Assembly (NCBI GenBank): GCA_016198585.1
Contig: JACQII010000011.1
Span: 1-64,000 of the forward strand
DNA: 64,000 nucleotides
Origin: Candidatus Aenigmatarchaeota archaeon
GTDB lineage: Archaea; Aenigmatarchaeota; Aenigmatarchaeia; QMZP01
Direction of reading: 5' to 3'
In this document: piece by piece, positions 1 to 64,000 of the stretch
Position numbering within the stretch: position 1 is the stretch's first letter
How the letters are laid out: every line of letters begins with the position of its first letter
Notes under the pieces: generated by a model
Seen by the model: the letters and a program-made list of their open reading frames with translations, nothing else
What the model was told of the DNA's origin: nothing
Databases searched by the model: none
Position numbers and translations under genes: made by a program

Positions 1-134
1 CCCGGGGCCACATAGAACGAGTCGGAGACCGTGGAGAAGAAGACTCCCTGGAGGAAGGACCAGGACGCGCCTGCGATCGAGACGGTGATCAGGAGGAGGA
101 TGACGCTGGAGATGACTTGTGTGATGCCCTTCAT
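1..134 (-). CDS. Class III signal-peptide pilin/archaellin-like protein (3' end outside window)
   Basis: Only the N-terminal 44 residues are visible. They begin MKGITQV and continue as one hydrophobic helix (ISSVILLLITVSIAGASW), which is the arrangement of archaeal prepilins: a very short basic leader, a Gly cleavage site for the prepilin peptidase, then the filament-forming helix. An ATG also exists at 137, but a TATA-like element centred near 160 lies 26 bp from the ATG at 134, so 134 is preferred. The mature domain is cut off, so the filament type cannot be told. A coiled-coil gene lies directly upstream with its own promoter. Confidence 0.7.
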   Translation of the reverse strand, partial: MKGITQVISSVILLLITVSIAGASWSFLQGVFFSTVSDSFYVAP

Positions 135-179
135 CATATCTTTATGGGAACTGGGGCCTTATGAGCGTGACGCGAGAGC

Positions 180-641
180 CTAGGGGCCCATGCCGGGCCG
201 ACGGGGATAGGTTGCGGCAGACTGGACCATGGTCCGCTTCAGCCGCTTGTCGATCGTGTCGAGGCTGGTGAGGGCGGCCTGGCTGATCTCCTGGGTCTTC
301 CTGGTCACGTCCACCAGTTCTGAGATCTTCTTGACCAGCGGCTCCATCCCGTCCTTGGCCGTCTCCTCGGTGGCCGAGGCGCGCAGCAGGTCCATGAACT
401 GGCCCATGTTTGCGAGGAGCTCGTCGATCTTGCCGGGCAGCCGGGCGACTTCCTGGCGCAGCTCGGCGTCGGACTTCACGATGTCGTCGATGATGCGCTG
501 GTTTGACTTGATAAGTTCGATGACCTGCTCAATGAGCCGGCGGATCTCAGAAGAGGAACTCGCAGACTCGACCCGCGACAGGCGCCGGTCGAGCTGCCTG
601 ATGGGAGACGCGGGGATGACTTCGTACTCGTCCTCATCCAT
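180..641 (-). CDS. Coiled-coil protein of unknown function
   Basis: A 153-residue acidic/charged protein with no signal peptide or membrane segment. Residues about 15-50 and 60-140 are heptad-rich helices (for example RRLIEQVIELIKSNQRI), and the tail is basic and Gly/Pro rich (YPRRPGMGP). A Ser run separates the N-terminal segment from the helices. The start was placed at ATG 641 rather than 647 because the TATA box at 663-670 predicts transcription to begin at about 640. It sits immediately upstream of a pilin-like gene, echoing the coiled-coil/pilin grouping at 7.7-12.9 kb. I do not recognise a named family. Confidence 0.65.
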   Translation of the reverse strand: MDEDEYEVIPASPIRQLDRRLSRVESASSSSEIRRLIEQVIELIKSNQRIIDDIVKSDAELRQEVARLPGKIDELLANMGQFMDLLRASATEETAKDGMEPLVKKISELVDVTRKTQEISQAALTSLDTIDKRLKRTMVQSAATYPRRPGMGP

Positions 642-662
642 GCACATACTAGGGAAGGGTGT

Positions 663-670
663 TATATAAA
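663..670 (-). promoter_or_regulatory. TATA box of the coiled-coil gene
   Basis: TTTATATA on the minus strand, centred 26 bp before ATG 641. It implies a leaderless transcript starting on that ATG. Confidence 0.7.
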
Positions 671-740
671 CCTTTTCAAAAGAGGCGCCTGGTCGTTGCG
701 CGGTTCCTCAGTGGATGGAGAAAAGTTCACGGACACGTGG

Positions 741-2384
741 CTAGTAGTCCATGTCGCCCATGCCGCCCATTCCAGGCATACCGCCTGCGGGCGGGCCGGC
801 CGACTTGCTCCCGCCTGCGGAGATGATGTCATCGATGCGCAGGATCATCTCGGCTGCCTCTCCGGCAGACTTGATGGCCTGGAGCTTGATCTTGAGCGGT
901 TCGATGACACCGACCTTGATCGAGTCCTGGACGTTGCCCGTGAACGCGTCCAAGCCTGCCCGGGTGTTCCCGCGGTCGTGCTCGGCGCGCAGGTTGGCGA
1001 GCTTGTCGATCGGGTCGAAGCCCGCGTTCTCCGCGAGGCTGCGGGGGATGATTTCAATGGCGTCCGCGAAAGCCAGGATCGCCAGTTGCTCCCTGCCCTT
1101 GAAGCTGTCCGCATACTTGCGCAGTTCCCGGGAGACGCCGATCTCAACCGCGCCGCCACCCGGCACGATCTTCCCGAGCTCGAGGGCCGAGGAGATGCCC
1201 TTGATCGCGTCTTCCATGGCCCGCTCAAGCTCGTCCACGACGTGCTCGGTTCCACCCCGCAGCAGGATGGTGACGGCTTTGGGCGACTTGCACTTCTCGA
1301 TAAAGATCATCTGCTCCCCGGAGACTTTCCGCTCCTCGACCAGGCCCGCGAATCCCAGGTCGTCGGCCGAGAGGTCGCGGAGGGAAGACACGATGCGGCC
1401 GCCGCTGGCTTTCGTGAGCTTCTCCATGTCCGACTTCTTCACGCGCCGCGCGGCGAGGACGCCCTGCTTCGCGAGGTAGTGCTGGACCGTGTCGTCGATG
1501 CCCTTCTGGCAGAGGACGACCGTGGCTCCGGCTGATTTGACGCGGGCGACCATGTCCTTGAGCATCTTCTCCTCCTCGTTGAGGAACGCCTGCATCTTCT
1601 CGGGCGAGTCGATCGAGATCTTCGCGTCCGACTCAAGCTCCTTGATCTCCATCGCAGCCTCGAGCAGCGCGATCTTCGCATCGGTGACCTTCTTCGGCAT
1701 GGACGAGTGGGCGACCTCCTTGTCGATCACGATCCCGTCGATCAGGGTGGTCTCGTTCATGGAGCCTGCGGCTTTCTTCTCCAGCTTGATGTCGTCCACG
1801 CTGACCTGGCCCTTCTGGTCGGCCACGCGCTTGATGGCCGCTACGGCGATCTTCGCCAGCTCCGGCGAGGCCTTTTCCGCGGCCTTGCCCGTCATGGCGG
1901 TGCTCGCAATCTGTTCGAGCAGGGCTTCGTCCTTAATCGAAATAGCAATCCCGGCCTTCTGGAGAACCTCGAGGGCCTTGGCCTTTGCCAGGAGGAAACC
2001 TTTCGTGATCACGGTGGGGTGGATCTCCTGGTCGAGCAGGTCTTCAGCCCGCTTCAGGAGCTCGCCGGCGAAGATGACCGCGCTGGTGGTCCCGTCGCCC
2101 ACGCTCTCGTCCTGGGTCTTGGCGACCTCGACCATCATCTTGGCGGCCGGGTGCTCAATCTTCATCTCCTTGAGAATCGTCACGCCATCGTTCGTGATGA
2201 CCACGTCGCCGATCGAGTCGACCAGCATCTTGTCCATCCCCTTCGGGCCGAGGGTTGACCGGACAGCGTCGGCCACCTGCCGCGCGGCGGCGATGTTGTT
2301 CCGCTGGGCGTCCTTCCCCCGTGTGCGGAGGGTGCCCTCCGGCAGGATGAAGATCGGCTGTCCCTGGAATGATCCGTTAGTCAT
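741..2384 (-). CDS. ths: Thermosome subunit (group II chaperonin)
   Basis: A 547-residue cytosolic chaperonin subunit that folds proteins in an ATP-driven double ring. The N-terminus FILPEGT..GKDAQ, the [14 protein letters not shown] block, NDGVTI and the nucleotide motif GDGTTS (residues 96-101) are typical. PGGGAVE is in the C-terminal equatorial half. The C-terminus carries the Gly/Met-rich tail ([13 protein letters not shown]) of this family, and length is normal. An upstream in-frame GTG at 2393 exists, but ATG 2384 is preferred because GTGAT, a Shine-Dalgarno match, precedes it by four bases and the TATA box at 2422-2429 predicts a leader of about 15 nt. Other subunits may lie elsewhere. 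Confidence 0.97.
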
Positions 2385-2421
2385 GGGTATCACGTAAAGC
2401 GATATTATATTATGGGTGGGG

Positions 2422-2429
2422 TATTTAAA
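2422..2429 (-). promoter_or_regulatory. TATA box of the thermosome gene
   Basis: TTTAAATA on the minus strand. It predicts a start near 2399, leaving a short leader that contains GTGAT before ATG 2384. This is one of the few leadered first genes in the window. Confidence 0.6.
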
Positions 2430-2464
2430 CGTTCGCCCCGGCCTCCCGGAGGGGGCCGCAGTCC

Positions 2465-2489
2465 ATCGAAAAGTTTTTAAGTCTTTCGA
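2465..2489. repeat. Inverted repeat between tRNA-Leu and thermosome
   Basis: TCGAAAAG and CTTTCGA face each other across an AT-rich centre. It lies just 3' of the tRNA and upstream of the thermosome promoter, so it could end the tRNA transcript or bind a regulator. I cannot choose between these. Confidence 0.35.
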
Positions 2490-2495
2490 AGGGTA

Positions 2496-2644
2496 TGGGC
2501 TCGGAGGGAGTCTCGCCGCGCCCGGCCATGGACTGGACGCGCCATCGAACCCTCAACCGCCTGCGTTCACGCCACGGCCTGGATAAGCCGAGCCTTATAA
2601 GACAGGTGCTTAAGCCGTGCGCCTAGCCGCTGAGCTACGAGCCC
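2496..2644 (-). tRNA. tRNA-Leu(UAA) with two introns (anticodon loop and T-loop)
   Basis: The acceptor stem GGGCUCG (2644-2638) pairs perfectly with CGAGCCC (2503-2497), followed by discriminator A at 2496 and no encoded CCA. The anticodon stem CACGG (2619-2615) pairs with CCGUG (2577-2573). The loop reads CUUAAG with anticodon UAA at 2612-2610. A long variable arm (2572-2555), together with A73, fits archaeal tRNA-Leu. About 30 nt (2608-2579) interrupt the anticodon loop at 37/38; the 3' edge is uncertain and no textbook bulge-helix-bulge was found. The T-stem GAGGG/CCCUC is split by 34 nt (2543-2510). Removing them gives a perfect 7-nt T-loop, UUCGAUU. UUCG pairs with intron CGAG, flanked by 3-nt bulges AUG and ACU. 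Mature length is about 85 nt. Confidence 0.8.
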
Positions 2645-2662
2645 GTTCTTTATTCGTTCCTG

Positions 2663-2670
2663 CGTATAAA
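2663..2670 (-). promoter_or_regulatory. TATA box of tRNA-Leu
   Basis: TTTATACG on the minus strand, centred about 22 bp before the first tRNA base. Transcription would start at or just before the mature 5' end. Confidence 0.55.
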
Positions 2671-2697
2671 GCCTTATCTAGACGCTTCCGGCGACCA

Positions 2698-2967
2698 CTA
2701 AAAGAGCGGTAGAGCTCTTGTCACCCAGTACCGCACCCTGACAAGAACAGAGCGGTGGTAGCGATTCAATTCGTTCTTGCTAAACACCCATAGCTCTTTT
2801 CGTATCCGTTGCCTGATGACATGTCCTTTGAGGTTACGTGGTTTGTAGACTCTATGAGACAGGCACACTATTTCCCAATTTAGTTTTCGTCTGAAAGTAT
2901 CGCGGTGTTTATTGTGATTGTACCTGATCCATTTCCTTAGCCACAGTTTTGCATATTTTGTTCTCAT
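2698..2967 (-). CDS. Doubtful 89-residue basic ORF in a low-GC patch
   Basis: The ORF starts 11 bases after the stop of the YdjM-like gene and encodes an Arg/Lys/Trp-rich sequence (starts MRTKYAKLWL, ends WVTRALPLF). I recognise no domain. The DNA has visibly lower GC than its neighbours and contains a 7-bp inverted repeat (2716-2722 with 2740-2746) and a direct repeat AGAGCGGT (2703, 2749). The patch could be a small acquired gene, a non-coding RNA or a decayed element beside the tRNA. No promoter at the usual distance and no ribosome binding site are visible. Confidence 0.3.
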   Translation of the reverse strand: MRTKYAKLWLRKWIRYNHNKHRDTFRRKLNWEIVCLSHRVYKPRNLKGHVIRQRIRKELWVFSKNELNRYHRSVLVRVRYWVTRALPLF

Positions 2968-2977
2968 GCTTGGAGCG

Positions 2978-3481
2978 CTAGAAGAAGTCCTTGAGCTTCT
3001 TGTATTTCTCCTCGTGCCAGAGCCAGACGAGGAAGACGGCGGCGTCGAGGCCAGCGAGGATTGCCGTCCGCATCTCCAGCGGCATCGACGCGTTGACGAG
3101 GAGACCGATCTCGGCCGGGCCGGCGAAGGGGAAGAAGTGGCTGACTTCGCCGCCGACGAGCAAGTCAAGCGTCACGTGCGTCGCCCAGCCGAAGGCCGCT
3201 GCCAGCAGGAGCCACCGCCGCCTTCCCTTGAAGGCCAGGGCGACCCCCGCGATCACGAGCGGGATCACGAAAGTGTGCGTGTAGAGGCGGTGGATATCCA
3301 GCGTCGCGCCGCCCGCGGCGAAGACCAGCTCGACCAAGATGTCCGCATCGGGCAGCAGACCGGCGACGCCGGCGACGAGGAGCGTGTGCATGGTCAGCCG
3401 CCGCTTGAGGGCCGACCAGTGCTTCTTCAGCTCGTCGAGCACGATGATCGGAAAGAGGATGTGCGTGACCGCGAAGGGCAT
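2978..3481 (-). CDS. YdjM/DUF457-type membrane-bound metal-dependent hydrolase
   Basis: A 167-residue membrane protein with about four hydrophobic segments. The family's metal-ligand pattern is present: His7 in an N-terminal THILFP motif, LLPDAD (Asp45, Asp47), IHRLYTH (His64, His69) and THVTLDLL (His102, Asp106). Members of this family (DUF457, related to YdjM and LexA-binding hydrolases) are predicted phospholipase- or nuclease-like membrane hydrolases; the substrate is not known. TTCTTATG centred 26 bp before ATG 3481 indicates its own leaderless promoter. Confidence 0.8.
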   Translation of the reverse strand: MPFAVTHILFPIIVLDELKKHWSALKRRLTMHTLLVAGVAGLLPDADILVELVFAAGGATLDIHRLYTHTFVIPLVIAGVALAFKGRRRWLLLAAAFGWATHVTLDLLVGGEVSHFFPFAGPAEIGLLVNASMPLEMRTAILAGLDAAVFLVWLWHEEKYKKLKDFF

Positions 3482-3544
3482 GTATCTTCTTGGTCACCGG
3501 CCCATAAGAAGTTGCCTGCCAGATGCTGAGAAACCGGAAGACAG

Positions 3545-3973
3545 CTACCCGGCGACCTGTTTCTTCTTGCCGAGCATGAGGAGGGCCGTCACCTGCTCGA
3601 CCATCTTGGGCTCTGCCGCGCAGATGTCCATCGCCGTGACGATGCCCACCAGGCGGCCGCCCGAGACGACCGGCAGCCGCTTGATCTTCTTCTCGACCAT
3701 GAGATCCGCGGCTTCGCCCACGTCCAAGTCCGGCCGGATGTAGATAATGTTAGTGGACATGACGTCGCGGACGGAGACCGTCGCCGGGTCGTTGGCCTCC
3801 GCGACGACCTTGTCCAGGATGTTGCCTTCTGTGAGGATGCCGACCATCTTCGTCTTCTCCACAACAAGCAGGCTGCCAATGTCGAACTTCCTCATCGAGG
3901 TGGCCGCCTCCTGGATGGTCGACTCCGGAGTGATGGTTTTCACGTCGGTGACCATGATGTCCTTGACGATCAT
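3545..3973 (-). CDS. Stand-alone two-CBS-domain protein
   Basis: A 142-residue soluble protein made almost entirely of two CBS domains (about residues 1-60 and 66-125), each with the recurring pattern MVTDVKTITPESTI..A and GGRLVGIVT. Paired CBS domains bind adenine nucleotides or SAM and act as energy or ligand sensors; the partner is not visible here. The C-terminus is a short basic tail (GKKKQVAG). CATAAAAG centred at 3999-4000, 26 bp before ATG 3973, marks a monocistronic leaderless promoter. Confidence 0.9.
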   Translation of the reverse strand: MIVKDIMVTDVKTITPESTIQEAATSMRKFDIGSLLVVEKTKMVGILTEGNILDKVVAEANDPATVSVRDVMSTNIIYIRPDLDVGEAADLMVEKKIKRLPVVSGGRLVGIVTAMDICAAEPKMVEQVTALLMLGKKKQVAG

Positions 3974-4031
3974 GGTATACTATAGGCCACAGAGACTTTT
4001 ATGCTTGGTCGATCCCGTTCAGGCCGGGCGA

Positions 4032-4607
4032 TCAGAAACGCCGCGGTTGCCGCTCCATGCGGGGGACGAAGATCCTGAACTTGTCCTTGTCCTCGATCTC
4101 TTCCATGATCCGCCGGATCACCATCTTCTCCGGACTGGGCAGCAGCGGCACGCGTTTCTTGATGTCCTCGAAGCTCTCGAACGGCTTCTCCTTCCTCGCG
4201 TCGAGGATGGCCCACAGGTGCTTCTTGCCGACGCCGGGGAGCAGCTCGAGCTGGTGCAGGCGGGTCGTCACCTGGCCCGAGGAGTTGAAGAACGTGATGA
4301 ACCGCGACGGGTTGGCCGTGACGACCTTCGTGACGATCTCCTCGAGGCTGGCGCGGGCCGCGACGGTCAGGTCCTTCAGCTCGATCCGGCCCTTGATGTA
4401 CTTGATCTCGTTCCGCTTCCCGTCACCGATGTAGACCCGGTCTTCCGGCTTCAGGGTCATGTCGTCGCGGACGATGACCTCGAGGAGCGAGAAGTACGCA
4501 TCCCCGAGGACCTGGGCCACGGGCTGGGATCGGTCCATCCCGTAATGGCCGTGGCTGAGGAAATCCAGCACGATGGCCCATTCATCCTTCTTGATGTCGC
4601 GGAGCAT
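4032..4607 (-). CDS. DUF655 predicted nucleic-acid-binding protein
   Basis: A 191-residue archaeal protein of the DUF655/COG1491 family. An N-terminal WAIVLDFLSHGH segment leads into an OB-like region with VYIGDGKRNEIKYIKGRI. A helix-hairpin-helix motif LPGVGKKHLW (around residue 125) and the FESFEDIKKRVPLLPSPEKM block follow. The family is predicted to bind RNA or DNA in translation or RNA processing, and is usually found beside rpoF and rpl21e as here. The start could be GTG 4616 or ATG 4607. ATG is preferred because GTGAT lies four bases upstream. A TATA-like TTTTTAAC (4635-4642) suggests an extra internal promoter. Confidence 0.9.
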   Translation of the reverse strand: MLRDIKKDEWAIVLDFLSHGHYGMDRSQPVAQVLGDAYFSLLEVIVRDDMTLKPEDRVYIGDGKRNEIKYIKGRIELKDLTVAARASLEEIVTKVVTANPSRFITFFNSSGQVTTRLHQLELLPGVGKKHLWAILDARKEKPFESFEDIKKRVPLLPSPEKMVIRRIMEEIEDKDKFRIFVPRMERQPRRF

Positions 4608-4644
4608 GGCAATCACGCTATACTTGGCGGAGGGGTTAAAAAGG

Positions 4645-4974
4645 TCAGAGAGCGGCCTTGACGGCCGAGAGAACGCCCTTCTTCTCGTCCTCGGTCAGGC
4701 TGACGATCTCATGTGCCAAGAGGACGCGGAGGTCGTCCAGATCCTCAGGCAGGCTGTTGGCGATCAGGATCTTGTGGCGATCCTTGAGCTTGGGGACGGC
4801 CTTCCCGAGCTCCTCGATGAGCTCCTGGGTCTTCTTCTCGGAGAGGCGGGCGAACTTCTTGAGGAACTCGAGGGCGTTGTTCTGCTCGTAGCCCAGCTCC
4901 TTGCCTTCCGCCGTCTTCTCGAGGACTTTCTTGGCCCGCGCGTACGTGGCGAGTTCTTCCTTGATGACTTCCAT
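4645..4974 (-). CDS. rpoF: DNA-directed RNA polymerase subunit Rpo4 (RpoF/Rpb4)
   Basis: A 109-residue protein that forms the RNA polymerase stalk with Rpo7 and helps open promoters and bind RNA. The N-terminus pairs with Rpo7, and the C-terminal HRDC-like helical region holds the conserved LLIANSLPEDLDDLRVLLA pattern (here KILIANSLPEDLDDLRVLL). Length is normal. It begins two bases after the stop of rpl21e and is followed by DUF655, the common archaeal gene order, so the genes are co-transcribed from the pus10 promoter. Confidence 0.96.
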   Translation of the reverse strand: MEVIKEELATYARAKKVLEKTAEGKELGYEQNNALEFLKKFARLSEKKTQELIEELGKAVPKLKDRHKILIANSLPEDLDDLRVLLAHEIVSLTEDEKKGVLSAVKAAL

Positions 4975-4976
4975 AG

Positions 4977-5261
4977 TTACACCAGCTTCAGGTGCTCCGG
5001 CCGCACCAGCACGTCCTTCCGCTTGTTGCCGTCGCGGATCGCGACCATGTAGGCGGTTCCCCGCGAGGCGAGGACGATCCCTGCCAGCCCGACAAGCCGC
5101 AGCGGCGGCATGCCCCGGCGGGATGAGGGGTCGACGCTGAGTATGACTCGGTCTCCCGGCTTAAATCCTTGCAGGATCCGCTCCACGGTAAACTTGTGCC
5201 TGATGCCCCGCTTCAGCAGCCTGCGGCCGCCGCGCTTATTTCCGCTGCTTGCTCGGACCAT
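4977..5261 (-). CDS. rpl21e: 50S ribosomal protein eL21
   Basis: A 94-residue basic ribosomal protein of the large subunit, specific to archaea and eukaryotes. The N-terminus is Arg/Lys rich (NKRGGRRLLKRGIRHKF). FKPGDRVILSVDPSSRRGMPP and the C-terminal KDVLVRPEHLKLV are the family signature. The start lies 26 bases inside the end of pus10, in a different frame, so the two genes overlap and are translated from one mRNA. Confidence 0.96.
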   Translation of the reverse strand: MVRASSGNKRGGRRLLKRGIRHKFTVERILQGFKPGDRVILSVDPSSRRGMPPLRLVGLAGIVLASRGTAYMVAIRDGNKRKDVLVRPEHLKLV

Positions 5262-6492
5262 AGCCTTTCACATGGATCTTGATGACGTCCAGCTCCTTCA
5301 CCGTGACCGGCCCGAACAATTCGGCCACCGACGGCCGCGTCCTGCCCTGGTCGCCGGTCACCAGCTCCTTCACGTACAGGCCGGCCTGGCCCCGGACCTC
5401 GATGACCGCGCGGCGCGAGCCGACGGCTTTGCCGGCGATCTCTTTGACCGCCCGCTTCCGGAGCAGGTCCGCCCTCCGATGGAGGACTCTGGACGGCGTC
5501 TGCTGGTTTATTATGCCCCGCAGCGTTTTTAAAGCTGCCAGGTCCTTCTGCTGGACCGGCCGGGTGAATTCGACCAGGACGCGGTAGGACTTGTCCGGCC
5601 GCAGGGCCTTGAGCCGCCGGACCTCTTCCTTGTCGGTGAACCGGAAGCCGCGGACCTGGACTTTCTTGGACCGGTTGACCTGCTTCTCCAGGGAAACGAG
5701 GTCAAGCGACCTGGCACTCGGCCTCTCCAGTTCGAACACGAAGGGCCGCCAGTCGAGGCAGCGGGCGTCGATGTCCTCCCTGCCCATCCCGTGGAAGGCG
5801 TGCCCCTCTGCCAGCGAGGCCTTCATGAGCGGCTTCGCGACGATGTCCTCGACCGTCACGGCATAGGTCGACCACTTGGTTTGGGGAATGCCTCGGACGA
5901 GCTTCTGGTAGCTGCCGGCGATGAAGAGCGAGCGGACTGCGAGCCTGACCTGGCCGGCGGCGAGGTCGAGGGTGAACGTCACGTCAGCGACCGGATCGTA
6001 GTCTTTGCCGAGGAGAGCGCCGATCTTCTTGCCGAGCTCGCGGTTGATCTCGGATTTCAGGGGCTCGCAGGAGTCGATGCCAACCTCTTCCCAGAGGTCT
6101 TCCTCACGGGAGGCGAGATCGGCGTTGAGCACGGTTCCGACGACGAACGTGGAGAATTCGATGCCTGCCGCTTTCTCCTTGGCCTCGGCCGCGTACGCGT
6201 CGAGGCGGGTGAAGACCTCCCCACAGACCGTGCAGCGTTTCGGCTCCTTTCCCCGGAGCAGTCCACGGAGGAGACGGCCGCGCTCCAGGTTGGTCATGCC
6301 GGTCGAGACCTGGGCGAACTGCCGGCCCAGGCAGTGGTCGCAGACCTCCATCGCGGCGACGCGACGCGCGGCCTTCAGGACCGCGGGCGTACTGAAGGCC
6401 GCAGCAGGCGGTTGTTTTCCTATCGCCTTCTGGTTGGTTGTGCGGTTCTTCGGCGGCACAGGCCTTTTCTCACGGCGGGGGGAAGCGCGCAT
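5236..6492 (-). CDS. pus10: tRNA pseudouridine(54/55) synthase Pus10
   Basis: A 418-residue enzyme that makes pseudouridine at positions 54 and/or 55 of the tRNA T-loop in archaea. An N-terminal zinc module has Cys51-x2-Cys54 and Cys87-x2-Cys90. A THUMP-like middle region follows (residues about 100-220). The catalytic motif is GREDIDAR (residues 237-244, presumed catalytic Asp240). The C-terminal part has RSKKVQVRGFRFTDKEEV and GLYVKELVTGDQGRTRPS. The first 30 residues are a basic low-complexity extension. TTTAATAC centred 26 bp before ATG 6492 gives a leaderless operon start for pus10-rpl21e-rpoF-DUF655. Confidence 0.95.
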   Translation of the reverse strand: MRASPRREKRPVPPKNRTTNQKAIGKQPPAAAFSTPAVLKAARRVAAMEVCDHCLGRQFAQVSTGMTNLERGRLLRGLLRGKEPKRCTVCGEVFTRLDAYAAEAKEKAAGIEFSTFVVGTVLNADLASREEDLWEEVGIDSCEPLKSEINRELGKKIGALLGKDYDPVADVTFTLDLAAGQVRLAVRSLFIAGSYQKLVRGIPQTKWSTYAVTVEDIVAKPLMKASLAEGHAFHGMGREDIDARCLDWRPFVFELERPSARSLDLVSLEKQVNRSKKVQVRGFRFTDKEEVRRLKALRPDKSYRVLVEFTRPVQQKDLAALKTLRGIINQQTPSRVLHRRADLLRKRAVKEIAGKAVGSRRAVIEVRGQAGLYVKELVTGDQGRTRPSVAELFGPVTVKELDVIKIHVKGYGPSKQRK

Positions 6493-6581
6493 ACGTTGAT
6501 TGGGCGTTCCGGGGTATTAAAGAACCGCCCTGCCGCAACTCTGCTGCAATGCCGCGTTCCCCAAAAGAGGCGACCCCACCG

Positions 6582-6665
6582 TCAGAACGGAGAGGGAATG
6601 TAGGTCCATGCCGCCACGAGGCCGATGACGAGGCCGACGATGAAGGCGACGACGGTGGTGTTCAT
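6582..6665 (-). CDS. 27-residue single-span membrane peptide
   Basis: The small ORF encodes MNTT followed by a 16-18 residue hydrophobic helix (VVAFIVGLVIGLVAAW) and a short tail ending PSPF. The helix has two Gly-x3-Gly-like spacings, which favour helix packing. The case for it being real is its promoter: AAATAAAA (6688-6695) is centred 26-27 bp before the ATG, exactly the window's leaderless geometry, and overlaps the stop codon of the upstream Ldh2-like gene. It is too short for routine gene callers. Function unknown. Confidence 0.55.
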   Translation of the reverse strand: MNTTVVAFIVGLVIGLVAAWTYIPSPF

Positions 6666-6687
6666 GCCCTTACTTGGCGCGCCATGC

Positions 6688-6695
6688 TTTTATTT
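6688..6695 (-). promoter_or_regulatory. TATA box of the 27-residue peptide gene
   Basis: AAATAAAA on the minus strand, overlapping the TAA stop of the Ldh2-like gene and centred 26.5 bp before ATG 6665. Confidence 0.5.
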
Positions 6696-7688
6696 GCGAG
6701 GGCCCGGTCCCTTAGCGGCCTGCGCGAGTTCCTGGTAGAGACGGTCCTCGATCTCTATCTTACCTGCAGCGAGATGTTTGTTCGTGAGCTGGTTCCCGCG
6801 CTCCCCGGGAATGTAGACCTCACTCACTCCCGGCAGCTTCTTTGCTTCTTTCATCTTGGCGACCAGCGTGACCATATCCTTTTGGAACGTTCTCGGATCA
6901 GCAAGAAGGTTGGGGTCGATGGCGAGGAGCAGGCTGCCGCCGTTCCCCTGCGCCGTCCTGTCTCCGAACATCGCCCCCACGAGCGGTCCGGTCAGGGCGG
7001 TGACCATGAACCCGAGGCCCGATCCTTTGTGGCCGCCGAAACCTTTGATCGCTCCCTCCATCGCCTTTGCCGGGTCCCTGGTCGGGGCGCCTGCAGCGTC
7101 ATAGGCGATATCACCCGGGATGGGCTTGCCCGCTGTCTTGGCCTCGATCAGGCCGTAGTATGCCATCGCGGCCGTGGCCATGTCGAGAACGACCGGTTCG
7201 GGTCGGGTGGGAAGTCCAATGGCCAAGGGATTCGTTCCGAAGAGCGCTTGCGATGACCCATGGGGAGCCACGGTTGGTTGCGAGCCGGCAAAAACGAACC
7301 CGATATACCCCGCCTGCGCGATCTCGCGCGCATAATAGCCGATGGCCCCGGTGGACAGGTAGGCGTTGCGGGTTCCCACGATGCTCAGTCCCTGGTTCTT
7401 GGCTTTCGTGATGGCTATGTCCGTCGCCTTCTTCGAGACGATCATGCCGAAATTCTTGCCGCCGTCCAGGAGGGCGGAAACAGCCGTCTCCTTGATGACG
7501 GTGATCGTGCCCGCATCAGGACGCTTGGGGATCCCCTTGCCAATGAGTTTCACGACTCCCTGGTTGTTGCCGCGGAGCTGGGCGTACAAGAGAATGTCCA
7601 GAATGGTGGCAGATTCCTGATTCGTGTACCCTTGGTGTTTGAGTGCCTTGAGGCAGAGCGCGCGGAGGTCCTGTATCGCAACCTGCAT
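6690..7688 (-). CDS. Ldh2-family NAD(P)-dependent malate/L-lactate-type dehydrogenase
   Basis: A 332-residue cytosolic oxidoreductase of the Ldh2/YlbC/ComC family, which interconverts 2-hydroxy and 2-oxo acids. Family blocks seen are RNAYLSTGAIGYYAR, GTNPLAIGLP, VVLDMATAA.A and GGHKGSGL (about residues 218-225). The residues after the N-terminal helices are RGNNQGVVKL, where most members have an SHG triplet, so the active site is altered and the substrate is uncertain. Start chosen at ATG 7688 (not GTG 7694), because CATAAAAG is centred 26 bp upstream. The preceding coiled-coil operon ends at 7722. Confidence 0.85.
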   Translation of the reverse strand: MQVAIQDLRALCLKALKHQGYTNQESATILDILLYAQLRGNNQGVVKLIGKGIPKRPDAGTITVIKETAVSALLDGGKNFGMIVSKKATDIAITKAKNQGLSIVGTRNAYLSTGAIGYYAREIAQAGYIGFVFAGSQPTVAPHGSSQALFGTNPLAIGLPTRPEPVVLDMATAAMAYYGLIEAKTAGKPIPGDIAYDAAGAPTRDPAKAMEGAIKGFGGHKGSGLGFMVTALTGPLVGAMFGDRTAQGNGGSLLLAIDPNLLADPRTFQKDMVTLVAKMKEAKKLPGVSEVYIPGERGNQLTNKHLAAGKIEIEDRLYQELAQAAKGPGPRK

Positions 7689-7721
7689 GTCCACTCTTTG
7701 CCGTTACTCCTTTTATGTGTG

Positions 7722-8153
7722 CTACTCGATCACGTACGGCGCGGCGACCTTGAGGCGGTCGATCTTCCTCTCGAGCTCGTCGACCTTCTCGGCGAGCGAC
7801 CGGCTGTCCATCTTGTCGATCTGCATCTCGAGCCACTGCAGCTTGACCCGCAGCGGCTCCAAATCCTGGGCGGGCGCTGCTCCTGACGGGGCCGGGCGCC
7901 GCTCGATGGTGGCCACGCGGTTCTCCAACTCCTGAAGTTGGCGGACGAGGTCCTGCTCCAGGGAGGCGAGGTTCAGGTCTTCGAGCGCCTCCTTCAGGTC
8001 GTTGACCGCCCGCTCCAGCTGCTCGATGCGGCCGTCCGCTGCCGGGCGGGCCAGGGCGTCGAGCTTGGCTTCCAGGGACGAGACCTTCTCGTCGATCTGC
8101 CGCTGGATCAGCGACGCCAAGAGCCGGGCCTGTTTCTGCTGTTCGCCTTTCAT
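7722..8153 (-). CDS. Coiled-coil protein, last gene of the coiled-coil operon
   Basis: A 143-residue charged protein with heptad-rich helices over nearly its whole length (for example LLASLIQRQIDEKVSSLEAKLDAL and LAEKVDELERKIDRLKV), broken by a Pro/Ala linker near residue 87. No membrane segment or signal. It overlaps the 847-residue gene by four bases (ATGA), so it is translationally coupled and probably works with the two larger coiled-coil proteins upstream. No family recognised. Confidence 0.75.
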   Translation of the reverse strand: MKGEQQKQARLLASLIQRQIDEKVSSLEAKLDALARPAADGRIEQLERAVNDLKEALEDLNLASLEQDLVRQLQELENRVATIERRPAPSGAAPAQDLEPLRVKLQWLEMQIDKMDSRSLAEKVDELERKIDRLKVAAPYVIE

Positions 8154-10693
8154 ACGTCTTTCCTCTTCATGCGCTCGCCTTCCTTGAGGATGCCTTCGAT
8201 CTCGCTCTCGAGGGAGCGGGTGCGCTGGTGCTCGACTTCCTTGACCACGCTCTCGATCTCCCGCTGCAGTGTCGCCGCGTCGACCTTCTCCATCACGACA
8301 GTCCGCCGGAGGTCTTTCTCCAGCTTTGCGACCTCTTCCTTCACGAAAGCGCGCAGCTTGCGGTCCATCTCCTCGACCGGTTTCACCACCTGGGTCTCGA
8401 GGTCCTCAAGGGCCTTCTTGCTGGCGACCTCGCGCCGCATCGCGCCCATGTCCCGCCGCATCTCCTCGAAGATCTTGTTGTGCGCGCGGATCTTGTCCTC
8501 GATCTCCCGCTCCAGACTCTCGAGGGAATGAACAAAGCGCGAATTGATCTTGGTGTGCAGGAGGGCGTCCACCGCGCTGAGCCGGTGCTTGAGCAGGGTG
8601 AGGTCCTCCTGGGCAACCTTCCCGGAGAGGTCAGCCGCCAGGGCAGCGAGCCGCTTCTGCAGCGCCTGAATGGCGTGCTCCTGGTCTTTCTGGGCGGCCT
8701 GCTGCTCCGCAAGGGGGACCTGCAGCCTCCGATCCAAGTCCTCGAGCTTGGGGGTGACTAGCTGCGTGAGCTCATCCGCACGGGACTTGGCGTCGGCTTC
8801 GACTGCGTGGAGGCGGCCGGCCATGACGGCCACCTTCTCCGTGAGCGGGGTCTGCGTGCGGCTGACCTGGACAAGGTCGCGCTCAAGCGCCTGGATCCGT
8901 TTCCCCATCCGGCCTTCGGTCTCGGCCAGGCGTTTCTTCAGGGACTGGCGGGACCGCGCGGCGATGCCCGCCCGCTCGAGCAGGGCCATCTCCGCCTCGA
9001 CCGCCGCGACCTTCTTCAGCGACCCTTCAACCCCTGCAAGCCGCTTCCCGAGGACGTCCACCGCGTTCTCCAGGGCCGGCGGGACCGCGGGCTGGACTGC
9101 ACCCAGCTTCTGCTTGACCTCCTGCTTGTGGAGGTTGAGCGCGTGTTCGAGGCCGCCGAGCCGGCGGTGCAGACTGTCCTGCTGGACGGCGAGCTTCTTC
9201 ACGACGTCGGCGTCCACCTGCGGCAGCCCTTTCAGGCGGCTGCTGAGGTCCTGGACGTCGGCGGGGAGGTCGGCAAGCTTCACCAGCCGCTTCTCAAGCG
9301 ACGTGAGGCGGTCGGCAGGATCAGGAACCTTCTCGAGCACGTGCAGCCGGCGCTCCAGGGTGACCAGCTTCTCCCCGAGGCTGCCTGGGACGCGCGCTTC
9401 GAGCGTGTTCTCCAGGGCGGCGAGCCGGGTCGCGGTCTTGGCGAGGGCGGCGACGGTCTCCTCCATGTCGGCAAGCTTCTTCTTGAGCGGCTCTGCGTCC
9501 GGGACGGCGCGCAGCTGGCCTTCCAGATCGCGCAGCCGGCGAACCAGGGGTTCTTCGGGATGGGCGGACTTCTCGAGGCGGGCGATCCGCTTCTCGAGTT
9601 GCTCGGCCCGCTTGACCGTCCCGTCCTCGACCAGGGTCACGCGCTTCTTGACATCCTCAGGCGTGACTGCGATGTCGAGGCGCTTCTCGAAGGCCGCGAT
9701 CTTCGCGGCAACCTCATCGGCACGCTTGTCCTCGGCCTCGGCGGCCTTTGCGCGCGACTGTTCAAGCAGGCGGATCCGGTGCACCAGACCGGCGGTCTTG
9801 TCGGCTGCCGATTCCTGGGTGGATGCGACTTCCTTCTCCATGTCCGCAAGGGTGTGCGCCTTCTGGGAGAGCCCGAGCAGGCGATGGGTCAGGAAGGTGA
9901 GTTTCTTCTCGAGGGCTTGGATGCGCTCATTCTCTTCCTGGTGCTTCTGGGGTATCTTCTCCAGCGCGCGGGTCTTGCCCTCGATGGCTTCCAGGCGCGC
10001 GGCCGTGGCAGCGAGGGACTTCCGCACCTCGTCGTGGATAGCGGACTGGCGCTTCTCAAGCTGGCGGTCGGTTTCGACCTCCACCTTCCGGGATTGGGAC
10101 AGCACGTGGGCGCGGTTCTCGATCACGCTGAGGCGCGCGGCGAGGGTGTCGGTCGCTGCCTTGAGGTCGTCCCTGGCGGTCTGCTGCTGCTTCTCGAGTT
10201 GGTGGATGAGGGCGTTCTCCTCCTCGTGCAGGCGCGGGGTCTTCGCGAGCGCGTGCGTCCGCTCTTCCAGGGAAACGAGGCGCGTGCCGAGCGCGTCGAG
10301 CGAGGACTTCATGCCCTGAAGTGCGGCATGCTGCTGCTTCTCGACGAGCTGGATGCGTTCCTCTTCCTGCTGATGGCGGCGGGGCGTCTTCGCCAACAGG
10401 CGTCCCTGTTCCTCAATAGCGGCGAGCCGCGCTTCGAGGCCCTGCCGCAACTGTTCGCGGCTGTGGGCCTCTTTTGCCGCGGCCTCGGACAGGGCAGCGA
10501 CTTGGTCTGCCACAGCGTCGAGGTGGGCGAGCTTCCGCTTCACGCCAGGAGCGGCCTGGAGGGCGGCGAGTTTCTGCTCGGTGATCTCGATCCTCTCGGA
10601 CAGTTTCTCAACGAAGACCGCGAACTGTTTCTCCTGCAGGCCTTTGATCAGGTCATGCAGGCCTTCCCGCAACTGCTTGGCTTCGTCGGTCAT
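8150..10693 (-). CDS. Giant coiled-coil protein with 49-residue repeats
   Basis: An 847-residue almost purely helical protein, rich in Glu, Lys, Leu, Ala and Arg, with no hydrophobic span. Residues about 100-290 are tandem repeats of 49, 49 and 46 residues followed by a partial copy. Each starts LAKTPR.H or a variant (LSQSRK, LEKIPQKH), continues EE..I..LEKQQ and ends in a RL..IE pattern. Forty-nine is seven heptads, so the repeat keeps coiled-coil phase. The rest continues as long heptad runs (LEKRIARLEKSAHPEEPLV, LTSLEKRLVKLADLP). It could be a filament, spacer or scaffold. It overlaps both neighbours by four bases. Long open frames on the opposite strand are composition artefacts. Confidence 0.8.
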   Translation of the reverse strand: MTDEAKQLREGLHDLIKGLQEKQFAVFVEKLSERIEITEQKLAALQAAPGVKRKLAHLDAVADQVAALSEAAAKEAHSREQLRQGLEARLAAIEEQGRLLAKTPRRHQQEEERIQLVEKQQHAALQGMKSSLDALGTRLVSLEERTHALAKTPRLHEEENALIHQLEKQQQTARDDLKAATDTLAARLSVIENRAHVLSQSRKVEVETDRQLEKRQSAIHDEVRKSLAATAARLEAIEGKTRALEKIPQKHQEENERIQALEKKLTFLTHRLLGLSQKAHTLADMEKEVASTQESAADKTAGLVHRIRLLEQSRAKAAEAEDKRADEVAAKIAAFEKRLDIAVTPEDVKKRVTLVEDGTVKRAEQLEKRIARLEKSAHPEEPLVRRLRDLEGQLRAVPDAEPLKKKLADMEETVAALAKTATRLAALENTLEARVPGSLGEKLVTLERRLHVLEKVPDPADRLTSLEKRLVKLADLPADVQDLSSRLKGLPQVDADVVKKLAVQQDSLHRRLGGLEHALNLHKQEVKQKLGAVQPAVPPALENAVDVLGKRLAGVEGSLKKVAAVEAEMALLERAGIAARSRQSLKKRLAETEGRMGKRIQALERDLVQVSRTQTPLTEKVAVMAGRLHAVEADAKSRADELTQLVTPKLEDLDRRLQVPLAEQQAAQKDQEHAIQALQKRLAALAADLSGKVAQEDLTLLKHRLSAVDALLHTKINSRFVHSLESLEREIEDKIRAHNKIFEEMRRDMGAMRREVASKKALEDLETQVVKPVEEMDRKLRAFVKEEVAKLEKDLRRTVVMEKVDAATLQREIESVVKEVEHQRTRSLESEIEGILKEGERMKRKDV

Positions 10694-11634
10694 CCGCTCA
10701 CCATCCTGCGCAGCTCCTTCAGCACCATCGTCACCGTCTCCCTCTTGGCCCCTTCGACTTCCTGCCGGAGCGCGGCGACCTTGGTCTCGACTGCATCAAG
10801 GTGCTTCTTCAGCGCGACCAGGTCAGCGGGAGGCGCGTGAGCCGAAGTTGCTGCGCCGTAGGCAGCCGGACGGGTGGCCCCAGCTGACGCGTTCCGGACG
10901 TCCCGGGCGAGCGCGCTGAGGCGGGTCTCTTGGGCCTTGACCGCCGCGGCGAGGGTTTCCACCCGCCTGTCCTGCTCAGGCCGGTGGGGACCGGGAGGCG
11001 CGTGAGCTCCCTTCCCTGCAGCGGCGACACGGGCCTCCAGCTCCTTCATCCGGGCGGCGAGCGCCGTGAGGTCCCGGCCCGCGGCTGGAGCGGGATGGTT
11101 GGGAACGGGCCGGCTTCCCTTCGCCAGGTCAGCGACCCGCGTTTCCACGGTCTTCAGGTGGGAACGGAGGGCGTCGATCTTGACTTCCAGGGCGTGGTCA
11201 GGCGCGACCCGCGTCTTTCCCGGAGCGGGCCGGGCCTCTCCCTCCTGAATCAGGTCCTCCAGGTGGGAAAGCCGGTCGAGGATGGCCTGGTTGCGGGGGC
11301 GCGGCTCCTGCCCCTCGTCGACCTGGACGGGCTTCGCCCCCTCTTCGAGGCGGGCCACCCGCTTCTCCACTGCCAGCAGCGTCTTCACCGACGACTTGTC
11401 GAGCCACTGCGACACCTGCTGGAGGGCCTGCATCTGGTCTTCGGTGACCGACGGCAGGGCGAGCTTCATCTTGTCGACCTCGTTCTTCAGGTTGATCACG
11501 TCCAGCTTCCCGACGAGTTGCACGTCATGGTATTCAGAAACCGTCTCCTGCAGGCTCGCGATCCGCTGTTCGAGCTCGTTCACGTGGGCAATGAGTTCGG
11601 TGATAATCTTTGGACTGCCCGGGGCCTCATCCAT
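10690..11634 (-). CDS. Coiled-coil protein, first gene of the coiled-coil operon
   Basis: A 314-residue protein with an N-terminal coiled coil (IITELIAHVNELEQRIASLQETV) and repeated helix segments of the form LKTVETRVADLAKGSRP and MKELEARVAAAGKG, separated by Pro/Ala/Gly linkers. The last helix ends MVLKELRRMVSG. The operon promoter is TTTATATC (11657-11664), 26 bp before ATG 11634. It overlaps the 847-residue gene by four bases. FlaC/D/E or other archaellum motifs are not evident. Its position behind two pilin-like genes suggests an envelope or filament role, which is inference. Confidence 0.78.
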   Translation of the reverse strand: MDEAPGSPKIITELIAHVNELEQRIASLQETVSEYHDVQLVGKLDVINLKNEVDKMKLALPSVTEDQMQALQQVSQWLDKSSVKTLLAVEKRVARLEEGAKPVQVDEGQEPRPRNQAILDRLSHLEDLIQEGEARPAPGKTRVAPDHALEVKIDALRSHLKTVETRVADLAKGSRPVPNHPAPAAGRDLTALAARMKELEARVAAAGKGAHAPPGPHRPEQDRRVETLAAAVKAQETRLSALARDVRNASAGATRPAAYGAATSAHAPPADLVALKKHLDAVETKVAALRQEVEGAKRETVTMVLKELRRMVSG

Positions 11635-11656
11635 TGGTTAATATAGGGGGGGCCGC

Positions 11657-11664
11657 GATATAAA
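11657..11664 (-). promoter_or_regulatory. TATA box of the coiled-coil operon
   Basis: TTTATATC on the minus strand, centred 26 bp before ATG 11634. It gives the three coiled-coil genes a promoter separate from the pilin pair. Confidence 0.65.
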
Positions 11665-11721
11665 GGAGACTTCCTCTGCCCGACCAGGTATGGCGTGGGC
11701 TGCTGCTTGCGGCTGCCGGCG

Positions 11722-12204
11722 TCAGACGTCGAGGGTGATGAACTTCTCGGGGCAGACGCCGTTGAGGACCTTCAGGCTCAGCAGCGTGCCGGAGAGGTCC
11801 TCGCTGATGTTGCCGATGAGGATGGCGGACTGACCGGGCTTGAGCGGGAGGGCCGCGGTCTTCTGGGAGGACTGGTTGATAGTGAGCTGCTTGATGGAGA
11901 TGGACGAGCCGTTTTGGATCTCGGCCTCGAGGGAGAAGCCGTGGAGGTTGATCGTCCCGGTGTTGACGACCTTGGCGTCGATCTTGTCGCTCCCGCTGAA
12001 AGTGTAGTTGATGCCGTTGGTCGCGAAACTTGAGTCGAAGTCGTACTTGGCCGACTGGCAGGTGATCTGGTTGAGAGTGGTGGTCTGGGTCTGGTTGGCC
12101 ACGTCGGTCGACAGCTTGAAGGCCCACGGCGAGATCACGGTCGCCAGGCCGAAGACGATGGCGATGAGGAGGACGGTTGAGATCAGGCTTGACATGCCCT
12201 TCAT
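11722..12204 (-). CDS. Class III signal-peptide pilin-like protein
   Basis: A 160-residue protein starting MKGMSSLIS, then a hydrophobic helix (TVLLIAIVFGLATVISPWAF), the layout of archaeal prepilins processed after the short leader. The remainder is beta-rich with many Ser, Thr and Asn sites, including N-x-S/T sequons (NYT, NGS, NQS, NIS), and two Cys residues (CQSAKY and VCPEKF) that could form a disulfide. Sequence such as KVVNTGTINLHGFSL resembles beta-sandwich surface proteins. It overlaps the preceding pilin-like gene by four bases, so the two are produced together and may form a heteromeric filament. Confidence 0.8.
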   Translation of the reverse strand: MKGMSSLISTVLLIAIVFGLATVISPWAFKLSTDVANQTQTTTLNQITCQSAKYDFDSSFATNGINYTFSGSDKIDAKVVNTGTINLHGFSLEAEIQNGSSISIKQLTINQSSQKTAALPLKPGQSAILIGNISEDLSGTLLSLKVLNGVCPEKFITLDV

Positions 12205-12920
12205 GCCAGCTCACCTTCGATGATCAGGAAATCTGCCTCAGACTCCAGACGGAAGATGAGGGTGTAGTCGATGTAGGCCGTGTCCATGAGGGCTGTGACT
12301 TCGGCGAAGGGCAGCGGGCTGCCCAGGCTGGTGGCCTGGGTATAGCCGGTCCCGGTCTTGGAGTTGGTGTTATCGTCGATGCTGATGTCGAGGAAGCCGG
12401 GATTGTTGAGCCAGGTGCCCAGGTCTTTGTTGTAGATGGCCAAAACCAGGCCGTCGGTGGCGAGCGCGGTCTTGTTTCCCGGCGCTCCGGTCCGGCGGAC
12501 GTACGCGGTCAGCCGGCTGTTGTCAAGGATGAAGACCGGTTGGCCCTGGTAGGTTCCTTCGGTCGCAGAGGCGGCAAGGTTCGAGCCGACGATGAGGTTG
12601 CCAAACTCCTGGGAGGTCCGCGGAGAGACTACCGGCGCCTCGGTTTCCAGTTCCCAGACGATGGTGTCGGCGGTGCCGTTGATGGTCAGTGTGCCGGGGT
12701 CAGAAGAGATAAAGACCGTCCGCTTGCTCCCCTGGCCTTCCGAGGCGACCTCGCGGATGATGCTGTCGAGGTCGGAAAGGGTGACCTTCATCTTGTCCAC
12801 CGCCGCGCCGGCCTGGAGCTGCTGAACCACCGGGACGCCGGTCTGGTAGATGATGGCCGTGGCCGTGATGGTCAGCGCCAGGAAGATGATGCCGGAGATG
12901 ATGCTGATGCCCATCCTCAT
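12201..12920 (-). CDS. Class III signal-peptide pilin-like protein
   Basis: A 239-residue protein starting MRMGISIISG, then a hydrophobic helix (IIFLALTITATAIIYQ) and the segment DKMKVTLSDLDSIIREVASEG. The helix, a KM..TL..LD..I.EVA.EG stretch and a beta-rich domain form a pattern common in DPANN-type archaeal surface proteins. The open frame extends upstream, but ATG 12920 is the start because TTTTAGTA is centred 26 bp before it and the prepilin leader begins there. It overlaps the next pilin-like gene by four bases. It contains sequons (NGT, NKT) that AglB could use. Confidence 0.8.
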   Translation of the reverse strand: MRMGISIISGIIFLALTITATAIIYQTGVPVVQQLQAGAAVDKMKVTLSDLDSIIREVASEGQGSKRTVFISSDPGTLTINGTADTIVWELETEAPVVSPRTSQEFGNLIVGSNLAASATEGTYQGQPVFILDNSRLTAYVRRTGAPGNKTALATDGLVLAIYNKDLGTWLNNPGFLDISIDDNTNSKTGTGYTQATSLGSPLPFAEVTALMDTAYIDYTLIFRLESEADFLIIEGELA

Positions 12921-12936
12921 ATGCGTACTATTGGGG

Positions 12937-13662
12937 TCACGTACTAAAATGTGCCGGTTTCTGGGCGTCCAAGGCTGACAGGCCTCTCCACTCCCGAATG
13001 GCCCGTTCGTAGCGCTCGAAGCTTCCCGTGTCAAACCACTGACCGGTGAAAGGGTAGCCCGCGAGCCGGCCCTGACGGGCGATCTGCGGGAAGACATCCT
13101 TCTCCAGCATGGCGAACCCGTTCGGCACCAGGTCGATCACGGCCGGGTCGAGGATGTAGAGGCCGGCGTTGGCCAGGTTGGACGGCGGGTGCAGCGGCTT
13201 TTCCACAAACTCCCGGATCAGCTGGCCTTCGAGGCGGGCGACCCCGTACACGGTGGGGTTCTCCACCTGGGTCAGGGCAATGGTGGCAAGGGCATTGGTT
13301 TGTTGGTGCAGGGCGAGCATCTCCCGGAGGTCGATGTCCTTGAGTTCGTCGCCGTTCGAGACGATGAACGGCTCGCGCGGCGGGTCGAGGAGCCGCAGCG
13401 GCCCGCCGGTCCCGAGAGGCGACGCCTCTTCCAGGTAGGAGATGCGGACGCCGAGCCTGCTGCCGTTGCCGCAGTGTGCCCGGATCCGGTCGCGCAAATG
13501 GCCCACCGACAGCACGATGTCATCGACGCCTTCGCGCTTGAGTAGGTCGATCAGGTGCTCCAGGACGGGCTTGCCTTGGACCGGGATCAGGACCTTGGGG
13601 ATCTCGTAGGTGATCGGCCGCAGGCGCGTTCCCAGGCCGCCGCAGAGGATGACGGCTTTCAT
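12937..13662 (-). CDS. Sugar-1-phosphate nucleotidyltransferase
   Basis: A 241-residue GT-A-fold nucleotidyltransferase that would activate a sugar-1-phosphate with NTP. The N-terminal signature is CGGLGTRLRPITYEIPKVLIP, followed by SNGDELKD (metal-binding Asp) and FVEKP. Residues 205-220 (FTGQWFDTGSFERYERA) are the usual C-terminal block. It resembles mannose-1-phosphate guanylyltransferases but lacks their C-terminal beta-helix, so the nucleotide and sugar are not certain. TTTAAACC (13684-13691) gives a leaderless start. It is divergent from the UDP-sugar dehydrogenase at 13762 and opens the glycan island. Confidence 0.85.
   Translation of the reverse strand: MKAVILCGGLGTRLRPITYEIPKVLIPVQGKPVLEHLIDLLKREGVDDIVLSVGHLRDRIRAHCGNGSRLGVRISYLEEASPLGTGGPLRLLDPPREPFIVSNGDELKDIDLREMLALHQQTNALATIALTQVENPTVYGVARLEGQLIREFVEKPLHPPSNLANAGLYILDPAVIDLVPNGFAMLEKDVFPQIARQGRLAGYPFTGQWFDTGSFERYERAIREWRGLSALDAQKPAHFST
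12942..12949 (-). promoter_or_regulatory. TATA box of the pilin-pair operon
   Basis: TTTTAGTA on the minus strand, centred 26.5 bp before ATG 12920. It lies inside the 3' end of the upstream nucleotidyltransferase gene, whose stop is at 12937. Confidence 0.55.
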
Positions 13663-13683
13663 GCCTCCGATGTGGGGGCAAAA

Positions 13684-13691
13684 GGTTTAAA
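13684..13691 (-). promoter_or_regulatory. TATA box of the 12937-13662 nucleotidyltransferase
   Basis: TTTAAACC on the minus strand, 26 bp before ATG 13662. Together with the plus-strand box at 13732-13739 it forms a 100-bp divergent promoter region. Confidence 0.6.
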
Positions 13692-13731
13692 GGTTTGCCC
13701 AGGCCGGTCGACCGTGCGCCGCGGGCAAAGG

Positions 13732-13739
13732 TTTAAAAC
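13732..13739 (+). promoter_or_regulatory. TATA box of the UDP-sugar dehydrogenase gene
   Basis: TTTAAAAC on the plus strand, centred 26.5 bp before ATG 13762. A GGGGAG sequence also precedes the start but would lie upstream of the predicted first transcript base. Confidence 0.6.
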
Positions 13740-13761
13740 CTCTGCCCTCCAAGGGGAGCCT

Positions 13762-15036
13762 ATGACGATTTGCATGATTGGGACTGGCTACGTCGGCCTC
13801 TGCTCAGGCGTCGGTTTCGCTGCCAAAGGCCACCGCGTGACCTGTGTCGGCCGGAAGAAGGCGAAGATCGACCTGATCAATAAGGGCGTCCCGCCCATCT
13901 ACGAGGCCGGCTTGGAAGAGCTGCTGAAGCGACTGGTCGCCGACCGGTCGTTCTCGGCGACCGACGACCTCGCCGCGGCCATGCAGGATGCGGAGGCGAC
14001 GTTCATCGCCGTCGGCACGCCGTCCGGGGAGGACGGCCGTATCGACCTCGCCGAAATCGAGACCACATCCCGCCAGATCGGCGCCGTGCTCAAGGGACTG
14101 GACTACCATGTCATCGTCGTCAAGTCGACGGTCGTGCCTGGGACCTCGGAAAAGGTGATCCAGCTCATCGAGGCGTCGTCAGGGAAGAAGGCCGGCCGGG
14201 ACTTCGGTGTCTGCATGAACCCTGAATTCCTCCGTGAGGGAAAAGCCCTTGACGACTTCCTGAGACCTGACCGGATCGTGATCGGCGAGCTGGACAAGCG
14301 GTCCGGCGACGTCCTCGCGGGACTGTACGCCGGCTTCAACGCCCCGATCCTGCGCACGTCCCTCCGCACGGCGGAAATGATCAAGTACGCCTCGAATAGC
14401 CTGCTGGCCACCAAGATCTCCTTCTCCAACGAGATCGGCAACCTCTGCAAGAAGCTGGGCATCGACACGTACGAGGTGATGAAGGGGGTCGGCCTCGACC
14501 ACCGGATCTCCCCGAAGTTCCTGGAACCCGGCGTCGGCTTCGGCGGCTCCTGTTTTCCCAAAGACGTCTCTGCACTCAAGTCGCTGGCCGAGGACAGCGG
14601 CTGCGACGCGCGGCTGCTCACCAGCGTCCTGGACGTGAACAAGCGCCAACGGCTGGAGATCGTCCGGCTGCTGGAGTCGAAGATGGGCAGCGTGAAAGGC
14701 CGGACGGTCGCGCTCCTCGGGCTCGCGTTCAAGGCAGGGACCGACGACATCCGCGAAGCCCCTGCGCTGGACATCATCCGCGCGCTGCAGGAGAAAGGCG
14801 CCCGCGTCCAGGCCTACGATCCCCAGGCGGCGGAGAACGTGCGGGCGGTCTTCCCGGACGTCACCTACGCGAAGAACGTGCGCGACGCCCTCGCCGGGGC
14901 CGACGCCTGCTTGATCCTGACTGAGTGGGACGAGTTCCGCGCGCTCGGCGCGAAGGACTTCTACGGGGTCAAGGTCGTCATCGAGGGCAGGCGCGTGCTC
15001 TCCCACGTGCCGGGCACCGAGGGCGTCTGCTGGTAA
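13762..15036 (+). CDS. UDP-glucose/GDP-mannose-type 6-dehydrogenase
   Basis: A 424-residue NAD-dependent enzyme that oxidises a nucleotide sugar at C6 to a uronic acid. The N-terminal Rossmann motif is IGTGYVGL, with GTPSGEDGRID and the VVKSTVVPGTSE block. NPEFLREGKALDDF precedes the central helix, and the catalytic Cys is Cys264 in GFGGSCFPKD. The C-terminal UDP-binding Rossmann domain has GLAFKAGTDDIRE and LTEWDEF. The exact substrate (UDP-Glc, UDP-ManNAc or another) cannot be fixed. It would feed uronic acids to the glycosyltransferases of the island. Confidence 0.93.
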   Translation: MTICMIGTGYVGLCSGVGFAAKGHRVTCVGRKKAKIDLINKGVPPIYEAGLEELLKRLVADRSFSATDDLAAAMQDAEATFIAVGTPSGEDGRIDLAEIETTSRQIGAVLKGLDYHVIVVKSTVVPGTSEKVIQLIEASSGKKAGRDFGVCMNPEFLREGKALDDFLRPDRIVIGELDKRSGDVLAGLYAGFNAPILRTSLRTAEMIKYASNSLLATKISFSNEIGNLCKKLGIDTYEVMKGVGLDHRISPKFLEPGVGFGGSCFPKDVSALKSLAEDSGCDARLLTSVLDVNKRQRLEIVRLLESKMGSVKGRTVALLGLAFKAGTDDIREAPALDIIRALQEKGARVQAYDPQAAENVRAVFPDVTYAKNVRDALAGADACLILTEWDEFRALGAKDFYGVKVVIEGRRVLSHVPGTEGVCW

Positions 15037-15117
15037 CCAGGTTCACCCGCAAGTCATCGACGAGTGGTTGGGGAAACGTTTATCCTCTGCGAAGGCAATA
15101 CTACAAGAGGGGCTTCT

Positions 15118-16101
15118 ATGAAGAGCTATCCACCCCACACCGCTGGCGCGAAGGCGATTTTCGACATCCCCACGGCGAGGAAGGGGGAAACCATTGGCGC
15201 GGTCACTCGCCGTCTGCAGGAACATATCCGGAGCTTCAGCTTCATCGACTACGTGTACGTTCTGGACGCGAATGGCGCGCTCTTAGGGATTCTTTCCATC
15301 CGCGACCTGTTCTCCCACGCAGGAACGACCCGCGTCGACGCCGTGATGCAGAGGAACGTCGTGACGGTCTCTCCTGACACGCACCAGGAGAATGTGGCCG
15401 ACCTGGCGGTCAAACACGGCATCAAGGCCGTCCCTGTTGTGTACAGGAAGAAGCTGATCGGCGTGGTGCCCATCACCACGATCCTCCACGTTCTGAACCG
15501 GGCCTTACGGGAGGATATCCTACAGATGGCCGGAATCCACCGGGCGCATCTGAAGTACGAGAACACGCTCGCGGTCCCCCTCTCGAAAGGTGTCCTGCAC
15601 CGGTTGCCGTGGCTGCTCGTTGGGTTGGTCGGCATCATGCTTGCCGCGCTCTTCATTCGAGGGTATGAGGCTATCCTGCAGGAGCACCTCATCCTGGCGT
15701 TCTTCATTCCCGCTATCGTCTATATCAGCGACGCGCTGGGGACCCAGCACCAGACCCTCTTTGTCCGTGATCTCGCTATCATGGGGAAAGGCCTGCATAT
15801 TCGCCAGTACTTTGCAAAGCTCCTCGCCGTCGGAGCAGTGATCGGGATCATTGTGGGCGGAGTAGTATTCATCACCATCTCGGCGGTATTTGGCGAACCC
15901 CGAGCCGCCTTCTCGATTGCCGCGGCCATGGCCATCACTCTTCTCTGCACCAGTTTCACTGCTCTCGCCACGACCATCGCGTTCGACCGGCTCAAAGCCG
16001 ACCCTGCCCTGGGCAGCGGGCCGCTGGCGACGATCATCTCAGATGTGACGTCAGTCGTTGTGTATTTCGTCGTGGCGACCCTGCTCCTCGGCGTATCCTA
16101 G
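15118..16101 (+). CDS. MgtE-like divalent-cation transporter with CBS pair, no N domain
   Basis: A 327-residue membrane protein. Residues about 20-125 are two CBS domains (FIDYVYVLDANGALLGILSIRDLF; VDAVMQRNVVTVSPDTHQEN). They are followed by about five membrane spans typical of the MgtE transport domain, including DALGTQHQTLFVRDLA, which aligns with the family's GNAGSQ..T..VR.LA segment. The MgtE N domain is absent. The start at 15118 was chosen because GAGGGG stands six bases upstream; an in-frame start at 15064 is less likely. Its stop overlaps the convergent aglB stop (CTAG). A Mg2+ supply role for AglB is only a guess. Confidence 0.85.
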   Translation: MKSYPPHTAGAKAIFDIPTARKGETIGAVTRRLQEHIRSFSFIDYVYVLDANGALLGILSIRDLFSHAGTTRVDAVMQRNVVTVSPDTHQENVADLAVKHGIKAVPVVYRKKLIGVVPITTILHVLNRALREDILQMAGIHRAHLKYENTLAVPLSKGVLHRLPWLLVGLVGIMLAALFIRGYEAILQEHLILAFFIPAIVYISDALGTQHQTLFVRDLAIMGKGLHIRQYFAKLLAVGAVIGIIVGGVVFITISAVFGEPRAAFSIAAAMAITLLCTSFTALATTIAFDRLKADPALGSGPLATIISDVTSVVVYFVVATLLLGVS

Positions 16102-18566
16102 ACCGCATCTGCGGAACTGGATGCGGTCACGTTGGCTGAGTAGATAACCCGATAGATCTGGATGAGGTCACTGTCGTAGACCCGCTCGAGTGGGAGACCA
16201 GAACCGGCCATGAACATGACGCGGGCGAAGATGGTGTTCATGATGTCCGGCTCCAGGTAGTGGACGCCGAGCGGCGTGATGGCGACGCAGCCGCCGATGG
16301 TCTGGGTCTGGTTGCCGACCTGGAGGATGCCGCTCTCGGTGCAGAGGTTGTTTACGTAGCCGATCTGCGCGTAGCTCTCGCCCGCGCGCTGGAGGAAGAT
16401 CGGCGCGCCGACGACGGCGCTGCCCTGCGTCGGAAGCCAGATTGCGTACGGCCCGCTCGTGAACTCCACGATGGTCTGGCCGCCCTGTTCGAAGTGGGTG
16501 TTCTGCTGGAACTCAGGGATGCCCTTGATCACCGATCCGCCGCTCGCGATGGCGGTGATCGCCCCGTATTTCCCAGGCAGGGTGTAGTCCATCAGGATGT
16601 AGTCCACGCTGCGAGCTACCAGGAACGGCTCGCTGGCCTGCCAGTCACTGGCGTCGGCAACGAACCACTCCGCAATCTGGTCACGGTACCCGCCGCCGCC
16701 GTCCGAGACCGAGGGCCGCAGGCCGCGTGTCTGGAACCAGTAGCCGAAATCCCACCACGACAGGAAATTCGAGTCGACTGGGGTCTGGGTCGACATGAAG
16801 GTGAACGCGTCGTACCAGGGCTGGCCTGCGGCGTAGGTGATCTTCCCCTGGTCGTCGATCTCCAGGCACTTCTGCCCGTCGATGAGGATCGCGGGGTTGG
16901 CAAAGCAGATCGACGTTCCTTGACCGGCCGTGTAGGCGAAGCCGCTCGCGGCGTTCGCGTAGACGAGGACGGCGACGAACACCAGGATGGCCAGCGGGAG
17001 ATGGCGCGCCACGGTGGCGAGCGTGGCCTGGGTCGGCCGGTAGCGGAGGGCCGCGTTGATCAGGTAGGCCAGGCCCACGCCGCCGAGCAGGGCGGCAGCC
17101 GGGCCGTATAGTGAGAGCAGCCGGATCTGGAAAAGGACCGCAAGCATGCTCGACGCGAGCCAGATGATCAGGAGCAGCATGATGCTGGTGTGCGGGTTGC
17201 GGACGGCCGCGTAGCCCGCGATGATGGCGCCGACCACCGCGAGAGCCATGATCGTCGTGGCGTCGACCGCTGCGTTCACCAGCAGCAGGACCGCGGCGGC
17301 CCAGATCAGGAAGAATAGGCCTCTCACTGTCGTGCTTTTCATCGCCGGCCTGATCCAGCCCATCGCCTTGAGGAGGCCGACGAACAGGGCGAGGAACATG
17401 AAGAGCCAGCCCGAGAGATACGGGGAGAGCCAGGGGACCGCGGCGAAGCGCGTCGTCGAGGAATCCAGGATCGCGCCCCAGGAGCCGGGCTGGTTCTCTG
17501 CCACGGTGAAGCCGGTCGGGTCGCGCTGCTGGAGGGTGATGATGTTGATGATCCCGTTTAGCAGGGTCGCGGGCTGGTCGAGGAACAGCGTGCTCAGCAT
17601 GAAGGCGAGGAAGACCACGCCGATGAGGCCGGGCGCGACATATTTCAGCTGCTCGGGCTTGACCACCTTGAACCGCCCGACGAGGAACCGGATCAGGACG
17701 AGGCCAGTGATGGCAAGGGTGAACGACACGGAGGCGAGTTCCGTGCTCAGGATCGAGGTGCTGTGCTTCACGAGGAGGGCGGGGAGGACCAGCGCGACGA
17801 GCATGGTCGGCAGGTAGGCGGCCATGAGGTGGTCGACGTGCTTGTTGAGCAGGAGGAGCACCAGCGCGAACAGGGCCAGGACGACGAAGTAGTACTGGGC
17901 GATGCCGGAGCTCATGCCGATCACCGCCAGGCAGAGGCCGGCGATAGCGCCGTCGATGACGGACCGCCGCTTGAACGCCCGGATGAAGAACAGCAGGACG
18001 AGGACGCTGAACGGGGCGATGGCCGCTTCCTTCTCGATGATGCCCGCGATGGTGCGCGCGATCACCGCCGGCTGCGCCGCGAGGAACAGGGCTGCCAGGA
18101 GGCCGGCGCGGTTGTCGTAAACCTCCCTCCCGAGGAAGAACATGGCCAGGCAGGCGAGCGCGCCCATGATCGGCGGATAGAATAGCACGAAGGTGAAGTA
18201 GTGCATGCTCAGCACGAGCGAGACCAGCAAGTACAGGAAAATCGGGATGTAGATCGGCGCGATGTACTCGTTCTGGGTGACGTTGATGCCATCCGGGTGG
18301 TGGCGCATAAAGTCGATTTCCGGGAGTTGCAGGTTGTGGTCGATGGCGTACTGGCTGTAGCGGTAGAAGAGGAACTCGTCCAGCCCCGGGAGCTCATTGT
18401 ATTTCGCCGGCTGGGCGCGAATCCAGAAGGCGATGAGCATGATGGCGAGGATGAGGATGAGGTAATAGTGCCGGGCGACCAGGCGGGGGAACCTCTTCTG
18501 GAGCGGCTCAGCGGCAGCCGCGGGCGGCGTGCCCGGAGCGGACTTCCGCCAGGGGAAGAGCTTCAT
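16098..18566 (-). CDS. aglB: AglB/STT3-type oligosaccharyltransferase
   Basis: An 822-residue membrane enzyme that transfers a lipid-linked glycan to Asn in N-x-S/T sequons outside the cell. A basic cytoplasmic N-terminus is followed by about 12-13 membrane spans, with an acidic first external loop (PGLDEFLFYRYSQYA). The catalytic motif WWDFGY is at residues 604-609, inside the soluble C-terminal domain, and a DYTLPGKYGAI stretch could be its DK-type motif. Length fits archaeal AglB. ATG 18566 is supported by TATATAAA centred 26 bp upstream; a TTG upstream is not needed. It is the acceptor-transfer step for the island's products. Confidence 0.94.
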   Translation of the reverse strand: MKLFPWRKSAPGTPPAAAAEPLQKRFPRLVARHYYLILILAIMLIAFWIRAQPAKYNELPGLDEFLFYRYSQYAIDHNLQLPEIDFMRHHPDGINVTQNEYIAPIYIPIFLYLLVSLVLSMHYFTFVLFYPPIMGALACLAMFFLGREVYDNRAGLLAALFLAAQPAVIARTIAGIIEKEAAIAPFSVLVLLFFIRAFKRRSVIDGAIAGLCLAVIGMSSGIAQYYFVVLALFALVLLLLNKHVDHLMAAYLPTMLVALVLPALLVKHSTSILSTELASVSFTLAITGLVLIRFLVGRFKVVKPEQLKYVAPGLIGVVFLAFMLSTLFLDQPATLLNGIINIITLQQRDPTGFTVAENQPGSWGAILDSSTTRFAAVPWLSPYLSGWLFMFLALFVGLLKAMGWIRPAMKSTTVRGLFFLIWAAAVLLLVNAAVDATTIMALAVVGAIIAGYAAVRNPHTSIMLLLIIWLASSMLAVLFQIRLLSLYGPAAALLGGVGLAYLINAALRYRPTQATLATVARHLPLAILVFVAVLVYANAASGFAYTAGQGTSICFANPAILIDGQKCLEIDDQGKITYAAGQPWYDAFTFMSTQTPVDSNFLSWWDFGYWFQTRGLRPSVSDGGGGYRDQIAEWFVADASDWQASEPFLVARSVDYILMDYTLPGKYGAITAIASGGSVIKGIPEFQQNTHFEQGGQTIVEFTSGPYAIWLPTQGSAVVGAPIFLQRAGESYAQIGYVNNLCTESGILQVGNQTQTIGGCVAITPLGVHYLEPDIMNTIFARVMFMAGSGLPLERVYDSDLIQIYRVIYSANVTASSSADAV

Positions 18567-18587
18567 AGGCAATATCTGCCCGCATTA

Positions 18588-18595
18588 TTTATATA
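18588..18595. promoter_or_regulatory. Shared bidirectional TATA element (aglB / methyltransferase)
   Basis: TTTATATA on the plus strand reads TATATAAA on the minus strand. Only 48 bp separate the two start codons, and this one element is 26 bp from aglB ATG 18566 and 24 bp from ATG 18615. A single site may serve both directions. Confidence 0.55.
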
Positions 18596-18614
18596 CTCCC
18601 GCCTACAGGCTTCT

Positions 18615-19280
18615 ATGGCCGCCCGCTACCGCTTGAAGGCGCTTCCGTGGAGCAGCCATCACGTCATCGCGCGGATGATTCCTGCGCGAAGCACGGTCCT
18701 GGACGTGGGGTGCAGCTCGGGCTACCTGGGCACGTTGCTCGCCGGACGCGACTGCAGGCTCATCGGGGTCGACAACGACCGACCTGCATTGAAGCAGGCA
18801 AAAGGCTACGCGCGGACGTTCCTGCTCGACCTCGAGAAGGGGCTGCCGCCACTGAAGGAGAAGGTGGATGTCATCGTCTTCGCGGACGTCCTCGAGCACC
18901 TCGCGCGCCCGGACCAGGTCCTGAAGGCGTACGCACGGTTCCTCAAGCCCGGCGGCCGGGTCATCGTCTCGATCCCGAACGTGGCCAACCTCTACGTCCG
19001 GCTGAAGCTCCTGGCCGGGCAGTGGAACTACGAGGACGTGGGCATCCTCGACCGGACGCACCTGCGCTTCTACACGCGCGCGACGGCCCGCGACTTCCTG
19101 TCCGCCTGCGGCTACGAGATCGTGGCGGAAGAGGCCACCCCGATCCCGCTGGAGCTGGTCTCTGCTGACTTCGAAGAACCGCCCCTCTCCTGGTGCTATG
19201 CGGCCCTCCGGACAGCAACCGAAGCCTGGCCGTCCCTCTTCGCCTTCCAGTTCGTCTTCAGCCTGCGGAGGAGCGCATGA
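18615..19280 (+). CDS. Class I SAM-dependent methyltransferase
   Basis: A 221-residue methyltransferase of the Methyltransf_11/23 type. SAM-binding motif I is VLDVGCSSGYLG (residues 28-39), with the acidic VDND at the end of strand 2, the VIVFADVLEHL motif and FLKPGGRVIVSIPN after strand 5. The LLAGQWNYEDVGILDRTHLRFYT block is typical of methyltransferases in polysaccharide clusters. The likely substrate is a sugar or lipid-linked glycan. The open frame extends upstream, but the start is set by the shared TATA element. It overlaps the next gene by four bases. Confidence 0.88.
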   Translation: MAARYRLKALPWSSHHVIARMIPARSTVLDVGCSSGYLGTLLAGRDCRLIGVDNDRPALKQAKGYARTFLLDLEKGLPPLKEKVDVIVFADVLEHLARPDQVLKAYARFLKPGGRVIVSIPNVANLYVRLKLLAGQWNYEDVGILDRTHLRFYTRATARDFLSACGYEIVAEEATPIPLELVSADFEEPPLSWCYAALRTATEAWPSLFAFQFVFSLRRSA

Positions 19281-20386
19281 GGCCGACGACGAAGCAGTTG
19301 CTCCTTGGCATCCTGCTGATCGCGCTTGCCGTCCGGCTGCCGAACATCGCGACCCACCTGCCCGGGACGGACGAAGCCCTGACATTGAACGTCGCCGCAG
19401 GCCAGCCCTGGGGGACCGCTTCGTTCGAGTTCTTCCACCCGCCACTGTTCTTCTTCATCGTGCAGACCGTGCAGCTCTTCCCGGAGCCGGTCCTGCTGCT
19501 CCGGCTGCTGATGGTGGCGGCGGGCGTGGCGACCGTGCTTGTCACGTTCTTTTTTGGTCGCGACCTCGCAGGCTCGCGACTTGGCCTTTTGGCAGCGTTC
19601 TTGGTGACGATCAATCCGATGAGCGTGATCTATTCCCAGCACGGCCGGCCCTACATCCTGTTCTCCCTGCTCTACCTGCTCTCGACCTGGCTGCTCTACC
19701 GGTTCCTCTTCAAGCAGGACCGCCGCGGGCTTCTCGCGCTCCCGGGAATCTACGCCCTCGCCTTCTACAACCACTACCTGTCCGCCCTCTTCATCGCCGC
19801 CCACGTCGCTGTGGTCGCCGGCCTGCGGCTGCGGCGGCCGATCGCCTGGAAGCCGTATGTGGCCGTCCTGCTCGTGACCGGCCTGCTCGTGGCGCCGATC
19901 CTGCTGCACTTCCTCACCAACGTGGCCGACCTCTCCCAGTCACCCCAGACGTGGATGGGCTCGCTCACTCCGCTCACTTTCCCGTATCCTGTCTACAAGT
20001 ACGCGGTCATGGCCGACATCTCGACGGTGGCTGCCCACTATCCGCCGGTGGCGGCGCTGTTCCCGGTGTCTGTCGCGCTCGCTGCCCTCGGACTGTGGCG
20101 GCTGTACCGGGAGGACCGCAAGAAAGCCTGCTACCTGGCAGGGGTTTTCCTCCTCGTGTTCGTCTTCTCCGCCATCGCGTCGCTCTACATCCTCATCTAC
20201 TTCTTCCGCTACCTCACGTACCTCCTGCCCGTCTACCTCCTGTTGATGGCGTTCGGACTGGAGAAACAGCGCCCGTGGCTGCGCGCGGCCCTCCTGGTCG
20301 CCTTCATCGTCGGCTGGGCAGTCGTGCTGCAGGACTATTTCACAGTCTCGCTGCTCGGAGACTGGGCGATCGACTTCGCGGTGTGA
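19277..20386 (+). CDS. GT-C (GT39/ArnT-like) membrane glycosyltransferase
   Basis: A 369-residue polytopic membrane protein with about nine spans. An acidic motif lies in the first external loop (GTDEALTLN), followed by EFFHPPLFFF and YSQHGRPYILF, the pattern of polyprenyl-phosphate-sugar-dependent GT-C enzymes (PMT_2/GT39). It would act on the outer face, using a dolichol-phosphate sugar. The start ATG overlaps the stop of the methyltransferase gene (ATGA), so the two are coupled. The acceptor is unknown. Confidence 0.8.
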   Translation: MRPTTKQLLLGILLIALAVRLPNIATHLPGTDEALTLNVAAGQPWGTASFEFFHPPLFFFIVQTVQLFPEPVLLLRLLMVAAGVATVLVTFFFGRDLAGSRLGLLAAFLVTINPMSVIYSQHGRPYILFSLLYLLSTWLLYRFLFKQDRRGLLALPGIYALAFYNHYLSALFIAAHVAVVAGLRLRRPIAWKPYVAVLLVTGLLVAPILLHFLTNVADLSQSPQTWMGSLTPLTFPYPVYKYAVMADISTVAAHYPPVAALFPVSVALAALGLWRLYREDRKKACYLAGVFLLVFVFSAIASLYILIYFFRYLTYLLPVYLLLMAFGLEKQRPWLRAALLVAFIVGWAVVLQDYFTVSLLGDWAIDFAV

Positions 20387-20445
20387 CCGTCACTGTTCTC
20401 TGTCTTCTGCCTGAGTAGCTGCTCGACATCAATTATCGAGGCCGG

Positions 20446-22041
20446 TCATGGCGCCACGCGGTAGACCAGGAACGGGTACGGATCCTCGGGATCGCCCGTC
20501 GGGAAGGTCCGGATCAGTTCCAGCGGGTAGGTCTTGAGGAGCTGGCAGAGGTACTGGTCGTTCTCGAGTGTCGGCGAGCTGGTGTAGCTGCCCCGGTAGA
20601 TGATGTAGCCGTCCTTGAACCGGTCGAGGAAGCTGGCCGTGCAGTCGGGGAAGCCTTCAGGCGGGATCGGTTCGGCGTCTGCCTTGAAGAGGATGCTCTG
20701 CTCATTCGAGAGCAGCGGGCCTTGGAGGGTGGGCAGGTAATTGGTGAGCATGTCCTGGACCAGGTACTGGGGATCGTAGGCCCCCGAGAAGTCCTGGATC
20801 ACGAAGTCCTTCTGGCCGAAGTTGGCGTAGTCAGCGTAGAAGGGGTGGATGGTCGCGATGCTGGCGACCGCGACAAACAACAGCACGAGCGCCACGAGCT
20901 TGACCGGGACGCTCATCCGCGCGATCGCGTAGCCGCCGAGGACGAAGGCGGGCAGGTGGATGAACTCCGTGTACGACGGGACGGTCCCGTAGCGGGTCGC
21001 GAGGTATATCAGGAATGAGACCCCGAAGGCGACGGCCATGACGGGCCGCTCGTCGAAGGTGTGCAGCCAGCGGACCAGGTGCCGGACTGAGCCCTTGCGG
21101 TGCTTTCTCCAGAGCAAGAAGACCGCGGCCATTCCCGCGACTAGGGAAAAGGCATAGGCGTAGGAGTTCCTCAGGAACAGCATCTCCACGAAGCGGACCG
21201 GGTTGGACTCCAGGCGGACGAAGCCCTCGTAGCCGCCGACGCCGTAGTGGACTTGGAACGCGAACGCCTGGAGATCGGGCGGGTAGACGACCTGCAGGAA
21301 GAGCACGAGCGCGACGACCACGGCCCCGATGACGCTCGCCGTCTGCTTCCATCCCTTCCCCACCAGGAGCTGGGAGAGTATGATGATCGGGATGAGGAAG
21401 AGCGGGTACAGCAACCGCGAGCCCAGCGCCAGAACGAGGAACGCGATCATGAGGCTGAAGAAGATCGCTTTCTTGTTGGCGGCAACGTAATCGGCCGCGC
21501 TCTTCCACTCGCGACTGGCGGGGGCGCGGAGGTACTTGATGTAGAAGTACAGCGTCCCCGCGGAGAAGGCGAGAGCAAACATGTCCGTGTACAGGATCCG
21601 GCTGTAGGCGATGTAGTCCAGGGAGAGGCTGGCGATGGCAGCCGACCAGAGCGCCGCCTCGGTTCCGAAGAGCTCCTTCCCGATCAGGAACACGAAGAGG
21701 ACGGCCAGGATGCCTCCGAGGGCCACCATGGTCCGCATGGGGACCGTGACGTCCTTGAATGGGGTGAGGTAGGTGAACGCGAACAGGTGCGGCGGGATGG
21801 CGAGCACATCACGGAAATCGGCGTCGCTCCAGGCGGTCGGGAGGCCGATCAACCACCGACCGACCGGCGGATGCTCCGAAGAGAAGAAGCGCGCATCGTA
21901 GGGGTTTTCGTGGTGGAGTTTGATGCCGGCGATCGCGGCTATGCCTTCGTCGCGCCAGATGAGGCCGTCGCCCAGGCCGTAGAGTCGCGCGCCAAGGCCG
22001 GCGAGAATTAGCACCACGAGAAGGAGGTGCAGGGGCTTCAT
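20446..22041 (-). CDS. GT-C (PMT_2-like) membrane glycosyltransferase
   Basis: A 531-residue membrane protein with roughly eleven spans. The first external loop has IWRDEGIAAIAG, and SSEHPPVGRWLIGLP follows, the DE plus HPP pattern of dolichyl-phosphate-sugar-dependent transferases. The C-terminal 110 residues are soluble and end YPFLVYRVAP. Start set at ATG 22041 because TTTTTAAG is centred 26 bp upstream. It converges on the 19277-20386 gene across a 59-bp gap in which I see no distinct element. Confidence 0.82.
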   Translation of the reverse strand: MKPLHLLLVVLILAGLGARLYGLGDGLIWRDEGIAAIAGIKLHHENPYDARFFSSEHPPVGRWLIGLPTAWSDADFRDVLAIPPHLFAFTYLTPFKDVTVPMRTMVALGGILAVLFVFLIGKELFGTEAALWSAAIASLSLDYIAYSRILYTDMFALAFSAGTLYFYIKYLRAPASREWKSAADYVAANKKAIFFSLMIAFLVLALGSRLLYPLFLIPIIILSQLLVGKGWKQTASVIGAVVVALVLFLQVVYPPDLQAFAFQVHYGVGGYEGFVRLESNPVRFVEMLFLRNSYAYAFSLVAGMAAVFLLWRKHRKGSVRHLVRWLHTFDERPVMAVAFGVSFLIYLATRYGTVPSYTEFIHLPAFVLGGYAIARMSVPVKLVALVLLFVAVASIATIHPFYADYANFGQKDFVIQDFSGAYDPQYLVQDMLTNYLPTLQGPLLSNEQSILFKADAEPIPPEGFPDCTASFLDRFKDGYIIYRGSYTSSPTLENDQYLCQLLKTYPLELIRTFPTGDPEDPYPFLVYRVAP

Positions 22042-22090
22042 GCCACCCTGTTGGAGACCGGTCTTAAAAAGCCCGGCGACCGCGCGTTTC

Positions 22091-22471
22091 TCACTGGCGC
22101 GGCCGCTGGAGATCATCCAACTTGAGATCGTCGTCCTGGACGTAGGGGACGCCGGTCCTGAGTGCAATGTAGGCCTTCTCCAGTTCTTCGCCGACGTTCG
22201 CGGCGTGCATCAGGCTCGAGATCAGCCCGTGGCGGAGCAGGGTGTAGTAGATCTCCTCGGGGTGCGTGCCGCGGACGATGGTGGTCAGCTTGTGATCGTT
22301 CCGGCAGAAGCCGACCTCGATCTCTCTCCGGTCGGGGTTCACCTTGATCAGGAAATAGCCGACGGGGTCGAGCTTCCACTCGGCGGGCTTCTTGACGGCG
22401 CGGATTTCCTGGATCTGGTCGGCGACCGAAATCTGCGGCCAGTTCTTGTACCGGTTCAACTTCTCTCCCAT
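22091..22471 (-). CDS. DUF4346 domain protein
   Basis: A 126-residue soluble protein matching the archaeal DUF4346 pattern: WKLDPVGYFLIKVNPDRREIEVGFC, GTHPEEIYYTLLRHGLIS, LMHAANVGEELEKAYIALRTG and the tail YVQDDDLKL. DUF4346 is otherwise found attached to dihydropteroate-synthase-like proteins; here it stands alone. A role is not known. AATAAAAA centred 26 bp before ATG 22471 marks a separate leaderless promoter, so it is not part of the glycan operons on either side. Confidence 0.8.
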   Translation of the reverse strand: MGEKLNRYKNWPQISVADQIQEIRAVKKPAEWKLDPVGYFLIKVNPDRREIEVGFCRNDHKLTTIVRGTHPEEIYYTLLRHGLISSLMHAANVGEELEKAYIALRTGVPYVQDDDLKLDDLQRPRQ

Positions 22472-22552
22472 ACATCGACGGGCGCGCGCGGCTTTTTATT
22501 GGTTTGCCCCGATCGGAGGCGCGAGCAGGAGAGCTAGCGCGACGCGGGATCG

Positions 22553-23263
22553 CTACCGCTGACCTTTGAGCAGGTACTTGAAGACCAGGAAAAGGATCTC
22601 GAAACCGTAGGTGATGGGGTTGGCGGCGGTAACGTTCTCATAGTAGTGCACGCTGATTGGCACCTGCGCGATCCGCAGCCGGTGCTTGAGTGCCTCGAGG
22701 ATGATGTCGCTGTCGAAGTAGTACTTGTCGGTCAGCCGGTCGAGGTTGATCTTCTCCAGAGCCCGGCGCGAGTAGACCCGGTAACCGGTGTGGAACTCGG
22801 CGATCTTGGTCCCGAAGGCCACGTTCTCTACGGCGGTCAGGAAGCGGTTGCCGTAATACTTGTAGGCGGGCACGCCGCCGCGGAGCATGACACGTTTGCC
22901 GCTGAGGATGCGCGATCCGAGGACCACGTCGGCTCGCTCGCGGATTGCGGCGTCGAGCAGCTGGGGCATGTCGGCCGGGGCGTACTGGCCGTCCTGATGG
23001 AGCAGGACGACGTAATCGCACTTAGCGCGGAGCGCCGCCTTGTAGAGGGTCTTCTGCGCGCCCCCGTAGCCCCGGTTCACCGGGTGGCGGATGACCGTGA
23101 TGCCCTTGATCTTCCTCAGTATGTCCGGCGTCGCATCCGTGCTGGAGTCATCGACGACGATGAACCGGTCGTAGATCTTGGGTGTCCGAGCAATGACGCC
23201 CGCGATCTTGCTGCTGCCGTTGTAGGCGGGCATCGCGACCACCACCCGCTTGCCCTTATACAT
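22553..23263 (-). CDS. GT2 glycosyltransferase (DPM1/GtrB-like)
   Basis: A 236-residue GT-A enzyme with AMPAYNGSSKIAG, the nucleotide-binding VVDDSSTDAT, LLHQDGQY (metal-binding region) and HTGYRVYSRRAL. The C-terminus HYYENVTAANPITYGFEILFLVFKYLLKG may be membrane-associated. Such enzymes make polyprenyl-phosphate sugars or extend lipid-linked glycans. Two in-frame starts exist. ATG 23263 is chosen because AGGAGA lies five bases upstream, while ATG 23284 has none. It overlaps the RmlD-like gene by eight bases. Confidence 0.87.
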   Translation of the reverse strand: MYKGKRVVVAMPAYNGSSKIAGVIARTPKIYDRFIVVDDSSTDATPDILRKIKGITVIRHPVNRGYGGAQKTLYKAALRAKCDYVVLLHQDGQYAPADMPQLLDAAIRERADVVLGSRILSGKRVMLRGGVPAYKYYGNRFLTAVENVAFGTKIAEFHTGYRVYSRRALEKINLDRLTDKYYFDSDIILEALKHRLRIAQVPISVHYYENVTAANPITYGFEILFLVFKYLLKGQR

Positions 23264-24101
23264 GGATTCTCCTGAGGCCTTCACGCGGGCCGAGCAGCTT
23301 GGTCTTCAGCAGGGCTGAGGCCTTTCTGACATCGAGCGAGGAGTCGCGCGGCCGGACAGCCGCCTGGTGGAGCTCGGCGGTCGTGATCGGCGTGATCAGG
23401 CCGGCGTCCAGGCCGAACGCCTCTGCGGTGAGCCGGGCAAAGTCAAACCTGCTCATCCGCTCGGTGCCGGCGACGTGAAACAGTCCCGTGACCCCTTTGG
23501 CGCAGAGTTCCATGACCGCGGCGGCGACGTTGCTCGAGAGGGAAGGTGAGCCGAACTGGTCGGTCACGACCCGGATCTGCCGGCCTGCGGACAGCTCGGT
23601 GATCACCCAGCGCACGAAGTTAAAGGTTTCCCGGTGGGGGCTGTAGACGACCGAGGTGCGCGCGATGAGCCCTCCGGAAGCAGCCTGCTCACCGAGCAGC
23701 TTGGTTTCCCCGTAGTAGTTCACCGGCTGGGGGAGATCGGTCTCCTGGTATCCGCCTTTCCGGCCGTCGAAGACGAAGTCGGTGGAGAGGTAGGCGAGGC
23801 GCGCGTCCGCCTCCTTGCACGCGTCGGCGATGTTCCGGGTGCCTTCAACATTGACGCGGTATGCCAGCTGCCGGTCCTTCTCGCACTGGTCCACGTTCGT
23901 CATGCTGGCCGCATGGACCACGACGTCGGGCCGGGCCTTGCGCACCGTATCCCGGACGGCCGATCGGTCTGCCACGTCCAGGGTGAGGGCGGCCCTTCCC
24001 GGCCGGTGGCCGGTCGCGACAACTTCCCAGTCCGCTGCCGCTTCGACGATGTCGGTTCCAATCTGGCCGCCGACGCCGGTCACGAGCACCTTGCCTTTCA
24101 T
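23256..24101 (-). CDS. RmlD-like dTDP-4-dehydrorhamnose reductase family protein
   Basis: A 281-residue SDR with the RmlD layout: VTGVGGQIGTD Rossmann motif, LDVADRSAV, VVHAASMTNVDQCE, STDFVFDGRKGGY with active-site pair YYGETK, and FHVAGTERMSRFDFARL near the end. RmlD reduces dTDP-4-keto-rhamnose to dTDP-rhamnose; relatives reduce other 4-keto sugars. RmlA and RmlB homologues are at 32969 and 31971, but no RmlC is visible, so rhamnose is likely but not proven. TTTTTATT is 26 bp before ATG 24101. Confidence 0.87.
   Translation of the reverse strand: MKGKVLVTGVGGQIGTDIVEAAADWEVVATGHRPGRAALTLDVADRSAVRDTVRKARPDVVVHAASMTNVDQCEKDRQLAYRVNVEGTRNIADACKEADARLAYLSTDFVFDGRKGGYQETDLPQPVNYYGETKLLGEQAASGGLIARTSVVYSPHRETFNFVRWVITELSAGRQIRVVTDQFGSPSLSSNVAAAVMELCAKGVTGLFHVAGTERMSRFDFARLTAEAFGLDAGLITPITTAELHQAAVRPRDSSLDVRKASALLKTKLLGPREGLRRIHV
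23268..23273 (-). promoter_or_regulatory. Shine-Dalgarno site deciding the GT2 start
   Basis: AGGAGA on the minus strand, four bases before ATG 23263 and inside the 3' end of the RmlD-like gene. It shows that internal operon genes can use SD initiation. Confidence 0.65.
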
Positions 24102-24175
24102 GCACCGTTCTTGGAAATGAAGGAATAAAAACCGCAGCCTTTTAAAGCCACCGCCTCCAGTATTCTCAGGTTCCT

Positions 24176-25159
24176 ATGGGACAGCGCGTGCTGATTACGG
24201 GCGGCCTCGGCTTCATCGGCAGCAACCTCGCCCACGAACTGGTACGGCGCGGCGACCGGGTTACCATCCTCGACGCCATGCTCGAACCGATGGGATTCAA
24301 CCTCGCCAATCTCGACGGCATCCGCGACCGGGTCACCCTGATCACCGGCGATGTCCGCGACCGGGAAGCCGTGGAGAAGGCGGTCAAGGACCAGGACGTG
24401 ATCTACGCCTGCGCCGGCCAGGTGTCCCACCTCGATTCCATGACCGACCCGTGGACAGACATCGACATCAACATCCGCGGCAACCTGACTGTCCTCGAGG
24501 CATGCAGGAAACTCAACGACCGCGCCCGCATCATCTACGCCGGGACCCGCGGCCAGATCGGCAAGCTGGTCCGCCGGCCGTGCGACGAGACCCACCCGGA
24601 CAACCCGACAGACATCTACGGAGCGGACAAGTGGGCGGCGGAGAAGTACCACCTGATCTACCACACGACCTACGGGATGAAGACCTGCTCGCTCCGCATC
24701 AACAACACCTATGGCCCGCGCCACCAGATGAAACACGGCAAGTACGGCATCCTCAACTACTTCATCCGCCTCTGCTTCTTCGGGCAACCGATCAAGGTCT
24801 TCACTCCCGGCGACCAGCTGCGCGACTACAACTATATCTCCGACGTCGTCCGGGCCATGCTGCTTGCGGACAGCGACAAGGCCGACGGGGAGATCTTCCT
24901 GCTCGGCTCCGGCGAGCCCGTGAGCTTGCTCGAGATCGCGAAGAAGATCGTGGCGGCCGCGAAACAGCGCAACCTCGAAGCCCGCTACGAACTGGTGCCG
25001 TGGCCGGGAGAGCGCAAGACGATCGAGGTCGGCGACTTCTATGTCTCGTTCGACAAGTTCGCGAAGACCTTCAGCTGGAAGCCGCAGGTAGGGATCGATG
25101 AAGGCCTGCGGCTGACCTTCGATTTCTACACCGCGCACCGGGACAAGTACATCGTCTGA
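24176..25159 (+). CDS. Extended SDR nucleotide-sugar epimerase/dehydratase
   Basis: A 327-residue NAD-dependent extended SDR with ITGGLGFIGSNLAHEL, the acceptor Asp in LDAML, ACAGQVSHLDSMTDP and the active site YGADK (catalytic Tyr and Lys). GDQLRDYNYISDV is a typical substrate-domain block. It is not close enough to any named subfamily for me to assign a sugar. TTTTAAAG near 24144 is about 32 bp upstream and an AGGT lies before the ATG, so this gene may have a short leader. Its stop abuts the stop of the next, convergent gene. Confidence 0.85.
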   Translation: MGQRVLITGGLGFIGSNLAHELVRRGDRVTILDAMLEPMGFNLANLDGIRDRVTLITGDVRDREAVEKAVKDQDVIYACAGQVSHLDSMTDPWTDIDINIRGNLTVLEACRKLNDRARIIYAGTRGQIGKLVRRPCDETHPDNPTDIYGADKWAAEKYHLIYHTTYGMKTCSLRINNTYGPRHQMKHGKYGILNYFIRLCFFGQPIKVFTPGDQLRDYNYISDVVRAMLLADSDKADGEIFLLGSGEPVSLLEIAKKIVAAAKQRNLEARYELVPWPGERKTIEVGDFYVSFDKFAKTFSWKPQVGIDEGLRLTFDFYTAHRDKYIV

Positions 25160-25855
25160 TCACCGCCGTTTCTGGAACCGGCGAAGGGCGAGGAGCATCT
25201 GGACGAGCTGCAACATCACCGTGAGACTGAGCTTGCTGTGACCGGCCTTCCTGGTCCGGAAGGTGAAGGGAAACTCGCGCACGCACTCCGGTTGACCGCG
25301 GACGGCGATCTCAAGCAGGACCTTGTAGCCCCGCGGATCCAGCCGGCGGCGGATACGGCGATAGAAGGCCGCGTCGACAGCGAAGTACCCACTGAGCGGG
25401 TCTGCAAGGGGGACCTGCAAGAGGCGCGCGGCGAGCCAGGTGGCGGCGTCACTGGTGAGCTTGCGGTGCAGCGGCCAGCTGCTTGAGCCGCCGCCGCGCA
25501 CACGGCGCGAGCCGACGGCGAGATCGCCTCCTTGCCGGATCCAGGAGACCAGGTCAGGCAGCAGCCGAGGGTCGTGGGAGAGATCAGCGTCCATGCAGAC
25601 CAGGACCTGCCCGCGCCCGGCGTCGAAGCCCCGGAGCACGGCAGAGCTCAGACCCCGCTTCCCGCGTCGGCGGATCACCCGCAGCCCGGGATACTGCCTC
25701 CGGGCTCGCTCGGCCAACTCCCAGGTGCGGTCGGGGGAATCATCGTCGACGACGATGACCTCTGCGCCGGGCAGTTCCTTACCGATGCCTTGCAGCAGCG
25801 GGAGCAGGTTCTCCCGTTCGTTCAGGGTCGGCACGATCACCGAGACGCGGGCCAT
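25160..25855 (-). CDS. GT2 dolichol-phosphate mannosyltransferase-like protein (DPM1 type)
   Basis: A 231-residue GT-A enzyme with VIVPTLNERENL, VVDDDSPDRTW, MDADLSHDP (metal ligand) and LSGYFAVD, followed by GYKVLLEIAVRG and FRTRKAGHSKLS. This is the Dpm1 signature set, for making polyprenyl-phosphate-mannose or -glucose, the donor used by GT-C enzymes such as those at 19277 and 20446. No C-terminal GtrA or membrane domain. Start at ATG 25855, with TTTAAATC about 23 bp upstream; the longer frame upstream is not needed. Confidence 0.9.
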   Translation of the reverse strand: MARVSVIVPTLNERENLLPLLQGIGKELPGAEVIVVDDDSPDRTWELAERARRQYPGLRVIRRRGKRGLSSAVLRGFDAGRGQVLVCMDADLSHDPRLLPDLVSWIRQGGDLAVGSRRVRGGGSSSWPLHRKLTSDAATWLAARLLQVPLADPLSGYFAVDAAFYRRIRRRLDPRGYKVLLEIAVRGQPECVREFPFTFRTRKAGHSKLSLTVMLQLVQMLLALRRFQKRR

Positions 25856-25892
25856 GGGAGAACTTCGGCGCGCGGATTTAAAGGGAGGGGCG

Positions 25893-26861
25893 TCAGCCGG
25901 CCTGACCCGCAAGCGAACGCAGCCGGATTGGGTGGCGGGTCCAGAGGCCGAATCCGACGGCGCCGAGGATGTAGTCCACGACCAACATCATCAGCGAGTA
26001 GGCGATCGCCGTCTCGGCGGGTATGCCAAGGTAGGACAGGAAGAAGACCAGGCTGGCCTCGCGAGTTCCCAGGCCGGAGAACGAGATCGGCAGAGCGAAC
26101 AGCAGCCCGACGACGGGGAAGGTGAAGAACAGGAAGTCGTAAGGGATCTGGAGACCCATCGCGATGGCGAGGACGTAGGCGTAGAGGATGGTGACCGCCC
26201 AGATCAGGAACGTCACCCCAAGCGAGGCGAGGAGGATGGCTTTCTTGCCGAGCATCACGTCGATCCCGGCGTAGAAGTCGTCATAGACCCCTTTCAGGAC
26301 CCCTTTCCGCGAGTCGGAGACGAAGGCGTTGAAGAGCGGCCGCAAGAGGGCAGTAACCACCCGCTTCCTTGAGAAGAGCGCCACGCAGCCCACGAACACG
26401 AAAAAGAGGCCGTAGGTGGCGAACAGCAGGAGGTCGTCCCGCACGTAGCGGGAGACGAAGACCGAGAGCCCGACGATGGCGAGGAGGAAGAGGACGAAGA
26501 TGTCGGCGATCCGGTCGACCACCACGGTCGTGATGGACTTGCCGATGTTGGCCTTCTCCTTGAGGTAATAAGACCGGGCGAGGTCGCCGATCTTCCCCGG
26601 GGTCACGAGACCGATCGCAAACCCGACCAGCCAGCCCTTCAAGGCGTCAAGGAAGGAGAAGTGCAGCCCGTACGACCGGATGATCACCTGCCATTTGACG
26701 GCCTTGAGCACGATCACGAAGGCGCTGAGCGCCAGGGCGGCCAGGAAGAAGAGGGGATCCAACTGGACGAAACTCGCGGCGACCAGGGACAGGTCGATCG
26801 ACGCGAGCAGGTAGGCGAAAATGGCGAGCCCGATCAGCGGCAACAGGCGGGAGATCTTCAT
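25893..26861 (-). CDS. UPF0104 / LPG-synthase-TM family membrane protein
   Basis: A 322-residue protein with about eight membrane spans. It contains LDALKGWLVGFAIGLVTPGKIGDLARSYYLKEK, the family signature after span 3, and SFSGLGTREASLVFFL near the end. This family (PF03706; AglD of haloarchaea has a similar domain) is often present in glycolipid and polysaccharide clusters and may transport or flip lipid-linked intermediates. It overlaps the SDR gene upstream by four bases. Confidence 0.86.
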   Translation of the reverse strand: MKISRLLPLIGLAIFAYLLASIDLSLVAASFVQLDPLFFLAALALSAFVIVLKAVKWQVIIRSYGLHFSFLDALKGWLVGFAIGLVTPGKIGDLARSYYLKEKANIGKSITTVVVDRIADIFVLFLLAIVGLSVFVSRYVRDDLLLFATYGLFFVFVGCVALFSRKRVVTALLRPLFNAFVSDSRKGVLKGVYDDFYAGIDVMLGKKAILLASLGVTFLIWAVTILYAYVLAIAMGLQIPYDFLFFTFPVVGLLFALPISFSGLGTREASLVFFLSYLGIPAETAIAYSLMMLVVDYILGAVGFGLWTRHPIRLRSLAGQAG

Positions 26862-27682
26862 GCCGTCAGTCTCTTGGCGGCGTACTTTTTAAACTCCTCC
26901 CAGAAGTCCCGCTTCGCCTGCCAGCCCAGGACTTCCCGCGCGCGGGTCGTGTCGCCGCACCAGCGCTCGACCTCGGCCGGAGGGAGAGGCTTCACGGTGA
27001 CCCGGTCGGTGAGGGAGTGGGCGATGTCGAGCAGCAGGGTCTCCTTCCCTGAGGAGATGTTGAAGATCCCCGCCTTCTGGCGCGACGCGGCGACCACCCC
27101 GTCAAGGAAATCGCTGATGTGGGTGAAATCCCGCGTGGTCTTGTCCCCGTACACCACGATCTCCTTGCCGGCCTTCACCTGCCGGATCCAGAGCGGCAGG
27201 ACCTGGAGCGGCTCATGGAGGTAGTCCCGGTCTCCCCACACGTTCGACGGCCGGACAATCACGACTTCCAGGCCGTAGAGAGTCCGGTAGATCGCGAGCA
27301 GTTCCTCAGATGCCTTCTTCGCCACGCCGTAGGGGGTCCCGGGCTGCAGCAGCGAGTCCTCGGCGAAGGGCAGCCGCTGCTTCCCGTAGACGCCGAAGCT
27401 GGAGAAGAAGACCATCTTCGCGTCGTGGATCCGGCAGGCTTCGGCGAAGTTGAGGGTGGAGAGGTAGTTGTTGTGCATGACTTCCTGGGGGCGCTCGACG
27501 CTGAGCCGGTGGGCCGGGATGTTCGCGAGGTGGAACACCAGGTCCTTTCCCTGGACGGCCTGCTTCACCGTATCAAGGTTCCGGGCATCCTGGCCGGTCC
27601 GCAGGTCGAAGACGTCTCCGCCGACCCGTTCCACCAGGTGGCTGCCGATGAAGCCGGCGCCGCCGGCGACAAGCGTGGTCAT
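26858..27682 (-). CDS. Extended SDR nucleotide-sugar epimerase/dehydratase
   Basis: A 274-residue SDR with the compact N-terminus TLVAGGAGFIGSHLVER, then LVFHLANIPAHRLSVERP, SSFGVYG and catalytic YGVAKK, followed by RPSNVWGDRD and TTRDFTHISDFLDG. The N-terminal strand order is shortened compared with GalE-like enzymes (VGGDVFDLRTGQD replaces the usual longer loop). ATG 27682 is two bases after the stop of the upstream nucleotidyltransferase, and an AGGAGT ribosome site spans that stop, so the operon 27685-26858-25893 is co-translated. Confidence 0.85.
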   Translation of the reverse strand: MTTLVAGGAGFIGSHLVERVGGDVFDLRTGQDARNLDTVKQAVQGKDLVFHLANIPAHRLSVERPQEVMHNNYLSTLNFAEACRIHDAKMVFFSSFGVYGKQRLPFAEDSLLQPGTPYGVAKKASEELLAIYRTLYGLEVVIVRPSNVWGDRDYLHEPLQVLPLWIRQVKAGKEIVVYGDKTTRDFTHISDFLDGVVAASRQKAGIFNISSGKETLLLDIAHSLTDRVTVKPLPPAEVERWCGDTTRAREVLGWQAKRDFWEEFKKYAAKRLTA

Positions 27683-27684
27683 GG

Positions 27685-28491
27685 TCACTCCTGCATCCGC
27701 CGCATCAGGGCTTCCCGCTCGCGGACGACAGCCTCCACATCCATCCCACCCGCGAGCTCTTTCTCGATGGAGAGGACAGTCTTCCACTTGCCGATGTCGA
27801 GGTAGCGGCCCTTGAGCTGGAGGGCGAAGACTTTTTCCCCTGCCTTGACGGCAAGGCCGATCGCGTCCGTAATCTGGATCTCGCCGTTCGCGCCAGGAGG
27901 GGTCTTCTCGATGTACTCGAAGATGCGGGGGTCGAAGACATAGACGCCGGTGATGGCCAGGTAGCGGCCGTCGGTCGCGAGGCGCTTCGCCTCGGCAGCG
28001 GAGGGCTTCTCGACCAGGTCGGCGACCCGGCCTTGACGATCCATGGACACGACACCGTAGCCCTCCGGGCTGTCCACCTGGAAGACCAGAAGCGAGGCGA
28101 TGGGCTTTTCCCGCCTGTGGAGCGCGATGATGTCGGCGATCTCCTTCTTCGGCTTGATGAAGGAGTCGCCCAGTAGGACAGCGAACGGCCGGTCTATCCA
28201 GGTCTTCGCCTGGAGGATCGCGTGGCCGATGCCGCGGCGCTCATCCTGGAAGATGTAGGCCGTCGTCACGCCGAAGTTCGAGCCGTTGCCCAGGTAGTCC
28301 ATGAGCGCGCCCTTCTGGTGGCCGACGACGACGAATATCCGGCGGACGCCGCCCTCGCGGAGGGTCTCGATGCAATGCTCGATGGCCGCCTTCCCGAGGA
28401 TGGGGTACATCTCTTTCGGGATGGCCTTGCTGAAAGGGTAGAGGCGCGTGCCGCCGCCGGCTGCGGGGACCAGGCCGACGATATCGTCCAT
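27685..28491 (-). CDS. UTP/dTTP:glucose-1-phosphate nucleotidyltransferase-like protein
   Basis: A 268-residue nucleotidyltransferase with PAAGGGTRLYPFSKAIPKEMYPI, which uses Lys in the IPKEM motif as in GalU/RmlA. VLLGDSFIKP gives the metal-binding Asp, and VEKPS and GANGEIQITDAI follow. The pattern is closer to UTP-glucose-1-phosphate uridylyltransferase than to RmlA. TATTTAAA centred 26 bp before ATG 28491 starts the operon, which continues into an SDR and UPF0104. Confidence 0.87.
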   Translation of the reverse strand: MDDIVGLVPAAGGGTRLYPFSKAIPKEMYPILGKAAIEHCIETLREGGVRRIFVVVGHQKGALMDYLGNGSNFGVTTAYIFQDERRGIGHAILQAKTWIDRPFAVLLGDSFIKPKKEIADIIALHRREKPIASLLVFQVDSPEGYGVVSMDRQGRVADLVEKPSAAEAKRLATDGRYLAITGVYVFDPRIFEYIEKTPPGANGEIQITDAIGLAVKAGEKVFALQLKGRYLDIGKWKTVLSIEKELAGGMDVEAVVREREALMRRMQE

Positions 28492-28557
28492 ACGTGGTTT
28501 GGCGGGGGGCGGTTTAAATACATTTGCGGCAATCTGGACGAGGCCGACGGGAGCTGG

Positions 28558-29286
28558 TTATCGTTTCCTGGCGATGCAGATCAGGGTCGAGCCGAACCCC
28601 GGGAATAGGGAGAAAACCAGGCCGTAGCAGGCGCGGAGCGCGAGTCCTGCCAGGGGAAAGCGCTTGCGCACATGGTCGAAGACGTAGGGCCGGTGCTCGA
28701 GGAGGAGGATGTCGAATCCTGCCAGCAGGCGGATAAGATCGCGCTTGGAGAAGAGATGGTAGAGCCAGCTCCCCTTTGCCGCGCCCCGGGCGAGCAGTCG
28801 GTCCTGGATCCTTGCTGGGAGGAAACCGAAGAGCGGCAGCTGGGAGACCTCGCCGAAGTGGTGATCCAGCAGCTGGCGGCGGCTCGGGACGACGATGCAG
28901 AGGTAGCCACCCGGTGCGAGCGCTGCGGCGACCGAGCGCAGGAAAGCGGGGTTGTCCTGAACGTGGTCGAGGACCTCGATCAAGGTAATCAGCTTCGCGC
29001 TCCCAGGTCGGATCGGGAGGGTGAAGCCGTTGCCTAGCACGATGGATGACCGCTGCCGGGCTTCGGGGAACGGCGAGGTGAAGTAGCCCAGCTCCCGGTC
29101 GAACAGGATGCGCGCCTGCTTGTTGATCCCGACGACCTGGGCTGGCGTCCGCAGCGCCAGCAGCGTGACCAGGGCGCCGGTCCCGCAGCCCACGTCGAGG
29201 ACCAGGTCGCCGCGGGAGAGCGGGACGTGCCGCCGGATGGCGTCGAGGATGCCGAGGTTGTGGGTCGAATAGCGGAAGTACTCCAT
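28558..29286 (-). CDS. Class I SAM-dependent methyltransferase
   Basis: A 242-residue methyltransferase with LVLDVGCGTGALVTLL as motif I, ITLIEVLDHV at the post-II position and ALAPGGYLCIVVPS after it. The C-terminal half has a VFSLFPGFGSTLICIARKR tail typical of glycan-cluster methyltransferases that act on small molecules or lipids. TTTATAGC about 23 bp upstream is the likely promoter. It diverges from the Alg14-like gene across 96 bp. Confidence 0.85.
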   Translation of the reverse strand: MEYFRYSTHNLGILDAIRRHVPLSRGDLVLDVGCGTGALVTLLALRTPAQVVGINKQARILFDRELGYFTSPFPEARQRSSIVLGNGFTLPIRPGSAKLITLIEVLDHVQDNPAFLRSVAAALAPGGYLCIVVPSRRQLLDHHFGEVSQLPLFGFLPARIQDRLLARGAAKGSWLYHLFSKRDLIRLLAGFDILLLEHRPYVFDHVRKRFPLAGLALRACYGLVFSLFPGFGSTLICIARKR

Positions 29287-29353
29287 GCCAGGAGGTTATC
29301 CGGGGGCTATAAATTCCCCTTCACGCACGCAGGCGCCCGCATCTGGGAACAGA

Positions 29354-29361
29354 TTTTTAAG
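29354..29361 (+). promoter_or_regulatory. TATA box of the Alg14/Alg13 operon
   Basis: TTTTTAAG on the plus strand, centred 26 bp before ATG 29383. It heads a run of five overlapping genes ending at 32951. Confidence 0.6.
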
Positions 29362-29382
29362 GCGTTCCCGCAAGGCTTGGGC

Positions 29383-29826
29383 ATGAAGCTCTGCCTCGCA
29401 TCGTCGGCCGGCGGCCACCTGAAGGAGCTGCTGCAGCTGCGGCAGGTCTTCGAGAAGCGCGACCATTTCTTCCTGACATTCCGCCGGGAGGACAGCAAGG
29501 AGCTGCGCGGCACGGTCTACTTCATCACCGATCCCAAGCGAAGCCCCACCGGCGTCCTCAAGAACGCGCTCCAGGGACTGGCAGTCCTGCTGCGGGAGCG
29601 GCCGGACGTGGTGATCACCACCGGCGCGGGCGTCGTCGTGCCGTTCTGCATCCTCGCCCGCCTCGCCGGTGCGCGGCTCGTCTTTATCGAAAGCTTCTGC
29701 CGCGTCCGCCAACCCTCGCTCACCGGCAGGCTGCTCTACCCTTTTGCGAGCCTGTTCCTGGTCCAGTGGGAAGACCTCCTGACTGCGTACGGCCCGAAGG
29801 CCCGTTACTGGGGAGGCGTGCTATGA
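29383..29826 (+). CDS. Alg14/PssD-like glycosyltransferase membrane-anchoring subunit
   Basis: A 147-residue protein with CLASSAGGHLKELLQL, the Alg14 N-terminal motif, then TTGAGVVVPFCILARLAGARLVFIESFCRV and a C-terminal QWEDL. In the two-subunit Alg13/Alg14 type of transferase this half holds the acceptor site and membrane contact. The partner subunit follows with a four-base overlap. Start set by a TATA box 26 bp upstream; the open frame extends further but lacks support. Confidence 0.92.
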   Translation: MKLCLASSAGGHLKELLQLRQVFEKRDHFFLTFRREDSKELRGTVYFITDPKRSPTGVLKNALQGLAVLLRERPDVVITTGAGVVVPFCILARLAGARLVFIESFCRVRQPSLTGRLLYPFASLFLVQWEDLLTAYGPKARYWGGVL

Positions 29827-30269
29827 TCTTTGTCTCGGTCGGGACCGACACCCATGACTTCTCTCGACTGCTCCGGCGCATGGACGAGGTGGCCCGCACC
29901 AAGGAAGTCGTCATGCAAATCGGCCATTCTCACTATCGTCCGCGGCACGCACGGTGGTTCGCTTTCGAGACCAACGCCGCGATCGACCGCCTGTACAGCC
30001 GCGCGGACGTGATCGTCACCCATGCTGGCGCGGGCTCGATCATCAGCGCGCTGGTCTATGGGAAAGTCCCGCTGGTGGTTCCGCGGCTGCAGCGGTTCGG
30101 CGAGCACGTCAACGATCATCAACTCGACGTGGCCCGCTTCCTGGACCGCAAGGGGATGGTCAAGCTGGTGGCCGACCTGGACCGGCTGCCGACCATGACC
30201 GCCCGCAAGTATCGGCCGGACCGGCGGCTCGCGCGGCGGCTGGACGCCTACCTGGAGGGGAGGACATGA
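29823..30269 (+). CDS. Alg13/PssE-like glycosyltransferase catalytic subunit
   Basis: A 148-residue protein with IFVSVGTDTHDFSRLLRRMDE, the Alg13 start, and THAGAGSIISALVYGKVPLVVPR, the UDP-sugar-binding GT28-C block. It then has RFGEHVNDHQLDVARFLDRKGM. It pairs with the upstream Alg14-like subunit to add a second sugar (GlcNAc in eukaryotes, GlcA in PssD/E) to a lipid-linked acceptor. The four-base overlaps on both sides suggest balanced production. Confidence 0.92.
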   Translation: MIFVSVGTDTHDFSRLLRRMDEVARTKEVVMQIGHSHYRPRHARWFAFETNAAIDRLYSRADVIVTHAGAGSIISALVYGKVPLVVPRLQRFGEHVNDHQLDVARFLDRKGMVKLVADLDRLPTMTARKYRPDRRLARRLDAYLEGRT

Positions 30270-31138
30270 CCGCGCGGAGACTGAGACTGCCGAAGGCCAG
30301 CGTCATCGTGGCCACGTACAACAACAAGGAGGCCCTCCGCAGGACCGTCGCCGGCCTGCTCGCGCTGGACTACCCGTCGTACGAAGTGATCGTGGTCGAC
30401 GACGGCTCCACCGACGGGACCGCGGAGATGATCCGGAAGATGCAGGGCATCACGGCGATCTGCCTGCCCCACGGCGGCGTCTGCAAGGCGCGGAACGCCG
30501 CGATCCGGCAGGCAACCGGGAAGATCGTCGTCAACATGGACCATGACTGTGTGCCGGCGCGGGACTGGCTCCGGCGCCTGGTGGCCGGTTTCGGTCCAGG
30601 TGTCGGCGTGGTCAGCTCATACGGCTACTACGGGGGGACGTCGACCGCTTTCCGGAAAGACCTGCTGGACCGGGTTGGTGGGTATGACGAGGCGTACGGC
30701 TACTACCGCGAGGATGCGGATCTGAGCTTCATGATCATGGACCTGGGCTACACCTTCGAGCTGGTGGAGGCCCGCTATGACCACGACCACCGCGCAGTCT
30801 CCCCTCGCGGATTCCGGGCCGTGGTCCGGTATGCCTTCACGCGCTGGCGCTACCATATGAACGACGTCCTCCTCTTCAAGAAGCATCCCCGGCTTGCTGG
30901 CCGGTTCCTGGACGTCAAGTTCGGGTTCCTGGTGAACCCGTTGGCGGACTTCAAGGTCGCCACGGGCTTGTGGAACCGCGGGACGTTCTCGCTGTCGTCT
31001 CCGCGGGGAATGACCTTCATGGAGAACCGCTCGCCGCTCCACGGCATCGCTATCTTCCTTCTGGGTCTCTGCTACGTGGTTGGCGTCAAGAGTTACCGGC
31101 TGCGCGGGAGCCTGAAATTCGGGAGGCTGCTCATATGA
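30266..31138 (+). CDS. GT2 glycosyltransferase
   Basis: A 290-residue enzyme with VIVATYNNKEALRRTV, VVDDGSTDGTAEM, NMDHDCVPARDWL (the D-x-D/metal region) and GGYDEAYGYYREDADLSFMIMDLGY, the acceptor-base ED motif. The C-terminus has one hydrophobic helix (LHGIAIFLLGLCYVVGVK) that could dock it at the membrane. It is coupled to the Alg13-like gene by ATGA overlap, with GGAGGGGAGG before the start, and would add the next sugar to the same lipid-linked chain. Confidence 0.9.
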   Translation: MTARRLRLPKASVIVATYNNKEALRRTVAGLLALDYPSYEVIVVDDGSTDGTAEMIRKMQGITAICLPHGGVCKARNAAIRQATGKIVVNMDHDCVPARDWLRRLVAGFGPGVGVVSSYGYYGGTSTAFRKDLLDRVGGYDEAYGYYREDADLSFMIMDLGYTFELVEARYDHDHRAVSPRGFRAVVRYAFTRWRYHMNDVLLFKKHPRLAGRFLDVKFGFLVNPLADFKVATGLWNRGTFSLSSPRGMTFMENRSPLHGIAIFLLGLCYVVGVKSYRLRGSLKFGRLLI

Positions 31139-31974
31139 GGACGATCGCGATCACCGGCGGGAGCGGCTTCATCGGCAGCTGGTTGGCGAAGTCCTTGCAT
31201 GCGGACCGGGTGGTTGACATCTCCCGCCGGAGCGGCCAGGACCTCGCGCACCTCGGGAACCTGGGCGTCCGGGTTGACTACTGCGTCCACCTCGCGGGCG
31301 TCTCAGACGTCAAGGAGTGCGAGCGGGACCCGCAACGGGCCTTCGAGGTGAACGTGGAGGGGACGCTGCGCGTCCTCCGCTGGTGCCAGCGCTCAGGGGT
31401 GAAAGGGGTCATCTTCGCATCGAGCGGCAAGGCCTATGGTTCAGGGGACGGTCCGGTCGACGAACGCCAGCCGCTCGAACCGTACAACATGTACGGCCGC
31501 TCCAAGGCCTGGGCCGACTACCTCGCGCAGGGATTCTCCTGGACTCACCGCCTTCCCGTCATCACCGCCCGGCTGGTGAATGTCTATGGCCCCGGTGACC
31601 AGAACACCGCCCGGATCATCCCCTACACGATCGACGCCGTTCGACGGGGCGAGCGGCCGGTCATCTACGGCGACGGCTCCGCACGGCGGGCCTTCATCTA
31701 CGTGAGCGACGTTGTCGCGTTCTTCCTGGCTGCGTTGGATCGTCTCGAAGAGGGGCATGAAGGCGGGGTATTTAACGTCTCTACCGATGAAACATATCCT
31801 ATCAGGGACGTCGTGACCCGCATCATCCGCCGGATGGGCAGCGGCCTGGAGCCGCGCTTCCTGCCTGGCGACGCGAGCAGGTCGGACTACCTGCTCAGGA
31901 ATGCAAAGGCCCGCTCCCTCGGCTGGGAGCCGCGGGTGGGTATGGACCAAGGGCTCCAGGAGACGATCGCATGA
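31135..31974 (+). CDS. Extended SDR nucleotide-sugar epimerase/dehydratase
   Basis: A 279-residue SDR with AITGGSGFIGSWLAK, CVHLAGVSDVKECERDP, FASSGKAYG, active-site YGRSK and ARLVNVYGPGDQNTARI. YGDGSARRAFIYVSDVV is the usual substrate-side block. The lack of a longer N-terminal loop makes it look like GDP-6-deoxy-mannose or UDP-sugar epimerase relatives, but the substrate is not clear. It overlaps both neighbours by four bases. Confidence 0.85.
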   Translation: MRTIAITGGSGFIGSWLAKSLHADRVVDISRRSGQDLAHLGNLGVRVDYCVHLAGVSDVKECERDPQRAFEVNVEGTLRVLRWCQRSGVKGVIFASSGKAYGSGDGPVDERQPLEPYNMYGRSKAWADYLAQGFSWTHRLPVITARLVNVYGPGDQNTARIIPYTIDAVRRGERPVIYGDGSARRAFIYVSDVVAFFLAALDRLEEGHEGGVFNVSTDETYPIRDVVTRIIRRMGSGLEPRFLPGDASRSDYLLRNAKARSLGWEPRVGMDQGLQETIA

Positions 31975-32951
31975 CCGCACCGGAACAGCACGGAACAGGA
32001 GACCGAGCAGACCTGCGGCTCCTGGTCACGGGCGGTTCGGGATTCATTGGCAGCAACTTCATCCGACAGCTCCCGCCAGGGACCGAGGTGGTCAACCTGG
32101 ACGTCATGACGTATGCCGGTAAGAGCGGAATCGACCTGGAACGGCCGGGCTACCGGCTCGTGCAGGGCGACATCGGCGATCCCGCAGCGGTCCGGCGCGC
32201 GATGGCCGATTGCGACGCTGTGGTCCACTTCGCGGCCGAATCCCACGTCGACCGCAGCATTCAGGATGCGACGTCGTTCCTACGGACCAACGTCCTGGGC
32301 ACTTACACGCTCCTCGAAGAGGCCAGGAAGCAGGACTGCCAGCGGTTCATCATGATCTCGACCGACGAGGTCTATGGCCAGATCGCTTCGGGCAGCTTCC
32401 GGGAGACTGACGTCCTGAACCCCCGGAATCCGTATTCCGCCTCCAAGGCCGCGGCAGACCGGCTGGCCTACAGCTTCTTCGCGACCTACGGACTGCCGGT
32501 GGTGATCACCCGGAGCTCGAACAATTTCGGCCCGTTCCAGTATCCGGAGAAGATCATCCCACTCTTCATCACCAACCTGCTGCGCGGGAAGAAAGTCCCG
32601 GTCTACGGCGACGGCCTCCAGGTCCGGGACTGGCTCTACGTCCTCGACAACTGTGAGGCCATCCGACGCTGCCTGGACATGGGCAAGGCGGGAGAGATCT
32701 ACAACATCGGGGGCGGGAACGAGGTCACCAACCTGGAACTGACCCGCCTGATCCTCCGCGAGATGGGCAAGGGCGAAGAGATGATCGAACACGTCAACGA
32801 CCGGCCGGGTCACGATCGCCGCTACTCCCTCGATTCGGCGAAGATGCACGACCTGGGATGGGCACCGCGCCACCCGTTCGCCCAGGCGCTCAGCGAAACG
32901 ATCCGCTGGTACACTGAAAACCAGCGGTGGTGGAAACCTTTAATAAGCTAA
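31971..32951 (+). CDS. rmlB: dTDP-glucose 4,6-dehydratase (RmlB)
   Basis: A 326-residue NAD-dependent dehydratase of the dTDP-rhamnose pathway. It has VTGGSGFIGSNF, HFAAESHVDRSIQD, ISTDEVYGQI (catalytic Asp-Glu pair), active-site YSASK and RSSNNFGPFQYPEKIIPLFI, all RmlB-specific. VRDWLYVLDNCEAI and NDRPGHDRRYSLD complete the signature. Residues 1-14 are an extra charged extension. It is the last gene of the Alg14-Alg13-GT2-SDR-rmlB run. A rmlA-like gene follows from its own promoter inside the rmlB 3' end. Confidence 0.95.
   Translation: MTAPEQHGTGDRADLRLLVTGGSGFIGSNFIRQLPPGTEVVNLDVMTYAGKSGIDLERPGYRLVQGDIGDPAAVRRAMADCDAVVHFAAESHVDRSIQDATSFLRTNVLGTYTLLEEARKQDCQRFIMISTDEVYGQIASGSFRETDVLNPRNPYSASKAAADRLAYSFFATYGLPVVITRSSNNFGPFQYPEKIIPLFITNLLRGKKVPVYGDGLQVRDWLYVLDNCEAIRRCLDMGKAGEIYNIGGGNEVTNLELTRLILREMGKGEEMIEHVNDRPGHDRRYSLDSAKMHDLGWAPRHPFAQALSETIRWYTENQRWWKPLIS
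32939..32946 (+). promoter_or_regulatory. TATA box of rmlA, inside the end of rmlB
   Basis: TTTAATAA on the plus strand, centred 26.5 bp before ATG 32969 and overlapping the last codons of rmlB. It makes the next genes independent of the upstream operon. Confidence 0.6.
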
Positions 32952-32968
32952 GGCGACTACGATTGCGT

Positions 32969-33685
32969 ATGAAAGGCGTCATCCTGGCGGGCGGGATGGG
33001 CACGCGCCTGCGACCGCTCACGAATGTGACTAACAAGCACCTGCTCCCTATCTACAACAAGCCCATGATCTACTATCCCCTCGAGACCCTGAAAGAGGCG
33101 GGTATCCGCGACATTATGATCATCACCGGCCGCGAGCACGCAGGCGACGTCTTCCGCCTCATGGGATCGGGCCAGGATTTCGGCGTCCGGTTCACCTACC
33201 GGGTCCAGGACGAGGCGGGCGGGATCCCGCAGGCCATCTCCCTGGCCGAAGCCTTCGTGGGCAAGGACAAGTTCGTCTCCATCAACGGCGACAACATCCT
33301 TCTGGGAGGCATCCGGAAGATGGCTGAGGAGTTCGAACGCGGCAGCGAGGAGGCGCGCATCCTGCTCTACAACACGACCGTCGAGGAGGCGCGCAAGGCC
33401 GGCGTCGCGGCCCTGGACGGCGACCGGGTCACGGGGATCATTGAGAAGCCCGACAAGCCCCCAACGACCTGGATATCGATCGGCGTCCTCATGTTCACCC
33501 CCGGTGTATTCGAGATCATCCGCAAGCTGAAGCCGTCCGCGCGCGGCGAGCTGGAGATCGCGGACGTGCAGAACGAATACATCCGTCGAGGCACCCTGAA
33601 AGCGAGCAAGTTCACGGGCGAGTGGATGGACGCGGGAAGCTTTGATGAGCTGGCGCGGGCGAACATGCTCGTCCGGAAGCGGTGA
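32969..33685 (+). CDS. rmlA: Glucose-1-phosphate thymidylyltransferase-like protein (RmlA)
   Basis: A 238-residue nucleotidyltransferase with LAGGMGTRLRPLTNVTNKHLLPIYNKPM, the RmlA signature (Lys of NKHLLP). It continues YYPLETLKEAGI, SINGDNIL (metal Asp), IEKPDKPP and GEWMDAGSFDELARAN. It is of the short type without the C-terminal allosteric extension. With RmlB upstream it would supply dTDP-4-keto-6-deoxyglucose. Start set by the TATA box, because the open frame runs back into rmlB. Confidence 0.92.
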   Translation: MKGVILAGGMGTRLRPLTNVTNKHLLPIYNKPMIYYPLETLKEAGIRDIMIITGREHAGDVFRLMGSGQDFGVRFTYRVQDEAGGIPQAISLAEAFVGKDKFVSINGDNILLGGIRKMAEEFERGSEEARILLYNTTVEEARKAGVAALDGDRVTGIIEKPDKPPTTWISIGVLMFTPGVFEIIRKLKPSARGELEIADVQNEYIRRGTLKASKFTGEWMDAGSFDELARANMLVRKR

Positions 33686-33688
33686 GCT

Positions 33689-34390
33689 ATGGCGAAGGAC
33701 CTTAGCCTGGTGCTGCCGTGCTACAATGAGGAGGCCGTCTTCGAGGAGTCGGTCGGGCGCATCCTCCGCCTGTTGAAGGCTACGCGGTACGATTTCGAGA
33801 TCCTCCTGGTCGACGACCAGTCCCGTGACCGGACGCGGGAACTCATGCGGAAGGCCGCGGCCAAGGACCGGCGCATCACCTGCCTCTACCACGACCGGAA
33901 CCGCGGACGCGGCCGGACAGTCGCGGACGGGATCCGCAAGGCGACGGGCCGGATCGTGGGATACCTCGACATCGACCTGGAAATCCGGGAGGAGGCAATC
34001 CTGTCCCATGCCTTGGCCATCGACGAAGGATATGACATCGCCTACGCCGATCGCATCACCGGCTTGAAGCCGGGCAATCTCCTGCGCCACCTCCTCCATG
34101 CGCTATACATCCTACAGGTCCGGGTCTTCCTGGGGTTCGCCCATGGGGACACCAACGCCGGCTGTAAGTTCTTCAACCGGAAACGCATCCTCCCTGTACT
34201 GGAACGCGTCCGGGATGACCACTGGTTCTGGGACACCGAGATCCTCCTGCGCGGCTACGCAGCCGGCATGCGGATCAAGAAGATCCCGGTCGTCTATCTG
34301 CGGAACGACCGGAAGAAGTCGACGGTCCGCATGGGCGCGGACGCTGCCTACTTCCTGAGGAAGATCATGGCCTACCGGAGGGAACGATGA
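33689..34390 (+). CDS. GT2 glycosyltransferase (DPM1-like)
   Basis: A 233-residue enzyme with LVLPCYNEEAVFEESV, LVDDQSRDRT, GYLDIDLEI (D-x-D) and TNAGCKFFNRKR, then HWFWDTEILLRGYAAG. The mixed CYNEE and DIDLEI signature fits polyprenyl-phosphate glycosyltransferases. It begins three bases after rmlA and overlaps the following SDR by four bases, so rmlA, this GT2 and the SDR form one operon. Confidence 0.87.
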   Translation: MAKDLSLVLPCYNEEAVFEESVGRILRLLKATRYDFEILLVDDQSRDRTRELMRKAAAKDRRITCLYHDRNRGRGRTVADGIRKATGRIVGYLDIDLEIREEAILSHALAIDEGYDIAYADRITGLKPGNLLRHLLHALYILQVRVFLGFAHGDTNAGCKFFNRKRILPVLERVRDDHWFWDTEILLRGYAAGMRIKKIPVVYLRNDRKKSTVRMGADAAYFLRKIMAYRRER

Positions 34391-35268
34391 TTCTGGTCAC
34401 CGGCTGCTCGGGATTCATCGGTACGCACCTCCTGCGGGCCCTGGGACCGCGAGCCGTGGGGATCGACGTGCGGCCGCCGCGCGTGGAAGGCGTGCGGTTC
34501 CACCACGCCGACATCCAGGACACGGCGGCGATCGCGGAGATCATCCGCGCCGAGCACGTGACTCGGGTGGTCCACCTCGCCGCCCTGTCGGACATCCGCG
34601 GATCCACGAACGCGGACAGCTACATGGACATCAACATCCGGGCGCTGGCCAACCTGCTCGAGGCGTGTAAGGGCCTGAAACAGTTCGTCTTCGCCTCCTC
34701 TTCCGCGGTCTACGGCGGCAACCGTCACCCGCCGTTCGCGGAGACTGCTGAACTCGAGCCGCTCTCGATCTACGGGATCACCAAGCGGACCGGCGAGATG
34801 CTCTGCCATTACTACTTCAAGAAGTATGGCCTGCCGTGCGTGAGCCTGCGCTTCTTCACCGTCTACGGCGAGGGCGGGCGGGACGACCAGGCCGTCCGGA
34901 CTTTCACGCGGTTGATCAGCGAGGGCCAACCGATCCGCCGCTTCGGTGACGGCCAGTCCTCCAGGGATTACATCCACGTCTCTGACGTGGTGTCAGGCAT
35001 CCAAGCCTGCCTGGACGTTGGGGTCGGCGGCGAGGTCATCAACCTCGGGACGGGCCGGTCCGTCTCCCTGAACACACTCATCGACCTCATCGGCGCGGCC
35101 CTCGGCAAGCGGCCGGTCATCGAGCCCGTCCAGGACATCACGGAGAATGTCGAGACCACCTGCGCAGATGTCGCCAAGGCCCGGCGGGTTCTGGGGTGGA
35201 CGCCCCAGGTCTCGATCGAGGAGGGGATCGCCCGCTTCGTGCGCTGGTACCAGGCCTCCCGAGAGTAG
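34387..35268 (+). CDS. UDP-glucose/uronate 4-epimerase-like SDR
   Basis: A 293-residue extended SDR with LVTGCSGFIGTHLLR, VVHLAALSDIRGSTNAD, FASSSAVYGGNRHPPF, active-site YGITK and RFFTVYGEGGRDDQAV. The TVYGEGGRDD motif resembles UDP-glucuronate/UDP-galactose 4-epimerases (GalE/WbpP group). The final segment TCADVAKARRVLGWTPQVSIEEGI is a typical C-terminus. It ends the operon begun by rmlA. Confidence 0.88.
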   Translation: MILVTGCSGFIGTHLLRALGPRAVGIDVRPPRVEGVRFHHADIQDTAAIAEIIRAEHVTRVVHLAALSDIRGSTNADSYMDINIRALANLLEACKGLKQFVFASSSAVYGGNRHPPFAETAELEPLSIYGITKRTGEMLCHYYFKKYGLPCVSLRFFTVYGEGGRDDQAVRTFTRLISEGQPIRRFGDGQSSRDYIHVSDVVSGIQACLDVGVGGEVINLGTGRSVSLNTLIDLIGAALGKRPVIEPVQDITENVETTCADVAKARRVLGWTPQVSIEEGIARFVRWYQASRE

Positions 35269-35319
35269 GTGCCTGCCGCTGGGACATCCTTTTTAAAACC
35301 GCACCGCAGAGAACTAGCT

Positions 35320-36033
35320 ATGAAACTGACCACCGCCATTGTGCTTGCCGGCGGCAAGGCCCTGCGCCTGCGGCCGTACACGAACGACGTCCCCAAGTGC
35401 ATGATCGAAGTGTCCGGCAAGCCGGTCCTCTACTGGATCCTGAAGTGGCTCAAGAACAACGGGATCGTCCGGGTCGTCCTCGGCGTGGCGTACAAGAAGG
35501 AGGTCATCGAGGCCTACGTGGCCGCCGAGGACTTCGGCCTGGAGATCGTGCTTAACGACCACAGCGAGGCTGAGGGGACGGGGGACGCACTACGGCTCGC
35601 GATCGAGCGGCAGAACGTCCGGGACGAGGTCTTCCTGGCGATGAACGGCGACGAACTGACCGACGTCTCGCTGAAGAACTTCCTCTCCTTCCACCTGCAC
35701 CACAAGCCCGTCGCGACCCTGCTTTCCTGCCCGCTCCGGAGCCCGTACGGCATCCTGACCACGGACTCTTCGCACACGATCGTGGACTTCCAGGAGAAGC
35801 CCATCCTTGAACGGTATTTCGTGAACGCGGGCGTCTACCTCTTGAGCCAGGAGATCCGGGCCTTCCTGCCCGAGCGGGGCGACATCGAGCGCACGACCTT
35901 CCGCGAGCTGGCAAAGCACGGCAAGATCAAAGCCTTCAAGTATTTCGGTTTCTGGAACACCATCAATAACATCAAGGACATCAAGGAGATCGAGGAGAAC
36001 GTGGACATCCTCAAGGAGACGCGGGAGGAGTAA
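35320..36033 (+). CDS. Sugar-1-phosphate nucleotidyltransferase
   Basis: A 237-residue GT-A nucleotidyltransferase with IVLAGGKALRLRPYTNDVPKCM, where GGKALRL replaces the common GGxGTRL. LAMNGDELTDVSL has the metal-binding Asp, and DFQEKPILERYFVNAGVYLLS follows. The closest general type is the mannose-1-phosphate guanylyltransferase group, the same as the 12937-13662 gene. A TATA box TTTTTAAA is centred 26 bp before ATG 35320. It is followed by an SDR with a GAGGAG ribosome site across the gap. Confidence 0.85.
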   Translation: MKLTTAIVLAGGKALRLRPYTNDVPKCMIEVSGKPVLYWILKWLKNNGIVRVVLGVAYKKEVIEAYVAAEDFGLEIVLNDHSEAEGTGDALRLAIERQNVRDEVFLAMNGDELTDVSLKNFLSFHLHHKPVATLLSCPLRSPYGILTTDSSHTIVDFQEKPILERYFVNAGVYLLSQEIRAFLPERGDIERTTFRELAKHGKIKAFKYFGFWNTINNIKDIKEIEENVDILKETREE

Positions 36034-36036
36034 CGC

Positions 36037-36981
36037 ATGGAACGGATCCTGGTGACCGGCGCGACCGGCTTCATCGGCAGCGAGCTGGTGAAGCGCCTGG
36101 CAGGGGAGTATGAGGTCCACGCGCTGGTGCGCACGACATCGAACCGGCATGCGTTGGACCCGATCACCGACGCGCTGGACCGGATCGAAGTCCGCTATGG
36201 GAACCTGACCGACCACAGCGCGATGCGGAAGCTGGTCAAGGATGTCTCGCCTCATTACCTCGTCCACGTCGGCGCTGCGACTGCTGTCCGGCATTCATTC
36301 GACAACCCCATGGAGTTCCAGGAGACCAACCATTCGGCTACGGTCAACCTCGTGCATGCTGCGCTCGACCTGCCTGACTTCAAGAAGTTCGTCTTCGCCT
36401 CGACCATGGAGGTCTACGGCTGGCAAGATGCCCGGAAGCCCTTCTCCGAGAGCTTGATCCCGCATCCGGAGAGCCCGTACGCGGTTGCCAAGCTTGCAGC
36501 TGAAGAATACGTGAAGATGGCAGGCAAGGCCTATGGGCTGCCCTACCTGGTCTCGCGGGCCTGCAACACCTACGGCCGAAAACACGCGACCGGTTTCATT
36601 GTCGAATATTTGGTGACGTCGATGCTCCGGGGCGGGCCGGTCTATCTGGGGTCGCCAGAGGCGGTCCGCGACCTCATGTACGTCGACGACCACGTCAACG
36701 CCTACGTCGCGGCCATCACGAGCAAGGCAAAGAACGAGGTCGTCAATTTCGGGACGGGAAACATGGTCTCCATGGGCGACTTGGCCGAGCGGATCCGGGA
36801 GCTCACCGGCTTCACGGGGAAGGTGATCCACGGTTTCCCACCCGACTACCCGCCGCGGCCGGTGGTGTCGCCGTTCCTCTCGCTGGACGCGAGCAAGGCC
36901 CAGTCGCTCTTGGGCTGGGCGCCCCAGGTCCCGCTCGACGAAGGCCTGGAGCGAACCGTGGCCTTCTGGAAAAACCGCTAA
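36037..36981 (+). CDS. Extended SDR (GDP-mannose dehydratase/epimerase-like)
   Basis: A 314-residue SDR with RILVTGATGFIGSELVKRL, VHVGAATAVRHSFDNP, FASTMEVYGWQD, the catalytic YAVAK, and ACNTYGRKHATGFIVEYLV. VRDLMYVDDHVNAYV and the ending LLGWAPQVPLDEGLERT match nucleotide-sugar 4,6-dehydratases and epimerases. It follows the nucleotidyltransferase by three bases, with GAGGAG as ribosome site, so the two probably make one activated sugar together. Confidence 0.86.
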   Translation: MERILVTGATGFIGSELVKRLAGEYEVHALVRTTSNRHALDPITDALDRIEVRYGNLTDHSAMRKLVKDVSPHYLVHVGAATAVRHSFDNPMEFQETNHSATVNLVHAALDLPDFKKFVFASTMEVYGWQDARKPFSESLIPHPESPYAVAKLAAEEYVKMAGKAYGLPYLVSRACNTYGRKHATGFIVEYLVTSMLRGGPVYLGSPEAVRDLMYVDDHVNAYVAAITSKAKNEVVNFGTGNMVSMGDLAERIRELTGFTGKVIHGFPPDYPPRPVVSPFLSLDASKAQSLLGWAPQVPLDEGLERTVAFWKNR

Positions 36982-36989
36982 TTAGCCGT

Positions 36990-37712
36990 TCAGCCGAACA
37001 GCCGCATTCTCACGCCTTCGAGCAGCGGCTCGGCATAGCGCCGGAATTGCCTGCGGTAGGAGAGTTTCGAACGGCCGCCGGTGCGGGCGCTGTAGTGGAT
37101 CGGGACTTCGCGAACCGTCGCTCCGGCGCGCAGGGCCTTGAGCAGGATTTCAACGTGCAGCCCGAAGCCGGTGTTCGTGAGGTGCAGGGAGTCCAGGACT
37201 GTCCGGCGGTAGAGCTTAAAGCCGGTGGTGATGTCGTGGGCAGGCGCGCCAGTGAGGATGCGGGCCAGGGTGTTGTAGGTCCGGCTGATCAGCGATCGGG
37301 AGAGCGGCATGTCCCCGCTGCCTCCCGGGACGTAGCGCGAACCGATGATGATGTCCGCTTCCTTCCGGTGGCGGAAGAGGAGCGGAATCTCGTCCGGGTC
37401 ATGGGAGAGGTCGGCGTCCATGATGAGGACGTACTGGCCGCGGCAGTGGGTGAAGCCCTCCCGGAGGGAGCTGCCCAGGTCGCGACTTGGCCGGCCGCGG
37501 CGCCGGATCACGGTGATGCGCCGATCCTTCCGCGCGAGGCGCGAGGCGAGCTCACCGGTCCGGTCGGTGCTGTGGTTGTCGAGGAATATGATCTCGCCGC
37601 TGATCTTGTGGCGGTTCAGCGCTCCGGTCAGCCGGCGGAACAGCTGCCGGACGTTCCTCTCTTCGTTGAGGGCGGAGACGACAATCGAGAGTTCGCAGGC
37701 GGGCGTTTTCAC
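36990..37712 (-). CDS. GT2 dolichol-phosphate sugar synthase-like protein (GTG start)
   Basis: A 240-residue enzyme with VVSALNEERNVRQLF, FLDNHSTDRTGEL, MDADLSHDPDEIPLL and TTGFKLYRRTVLDSLHL, the Dpm1 pattern. The C-terminus SARTGGRSKLSYRRQFRRYAEPLLEG is as in polyprenyl-phosphate transferases. Most family starts are ATG, but here the frame opens with GTG 37712. The nearby ATG 37717 is in another frame and stops after two codons. TTTATTGT centred 26 bp upstream of the GTG supports leaderless GTG initiation. Confidence 0.87.
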   Translation of the reverse strand: MKTPACELSIVVSALNEERNVRQLFRRLTGALNRHKISGEIIFLDNHSTDRTGELASRLARKDRRITVIRRRGRPSRDLGSSLREGFTHCRGQYVLIMDADLSHDPDEIPLLFRHRKEADIIIGSRYVPGGSGDMPLSRSLISRTYNTLARILTGAPAHDITTGFKLYRRTVLDSLHLTNTGFGLHVEILLKALRAGATVREVPIHYSARTGGRSKLSYRRQFRRYAEPLLEGVRMRLFG

Positions 37713-37764
37713 GTCATGCTATTCTGATCCAAACAATAAATTGCTTCAGTCCCCCGTCGGCCGT

Positions 37765-39309
37765 TCAGGATGCGAGGTCGTAGAGGAGGAGCGGCCCGTG
37801 CTGGAGGACGGGTTCGGTAGGGAGGGGGGTGTAGGTCTCCGTGTTCACGACCAGGTAGCGGACCGGCAGACCAGCGACGCAGGGCGCGCAGTCGTCGGCG
37901 AGGATCTGCTGGGAGTTCTCATGCCGCTGGTCCAGGTCGGCCAGGCCCGCGTCATGGAGGACCTGTTTCTCGTAGTAGGGGAGGAACCAGTCCTCGCGCG
38001 CGTCGTAGGGGATCTTGTTGGCGTACTCGGCGATCTTCGGGCCGCCGTCGGTCATGAAGAACGTCGCCTGCAGGGAGGGGTCGAACGCTTGGAAAGCCGC
38101 GGCAAAGGCTGTTTCGGCGGGCGTCAATTTTCCGTCCCAGCGGAGTTCGTTCAGTTCGCCGGACGCGAGAATTGCCAGGACCGAGATGCTGAGGATGGCC
38201 GCGACCACAAGAGGCCGCAGGCGGACCAGCGTCATGCCCGCGAACGCGACAGCGGCGATGGTCGCAACCTCGAGCAGCCGGGCCACGAAGAGGAAGCCAG
38301 CCAGGTCCATTGCCAGGTAGAGCAGGACCGTGGCGACGAGCAGCGTCAGCGCGAACGCTTTCTCGCGGGAAATCCTGCGCTCGCGCGCTAGGAGAACGAG
38401 GCCCGCTGCAACAGCGAGGGAAGGCACGACGCCGATGAAGAGCGGAACCAGGAGGAACGTCCCGAGGGAAGGCGAGCTGGCGACAGAGGGGCTGAGCCCA
38501 CTGAAGAGGGCCGCGTAGGTGGTCAGGAAGGCGGGAATGATCAGGACGAGCGACGGGAGCAGGAGGACGAACTGGGTGAGCCGGTTGTAGAAGGCGGCGT
38601 AGAGCAGCAGCGCCAGTCCGCAGAGCGCGCCGATCTGGGGATGGACGGCCAGGGCCGCGGGGAAGAAGAGGTAGGCCAGTCTGTTCTTCCGCGCAAAGCA
38701 GGTGACTGCCAGGAGGAGCAGGTTGACGGCAAGGACGGCATGGAAGCCGCCGACAAGCACGTCCCGGTAGACCGCTTTCGTGCCGAAGAGGAGGACCGCA
38801 GCGAGGACGCCGGCGCGCTCGCTTTTCGCCACGGTGAACGTGAAGAGGTAGACGGTCACGATCTGGAGGGCGCCGAACAGGACGCCGAAGACCCATAGCC
38901 AGAGGTAGTCAGCCAACAGTGGAAGCAGGTCAGCGAACGGCTTGACGAAGAGCTGGTAGCTGAATTGGTAGGTGAAACTCAGGGCGGCATACGGCTCGAA
39001 TGTCCGGGGGATCACCGGATCGAGGACCCGCAGGACGATCGTCTGGGCGGGGTCGGTCGCCGCGGGAACGCCGCGGAGCGCCAGTGGGAAGGCCAGCAAG
39101 GCGACCAGAAGCAGGCAGAGGAGCGGGATCGCGGGCGGGAGGGCGAGCGAGAAGCCCCCTTGCCGCCAGACTAGGACCGCAATCAGGAACCCGGCCAGGA
39201 GGGTGAAGGGCGAGTAAAGGAAGAAGAATCCCGTGTTCAGGGAGAGCAGGATCACGACGGCGGCGAAGGTGAAGAAGGCCAACACCCCCTTCGCGATGCG
39301 GTCGGTCAC
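37765..39309 (-). CDS. Polytopic membrane protein with soluble C-terminal domain, GT-C-like
   Basis: A 514-residue protein with about eleven membrane spans in the first 390 residues and a soluble C-terminal part of about 120 residues (from about FQAFDPSLQATFFMTDGG). The size and cluster context suggest a GT-C-type glycosyltransferase, but the first external loop lacks a clear acidic pair like DE, so I do not assign a function. A Cys pair (DDCAPCV) sits in the soluble tail. It overlaps the methyltransferase upstream by four bases. Confidence 0.7.
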   Translation of the reverse strand: MTDRIAKGVLAFFTFAAVVILLSLNTGFFFLYSPFTLLAGFLIAVLVWRQGGFSLALPPAIPLLCLLLVALLAFPLALRGVPAATDPAQTIVLRVLDPVIPRTFEPYAALSFTYQFSYQLFVKPFADLLPLLADYLWLWVFGVLFGALQIVTVYLFTFTVAKSERAGVLAAVLLFGTKAVYRDVLVGGFHAVLAVNLLLLAVTCFARKNRLAYLFFPAALAVHPQIGALCGLALLLYAAFYNRLTQFVLLLPSLVLIIPAFLTTYAALFSGLSPSVASSPSLGTFLLVPLFIGVVPSLAVAAGLVLLARERRISREKAFALTLLVATVLLYLAMDLAGFLFVARLLEVATIAAVAFAGMTLVRLRPLVVAAILSISVLAILASGELNELRWDGKLTPAETAFAAAFQAFDPSLQATFFMTDGGPKIAEYANKIPYDAREDWFLPYYEKQVLHDAGLADLDQRHENSQQILADDCAPCVAGLPVRYLVVNTETYTPLPTEPVLQHGPLLLYDLAS

Positions 39310-40028
39310 GTTTTCCTCCCCCGGGCGTAGAGGATCGTGCCCAGCGGCAGCGAAGCCAGCCGCTTCTCGAGGGCGAATGCCGCTGTCGCCGCCCGGCTCG
39401 AGAACAGGGAGATCGGCAAGGTCAGGATGTACTGCGCTTCGACCTTGACGCCGGCAAATCCCGCAGCCACGAGCACGGACCGCAGCTTCCCCGCATTGAA
39501 CTTCACGACGTGCTGCTCATGGAGCGAGTAGCCTTCCCCGGCCAACGTGTGGTCGAAGAATGCCTCGGCCAGCGGCCAGAGTGATAGGTAGTTGGGGGTC
39601 GTCAGGATGAGCGTGCCACCGGGCGTGAGCAGCCGGTACATGTCGCGGATGATGCGACCGGGTTGCTCGACGTGCTCGATGATGTGCGACGCGATAATGC
39701 AGTCAAACGACCGGTCGGCGAAGGGCAAGGCCTCGATGGAACCGACGAGGAAGGTCGCGTCCAGGCCCTCTTCCTGGGCTTTGCCCGTCGCGTAGGCGAT
39801 GCACGCCTCGGAGACGTCCACGCCGACTGCCGGGCAGCCGCGTCGGGCGATGGCCCGCGTCACGGTTCCAGACCCGCAGCCGATGTCGAGGACGCGCTGT
39901 CCGGGACGCAGGCGGGCGAACTCAAGCAGCAGCTGCTCGCGCGTGCGGTAGAACCAGGATTGGGACTTGTGGCCTGTCGTGAGGAGGTCCTCATAGTACG
40001 ATCCCTGGATCTGCTGGTAGGTCTTCAT
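39306..40028 (-). CDS. Class I SAM-dependent methyltransferase (UbiE/Coq5-like)
   Basis: A 240-residue methyltransferase with RVLDIGCGSGTVTRAIARRGC motif I, VGVDVSEACIAYA, FDCIIASHIIEHVEQPGRII and LLTPGGTLILTTPNYLSLW. The SEACI and HIIEHVEQP pattern is common to methyltransferases that act on polysaccharide or lipid-linked sugars. The start at 40028 lies in an ATGA overlap with the GT2 gene, so GT2, methyltransferase and membrane protein form a three-gene operon. Confidence 0.88.
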   Translation of the reverse strand: MKTYQQIQGSYYEDLLTTGHKSQSWFYRTREQLLLEFARLRPGQRVLDIGCGSGTVTRAIARRGCPAVGVDVSEACIAYATGKAQEEGLDATFLVGSIEALPFADRSFDCIIASHIIEHVEQPGRIIRDMYRLLTPGGTLILTTPNYLSLWPLAEAFFDHTLAGEGYSLHEQHVVKFNAGKLRSVLVAAGFAGVKVEAQYILTLPISLFSSRAATAAFALEKRLASLPLGTILYARGRKT

Positions 40029-40948
40029 GTCCGGCCTCCCGCAGGCGACGCACTCCGGACCGTCAGGGCGTAGGCCGCGAAGAAGAAGGGATAAAGCAGG
40101 TCGCGCAGCCAGGAAACCAGGATATACGCTGCCCATTGTCCCGCGACGAAGCGTCGGCGGCGGAGATGTGTGGCATACTTGAGCGCAATGACTAGGGCGA
40201 ACGGCACCAGTGCGGCCGGGGTGGGGAACGCGAGCACGAACAGGGCGGTGAGTATCCAGACTGCAGCAGCGATCTTGATGCCGCCGCCGCCCACGCGTCC
40301 GAGATGCCGGCGGTAGAGGGACGGGAACTTCCTGTAGAGACGGATGTCGCTTTTGATCATGCGCAGCTCCTTGAGGGGCGTGCGGGGCGAAATCTTGCGC
40401 GGCGGGTGGTGAACGAGGACGTCGTCAGCGAAGACGATGGTCCCGCCGCGGCTCAGGACAGCGAAGGCCAGATCAGTGTCCTCCCGGAAGAAACCGTAGC
40501 GCTCGTCGAAACCGCCGACCGCCTGGAGCGCGGCCTTCCGCAGGGCGAGGTTGCAGGTCGGGTAGTTCCCTCCTCGCAGGTTCTCGGTCGCGTGGAATCC
40601 TGGTCCCATGCGGTCGGCCGTGGTCTTGCCCTCGACGCCGATGACCGCCGGGTCGCGGAAACGGGCGGTCAGCCGTTCGATCCAGTCCCGGGCTGGGACG
40701 CAGTCGTCATCGGTGAAGGCGATGATGTCGCCGCGGGCGGCGGCGACGCCCTTGTTCCGGGCGACGCTGTGCGACGTGGGGGGAAGTTGCACGACCCGAA
40801 GGCCGGGGAACGCTTCAGGAGCGAGGGGAGGGACCGAGTCGTCAACCACGACCACCTCGCCGGGCGGGACGGTCTGCTCCCGGAGGGCCTGCAGGACCCG
40901 CGCTAGCTCTTGGGGTCGGTTGTGGGCAGGGATGATGACGCTGATCAT
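40025..40948 (-). CDS. GT2 glycosyltransferase with C-terminal membrane helices
   Basis: A 307-residue enzyme with VIIPAHNRPQELARVL, VVVDDSVPPLAPE (a shortened Asp-Asp loop), FTDDDCVPARDWIERL (D-x-D) and GGFDERYGFFREDTDLAFAVL. The last 90 residues carry two to three hydrophobic segments that anchor it in the membrane. ATG 40948 is preferred over the upstream frame because TTTAAATG is centred 26 bp before it. It is the first gene of the operon ending at 37765. Confidence 0.9.
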   Translation of the reverse strand: MISVIIPAHNRPQELARVLQALREQTVPPGEVVVVDDSVPPLAPEAFPGLRVVQLPPTSHSVARNKGVAAARGDIIAFTDDDCVPARDWIERLTARFRDPAVIGVEGKTTADRMGPGFHATENLRGGNYPTCNLALRKAALQAVGGFDERYGFFREDTDLAFAVLSRGGTIVFADDVLVHHPPRKISPRTPLKELRMIKSDIRLYRKFPSLYRRHLGRVGGGGIKIAAAVWILTALFVLAFPTPAALVPFALVIALKYATHLRRRRFVAGQWAAYILVSWLRDLLYPFFFAAYALTVRSASPAGGRT

Positions 40949-41023
40949 ACTCCATTGGACCCGGGACGCCATTTAAAGGTTGGCCTGGTTGTGATCGTGT
41001 TCCTCCGTCAGAAGTCACGTATT

Positions 41024-41038
41024 CATAACGCTGTTATG
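41024..41038. promoter_or_regulatory. 15-bp palindrome upstream of a B12-radical SAM gene
   Basis: CATAACGCTGTTATG, a palindrome with 6-bp arms around a 3-bp centre. It is repeated with one base change upstream of another radical SAM gene at 61353-61367. It lies about 40 bp upstream of the TATA box at 41067-41074, so it is probably an operator or activator site. Confidence 0.6.
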
Positions 41039-41066
41039 CGTAGCTAAAAAGGAGTGGGGTATACAA

Positions 41067-41074
41067 TTATATAC
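41067..41074 (+). promoter_or_regulatory. TATA box of the 41103 radical SAM gene
   Basis: TTATATAC on the plus strand, 32 bp before ATG 41103. It lies in a GGGGTATA...TATACC inverted arrangement and implies a short leader of about 6 bases. Confidence 0.55.
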
Positions 41075-41102
41075 CTTACCCCTCATCACGTACAGAGAGA
41101 CT

Positions 41103-42599
41103 ATGAGCCACGACCTGAAGATCCTCGCCCTCAACCCACCGTTCCTGCCCAAGTACTCGCGCCAATCCCGATCGCCGTGCGTAACCAAAGGGGGGACGAT
41201 CTACTATCCTTACTATCTTGCCTATGCTGCGGGAGCCGCCGAGCAGGCGGGCTTCGCGGTGAAGCTTGCAGACGGGGTCACGAACGGCTGGAGCCAGGAT
41301 GATGCCGTCGCTGAGGCGCGCGCCTTCGGGCCCGATCTGGTCGTCCTGGATACCTCGACCCCAAGCATCAAGAGCGATATCCGGGTCGCGACCGCGATCA
41401 AGGCTGCCATCCCCACCGCGCACATCAACCTGGTCGGGACTTTCCCGACGAACATGACCCAGGAATGCTTCCGCATGTCGCCCGCGATCGACTCGGTGTG
41501 TAGGGGTGAGTACGACAACACCATCACTAGCCTCGCCAACCATCTTGCCGCGGGAAAGGATTTGCACGGTGTCAATGGGCTCTCGTTCCGGCAAGCCGGC
41601 CTGATCACCAACAACAAGGAACCTGACCTGGTCTCCGATCTGGATGCGCTGCCGTTCGCCTCGCAGATCTACATGAAGCATTTCGGCGAGGAAGGCATCA
41701 AGAAGTACTTCTACGCCTCGATCACCTGGCCAGAAATCCAGATCCTGACCGCCCGAGGCTGCCGGTTCGGCTGCAGCTTCTGCAACATCCCGATGAAGCA
41801 GTCCTACCGGGCCCGGTCGATCAAGAACGTGGCCGACGAGTTCTCCTGGATCCAGGAGCACATGCCCTTCCTGAGCGAGATCATGCTCGAAGATGACACC
41901 TTCCCGATGGACAAGCAGCGCACGATCGACCTCTGCGACGAACTCATCCGGCGCGGCATCGACGTGACCTGGTCGTGCAACGCGCGGGTGAACACTGACC
42001 AAGAGACGATGCAGAGGATGAAGGAAGCGGGCTGCAGGCTCATGTGCGTCGGCTTTGAGTCCCCGACACAGTCGAGCTTGAACGCGGTCGTGAAGGGCCA
42101 GACCGACGGGATGGAGAAGACCTTCATGAACGCGACCCGGAAGTCCGGTCTCCTGGTGAACGGCTGCTTCATCCTCGGACTGCCGTCCGACACCCCGGAA
42201 ACGATGCAGGCCACGATCAACTTCGCCAAGGACCTGAATCCGAACTCGGCCCAGTTCTACCCGCTGATGGTCTACCCGGGAACGGGCGCATACGCGTGGG
42301 CGAAGAGCAACAACTTCCTCGCGACCGAGGACTGGGACCAGTGGCTCACTGACGAGGGTCTGCACAATACGACTGTCAGCCGGCCCGGCCTCTCCCGAGA
42401 AGAACTGCTCCATTGGTGCAACAAGGCCCGGCTCAACTTCTACACCAACCCCAAGTTCCTGGGCAAGATGATGAAGCAGGCCGTGGCCGACCCGCGCGAG
42501 GCTGTCCGCATCGCGAAAGGGTCGAAGGTCCTCTTCAAACACCTGCTCCGCTACGCGACCTCGGACGAGGGCAAAGTCTCCCAGAAGCAGGCCGCATAA
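41103..42599 (+). CDS. B12-binding-domain radical SAM protein
   Basis: A 498-residue enzyme. Residues 1-150 form a Rossmann-like cobalamin-binding domain (ILALNPPFLPKYSRQ, YYPYYLAYAAGAAEQAGF). The 4Fe-4S site is CRFGCSFC (C-x3-C-x2-C) at about residues 220-227, followed by LEDDTFPMDK, VNTDQETMQRMKEAGC and LGLPSDTPETM. This class cleaves SAM to a deoxyadenosyl radical and often methylates carbon or phosphorus or rearranges substrates. In glycan clusters it may modify sugars or polyprenyl lipids. The operator-like palindrome upstream is shared with the 61467 gene. Confidence 0.9.
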   Translation: MSHDLKILALNPPFLPKYSRQSRSPCVTKGGTIYYPYYLAYAAGAAEQAGFAVKLADGVTNGWSQDDAVAEARAFGPDLVVLDTSTPSIKSDIRVATAIKAAIPTAHINLVGTFPTNMTQECFRMSPAIDSVCRGEYDNTITSLANHLAAGKDLHGVNGLSFRQAGLITNNKEPDLVSDLDALPFASQIYMKHFGEEGIKKYFYASITWPEIQILTARGCRFGCSFCNIPMKQSYRARSIKNVADEFSWIQEHMPFLSEIMLEDDTFPMDKQRTIDLCDELIRRGIDVTWSCNARVNTDQETMQRMKEAGCRLMCVGFESPTQSSLNAVVKGQTDGMEKTFMNATRKSGLLVNGCFILGLPSDTPETMQATINFAKDLNPNSAQFYPLMVYPGTGAYAWAKSNNFLATEDWDQWLTDEGLHNTTVSRPGLSREELLHWCNKARLNFYTNPKFLGKMMKQAVADPREAVRIAKGSKVLFKHLLRYATSDEGKVSQKQAA

Positions 42600-42655
42600 C
42601 GCCGCTGGCAGGTAGTCCGGGAAATGTTCTTATACCCCCCGAGCAAAACCCTGGT

Positions 42656-43216
42656 ATGTCACGTATTGCGCTGGCTAAGGCAGTCCTCCACGGTCGGATC
42701 CTGGACGTGGGCCATTCCGTGGGGCCGCTGCATACGGAAATAGCCGACGGCAGGGACGTCACGGCCATCGACATCGTCATCAAGCGGCCAGGCAAGAACG
42801 TGGTGAAGGCTGACGCGACCCGCATGCCCTTCCGGGCGCAGACGTTCGACTCCCTGCTGGCCGGGGAGATCATCGAGCATCTTGACGAACCAGGGCGCTT
42901 CGTCGCCGAGGGCCGGCGCGTCCTGAAGGACGGCGGCACCCTCCTCCTGACGACACCCAACCGCCGGTCACTCCTGAACCGGCTGACGAAGGCGTATGAG
43001 AAGCCTGCCCACCTGACCCTCTTCACCCGACAGGAGCTGGTCTCGCTTCTGGAGCAGCACGGGTTCCGCGTGGAACGCCTCACCCTTCTGCCGTACACGG
43101 CTGAATCCTCCGAGGGCAGCGGCCATCCTTGGTTCTTCCCGATCCGCAAGGCCATGCATCCGTTTCTGCCCGCCCCGCTCCAGGAGCAGTTCGTGGTCAT
43201 CGCGAGGGCAGTATGA
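42656..43216 (+). CDS. Class I SAM-dependent methyltransferase (short)
   Basis: A 186-residue methyltransferase with ILDVGHSVGPLHTEI, where His replaces the usual Cys/Gly before the second Gly. AIDIVIKRPGKNVVKADATRMPF, AGEIIEHLDEPGRF and LKDGGTLLLTTPNRRSLL follow. The C-terminus PLQEQFVVIARAV is typical of methyltransferase type 11. TTCTTATA centred 26 bp before ATG 42656 starts a three-gene operon with a GT2 and a GT4, both joined by ATGA overlaps. Confidence 0.86.
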   Translation: MSRIALAKAVLHGRILDVGHSVGPLHTEIADGRDVTAIDIVIKRPGKNVVKADATRMPFRAQTFDSLLAGEIIEHLDEPGRFVAEGRRVLKDGGTLLLTTPNRRSLLNRLTKAYEKPAHLTLFTRQELVSLLEQHGFRVERLTLLPYTAESSEGSGHPWFFPIRKAMHPFLPAPLQEQFVVIARAV

Positions 43217-44169
43217 TCAGCGTGGTCGTCCCGGTCTACAACGGCGAGGCCGTGATCGGGACTTGCCTGCGGGCGTTGCAGGACCAGGATTACCGTGGCC
43301 GCATGGAGATCATCGTCGTCGATGACGGCTCAACCGACCGGTCTGCCGCCGTCGCACGGCAGTACCGGGCACGGGTCCTGACTCAGGCCCACAGCGGCCC
43401 TGCAACCGCGCGCAACCGCGGGGCTCGCTCAGCTCGGGGGGAGATCATCCTCTTCACCGACGCGGATTGCGAGCCCAGCCGCTCGTGGGTCCGCGAGATG
43501 CTCGCCCCCTTCGACGACCGGACGGTCACCGGCGTCCAGGGAGCCTACCGAAGCCGGCAGCCCGAACTGATGGCCCGGTTCTCCCAGATCGAGATCGAGG
43601 ACCGCTATACTCGGATGCGATCGTTCACGACCATCGACTTCATCGGAACCTACGCCGCCGCGTATCGGAAGAGCGCGTTCCCTGGGTTTGACGAGACTTT
43701 CACGGCCGCCTCGGGAGAGGACAGCGAGCTCTCCTTCCGCCTCGCCGCGCAGGGCAAGAAGCTCGTCTTCGCTCCCCGGGCAGTGGTCTACCACCGCCAT
43801 CCGTCGACCTTGGGGGACTACCTGCGGGTCAAGTTCTGGCGCGCCTATTGGCGCGTGCCGCTCTACCGGAAGCATGCGAGCAAGATGGCCAGCGAGACCT
43901 ACACCCCACAGGCCTTGAAGGCCCAGATCGGCCTCGTCGGCCTGGTCGTTCTCTTCGCCGCGGGCTCGCTCGTGAGGGACGACCTGCTTTTCGGCGCAGG
44001 CGCGGCGTACCTGCTGCTCGTCGTCTCGACCCTGCCGTTCGCGTTCCGGGCTGTGAGGAAGGACGTCGCGGTCGGGGCGGCGTCGCTGGCGATCCTGCAG
44101 CTGCGCGCCTTGGTCTTCGCGCTCGGCCTCGTCGAGGGTTTCATTCGCGCGCCAAGGAGGGCCGCATGA
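43213..44169 (+). CDS. GT2 glycosyltransferase with C-terminal membrane helices
   Basis: A 318-residue enzyme with VVVPVYNGEAVIGTCL, IVVDDGSTDRSAAVAR, FTDADCEPSRSWVREM (D-x-D) and GFDETFTAASGEDSELSFRLAAQG. The last 80 residues hold two hydrophobic segments (LVGLVVLFAAGSLV and LLLVVSTLPFAF). It is translationally coupled to the methyltransferase upstream and the GT4 downstream and would act at the inner face of the membrane. Confidence 0.9.
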   Translation: MISVVVPVYNGEAVIGTCLRALQDQDYRGRMEIIVVDDGSTDRSAAVARQYRARVLTQAHSGPATARNRGARSARGEIILFTDADCEPSRSWVREMLAPFDDRTVTGVQGAYRSRQPELMARFSQIEIEDRYTRMRSFTTIDFIGTYAAAYRKSAFPGFDETFTAASGEDSELSFRLAAQGKKLVFAPRAVVYHRHPSTLGDYLRVKFWRAYWRVPLYRKHASKMASETYTPQALKAQIGLVGLVVLFAAGSLVRDDLLFGAGAAYLLLVVSTLPFAFRAVRKDVAVGAASLAILQLRALVFALGLVEGFIRAPRRAA

Positions 44170-45206
44170 AGATCCTCCACGCCACGAACCACTACTTCCC
44201 CTGCGTCGGCGGCATCGAGAGCCAGGTGCGCGACCTCTGCCACCAGCTCACGGCCCGCGGCCACCAGGCGGACGTGCTCTGCCTCAACCGCTGCAGCGAC
44301 GGCCGGCCGCTGCCCGCTACCAGTCGGGACGGGCAGGTAACGGTCACGCGCGTTCCGTTCGTCGACCTCAAGTACTACAAGGTCGCCGGGAACCTGCTCC
44401 AGTATATCGAGGGGTATGACGTGATCCACGTCCACGGCCTCGGCTACTTCCTCGACCTCCTCGCCTCAACCAAGCGGATCCACCGCAAGCGGCTCGTGCT
44501 CTCGACCCACGGCGGCTTCTTCCACACCCCCTCGCTCGGGACGCTCAAGAAGCTCCATTTCTCGACGCTGACGCGGCTCGCGCTGCGGAATGTCGACCGC
44601 GTGGTCGCGGTTAGCAAGGAGGATGCGCGACGGTTCTCGGCGATCACGGGGCGTGTCGAGCACCTTCCCAACGCGATCGACACGTCCCGGTTCCGGCCAG
44701 GGCGCAAGGCCAAGGCCAGCTTCGTCTCTGTCGGCAGGTCGGCAAGCAACAAGCGGCTTGATCTGCTGCTCCGCGCGTTCAAGGGCCTGGAGTCGCGCGC
44801 GACCCTGACGCTCGTCGGCGATCCCGGCCTCCAGAGTGTCGTGCGGAACGCGGGGATGGAACGCTCGGTCACCGTCCTGGCCGATGCATCGGAGAGGGAG
44901 AAGCTGCGAGCTCTGGCACGAGCCCAGTTCATCGTCTCCGCCTCCGCCTACGAAGGCTTCGGCGTCGCGGTTCTCGAAGGGATGGCCGCAGGCTGCGTGC
45001 CTGTCGTCTCCCCGATTCCCGCCTACAAGGAGCTGGTCGGCGACGCCGGCTTCTTCATTGACTTCTCCGCCCCTGGAGCGGCGGATCGGCTGCGGCGCGT
45101 GGTCACGTCGCCTCTCGCGGCGAAACAGCGGCGAGCCCGGCTGCGTGCTGCCGCTTACGACTGGAAGCGAATCATCCTAGCTTGGGAGCGCATCTATACA
45201 GGCTAG
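44166..45206 (+). CDS. GT4 (GT-B fold) glycosyltransferase
   Basis: A 346-residue enzyme with an N-terminal HATNHYFPCVGGIESQVRDL glycine loop, IHVHGLGYF, VVAVSKEDARRF and VEHLPNAIDTSRFRPG. The C-terminal donor domain has VSVGRSASNKRLDLLLRAF and the EGFGVAVLEGMAAGCVPVVSPI motif (E-x7-E). It would add a sugar from a nucleotide donor to the growing lipid-linked glycan and is the last gene of the operon. It faces the convergent methyltransferase at 45227. Confidence 0.92.
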   Translation: MKILHATNHYFPCVGGIESQVRDLCHQLTARGHQADVLCLNRCSDGRPLPATSRDGQVTVTRVPFVDLKYYKVAGNLLQYIEGYDVIHVHGLGYFLDLLASTKRIHRKRLVLSTHGGFFHTPSLGTLKKLHFSTLTRLALRNVDRVVAVSKEDARRFSAITGRVEHLPNAIDTSRFRPGRKAKASFVSVGRSASNKRLDLLLRAFKGLESRATLTLVGDPGLQSVVRNAGMERSVTVLADASEREKLRALARAQFIVSASAYEGFGVAVLEGMAAGCVPVVSPIPAYKELVGDAGFFIDFSAPGAADRLRRVVTSPLAAKQRRARLRAAAYDWKRIILAWERIYTG

Positions 45207-45226
45207 CCTGCTGGATACTTTCGTTC

Positions 45227-45874
45227 TCAGCGTTCAGCGATGAAGATGATCTGCTCGGTGTTCAAGGAGGGGAACATCGGAGAGAGCAGCCGGGAGGCCA
45301 TGCCCACGATCCCTCGCTCGCGCTGTGGGCGCAGTTCGCGTCGGAAACGCGGGAACACCTGGGCAACCAAGGCCGTCCACTGGCCGATGCCTGCGATGTA
45401 CTTGTGGCCAAAGGCGTCAATCTGGTGCGAGACCAGCGGCTTGCCCAGGACGAAGTCCACCTTGTTCCGCAGGGTGTACTCATTGGGGAGGGCGATGATC
45501 GCCATGCCGCCCGGCGCCAGGCAGGTCTTGACCTGCTGGAGAACATGCAGCGGCCGGGTGATGTGCTCGAGAACGTTCGAACAGATGATGACGTCGAAGC
45601 TGCGCGGCCTGAACGGGAGCCGATCGCGATCCAAGTCGACAACCTTCTTGGGGATCCGGTACGGGTTATCGGGAATGTAGTCGACACCGGCGATGACGTT
45701 GTCCTTCCGAAGCTTCGACAGGAGGTAGCCTTGGCCGCAGCCGACGTCCAGGACGCGCTTGCCGGAGAACGCCAGCAAGTGGCGGAGCAGGGAGTAGTTG
45801 GCCTGTTCGTGCTCGTAGGCCGGCCTGTTCTTCCGCAGGTTCAGGTGGAACGACCATTCCTCATCCGTGGGCAT
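45227..45874 (-). CDS. Class I SAM-dependent methyltransferase
   Basis: A 215-residue methyltransferase with RVLDVGCGQGYLLSKLR motif I, VVDLDRDRLPFR, IICSNVLEHITRPLHVL and LAPGGMAIIALPNEYTL. The segment DFVLGKPLVSHQIDAFGHKYIAG is common in methyltransferases that act on lipid or sugar intermediates. The start lies only 37 bp from the divergent flippase gene. The AT-rich spacer (TTAATTAA) must serve both promoters. Confidence 0.86.
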   Translation of the reverse strand: MPTDEEWSFHLNLRKNRPAYEHEQANYSLLRHLLAFSGKRVLDVGCGQGYLLSKLRKDNVIAGVDYIPDNPYRIPKKVVDLDRDRLPFRPRSFDVIICSNVLEHITRPLHVLQQVKTCLAPGGMAIIALPNEYTLRNKVDFVLGKPLVSHQIDAFGHKYIAGIGQWTALVAQVFPRFRRELRPQRERGIVGMASRLLSPMFPSLNTEQIIFIAER

Positions 45875-45911
45875 AGCACACCGATATTACTTAATTAACC
45901 ACTATAATAGT

Positions 45912-47249
45912 ATGTCGCTACGTCTCGATGTGTTCAAGCTGATGTCCTTCAGCCTGCTGAACTCCCTGGTCCTGAAGTTGCTCGGGGTGGCCAGCTTCTA
46001 CATCATCGTGCGCGCCCTGCCCCGGACGGACATCGGGCTGATCGGCGTCGTCGGGGGGTATGCTGCGATCCTGGGCTTCCTTTCTCTCGGACCGGAGTCG
46101 GCCCTGGTCAGGGATTTCCCGAAGATCAAGGACAGCATCAACAAGCACCTGAGCGCCTACATGAAATTCTGGGCCTACCGGACCGTGCTGATCATGGCCG
46201 TCTCCCTGGGGCTCGGCCTCTGGGTGTGGCACTACTACCAGGACGTGCGTTTCTTCCTCTACATGGTCGGAATTGCGGTCTCCGTGAACCTGAACCTCTT
46301 CGAGCAGATCATCACCGAGTTGTTTTACGTGGATTTCAAGCAACAGATCGTGCTGAAAGTCAACCTGGTCATCAAGCTCGTGTTCCTCGCATTGCTGTTC
46401 TCGCTCTTCTGGCAGCCTGACGTGCTCCTCTACCTAGGGATCCTGGTGGGTATCGACGCCGTAAGCGCCGGCACCTGGATCGTCCTCTTGTTCCGCCGGT
46501 ACCACTTCCGGTTCACCGGTGAGGGCGCAAGGAACATACTCCGGTGGAACCTCATGGACTACTCGCTCTGGGCCCACCTGTCGAACTCGTTCAATACCCT
46601 GGTCTACAAGATCGACACCCTGGTTCTCAGCTTCTTCGCCGCCCTCGCCGCGATCGGCAACTACACCATCGCCCTGGAGATCGCCGGCTTCTTCTTCATC
46701 ATTCCGCGGCTACTGCAGAAGTCGGTCATCGTCGGGACCGTGAACCTGCAGAATACCGAGCGGCTGAACGAGGTGATCTTCATTTTCGTGAAGTACTTTG
46801 CCCTCCTCAGCGTCGCGCAGCTCGCTTTCTTCCTCATTGCTGGACCGTGGATCGTCTCGATCTTCACTGACATCGCTGTCCAGGAGATCTACCTCTACGC
46901 CCTGCTGATGCTCGTTGGCGTCTCGGTCCTGAACGTGGTCCGTCCGATCTCGACCTTGATCAACACCCATGCTAGCATGCGGAAGGGATTCTTCTGGGTC
47001 TACCTTCCCGGTTCCCTGATCGGGGTTGCTGCCTACGCACTCGGCGCTGCCTGGTATGGTCCGCTGGGCGTCGCGGCGGCAAACATCGTGGCGTACAGCG
47101 TGCTCGCTGTCCTGATTGTGGTGTTCGTCCACCGAGTGGTGCCGCTCAAGCCGACGTTCAGCCTCATGAGCGACATCGAACGAGGCCTCCTGAAGGATCT
47201 CCGAACATCGAAGGGTGGATTGGAGGACAACACACCCCGGAAGAAGTGA
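45912..47249 (+). CDS. Wzx-like polysaccharide/lipid-linked oligosaccharide flippase
   Basis: A 445-residue protein of the MATE/MVF/Wzx superfamily with about 12-14 membrane spans. It has LNSLVLKLLGVASFYIIVRALPRTDIGLIG, a LGPESALVRDFPKIK loop, and a central DYSLWAHLSNSFNTLVYKIDTLVLSFFAALAAIGNY segment, which is a family hallmark. It would flip the lipid-linked glycan to the outer face for AglB or GT-C enzymes. GATATTAC centred 26 bp before ATG 45912 is its promoter. Confidence 0.9.
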   Translation: MSLRLDVFKLMSFSLLNSLVLKLLGVASFYIIVRALPRTDIGLIGVVGGYAAILGFLSLGPESALVRDFPKIKDSINKHLSAYMKFWAYRTVLIMAVSLGLGLWVWHYYQDVRFFLYMVGIAVSVNLNLFEQIITELFYVDFKQQIVLKVNLVIKLVFLALLFSLFWQPDVLLYLGILVGIDAVSAGTWIVLLFRRYHFRFTGEGARNILRWNLMDYSLWAHLSNSFNTLVYKIDTLVLSFFAALAAIGNYTIALEIAGFFFIIPRLLQKSVIVGTVNLQNTERLNEVIFIFVKYFALLSVAQLAFFLIAGPWIVSIFTDIAVQEIYLYALLMLVGVSVLNVVRPISTLINTHASMRKGFFWVYLPGSLIGVAAYALGAAWYGPLGVAAANIVAYSVLAVLIVVFVHRVVPLKPTFSLMSDIERGLLKDLRTSKGGLEDNTPRKK

Positions 47250-47255
47250 GGTGCC

Positions 47256-48680
47256 TTAATTGTTCTTCGCCTTCACCACGGCGTTGAAGAGTGACTTCGG
47301 GATGACGCTCTTCGCATAGAGCGTTCCGATGACCTTCCCCGGGAAGCCGTAGTCGCGCCGCAGCCTGCGCAAGTGGTATCGCTTCCGAATCTCGGCCTGG
47401 ACCCTGGGTATTTTCTCCTCGATGTAGCGCCGCTGCTCGGGCGTGATGTGCGGTGTCTTCACCAGAACGCGCTCGGCCTTGGGATTCACGTCATTCAGGT
47501 ATTCCTCGGGCTGGATGACAAAGAGACCGTTCTCCTTGATCCTCCGAAAGTCTTCCGTCCCCAGGTAGGGCACGAGGTTATTGAAGTTCGCGTGGCGGAT
47601 GGGGTATTTGAGCGCGAGGTTGAAGGTGTCTTCCACGTCCTGGAGGGTCTGGAAGGGGAAGCCGACCATCATGTTGAGGCTGACGTCGAAACCGACATCG
47701 ATCGCGTCCCGGATCGCGCGCTCGATTGTTTCCAGGGATTCGCCCTTCCTGACCAGGGCGAGCATCTTCTCGTTCCCGACCTCGACGCCGTAGGACATCC
47801 GGTCAAAACCGGCGTCCTTCATCCGCTGGAGGAGCTGCTTGGTGACCCGGTCCGCGCGGACGCCCTGCGGAACATTGAAACGCAGGCCCTTCAGTTGGCC
47901 GCCCTTCTTCGCCTGATCGATGAGGTCGCAGAGTTTCAGGATACGCTCCTGGTGGAACGTGAAGTTGTCGTCGAGGAACTCGATCCGGCGGTAGCCCTTC
48001 GCATGCCAGTGGCTGATCTCCTCCATCATGCTTTCAGGGGAGCGGAAGCGCCACCAGTTGCCACTGACTACGGGGACGGCGCAGAACGTGCACTTCTCCG
48101 GGCAGCCGCGGGAGCTCAGGACGCACATGCCCGGATACCAGTATTTCTGGAGTTCGAACTTCTCATACCGCGGCCAGGGAAGCGCGTTGATGTCGCGGCG
48201 GAACTGACGCTCACCGGTGAAGACGATCTTGCCTCCGTCGCGATAGAGCAGGCCCTTAATGTCCTTGAGCGGCGCACCTTGGCAGAGCTCAATCAGCGTG
48301 TCTTCGCCCTCCTTGACGATGCCGAAATCGATGGCCGGGCATTCTTTCAGCACACGCTCCCGTTCGGTGGAGATGTGTGCTGCCCCGACCGCGATCTTGA
48401 CGTCGGGGAAGGCAGCCTTGATCCGCTGGATCAGGACATAGCTGTCCTTGTAGCGATAGCTCTTCATGGCGATGCCAAGCAGGTCGGGCCGGACCGCCTT
48501 GATCTTGGCCACCAGGTCGTCGAACGAGTAACCGAGGTTCAGGTCGAAGACATCGTAGGCGATCTGGTGGGACTTGAGGTACTCGGCAAGGTAGCCGAGT
48601 GCCAGGTCAGGCACGTCGCCCGGCCGGTAAGCGCTATTGTAGTACGCGACCGGCACCAGGAGCACATTCTGGAATCTCAT
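47256..48680 (-). CDS. B12-binding-domain radical SAM protein
   Basis: A 474-residue enzyme with a cobalamin-type Rossmann domain (VAYYNSAYRPGDVPDLALGYLAEYL; GAAHISTERERVL) and the cluster CPEKCTFC (C-x3-C-x2-C) at about residues 192-199. FLDDNFTFHQERILKLCDLI, YGVEVGNEKMLALVRKGESLETI and GFPFQTLQDVEDTF follow, and a basic C-terminus ends SLFNAVVKAKNN. It differs from the other two radical SAM proteins and lacks the upstream palindrome. TTTAAAGG is centred 25 bp before ATG 48680. The substrate is unknown. Confidence 0.9.
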   Translation of the reverse strand: MRFQNVLLVPVAYYNSAYRPGDVPDLALGYLAEYLKSHQIAYDVFDLNLGYSFDDLVAKIKAVRPDLLGIAMKSYRYKDSYVLIQRIKAAFPDVKIAVGAAHISTERERVLKECPAIDFGIVKEGEDTLIELCQGAPLKDIKGLLYRDGGKIVFTGERQFRRDINALPWPRYEKFELQKYWYPGMCVLSSRGCPEKCTFCAVPVVSGNWWRFRSPESMMEEISHWHAKGYRRIEFLDDNFTFHQERILKLCDLIDQAKKGGQLKGLRFNVPQGVRADRVTKQLLQRMKDAGFDRMSYGVEVGNEKMLALVRKGESLETIERAIRDAIDVGFDVSLNMMVGFPFQTLQDVEDTFNLALKYPIRHANFNNLVPYLGTEDFRRIKENGLFVIQPEEYLNDVNPKAERVLVKTPHITPEQRRYIEEKIPRVQAEIRKRYHLRRLRRDYGFPGKVIGTLYAKSVIPKSLFNAVVKAKNN

Positions 48681-48750
48681 AGGGATACCTTTCCTCAGGA
48701 CCTTTAAATGGTTTTTCCCAGAGGGACCGGCGACGTCTCCGGCCGCAGTG

Positions 48751-49998
48751 TCAGTAGGCAGGAGCGAAGATGGCCGACTGGTCCGTGGGAGCGCGGCAAC
48801 GGATGCACTGCCCGGTCCCGGGAGAGGTGACCCGGAGCGAGCTCCCGGTATCTTGCTTGATCGCCGAGGCGCAGTTCACGGCGCCGCACCAACCGGCGCG
48901 CTGGTAGGCATGATGCGCCTGGGCAGTCCGGATGAACTCACCGTACTCGGCGGGCGCATGCATCGGCACGCGGGCTTGGGCGCGCTCCCAGAGGGCCTGC
49001 TGGATCTCTTCCAACAGGCGGGCGGCAGTCGCGGGCAGCGTCGCCTCGGTCACGGGGACCGCCTCGCCCGTATCGCGGCGCGTGAGTGTCAGGCCGCGCC
49101 CACGGGAGAGCACCAAGGGAACGCCCTTGAGGACCGGATCGTCAACCACGCCGGTCCGCAGCGGGCCAAGGGTTTCCCGGTAGTCTTCGGTTCCGTCGAG
49201 GGCGACCTGAACCGGCGCGATACGCGGCGGCAAGATCAGTCCTCGCGCGTCACTGTGCATCATGACCATCGCGCCGATCAGCCGCGTGGTGACCCCGTGA
49301 CAGGACTGCCAGACCGGCTCTCCGTGGTAGGTGAGGTCAAGTGGCCGGCTGAACCGCTGACCGAGGAAGTGTGACGTGGCCATCTGCACCGACTTCACCG
49401 ACGGCATGATGGCCTCGAGGGCAAGCGTGTATTCAGCTCCAGGGAAGAGGCGGTGGGGCGGCTTCGCGCCTGCCACGGTAGGGATGGCGAGCAGGCCTTC
49501 GATCAGCTCCTTGTAGACGGCAAGCATCTCCCGCGCCATCACCTCGGCCTCCTCGCGCGTGGCATGGACGGTGTGACTCTCCTGCCAGAGGAATTCGTTG
49601 TCGCGGATCAGGGGCAAGTTCGGCTTCAGGCGCTCCCACCGGACAACGGAGCAGAACTGGTTCACCTTGATCGGCACCCCCCGGGAAATCCAGCGCTTCA
49701 GCGTCGGGTAGATCACCATTTCCGAGGTGGGCCGGACCACGAGGCCGTCGGCGACCATGAGCTCTTTCCGGAAGCCCTCATAGTGGTCGGCCTGCTTCTT
49801 CATCTCCGCTTCAGGGATGAAGAGCGGGAAGTATGCGGTAGTGAATCCCTTTTCCTTCAGCCGCCGGTCCAAGAAGCCTGTGATCTGCGCCCAGATGGCC
49901 AGGCAGTCTTCCTTGAAGACCGAGCAGCCGGGAACAACCGAAGCTTCAACCAGCCCGGCGCGCTCGACCAGCTCGCGGTAGCGAGCGTCATGGTCCAT
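48751..49998 (-). CDS. proS: Archaeal-type prolyl-tRNA synthetase with shortened anticodon-domain region
   Basis: A 415-residue class II synthetase, against about 480 in typical archaeal ProRS. Motif 1 is YFPLFIPEAEM, RPTSEMVIYP binds proline, motif 2 is VVRWERLKPNLPLIRDNEFLWQES, and motif 3 is GVTTRLIGAMVMMHSDARGLILPP. From APVQV to LKGVPL there are only about 24 residues, where I recall about 45 in the family, and the KFNEWE anticodon contact is missing. The C-terminal zinc site (CGAVNC, CIRC) is kept. The region before RPTSE is also short. It is the last gene of a four-gene operon with no translation genes nearby. It may be the only ProRS or a specialised paralogue. Confidence 0.85.
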   Translation of the reverse strand: MDHDARYRELVERAGLVEASVVPGCSVFKEDCLAIWAQITGFLDRRLKEKGFTTAYFPLFIPEAEMKKQADHYEGFRKELMVADGLVVRPTSEMVIYPTLKRWISRGVPIKVNQFCSVVRWERLKPNLPLIRDNEFLWQESHTVHATREEAEVMAREMLAVYKELIEGLLAIPTVAGAKPPHRLFPGAEYTLALEAIMPSVKSVQMATSHFLGQRFSRPLDLTYHGEPVWQSCHGVTTRLIGAMVMMHSDARGLILPPRIAPVQVALDGTEDYRETLGPLRTGVVDDPVLKGVPLVLSRGRGLTLTRRDTGEAVPVTEATLPATAARLLEEIQQALWERAQARVPMHAPAEYGEFIRTAQAHHAYQRAGWCGAVNCASAIKQDTGSSLRVTSPGTGQCIRCRAPTDQSAIFAPAY

Positions 49999-51064
49999 CC
50001 CGCTTCACCTTGATGAATTCAGTCCCGCGGTTCGTGAAATAGCTATCGAAATAGCCGACCACGACGCGATAGTATTCCTCCCCGCTGACGGGCGTGACCT
50101 TCTCCAGGACGCCATGGGCGAGGAGCGTCTCGCCGTGGAAGGCCTGGGCCATGAAGTCCCGCGCGAAGGTGACCACCTGCCGCACCGGCACGTCCAGCCC
50201 CTGCACCACGGTGGAGTTGTCGAGCCCATAGAAGCCGGGCCGCACGATCGAGTGGAAGTGATCGCCAACGACGCCCTTGACCGTGGCAGTCCCAACCGGC
50301 GTGTACCGTTCCGTGCCCCACGGCACGGCAGTCTCGCCTGGCTCTTCCACGCAGAACACGGAAAACACGTTGTTGTCGAAGAGGCCGTCCCCGCGCTTCC
50401 TTTGGGCGTGCCAGATGAATTCCTGCTCCGAGAAGTTGAGGCCGGCGTTATAGGAGGCGAAGTACTTCTGCCATTCCTCGACCGTGCGCCAGCGGAGGAG
50501 AGGGTGGCGGACGTCGCGGATGAAATCGAAGAACGTCCAGTAATTCTCCTTCCCGAAGACCATGATGTCGATGTCAGACCGCCCGTGCGTGTAGTTCCCG
50601 AGGAGGGTGGAGTTCGTGATTCCCATCGCCGAGTAGGGGAGGCCGTGATCGTGCAGGATGTTCAGGAAGTCCTGGGTGCGGAGCGAATAGGTGTCCAGAT
50701 CCTCTGACGGGAGTCGCACCAGGTCTTGGACCCCCTTCTTCGGATCCTGGTAGCTCGCGATGCGGGTCTTCGGGACCCCGAAGAACCAGCGCTGGTGCAG
50801 GGGAGAATCATGGAAGTAGTACGGATAGAGCTTCCTAAAGTGCTCGATATACTGCCTGAGCTCCTGCTCCGAAGCTGCCCAATAGTCGAAGCGGTTCACG
50901 GGCACGCCGTCCAGGTCCCGCTTCTGGAACGAGTCGGAGCTGATGCCCGCCCGGGGGATGTACTTGGGCTTGGCGATGACGAACCCTTCCGGATGCTCGT
51001 TCGCATAGGTCTTGAACTGCATGCCGTCTTTCGTGGTCACGGCCATCGACTCATAGAAGTGCAT
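49988..51064 (-). CDS. COG1665-like protein with pol-beta-type nucleotidyltransferase domain
   Basis: A 358-residue protein. The N-terminus (AVTTKDGMQFKTYANEHPEGFVIAKPKYIP) matches the COG1665 predicted nucleotidyltransferases. The catalytic core is LLGNYTHGRSDIDIMVFG, with the G-x3-GRSDID pair of metal-binding Asp residues at about 174-176, followed by FFDFIRDVRHPLLRW. The C-terminal domain (VVGDHFHSIVRPGFYGLD; VRQVVTFARDFMAQAFHGE) is not known to me. Some relatives act on RNA ends or small molecules, but the substrate here is unknown. It overlaps the AlkP gene by 14 bases and proS by 11 bases. Confidence 0.75.
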   Translation of the reverse strand: MHFYESMAVTTKDGMQFKTYANEHPEGFVIAKPKYIPRAGISSDSFQKRDLDGVPVNRFDYWAASEQELRQYIEHFRKLYPYYFHDSPLHQRWFFGVPKTRIASYQDPKKGVQDLVRLPSEDLDTYSLRTQDFLNILHDHGLPYSAMGITNSTLLGNYTHGRSDIDIMVFGKENYWTFFDFIRDVRHPLLRWRTVEEWQKYFASYNAGLNFSEQEFIWHAQRKRGDGLFDNNVFSVFCVEEPGETAVPWGTERYTPVGTATVKGVVGDHFHSIVRPGFYGLDNSTVVQGLDVPVRQVVTFARDFMAQAFHGETLLAHGVLEKVTPVSGEEYYRVVVGYFDSYFTNRGTEFIKVKRDGP

Positions 51065-52439
51065 GCCACACCCCCAACCGGTCTATCTCCCGCGGGACCG
51101 GGACCCCCATGCGGTCCAGGATGAAGCAGGCGACGTCCGTGATCTTCATCCTCCCCAGGTCCTTCTTCGGGATGCCGGGACCGGAAACGATGATCAGACC
51201 GTCGGGGGAATGCCCGCCGTCTGTCGCGCCGACGGTGTCTTCCTGGGAATGCAAGCCCTCGTTTCCGAAGTCGTTGTTGACCCCCCAGACCAGGTTGTCG
51301 AAGTAGACGAACAGGTCCGGGGCCTTGTCTTTGTGGGGACCGGAGTAGATGTCCTGGGGCCTGAACACCTTCGTCTCCAGGGTCTTCCCCTTGTCGTCGG
51401 GGATGAGCGTGAGCTTTTCGGTCAATTCCTTCTGGAGGGACTCGTACTCTTTCCTCTTCACCACCCCGTGCTCGTCCCGGCCTTCGAGATTGAAATAGAT
51501 CCGGCCTTGGTAGGAACCGATCGCATAGGCTTTTGTCTTTGACCAATCCACCAGGGAGAAATCAAACTTCACCGGCGACCGGAGAGGGGCCTTGAGGAAC
51601 AAATAGCCCTCCCGCATCAGCCAGTCGTTCAGGTTGATCTTACCGAGGACTTTCCGAATCCCGTGGTCGGAGCAGACGACCACCAGGGTGTCTTTCGGGA
51701 GCAGGGAGAGAATCTCGCCAATCTCACGATCAAGGTAGGTGAAGAATTCCGGGAGCGCGGACCCGAATGCGGAGGGAGTGTATTTTGGATGTGATTTGTC
51801 GTAGTAGGAGAGGAAGGTGTGGAGCATCCGGTCCGAACCCAGGATGTCGCAGATGAGGAAGTCCCAGTCCTTCTTCAGCATGTGCTTGAGCGTCTTCAGG
51901 TGGATGTCGGTCATCTCGTAAATCCTTTTCAAGAGCTGGGTTTTCTCTACCGACTTGTAGCCTCCGAGACCTTCGTCGGTCGCGTCGAACTGGTAGTCCT
52001 TCCCGAGGAACGCGTGCAGCTCCTGCTTCAAGGACGGAGGGTAGGTGAACTCGCAGGAGGCGTCAGGCGTGAGGAAGTCCGTGACCATGTGCCCGTTCAC
52101 TTTTTTCGGGGGGTAGGTCAGGGGGACGTTGAGGACGGTGACTTTCTTTCCCGCATCTGACAGGATGTCCCACAGGAGCCTTGCTTTTATGTGCAAGGAG
52201 TTGTAGAGGCGGGTCTTGTTCCCCTCCCGGTAGGTGTAGGAGTAAATGCCCAGGCCGGACGCGTCCTGGCCTGAGGCGAGGGCGTTCCAGGCAATCGTGG
52301 TGGACGGGGGGATGGTTGATTCGAGCGTCCCATGGAGGCCAGACCCGACGAGCTTCTTCAGGTTGGGAAGGGAATCCAGCCACTCACCAAACACCAGTTC
52401 AGGCGGGGCGCCATCCAACCCCAGGACGAACACTTTCAT
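51051..52439 (-). CDS. AlkP-superfamily type I phosphodiesterase
   Basis: A 462-residue enzyme of the alkaline phosphatase superfamily, with MKVFVLGLDGAPPEL (metal Asp), the nucleophile region STIPPSTTIAWNALASG (a Thr), VVVCSDHGIRKV, SGPHKDKAPDLFVYFD and TDGGHSPDGLIIVSGPG for the second metal set. It acts on phosphodiester or phosphate-ester bonds; the substrate is not known. It starts within four bases of the RHH gene's stop. A second family member is at 53463-54980. No signal peptide, so it is cytoplasmic. Confidence 0.88.
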   Translation of the reverse strand: MKVFVLGLDGAPPELVFGEWLDSLPNLKKLVGSGLHGTLESTIPPSTTIAWNALASGQDASGLGIYSYTYREGNKTRLYNSLHIKARLLWDILSDAGKKVTVLNVPLTYPPKKVNGHMVTDFLTPDASCEFTYPPSLKQELHAFLGKDYQFDATDEGLGGYKSVEKTQLLKRIYEMTDIHLKTLKHMLKKDWDFLICDILGSDRMLHTFLSYYDKSHPKYTPSAFGSALPEFFTYLDREIGEILSLLPKDTLVVVCSDHGIRKVLGKINLNDWLMREGYLFLKAPLRSPVKFDFSLVDWSKTKAYAIGSYQGRIYFNLEGRDEHGVVKRKEYESLQKELTEKLTLIPDDKGKTLETKVFRPQDIYSGPHKDKAPDLFVYFDNLVWGVNNDFGNEGLHSQEDTVGATDGGHSPDGLIIVSGPGIPKKDLGRMKITDVACFILDRMGVPVPREIDRLGVWHALL

Positions 52440-52648
52440 GTGTATCCCAGGCTCCTCAGGCGGCGCTTCAGAATCTCCACCTCGCGCGGTGTCAGTCTGG
52501 ACTCCTGGCTGAGGTCCCCGGCTGCGATGATGTCGCGCAGCAGGTGCTTGACGAACTCCGAGACTGAGACGAAACTGGTCTTCTTGATCAGCTTCTCCAG
52601 GTCCTTGTACATCTCCACGGGGATGGACACTGAGGTGTACTTTTTCAT
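52436..52648 (-). CDS. Ribbon-helix-helix protein with LRSLGYT tail
   Basis: A 70-residue protein with an RHH fold: KKYTSVSIPVEMYKDLEKLI (strand and helix 1), then FVSVSEFVKHLLRDIIAAG (helix 2), as in Arc/CopG-type regulators. The tail EVEILKRRLRSLGYT resembles the C-terminus of the AlkP protein at 53463 (LRQLKSMGYS). ATG 52648 is used, not 52663, because TATTTAAG (52671-52678) is centred 26.5 bp before it. It is the first gene of the RHH-AlkP-nucleotidyltransferase-proS operon and may bind its own promoter. Confidence 0.85.
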   Translation of the reverse strand: MKKYTSVSIPVEMYKDLEKLIKKTSFVSVSEFVKHLLRDIIAAGDLSQESRLTPREVEILKRRLRSLGYT

Positions 52649-52670
52649 GGTGTCATTATCCATAATTACG

Positions 52671-52678
52671 CTTAAATA
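52671..52678 (-). promoter_or_regulatory. TATA box of the RHH-AlkP-NTase-proS operon
   Basis: TATTTAAG on the minus strand, centred 26.5 bp before ATG 52648. It decides between two in-frame ATGs. The RHH product could act at this site, but I see no clear operator repeats. Confidence 0.65.
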
Positions 52679-52704
52679 CCTTTGCCGACCTGACTCCCCA
52701 ATCG

Positions 52705-53466
52705 TCAGCGCGTGCCCCGCTGATGGATCGCAGAAAGGGGCTGGATCTTCCGCAGCAGCTGCTTGTGGATGTGGCCGTTGCTGGCGAGGAGGCCTGAAGC
52801 TTTCTGCCTGTCGGCAGTCACCGGACGGCCGAAGAGGTCGGTCACCTGGCCACCCGCTTCTTCAAGGATGAGGATCCCAGGGAGGGTGTCCCAGAGGTTG
52901 GGTTCGCTGTCGTAGACGGTCAGGTCGAAGCGGCCGCTCGCGATCAGCGAAAGCTTGAGGCCCAGGCTGCCACAGACTGCTTTCTCCGCGCAGGGCAGGG
53001 CCGCGATGATGGCAGGCAGGTTGTTGGACATGGTGTGGCGGTGGACAAGGCGCATCTCCGCGAGCGTCGCCCGGGACGAGACTCGGATGCGCCTACCGTT
53101 GCGGAACGCTCCCTCTCCTCGAGCGGCGGCGTACGTGCTACCCGTGGCCGGCTGATGGACGACAGCCAGGATCGGCCGGCCCCGCTCCACGAGGGTGGCC
53201 ATGGTCGTGTAGCTCTCTTCGCCGCGGGTGTAGCTTGCCGTGCCGTCGAGCGGGTCGATGAGCCAGACGCGGCCGGCGAACTGGGCGAGTTGGCTGACTG
53301 CGAAGGTTTCCTCGCTCACCACGGGCTGCCCGGGGAACGCCACGGCCAAGGCAGCCTTCCAGAAGAGGTCAGCCTCACGATCGGCTCGCTTCCCATTGGA
53401 GGCGAGGGACAGCAGGAGCGCGCCGGCCTCCTTCGCGATGCGCGTGAGCGTGCTGAGATCGTTCAT
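52705..53466 (-). CDS. Inositol-monophosphatase-family phosphatase
   Basis: A 253-residue Mg2+-dependent, Li+-sensitive-type phosphatase. It has VVSEETFAV (metal Glu), WLIDPLDGTASYTRGEESY (the DPLDGT metal motif) and SEPNLWDTLPGILILEEAGGQVTDL (the WD motif with Asp). Archaeal members dephosphorylate inositol-1-phosphate, fructose-1,6-bisphosphate or PAP. With a nearby GT4/AlkP operon, an inositol lipid or glycan role is possible. Start at ATG 53466 overlaps the AlkP gene stop by four bases. Confidence 0.9.
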   Translation of the reverse strand: MNDLSTLTRIAKEAGALLLSLASNGKRADREADLFWKAALAVAFPGQPVVSEETFAVSQLAQFAGRVWLIDPLDGTASYTRGEESYTTMATLVERGRPILAVVHQPATGSTYAAARGEGAFRNGRRIRVSSRATLAEMRLVHRHTMSNNLPAIIAALPCAEKAVCGSLGLKLSLIASGRFDLTVYDSEPNLWDTLPGILILEEAGGQVTDLFGRPVTADRQKASGLLASNGHIHKQLLRKIQPLSAIHQRGTR

Positions 53467-54980
53467 GAGTACCCCATCGACTTGAGCTGCCGAAGGAGTT
53501 TTTCCTCCTGCTCGGCGGTCAGGGCTTGCCGTTCCTGCTGCTTTTCCACAGGATCCCGGAGGATGATCGGCCGGCGGGCCTGCGGGCTGCGGGGTTCGAA
53601 CAGGTCCTTGCGGACCTTCCCGTCCAGGTCCCGGGGAATGGCTGCGGAAAACAGGTAGAGCGCAAGCGGCGCGATATCGACGATCGAGAGCTCCGGGACC
53701 GTGCCCGTGCGCACGCCAGGACCGGCCAGGAGGAAGATTCCTTCGGGTCGGTGCCATCCGAAGTTGGCCTTCATGGGTGAGGCCGGCGCGTGATCGAGGC
53801 CGGGCTGCATGTAGGCCGAAGCGAAGCCATCAAACTGGACCAGGAGATCGGGGGCATGTTCGAGGTGCGGGCCTTGGTAAATCTCCTCCCTCTTGTACAC
53901 GGTGACATCCTTGAGGTCCGGATGCTGCAGCCCCCGTAGGCGGGCGGCGATCTTCTCACGGACGGCTTCGTAGTCCGCGGGTGCCACGGTCCCCTGGGGT
54001 TCTCGCCCCTGCAGGTTCAGGAAGATGCGGGGCATGTTGCCGTAGATGCTGTAGGCGACGGTCTTCTCCCAATCGATGGCCTCCAAGGCAGGCGGCTCGA
54101 CGAACCGGCGGCGGACCCGGCCGGGGGTGAGGCGGTGTGCCAACGGTCCGAGACCGACGTTCTCCACCGCAGCCTTGATCCGGGAGCCGGCTCCCGGGAC
54201 TTTCCGATCGGCTCGCGGCGTGAGGAATCCTTCCTGCTGGAGCCAGGCGTTCGGCCAGAAGACCGACGTTGGTGGACCGATGCCATGGTCGGACATCACG
54301 ATCACCGTGCAGTCGCTGCCGGCTTTCGCAACCATCTCACCGACGAGCCGGTCCACGGCCTCGTACGCCTTCTCGACTTCCCCGGATCCCCAGTAGCCGT
54401 GGCAGACCACGTCGGTCGCGAGGAAGTTCACCACGAACAGGTCCCACGGCTTCTCCATCAGGTGCCGGACCACGGCGGCCTGTTTATCCAGGGTCTCGTA
54501 GAGGTTCCGGATCGTGAGGTGGTGCTCGGGCGTGATGATGTAGCCGCCGGCAACGGTGTTGATCTCGTCCTTGATATCGGGCGGGAAGGTGAACGCGGCG
54601 TCCTCGGTCGCGCCGCGGCCAGCGATGAGGATGCCGTTCACGGGCTCGGGCGGGAAGGTCATCGGCAGGTTCATGATGACGGACTTCCCGGGAAGCAGGT
54701 TCCAGAACGAGGTCCCCCGGCGGTCGCTTGCGTCAGGCCGCATGGTCTCATACGTCCCTGGACGGCGCATGAACACGTCGTAGACGCCCAACTTTCCCGG
54801 GTTCTTACCGGTGATGAAGCTGTCCCAAGCCGGACAAGAGGCCGGCGGAATCGTCGACCGGAGAACGGCCCGGACGCCGCGGTCCCTCAGCGCCTTGAGG
54901 GCCGGCAGCTTGCCTGCCGCGATCAGGGGATCGATGAACGACCAACTCGCGCCGTCGAGGCCGATAATGAGCAATTTCAT
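53463..54980 (-). CDS. AlkP-superfamily type I phosphodiesterase with C-terminal LKSMGYS motif
   Basis: A 505-residue enzyme with MKLLIIGLDGASWSF (metal Asp), RSTIPPASCPAWDSFITGKNPGKLGVYDV, where the nucleophile position is Ser in PASCPAW rather than the usual Thr, and VIVMSDHGIGPPTSVF. YQGPHLEHAPDLLVQFDG and the LLAGPGVRTG block follow. The extreme C-terminus LTAEQEEKLLRQLKSMGYS resembles the tail of the RHH protein at 52436. GGTGATC (54983-54989) precedes the ATG and contains the stop of the upstream GT4, so it has SD initiation. It may trim phosphorylated glycans. Confidence 0.86.
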   Translation of the reverse strand: MKLLIIGLDGASWSFIDPLIAAGKLPALKALRDRGVRAVLRSTIPPASCPAWDSFITGKNPGKLGVYDVFMRRPGTYETMRPDASDRRGTSFWNLLPGKSVIMNLPMTFPPEPVNGILIAGRGATEDAAFTFPPDIKDEINTVAGGYIITPEHHLTIRNLYETLDKQAAVVRHLMEKPWDLFVVNFLATDVVCHGYWGSGEVEKAYEAVDRLVGEMVAKAGSDCTVIVMSDHGIGPPTSVFWPNAWLQQEGFLTPRADRKVPGAGSRIKAAVENVGLGPLAHRLTPGRVRRRFVEPPALEAIDWEKTVAYSIYGNMPRIFLNLQGREPQGTVAPADYEAVREKIAARLRGLQHPDLKDVTVYKREEIYQGPHLEHAPDLLVQFDGFASAYMQPGLDHAPASPMKANFGWHRPEGIFLLAGPGVRTGTVPELSIVDIAPLALYLFSAAIPRDLDGKVRKDLFEPRSPQARRPIILRDPVEKQQERQALTAEQEEKLLRQLKSMGYS

Positions 54981-54982
54981 GG

Positions 54983-54989
54983 GATCACC
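54983..54989 (-). promoter_or_regulatory. Shine-Dalgarno GGTGATC overlapping an upstream stop codon
   Basis: GGTGATC on the minus strand contains the TGA that ends the GT4 gene at 54985 and lies two bases before ATG 54980. It couples translation of the two genes. Confidence 0.65.
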
Positions 54990-55980
54990 GTATAGAATTG
55001 ACCAGCTGCTTATATCTTTGGCGGAAGCGGGAAAACGAGAAGGGCCGCAGGCCCGGTCGCGACCGGGCACGGTCGAGCGGGAGGGCGGCTGCGTAGGTCG
55101 CCGCGTCAGTCGCTGGTGTGAATCCCGGGAGGTCGTGATCGAGGAATATGCCTGTCCGGTTGCCGATGACCGGGGTGTTGCACGCCAACGCCTCGAGCGG
55201 GGCATAGCCGAAACCTTCAAAACGGGTGGGAGCGATGCAGAAGTCGGCTGCCGAGTACATGTCTTTCATGCGGCGCGACGGGATGTTGGCCCGGACTTGG
55301 AAGTTGCCTTCCAGGTGATAGGGGAAAGGGAAGACGCAGAGGAAGAGGATGTCGGGCCGCAGGGCAGCGACCTGCCGGACCACATCAAAACCCTTGCTGT
55401 AGTCGGGCCGACCAACGAACACGCCGATGGTGGCGCCAGCCGGGAGGCCCAGCCTCTTGCGCGCAGCGGCCTGCGGCACCGGCCGCATCATCTCGGTGTC
55501 GACGGCGTTCGGGATGACCGCGGAATCGAGGCGATAGAAGCGGCGGACATTCCGCTGCGTGAACGGCGAGTTAGCGACGACCTGCCTGGCTCGCTGCGCG
55601 CTCCGTCTTTCATAACGGGCATACAGGATCCGCGTTCGCCAGTAGTTCAGGTCGGTCTGGCGCATGGCTGCCCGCGCGAAGCCGGCGAAGGTTCCATGTT
55701 GGATATTGACGACCGGCCGATCGGTCTGAAGCGCCCAACCGTCCATCCCGTTGGTGAAGATCACGTCCGGATCGTACTCAGCCAGGTGATCGGCGAACCA
55801 GTGATCGAGACGCTTCGCCTCCGTCGGCTGCCGGATGACTGAAAACGGTTCGGGGAATTGCGCCCGCAGACGGTCGTAGTCCACGATGTGGAGGCCGAGC
55901 GCGCGGCAGAGATGGTCGCTGAAGGTTTCGACACCGGCTTTCACCGACGCGCTCGTCGAGAGGGATAGCAGGACGTTCAT
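54985..55980 (-). CDS. GT4 (GT-B fold) glycosyltransferase
   Basis: A 331-residue enzyme with a short N-terminal domain (LLSLSTSASVKAGVETFSDHL), NIQHGTFAGFARAA, VVANSPFTQRNVRRFY and SAVIPNAVDTEMMRP. The donor domain has IGVFVGRPDYSKGFDVV and FEGFGYAPLEALACNTPVIGN (E-x7-E). It is coupled by ATGA overlap to the upstream GT4 and followed by the AlkP gene after four bases. Confidence 0.9.
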   Translation of the reverse strand: MNVLLSLSTSASVKAGVETFSDHLCRALGLHIVDYDRLRAQFPEPFSVIRQPTEAKRLDHWFADHLAEYDPDVIFTNGMDGWALQTDRPVVNIQHGTFAGFARAAMRQTDLNYWRTRILYARYERRSAQRARQVVANSPFTQRNVRRFYRLDSAVIPNAVDTEMMRPVPQAAARKRLGLPAGATIGVFVGRPDYSKGFDVVRQVAALRPDILFLCVFPFPYHLEGNFQVRANIPSRRMKDMYSAADFCIAPTRFEGFGYAPLEALACNTPVIGNRTGIFLDHDLPGFTPATDAATYAAALPLDRARSRPGLRPFSFSRFRQRYKQLVNSIR

Positions 55981-57089
55981 GCCAGTCCCTCCAGAACTTT
56001 CAGGGCGCGGCGGTTCAGGATTGGGCGTGAGAAGTGGCGCTCGATCACCCGCCGCACGCGCCGATGCGGGTGAGCCAGCTCCCGCTCGACACCGGCAGCG
56101 AAACCTTCCCACGTGGTGGAGAACGTCCCCACGTCGTACGTCCGGAAGAACTCGTCCATGGACCCGCCCCGCGGGCCCTTCGCCACGACCGGCAGGTCCG
56201 CCGCCAAGTAGTCGAAAACCTTGGTGGGGAGGTTGCTCAGCCAGAAGTCGGGGACCGGACTCAGCGCCAGGTCGGCGGCGGACAGCGAGGCGGCAAGCTT
56301 CTCGTAAGGTGTGTTCACCACCACCCGGACCCGCTTCTCGAGCGACAGCCGTGCGACCGCCTCGCGCACGTGGGCATGCATGCGGTCAGCGTGGGCGGAC
56401 CCGTCGTGGGTGAAGAGGAAGAGCAGGTAAGCCTTCTTCGCGAGCAACGACGCGAGCGCGTCCAGCATCACGTCGAGGTCCTTGCCGCCGATGACGCCTG
56501 CATAGACCAGGATCTTTGCACTGGGGGGAACCTTGAGCGCCGCCCGCACTGTCCGGCCGGCAGCAGGGAGGGGGCGGATCACGCGCGGATCAGAGCCGTT
56601 GCGGATGACCGTCACCTTCTCTGCGGGCAGACCGTAGCAGGCGAGCAGGTTCTTCTTGTCCAAGGGGGTCAGCACAAAAATGTGCGCAGCGAGCCGGTGG
56701 GCTATCCACTCGCAGGCCTTGTAGCCGGCGGTCTTGAACCGGCCCTTGCGGAGGTGGGCGAAGCGGGCTACCAGGTAGGAGAACGGGTCTTTTGCATCGA
56801 GGACGAACGGCGTCCTCGTCATGGCGCACTGGACAGCAACAAAGGCGTTGTGGGTGATTGGCGGCGAAGTTCCTAAGATGACGTCGGGCCGGGCCCGACG
56901 GAGCAGCGAGAGCAGGTGCAAGATGCCTCGGTAGCGGGTGACGCCTGCGGCAGCTGCCACTCCCCGCGCGGGGGCAAGGATGAGGACTTCATGACCGGCC
57001 GCGCTGAAGGACTCGCGGAAACTGTTGATGCGAACGACAGCAGCCCCCTTCTCCGGGTCGGCATACGGACCGATCAGGGCGATCCTCAT
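55977..57089 (-). CDS. GT4 (GT-B fold) glycosyltransferase
   Basis: A 370-residue enzyme with ALIGPYADPEKGAAVVRINSF, VILGTSPPITHNAFVAVQC, HIFVLTPLDKKNLLACYG and VTVIRNGSDPRVIRPLP. KILVYAGVIGGKDLDVMLDAL begins the donor domain. The usual E-x7-E is replaced by a variant region near LPTKVFDYLAADLPVVAKG, with F-D-Y-L as in WbuB-type transferases. It overlaps the membrane protein gene upstream and the next GT4 by four bases each. Confidence 0.88.
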   Translation of the reverse strand: MRIALIGPYADPEKGAAVVRINSFRESFSAAGHEVLILAPARGVAAAAGVTRYRGILHLLSLLRRARPDVILGTSPPITHNAFVAVQCAMTRTPFVLDAKDPFSYLVARFAHLRKGRFKTAGYKACEWIAHRLAAHIFVLTPLDKKNLLACYGLPAEKVTVIRNGSDPRVIRPLPAAGRTVRAALKVPPSAKILVYAGVIGGKDLDVMLDALASLLAKKAYLLFLFTHDGSAHADRMHAHVREAVARLSLEKRVRVVVNTPYEKLAASLSAADLALSPVPDFWLSNLPTKVFDYLAADLPVVAKGPRGGSMDEFFRTYDVGTFSTTWEGFAAGVERELAHPHRRVRRVIERHFSRPILNRRALKVLEGLA

Positions 57090-58531
57090 GTTGCCTCCCA
57101 GCGATAGATAGTCACGTGATGCGGTTGTGATGAGGAAAACACCTCCGTCAGCTCACCAGCGTGCTGAGCGAGGAAGTCAGCGACCTGCTGCCGCTCGCCC
57201 GCGACCAGCTTGCCACGCGGCGAGCTGTAGTCGACCGTCCCATAGCGGATGTCGAGGAGATAGACGTCGCCATAGGGGCCGGCGAGGGCGGCGAGGTTCG
57301 CGGTCCCGACATCCAGGTAGGCCCGGTCAGCAAACAACTCGTTCAGGACATAGTTGCAGTCGTCCGAACTGCCGATCAGCAGCGACTCGGTGGTCGTGTG
57401 AGCGTAGATCTGGTCGAAGACCGCTCTCCGGCCGTCGAGGAATGTGGCATGGACGGACGAAGCAAGGATGGCGGCGGCGAAGAGCGCGACGATCGCGATG
57501 CTGAGGACCGGTTTCTCCGGCAGGCGCAGGCGTCCCAGGACCTTCCTGACCAGGAAGGGGTAGGTCAGGAGCAGCAGCCCGATCAATGGGATCAGGTAGC
57601 GTATCTGCCCGGTGACCGCGGTCGGGTGGAGCCACGGGGCATCGGCAATGTTGACATTCTGCGCGTAGAAGAGGAGGAAGATCACGGTCGCGAGCAACAA
57701 CTCCTTCCGGAGCGCAGGAGGTGCAACCACGGGCGAGAGGATGAGCAGCGGCAAGACCGCGGCGAGGATGACCAGGAACTTTACCAAAGTCAGCCCGTAG
57801 AAGGGCTTGATGCCGGTCTCGAACGCGAAGATCTCCCCGAGCTCATTGCTGTAGCCGTGCTCCAAGATCCCTCCATAGAAGAGGGCGTTGGTACCCAGGA
57901 GGAGGAGCGCGGCCGGCACGAATCCAGCCAGCATCGCCAGGAACTTCCGGCGGTCCATGCAGAGCGGGACCAGGAAGAAGGGGATTGCGAGCAGGATGAC
58001 CTCGTAGCGCGGCAGGGCAGCAAGCCCGAAGAACAGCCCGGCCAGCGCGCTCTGCCACGGTTTCTTTCCCAGGTAGAAGAATGTCGCCGCCAGCAGGCCA
58101 GTCAGCGCGAGCAGCTCGCTGTTCAACGTCCGGGCTTCCCAGAGCATGGCGGGAAAGAGCAGATAAAGGAGAGCGTAGAGCGGGGAGACTCCCCACTTCC
58201 GCAGGATGAGGACGATGAGGGCGAAGTTCAGGAGGTGGATCACTAGCCCGGAGAGCATCACGCCTTCAAAACCGGCCCAGGTGAACGGGACCAGGAATGC
58301 GGACCGGCCGATGAAATATTGGGAGACATAACCGTCGCCGGTGAACTTGCCCTCGCAGGACGCAGTCTGGGCTGGCTCGGTCAGCGTCCCGCCCTGCAAC
58401 AGGAAAGCGTTCTTCAGGTATTCGTGCTCATCGATCGAGGCGAAGTATGAGGGAAAGAAGACGAGGTGAACGGCCACGAAGCCGACCGCGACCAGGATGA
58501 GGAGATGCCTCGTTCGGATAGGCGGGAACAT
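57086..58531 (-). CDS. GT-C-type polytopic membrane protein
   Basis: A 481-residue protein with about eleven membrane spans. The first external loop has SIDEHEYLKNAFLL, an acidic DE motif like that of other GT-C enzymes. LWEARTLNSELLALTGL is in an internal span region, and the C-terminal 110 residues are soluble (from about THATTT, ends VTIYRWEAT). It would transfer a sugar from a polyprenyl-phosphate donor at the outer face. TTTAAAAA, 25 bp before ATG 58531, starts the five-gene operon 57086-52705. Confidence 0.78.
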   Translation of the reverse strand: MFPPIRTRHLLILVAVGFVAVHLVFFPSYFASIDEHEYLKNAFLLQGGTLTEPAQTASCEGKFTGDGYVSQYFIGRSAFLVPFTWAGFEGVMLSGLVIHLLNFALIVLILRKWGVSPLYALLYLLFPAMLWEARTLNSELLALTGLLAATFFYLGKKPWQSALAGLFFGLAALPRYEVILLAIPFFLVPLCMDRRKFLAMLAGFVPAALLLLGTNALFYGGILEHGYSNELGEIFAFETGIKPFYGLTLVKFLVILAAVLPLLILSPVVAPPALRKELLLATVIFLLFYAQNVNIADAPWLHPTAVTGQIRYLIPLIGLLLLTYPFLVRKVLGRLRLPEKPVLSIAIVALFAAAILASSVHATFLDGRRAVFDQIYAHTTTESLLIGSSDDCNYVLNELFADRAYLDVGTANLAALAGPYGDVYLLDIRYGTVDYSSPRGKLVAGERQQVADFLAQHAGELTEVFSSSQPHHVTIYRWEAT

Positions 58532-58629
58532 GGGAATGCTTGCGTGGGACCCTTTTTAAACCTTGGCCGAGATTGCGTCTCCCGATCCCGATCGTCTTCC
58601 GGCGGCGTTCTGTGCGCTCCTTGGGGGCG

Positions 58630-58637
58630 TTTATTAA
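58630..58637 (+). promoter_or_regulatory. TATA box of the Cys-rich secreted-protein gene
   Basis: TTTATTAA on the plus strand, centred 26 bp before GTG 58659. It makes that GTG a better start than the in-frame ATG at 58653, which would lie upstream of the predicted first base. Confidence 0.5.
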
Positions 58638-58658
58638 ACTGCCGGACCATAAATGGGT

Positions 58659-59045
58659 GTGAGGTCTCCCTTTATCCCGGTCCTGCTTGCTGGCCTGCTC
58701 GTGGTAGTCGCTGCTGCAACCTCCCCCAATGCTCCGGGCGGCGCTTTCACCTCACCGCTGCCGTCGTCAACCGGCTGCCCGGTGCAGCTGGATCTGCCGG
58801 TCTCCGCTTTCGGCAGCGGCTCGGGCGACCAGTGTGCGGCAGCTGCGCTGGCTGGCTGCATGGAAAATCTCGACAACGTGATCGCCGGGCTCGTCGCGGG
58901 ATGCGAGGCATACTGTGAGGCAGTCTCGGGCTGCACAAGTGTGCTGGAGACTGATGGCCCTGACTGCAGTTCTCCCTCGACCGCCAGCGATGCTACCTGC
59001 ACATCCGCCGCTCAGGGCGCGAGCACCTGTTCCTGCTGGAGCTGA
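58659..59045 (+). CDS. Secreted cysteine-rich small protein
   Basis: A 128-residue protein with a clear signal peptide: basic N-terminus (RSP), hydrophobic core (IPVLLAGLLVVVAAA) and a likely cleavage near TSPNAPGG. The mature part has ten Cys (for example DQCAAAALAGC, GCEAYCEAVSGC, STCSCWS), many Ala, Ser and Thr and few charges, suggesting a disulfide-bonded extracellular protein. It ends SCWS. An ATG six bases upstream (58653) gives 130 residues and is the alternative. No family recognised. It lies between two glycosyltransferase operons. Confidence 0.65.
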   Translation: MRSPFIPVLLAGLLVVVAAATSPNAPGGAFTSPLPSSTGCPVQLDLPVSAFGSGSGDQCAAAALAGCMENLDNVIAGLVAGCEAYCEAVSGCTSVLETDGPDCSSPSTASDATCTSAAQGASTCSCWS

Positions 59046-59055
59046 GGCGCGGCCG

Positions 59056-60171
59056 CTACGGCCCGAAGAAGGCCCGTTCCTTCTCGGTGGTCCAGACAAA
59101 CAATTCCTTCCGCCGGCGCATGTTCGCGCGGATTGGACCCTCGAGTTTCTTCCGGTAGAACTCCAGGATCGCGCCGGCCAAGGCTTCCGGATCTCCCGGC
59201 GGGACCAGGAGACCGGTCTTGCCATCCTCGATCAGGTCGGCGTTCCCGCCGACAGCGGTCGTGATGACTGGAGTGTTCAGGCCGTAGGCCAGTTGGATGA
59301 TACCACTCTCCGTCGAGCTCGTATACGGGAGCACGACCGCATCGACGGCTGAGAAATACCGAACCGCTTCCTCATCCGTCACATACCGGTCGATGATCTC
59401 TACCGACCGGTTGAGGCCGAGCAGCTTGATCTCGGCGAGGATATCCTCCCGTCCTTCCCAGAACTCGCCCACGATCAGGATCTTCACCGGCATCTGCGCG
59501 AGGACCAGCGGCAGGGCCCTGATCAGGTGGATGAGACCCTTGTATTGGCGGACGAAACCGAAGAACAACAGGACCTTGCCCGCGAGCCGCAGGTTGGCCC
59601 GGGCCCGGGCCTTTGGGAGCGGGGCGCCGACCTGACCGGCATAGGTGCCTTCGATGATCGTGGTGATCCGGGCAGCAGGACAGAGGGCCCGCGCCTCGCG
59701 TTCGTCTGCCGTGGAGAGGGTGACCAGGCGGTCCATCTGCCGGAAGAACGTCCGGGTCATCAGCCGTGCCAGCCAACCCTCTACCCCGGATTCGTGGACG
59801 GCGACGTTCTGGCAGACCGCGATCCGCTTGGTTTTCCCGGCAAGCAGCGCGACCGTCGCGTAGGCCGGCAAGAAGAACGGCGACCACCATTGGAAGACCA
59901 GGTGCTGCGGCCGCTCCTTCCGGGCCAGCCGAGAGACCCGCAGCCAGGTCAGGGGGTTGATCGAATCGAGGACGAAGCGCGTCCGAACACCGAGCGGCTG
60001 GGCGTTCGGGTCGGTCTGCTTCCGCCCTGGATAGAGGAAGCGGGGGAATTGCCGAGAGAAGGAGATGCACGTCACGTCGTGCCGCCGGGCAAGGTTCCTG
60101 CACAACGTCGCATTCGAATGGGAAATGCCGCCTCGGTAGGGCGGGACCGGGCCGACAACGAAGACCTTCAT
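59056..60171 (-). CDS. GT4 (GT-B fold) glycosyltransferase
   Basis: A 371-residue enzyme with VVGPVPPYRGGISHSNATLCRNL, QWWSPFFLPAYATVALLAG, QNVAVHESGVEGWLARLM and LVTLSTADEREA. The donor half has LLFFGFVRQYKGLIHLIRAL, ILIVGEFWEGREDILAEIKLLGL and TESGIIQLAYGLNTPVITTAVGGNADLIEDG, the E-x7-E region. TTTAAAAC lies about 31 bp upstream of ATG 60171, so a short leader is possible. It is followed by the Cys-rich gene on the other strand. Confidence 0.9.
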   Translation of the reverse strand: MKVFVVGPVPPYRGGISHSNATLCRNLARRHDVTCISFSRQFPRFLYPGRKQTDPNAQPLGVRTRFVLDSINPLTWLRVSRLARKERPQHLVFQWWSPFFLPAYATVALLAGKTKRIAVCQNVAVHESGVEGWLARLMTRTFFRQMDRLVTLSTADEREARALCPAARITTIIEGTYAGQVGAPLPKARARANLRLAGKVLLFFGFVRQYKGLIHLIRALPLVLAQMPVKILIVGEFWEGREDILAEIKLLGLNRSVEIIDRYVTDEEAVRYFSAVDAVVLPYTSSTESGIIQLAYGLNTPVITTAVGGNADLIEDGKTGLLVPPGDPEALAGAILEFYRKKLEGPIRANMRRRKELFVWTTEKERAFFGP

Positions 60172-60221
60172 GAGACCACAAGCAGACTATTGCTGCCGGT
60201 TTTAAATTGATCGTTCTCGGG

Positions 60222-61298
60222 CTACTTCTTGAAGAAGTCGCGGATCGCGTCGCAGACCTTGCGGATGTCGCTCTCGGGGATCGTTGCCGTGGAGGGGAGG
60301 GAGAGGCCATGGTCGTAGGCGTCGTCCGTGACCGGGAACTCGCGCTTCGGGAAGTGGCTGAAAGCGGGCTGGCGATGGAGCGGGTAGAAAAACCGCCGGG
60401 AACCGATACCCTTCTCCTTCAGGGCGTCTGCGAGGGCAGCGGGGTCGTCGACGATGATGCTCGTGAACCAGTCGACCCGACCCGGGTGCGGGTCAGGGAA
60501 GGCGACGTCGTCCAGCGGCCCAAGCAGGCGTTCGTAGGTCTCCCGGATCCGGCGCTTGTGCTCGAGGATGGCCGGGAGCTTGCCGAACTGGGCTAGCCCG
60601 ACGGCGGCCTGCAGGTCGGTGAGGCAGAAGTTGTAGCCGATGGTGGGGTGGATGAAGGTCCCCTTCACCTCGCGGCCGTGGTTTTTGAGCATCCAGCACT
60701 TCTTTGCGAGGGCGTCGTTCTGGGTGAGGATCATGCCGCCCTCGCCGCAGGTGATGGTCTTGTTGCCGTAGAAGGAAAGGATGCCGATGTCACCGATCGT
60801 GCCGACGTGCCGGTTCCGCGCCATGACGCCGATGCCCTGGGCTGCGTCCTCGACGAGCGCCAGGCCGCGGCCGCGGGCGACGCGCAGCAGGGCTTCCATG
60901 TCGGCGGCGACGCCGTAAAGGTGGACGGGCATGATCGCCTTCGTGTGGACAGTGATCGCCTCCTGCGCTTTCACGGGATCCATGGTCAGCGTCGAGGAGT
61001 CGACATCGACGAAGACCGGCGTCGCGCCGGCCATGATGACCGCGTTGGCCGTGGCGATGAACGTCAGGTCAGGGACTAGGACATCGTCGCCTGGGCCGAT
61101 GCCCAGGGCCTTGAGGCAGACGTAGAGAGCAGCCGTTCCGTTGCAGATCGAGATCGCGTGCTTCGCCTGGGTGTAGTCCCGAATGCGCTCCTCGAATTGT
61201 TGGGTCTTCTTCCCTTCGGTGATCCAGCGGTCGGCGACGACTTCCTGCAGTTGGGAGAGTTCCTCCTCGCCGATCCACGGCTCGATCTGCGGGATCAT
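60222..61298 (-). CDS. DegT/DnrJ/EryC1/StrS-family aminotransferase
   Basis: A 358-residue PLP enzyme that converts a keto-sugar nucleotide to an amino sugar. It has HAISICNGTAALYVCLKAL, VPDLTFIATANAVIMAGATPVFVDVD, VEDAAQGIG and the PLP-binding SFYGNKTITCGEGG, with the catalytic Lys in GNK. GYNFCLTDLQAAVGLAQ and FYPLHRQPAF complete the family pattern. It would act on a 4-keto or 3-keto sugar made by the SDR dehydratases. TTTTAATA centred 26.5 bp before ATG 61298 is the promoter. Confidence 0.95.
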   Translation of the reverse strand: MIPQIEPWIGEEELSQLQEVVADRWITEGKKTQQFEERIRDYTQAKHAISICNGTAALYVCLKALGIGPGDDVLVPDLTFIATANAVIMAGATPVFVDVDSSTLTMDPVKAQEAITVHTKAIMPVHLYGVAADMEALLRVARGRGLALVEDAAQGIGVMARNRHVGTIGDIGILSFYGNKTITCGEGGMILTQNDALAKKCWMLKNHGREVKGTFIHPTIGYNFCLTDLQAAVGLAQFGKLPAILEHKRRIRETYERLLGPLDDVAFPDPHPGRVDWFTSIIVDDPAALADALKEKGIGSRRFFYPLHRQPAFSHFPKREFPVTDDAYDHGLSLPSTATIPESDIRKVCDAIRDFFKK

Positions 61299-61352
61299 AG
61301 TCTATAGAGACGCTCGTGCCTATTAAAAGATCTGCCAACATCGGTGGTCGAG

Positions 61353-61367
61353 CATAACGTTGTTATG
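61353..61367. promoter_or_regulatory. 15-bp palindrome upstream of a B12-radical SAM gene
   Basis: CATAACGTTGTTATG, which differs from the palindrome at 41024-41038 by a single central base. It lies about 65 bp upstream of the TATA box of the radical SAM gene and also upstream of the divergent aminotransferase at 61298, so it could regulate both. Confidence 0.6.
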
Positions 61368-61421
61368 GGCTTGCCGTCGGCTGGCCGCGAAACCAGAGAC
61401 CGTGACCGCGTTGGGGAAAGG

Positions 61422-61429
61422 TATATAAA
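61422..61429 (+). promoter_or_regulatory. TATA box of the 61467 radical SAM gene
   Basis: TATATAAA on the plus strand, about 41 bp before ATG 61467, so a leader of roughly 15 bases. The box sits between GGAAAG and CTTTCC, a 6-bp inverted repeat. Confidence 0.6.
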
Positions 61430-61466
61430 GAGCTTTCCATATAGGTAGTGCTAACGAGCGTGTCTT

Positions 61467-63029
61467 ATGCGGGCGACCATGCTGAATCCGAAGGTGGAAG
61501 ACGTCAGCACGATGCCGCTCGGGATTCTTTATGTCGGCTCGACCCTCGAACAGGCCGGCCACACCGTCAACGCCTTCGATCCCTTGCCGACGGTCGCGGA
61601 TGAGAAAGTCATCCGCAAGATCGTGCGCTGGGAGCCCGATGTCGTGGCGATCAGCTGCACGACAGCCCAGATGGGCCGCGGACTGGCCTTCTCGCGCCTG
61701 ATCAAGGAGATGAACCCGAACGTCCAGACGGTGTTCGGGGGCTACCATGTGACTGCCCACACCCTCGAGGTCCTGCGCGACGATTCGGTCGACTTCGCGA
61801 TCCGCAACGAGGGTGAGTGGACGATGCGCGAGCTCTGTGAGGAGCTTGAGAAGAAGCAGCCGGACCTCGCGAAGATCGACGGCCTCGCCTACAAGGAAGA
61901 CGGCCGCATGAAGGTCAACAAGCCCCGCGAGCTGATCAAGAACCTCGACGAGATCCCCCACCCCGCCCGGCACCTGCTGCCGGTGGAGTGGTACCTCCGG
62001 CCGCCGGGCAAGATCCGCGGCTACTGGCTCGAGCGGTCCTGCACCATGATGGCGAGCCGAGGCTGCCCGTACTTCTGCACGTTCTGCGGCAGCAACGCCG
62101 TCTTCGGCCGTGTCCCCCGCTACCGGTCCGCGGAGAACGTCATCGAGGAGATCAAGCTGCTCCAGGAGAAGTGGAAGGTCGACGGCGTCTGGTTCGCGGA
62201 CGACGAGTTCACGATCAACGAGAAGTGGTGCAAGGACTTCAGCGACAAACTCGCCGCCGAGAAGCTGGACTTCGTCTGGTCGTGCCAGGCCCGCGTGAAC
62301 CACGGTGACATGGAGCTGCTCAAGTCCATGAAGAAATCGGGCTGCGTCCAGATCGACTATGGTGTGGAATCCGGTTCCCAGCGGATCCTCAACGCCCTGC
62401 GGAAGGGAACGACCCCGAAGATGATCCGCGAGAAGTTCGCCATGACCAGGGAAGCAGGCATCCGGACCGGGGCATCGCACCTGATCGGCGGTCCGGGAGA
62501 GACGTGGGACGACCTGAAGCTGACCTATGAGCAGGTGAAAGCCATTCGGCCGAACTTCGCCGACTTCTACTTCCTGACCCCGCTGCCGGGATCGGAGTTC
62601 TACGACCAGGCCGTCCACAACGACTGGATCCCCAAGACCCCGTACTCGGACAAGTGGCTCTTCACCCGGGTGGTGGACAGTCCAACCATCTCCCTCAACA
62701 TGTCCCCGGAGGAACTGGTGAAGGCCCGGAGCTGGCTCAACAACATGCAGATGCGCCGGAACTACAAGTCCTACATCAGCTCGCCGAAGTTCATGGTCGG
62801 CATCACCAAGATCCTCGCTCGTGGACTGCCCGGCCTCCCCAAGGGGCTGAAGCGGTACTACAAGACCCGCAAGCTGGAGATCATCGTCTACGCCATGCTT
62901 GAGCACAACCGGCTGAACTCCTACCCCGTCAACTTCGACGACGAAGGCGAAGGCCACCCCATGCAGGTCCCGGTCCAGGAAGGCACCAAGTACGCCAAGG
63001 ACAACCTGCTGCGGACCGGGTTCCGCTGA
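61467..63029 (+). CDS. B12-binding-domain radical SAM protein
   Basis: A 520-residue enzyme with an N-terminal cobalamin domain (PLGILYVGSTLEQAGHTV, VFGGYHVTAHTLEVLRDDSVDFAIRNEGE) and a 4Fe-4S site CPYFCTFC (C-x3-C-x2-C) at about residues 199-206. FADDEFTINEKWCKDF, IDYGVESGSQRILNALRKGTTPKMI and GGPGETWDDLKLTYEQV are typical. The last 100 residues form a helical tail. It shares the upstream palindrome with the 41103 enzyme. Most relatives methylate or oxidise carbon centres on lipids, sugars or cofactors; which applies here is unknown. Confidence 0.9.
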   Translation: MRATMLNPKVEDVSTMPLGILYVGSTLEQAGHTVNAFDPLPTVADEKVIRKIVRWEPDVVAISCTTAQMGRGLAFSRLIKEMNPNVQTVFGGYHVTAHTLEVLRDDSVDFAIRNEGEWTMRELCEELEKKQPDLAKIDGLAYKEDGRMKVNKPRELIKNLDEIPHPARHLLPVEWYLRPPGKIRGYWLERSCTMMASRGCPYFCTFCGSNAVFGRVPRYRSAENVIEEIKLLQEKWKVDGVWFADDEFTINEKWCKDFSDKLAAEKLDFVWSCQARVNHGDMELLKSMKKSGCVQIDYGVESGSQRILNALRKGTTPKMIREKFAMTREAGIRTGASHLIGGPGETWDDLKLTYEQVKAIRPNFADFYFLTPLPGSEFYDQAVHNDWIPKTPYSDKWLFTRVVDSPTISLNMSPEELVKARSWLNNMQMRRNYKSYISSPKFMVGITKILARGLPGLPKGLKRYYKTRKLEIIVYAMLEHNRLNSYPVNFDDEGEGHPMQVPVQEGTKYAKDNLLRTGFR

Positions 63030-63098
63030 CCGCAGCGATCTCTCAACACTCCTCTTCTGGTGAGATGTCAGACCCACGCAGCTTGAAAACGAGCAGAC

Positions 63099-64000
63099 TT
63101 AGTACGGTTTCCAGTACTTGGGCTGGGTGGGTTCGCGACCGAGGATCTCCCGCTGGTACCAGGCAACCTGCTTCTTGAGACCGTCGAACAGCCTGACCTC
63201 GGGGTTGTACTTCAGTTGGGTGATGGCTTTGGATATGTCGGCTCCCGTGTGGTCGACGTCGCCACGTTGGGTGGGGAGGTAGCGGAGGTCGGCCTGCATC
63301 TCGGCGATCTTCACCAGGTCTTCCACCACCCGGTTGATCACGACGATGTTTTTGCCGGCGATGTTGAACGTGCCGGTCTCCTCGGTGAGGAGGGATTTCG
63401 CGGTGACGGCTGCGACGTCGCCAACATAGGTGAAATCCCGCTTCTGCTCGCCGTCGCCGTAGATGTCGATCGGTTCGCCGTCGTAGATGGACTTAATGAA
63501 GCGGGAGATCGCCATGTCCGGCCGCTGGCGCGGGCCGAAGACGGTGAAGTAGCGGAAGACCAGGACCGGCAGCCCCGAGGCGGCGCAGAGCTTCTCGCCC
63601 TCGACCTTGGTGCGGCCGTAGGGGGAGAGCGGGTTGAGGGGAGTCTCCTCCTTCGTGGGGTAGGGGGCGTTGCCGTAGACAGAGGAGGAGGACGCGAACA
63701 CGAACTTCTTCACGCCCTTGGCCGCCGCGAGCAACTTCTGGGTGGCGAGGATATTGTTCCGCCGGTAGATCTCATAATCCGCCTCCCAGCCGCCGCGCAC
63801 GCCTGGCTGGGCGGCGAGGTGGATGACGTACGGGATGCCTTTCAGCGTCGCCTTGAGGTCCAGGTCGTTCAGGTCGCCGCGGACGAGCATGAAGTTCGGA
63901 TTCTGGAGCGCTTCCTTGAGGTTGGCCTCCTTGCGCTCGGTGGGGTAGTTGTCGGTGAACGCGTCGATGCCGACGACGAGCATGTCCATGCTGAGCAGAC
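63099..64000 (-). CDS. Extended SDR nucleotide-sugar epimerase (5' end outside window)
   Basis: The visible part encodes the C-terminal 300 residues. The open frame continues past the window edge, and the expected GxxGxxG Rossmann motif is missing because it lies outside, so ATG 63989 is not the real start. LVVGIDAFTDNY, VIHLAAQPGVRGGWEADYEIY, FASSSSVYG, active-site YGRTK and RYFTVFGPRQRPDMA match UDP-glucuronate or UDP-glucose 4-epimerases (RPDMAI is typical of the UDP-glucuronate group). Confidence 0.87.
   Translation of the reverse strand, partial: LLSMDMLVVGIDAFTDNYPTERKEANLKEALQNPNFMLVRGDLNDLDLKATLKGIPYVIHLAAQPGVRGGWEADYEIYRRNNILATQKLLAAAKGVKKFVFASSSSVYGNAPYPTKEETPLNPLSPYGRTKVEGEKLCAASGLPVLVFRYFTVFGPRQRPDMAISRFIKSIYDGEPIDIYGDGEQKRDFTYVGDVAAVTAKSLLTEETGTFNIAGKNIVVINRVVEDLVKIAEMQADLRYLPTQRGDVDHTGADISKAITQLKYNPEVRLFDGLKKQVAWYQREILGREPTQPKYWKPY

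Follow-up and report, generated by a model that had tools for sequence, protein, structure and literature searches.

Exon and intron structure of the tRNA gene at 2496..2644

The window, a stretch of 64,000 nucleotides from a Candidatus Aenigmatarchaeota archaeon (contig JACQII010000011.1), harbours an interrupted tRNA gene on its minus strand, running from 2644 to 2496, which is 149 nt unspliced and 73 nt mature as judged by its spliced form and its orthologues. The first-pass annotation had placed an interrupted archaeal tRNA gene over exactly this span with two introns, one in the anticodon loop and one in the T loop; both are there, but the count was one short since a third intron of 12 nt is found in the D arm. 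On the minus strand from 2644 to 2496, with the introns in lower case, the gene reads GGGCTCGTAGCTCAGCGGCTAG-gcgcacggctta-AGCACCTGTCTTATAA-ggctcggcttatccaggccgtggcgtgaac-GCAGGCGGTTGAGGGTTCGAT-ggcgcgtccagtccatggccgggcgcggcgagac-TCCCTCCGAGCCCA.

Exon 1, GGGCTCGTAGCTCAGCGGCTAG (2623..2644), consists of the acceptor 5' strand and the D arm up to position 22, with 21 of 22 nucleotides identical in a genome of the same genus. It is followed at about 22/23 by the D-arm intron, GCGCACGGCTTA (2611..2622, 12 nt), whose boundaries were set by comparison with orthologues carrying GGTTAGAGC unbroken and hold to within ± 1–2 nt. Exon 2, AGCACCTGTCTTATAA (2595..2610, 16/16 identical within the genus), contains the D stem 3' strand, the anticodon stem 5' strand and the anticodon loop, with the anticodon UAU (positions 34–36) at 2597..2599, as called by ARAGORN on the spliced form and common to 85 genomes of the phylum. 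The 30-nt anticodon-loop intron (2565..2594) lies at 38/39, or in other terms at 37/38 shifted by one base. Exon 3, GCAGGCGGTTGAGGGTTCGAT (2544..2564), consists of the anticodon stem 3' strand, a 5-nt variable loop, the T stem 5' strand and the T loop to position 59, and 20 out of 22 aligned positions are identical to the same-genus genome. The T-loop intron (2510..2543, 34 nt) interrupts the gene at 59/60 in a strict bulge-helix-bulge (BHB) motif and is followed by exon 4, TCCCTCCGAGCCCA (2496..2509, 14/14 identical within the genus), with the T stem and acceptor 3' strands and A73.

About 20–27 nt upstream of the tRNA the sequence suggests a putative TATA-box-like element, CTTTATAC (2664..2671, minus strand). 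The next gene downstream encodes a thermosome subunit (741..2393, minus strand; Pfam Cpn60_TCP1, E = 5e-182), and a thermosome (chaperonin) gene also neighbours the orthologue in another Aenigmatarchaeota genome (L001). The gene for Pus10, which in archaea makes the T-loop pseudouridine 54/55, is located at 5236–6492 (minus strand), 2.6 kb away from this tRNA with an intron-broken T loop, which is probably a coincidence.

Once the three introns (12, 30 and 34 nt) are removed, what remains is a class I tRNA of standard form, 73 nt long and with A73. The acceptor stem of 7 bp (GGGCTCG/CGAGCCC) and the T stem (GAGGG/CCCTC) pair perfectly, as was first proposed, the D stem is GCTC/GAGC and the anticodon stem CCTGT/GCAGG contains one U31-G39 wobble, while the loops are CUUAUAA (anticodon), CGGTT (variable, 5 nt) and, once spliced, UUCGAUU (T loop), the last just as anticipated. 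ARAGORN reads the three-intron spliced form as a complete cloverleaf, tRNA-Ile(tat), the predicted centroid fold of the 73-nt product is a cloverleaf, and the class I cloverleaf, UAU anticodon and A73 were all found both here and in the orthologues. For the unspliced gene neither ARAGORN nor Rfam at its gathering score gave any call, and the whole-genome RF00005 search, from which the tRNA inventory of the genome was made, misses this gene, leaving the inventory blind to it. A weak Rfam match to a glutamine-II riboswitch in the unspliced gene (12.9 bits) was dismissed as chance.

As for the other tRNAs, most of those in this genome (L088–L102) are over normal length, several contain more than one intron and some introns sit at non-canonical places, e.g. 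C1:19707-19846. A class II tRNA at G000:C16:3000-3084 (L096, L285) has the loop TTCTAAA, the anticodon CUA (amber suppressor type) and an encoded CCA; it sits on a 7.3-kb contig that matched no phage DNA and showed no clear TAG readthrough, and this contig may therefore come from a contaminant or belong to a mobile element.

Isoleucine or leucine

The comparisons point, with a probability of about 0.93, to a functional tRNA-Ile(UAU) gene, an AUA decoder with a three-intron precursor that would stand in for tRNA-Ile2(CAU) and TiaS. The tRNA would be charged with isoleucine and read AUA, and its U34 may be modified.

The first-pass annotation had instead proposed a tRNA-Leu(UAA) with two introns, where the removal of 30 nt leaves the loop CUUAAGG and a second intron is taken from the T loop. 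A stem CACGG/CCGTG then pairs perfectly, and in ARAGORN the 85-nt product comes out as Leu(taa); since ARAGORN accepts the Ile and the Leu splicings alike, it is the relatives and not the program that decide the identity. When compared with the same-genus genome (G001, L085/L120), which has all three introns (L120), 71 of 74 exon positions are identical, against 51 of 100 aligned columns in the introns; the CACGG/CCGTG segments fall within the variable introns. The leucine reading is not kept in the sister species, where the anticodon would become CAA and the stem would be without partner. The L001 orthologue, with three introns of its own, reads CCCGT-CUUAUA-intron-A-GCGGG and its anticodon intron forms a perfect BHB (CUUA/UAGG, bulges UAU and CCA), and two further orthologues (L133, L136) lack the D and T introns so that the plain tRNA body is visible. 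All inspected orthologues contain CUUAUA in class I bodies and none is a leucine tRNA, while the leucine tRNAs of the genome itself (L092, L101) bear no resemblance to this gene in their acceptor, D and variable arms. The putative leucine product is without a D stem, and its predicted fold is a long hairpin, not a cloverleaf; neither a class II cloverleaf nor a D stem conserved in relatives was seen for it.

The true anticodon intron lies 3' of CUUAUAA, and the proposed anticodon stem CACGG/CCGTG is therefore composed of the D-arm intron paired with the anticodon-loop intron; the 30-nt intron first drawn, this stem and the leucine identity had to be given up. Moving the intron so as to obtain the anticodon UAA or UGA was also considered, and the 5-nt class I variable loop, which excludes both Leu and Ser, rules this out. 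A leucine tRNA is thus highly improbable, and the comparison of sequences establishes both the isoleucine identity and the exon/intron map.

Just as improbable is a pseudogene or decaying tRNA copy, a reading that could explain why the unspliced gene escapes ARAGORN and Rfam, but the exons are nearly invariant while the introns change, no other UAU tRNA was found in the genome (two more pattern matches there are not tRNAs) and the missing TiaS implies that the tRNA-Ile(UAU) gene should be needed. That one precursor gives Ile(UAU) and, by alternative splicing, Leu(UAA) as well is the least probable of all, since although both products are tRNA-like on paper the Leu form is not conserved in the sister species, and we know of no precedent.

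Splicing motifs and splicing endonuclease

At the T-loop junction of the tRNA-Ile(UAU) gene a 4-bp helix (UUCG/CGAG) is flanked by 3-nt bulges, AUG and ACU, a motif and position that the first-pass annotation had exactly right. The same 4-bp helix (UUCR) was found at this site in 11 of the 15 T-loop introns parsed from orthologues, compared with 0.4 expected from shuffles. At the D-arm and anticodon junctions no strict BHB was found, only relaxed forms. The anticodon junction pairs UUAU (33–36) with GUGA in the intron, with bulges of 3 nt and 2 nt, the 5' bulge being AAG; a strict BHB at 37/38 was rejected because CUUA against CGUG pairs at two of four positions and the shifted UUAU/GUGA at all four. 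Among 44 anticodon-loop introns parsed in relatives, 39 pair with the anticodon loop through a helix of 4 bp (2.5 expected), either canonical with 32–35 (CUUA, 16/44) or shifted by one to 33–36 (UUAU, 23/44), the latter mostly with GURR-like intron ends. The intron of the gene studied here is of the shifted class, so that it follows A38 and the loop stays CUUAUAA; in either register the intron pairs with U34 and A35. In the D arm a helix GGCU/GGCU closes a small loop without an intron helix, and in the sister species it is GGCG/CGCU, with one pair changed on both sides (two sequences, compared by hand). With relaxed motifs at the D-arm and anticodon junctions, the cut sites there are less certain, to within ± 1–2 nt.

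A profile search of the genome with PF01974 revealed two proteins, of 389 aa and 179 aa. The 389-aa EndA aligns end to end with the epsilon2 enzyme of ARMAN-2 (4fz2; query 2–389, chain 5–387, E = 8.8e-98), has the three-unit alpha-N/alpha/beta-C organisation and retains Tyr, His and Lys in the motifs FRIY, HSKH and VRKT. The need for an endonuclease of broad specificity, foreseen for introns outside 37/38, is thus matched by a full-length epsilon2-type EndA like that of ARMAN-2; epsilon2 enzymes are described as having a broad specificity and cleaving non-canonical introns (PMC12397907, PMC4033280). The 179-aa protein resembles a stand-alone alpha subunit with Ala at the position of the catalytic Lys (RAR for RKK, in our own alignment) and is possibly a non-catalytic partner. 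Its gene (G000:C5:71317-71589, L081) lies about 7 kb past the end of the window and adjoins two tRNA genes.

The precursor would be transcribed from the minus strand with introns in the D arm, anticodon loop and T loop, and the epsilon2-type EndA is the likely cutter of the strict T-loop BHB and of the two relaxed motifs. Ligation of the exons would then yield the mature class I tRNA of 73 nt, with A73 and the anticodon loop CUUAUAA; we infer both the splicing itself and its order.

AUA decoding in two DPANN phyla and comparison with known systems

In most archaea AUA is read by tRNA-Ile2(CAU) carrying agmatidine, made by TiaS. When 156 genomes of the phylum Aenigmatarchaeota were searched with the UAU-arm pattern GAGCRCCBGTCTTATA, allowing one mismatch, 88 matched (about ten with the reversed pattern), and inspection of all 88 identified 85 as tRNA-Ile(UAU), two of these running off a contig end. 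The other three were a CAU (G042), a UCU (G031) and no tRNA at all (G125). The remaining genomes may have different anticodon stems, more introns or missing contigs. TiaS, judged by two domains, is absent from the phylum: PF08489 gave no match over the cut-off in the 156 genomes, 39 of them near-complete, with one sub-threshold match containing internal stops, and PF22641 gave none in the same 156; as a control, PF22641 was present in 8/10 other archaea and 4/4 archaeal controls. In the Woesearchaeota phylum TiaS was found in none of 194 genomes and the UAU-arm pattern in 113; out of 30 loci read there, 29 are tRNA-Ile(UAU), every one with an anticodon-loop intron, and many of these introns end with CUAAGAAA or a close variant that pairs with CUUA.

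AUA is rare but used: in 50 ORFs of the window, picked by a simple rule, it accounts for 27 of 1011 Ile codons. At 76% completeness, the genome could have a further AUA decoder among its missing parts. As a group the Aenigmatarchaeota seem to read AUA by tRNA-Ile(UAU) and not by an enzyme-modified tRNA. A literature search, with subscription journals outside its scope, found no report that brings together DPANN, tRNA-Ile and agmatidine, and prior reports are possible. According to the published view, archaea have almost no UAU tRNAs and read AUA via TiaS-made agmatidine; two DPANN phyla without detected TiaS, many of whose members have an intron-bearing tRNA-Ile(UAU), change the picture of how AUA and AUG are kept apart, and such intron-bearing genes can escape standard tRNA finders.

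The anticodon intron is kept in all inspected Aenigmatarchaeota genes except L213 (G002), L245 (G151) and L246 (G152), and these three rule out a universal anticodon intron. In two intron-poor genomes, 7 of the 67 tRNA matches tallied are longer than 95 nt, tRNA-Ile(UAU) with its anticodon intron being among them. In yeast, the modification of U34 and U36 in tRNA-Ile(UAU) by Pus1 requires a helix between anticodon and intron (PMC11408192), and as in this pre-tRNA with its intron-dependent psi34 and psi36, the intron pairs with the anticodon here. By analogy with yeast, the archaeal intron may serve U34/U36 modification. A wider proposal, which we consider tentative and rather doubtful, is that tRNA-Ile(UAU) replaces TiaS and agmatidine in much of DPANN, with the intron kept as a template for modification of U34 (and U36), e.g. 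pseudouridylation, that would block misreading of AUG. Against such a role for the intron stand the three archaeal relatives without it, by which they also differ from yeast, the fact that splicing demands the pairing regardless, and the differing intron dependence in Cyanidioschyzon merolae (PMC9602550). If true, the archaeal system would either parallel the eukaryotic tRNA-Ile(UAU) with its dependence on an intron, or share an origin with it. A part of the intron in U34 modification, as in yeast, becomes testable, and L213, L245 and L246 are natural tests of the need for it.

Archaeal tRNA-Ile(UAU) is on record from Nanoarchaeum equitans and Korarchaeum cryptofilum (PMC8450103), and a count found it in 2 of 167 genomes (PMC6000648). 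The tRNA-Ile3(UAU) of these two archaea likewise takes the place of tRNA-Ile2(CAU), and the Korarchaeum gene also bears an intron, compared with three introns in the window genome. Introns outside 37/38 had been ascribed mainly to Thermoproteales and a few other archaea, a range that needs widening, the host here belonging to the Aenigmatarchaeota (DPANN). Three-intron tRNAs are known in Thermoproteales, and Thermoproteales and ARMAN-1/2 similarly have introns outside 37/38, as many as three and of BHB or relaxed-BHB type, together with a broad-specificity endonuclease (PMC4033280). The phyla differ, and here an epsilon2 endonuclease as in ARMAN is accompanied by a second, alpha-like protein; multi-intron tRNAs are now tied to an epsilon2-type endonuclease outside ARMAN. 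The tRNA-Ile(UAU) of Cyanidioschyzon merolae has introns in the same three arms (PMC9602550), but this is a red alga with a eukaryotic splicing enzyme, and the likeness, which lies in the intron positions, is most likely convergent. With the UAU tRNA published for two archaea and three-intron tRNAs known, the gene is of known kinds; what stands out is the breadth of UAU decoding together with the absence of TiaS, spread over Aenigmatarchaeota and the Woesearchaeota phylum and unexpectedly broad.
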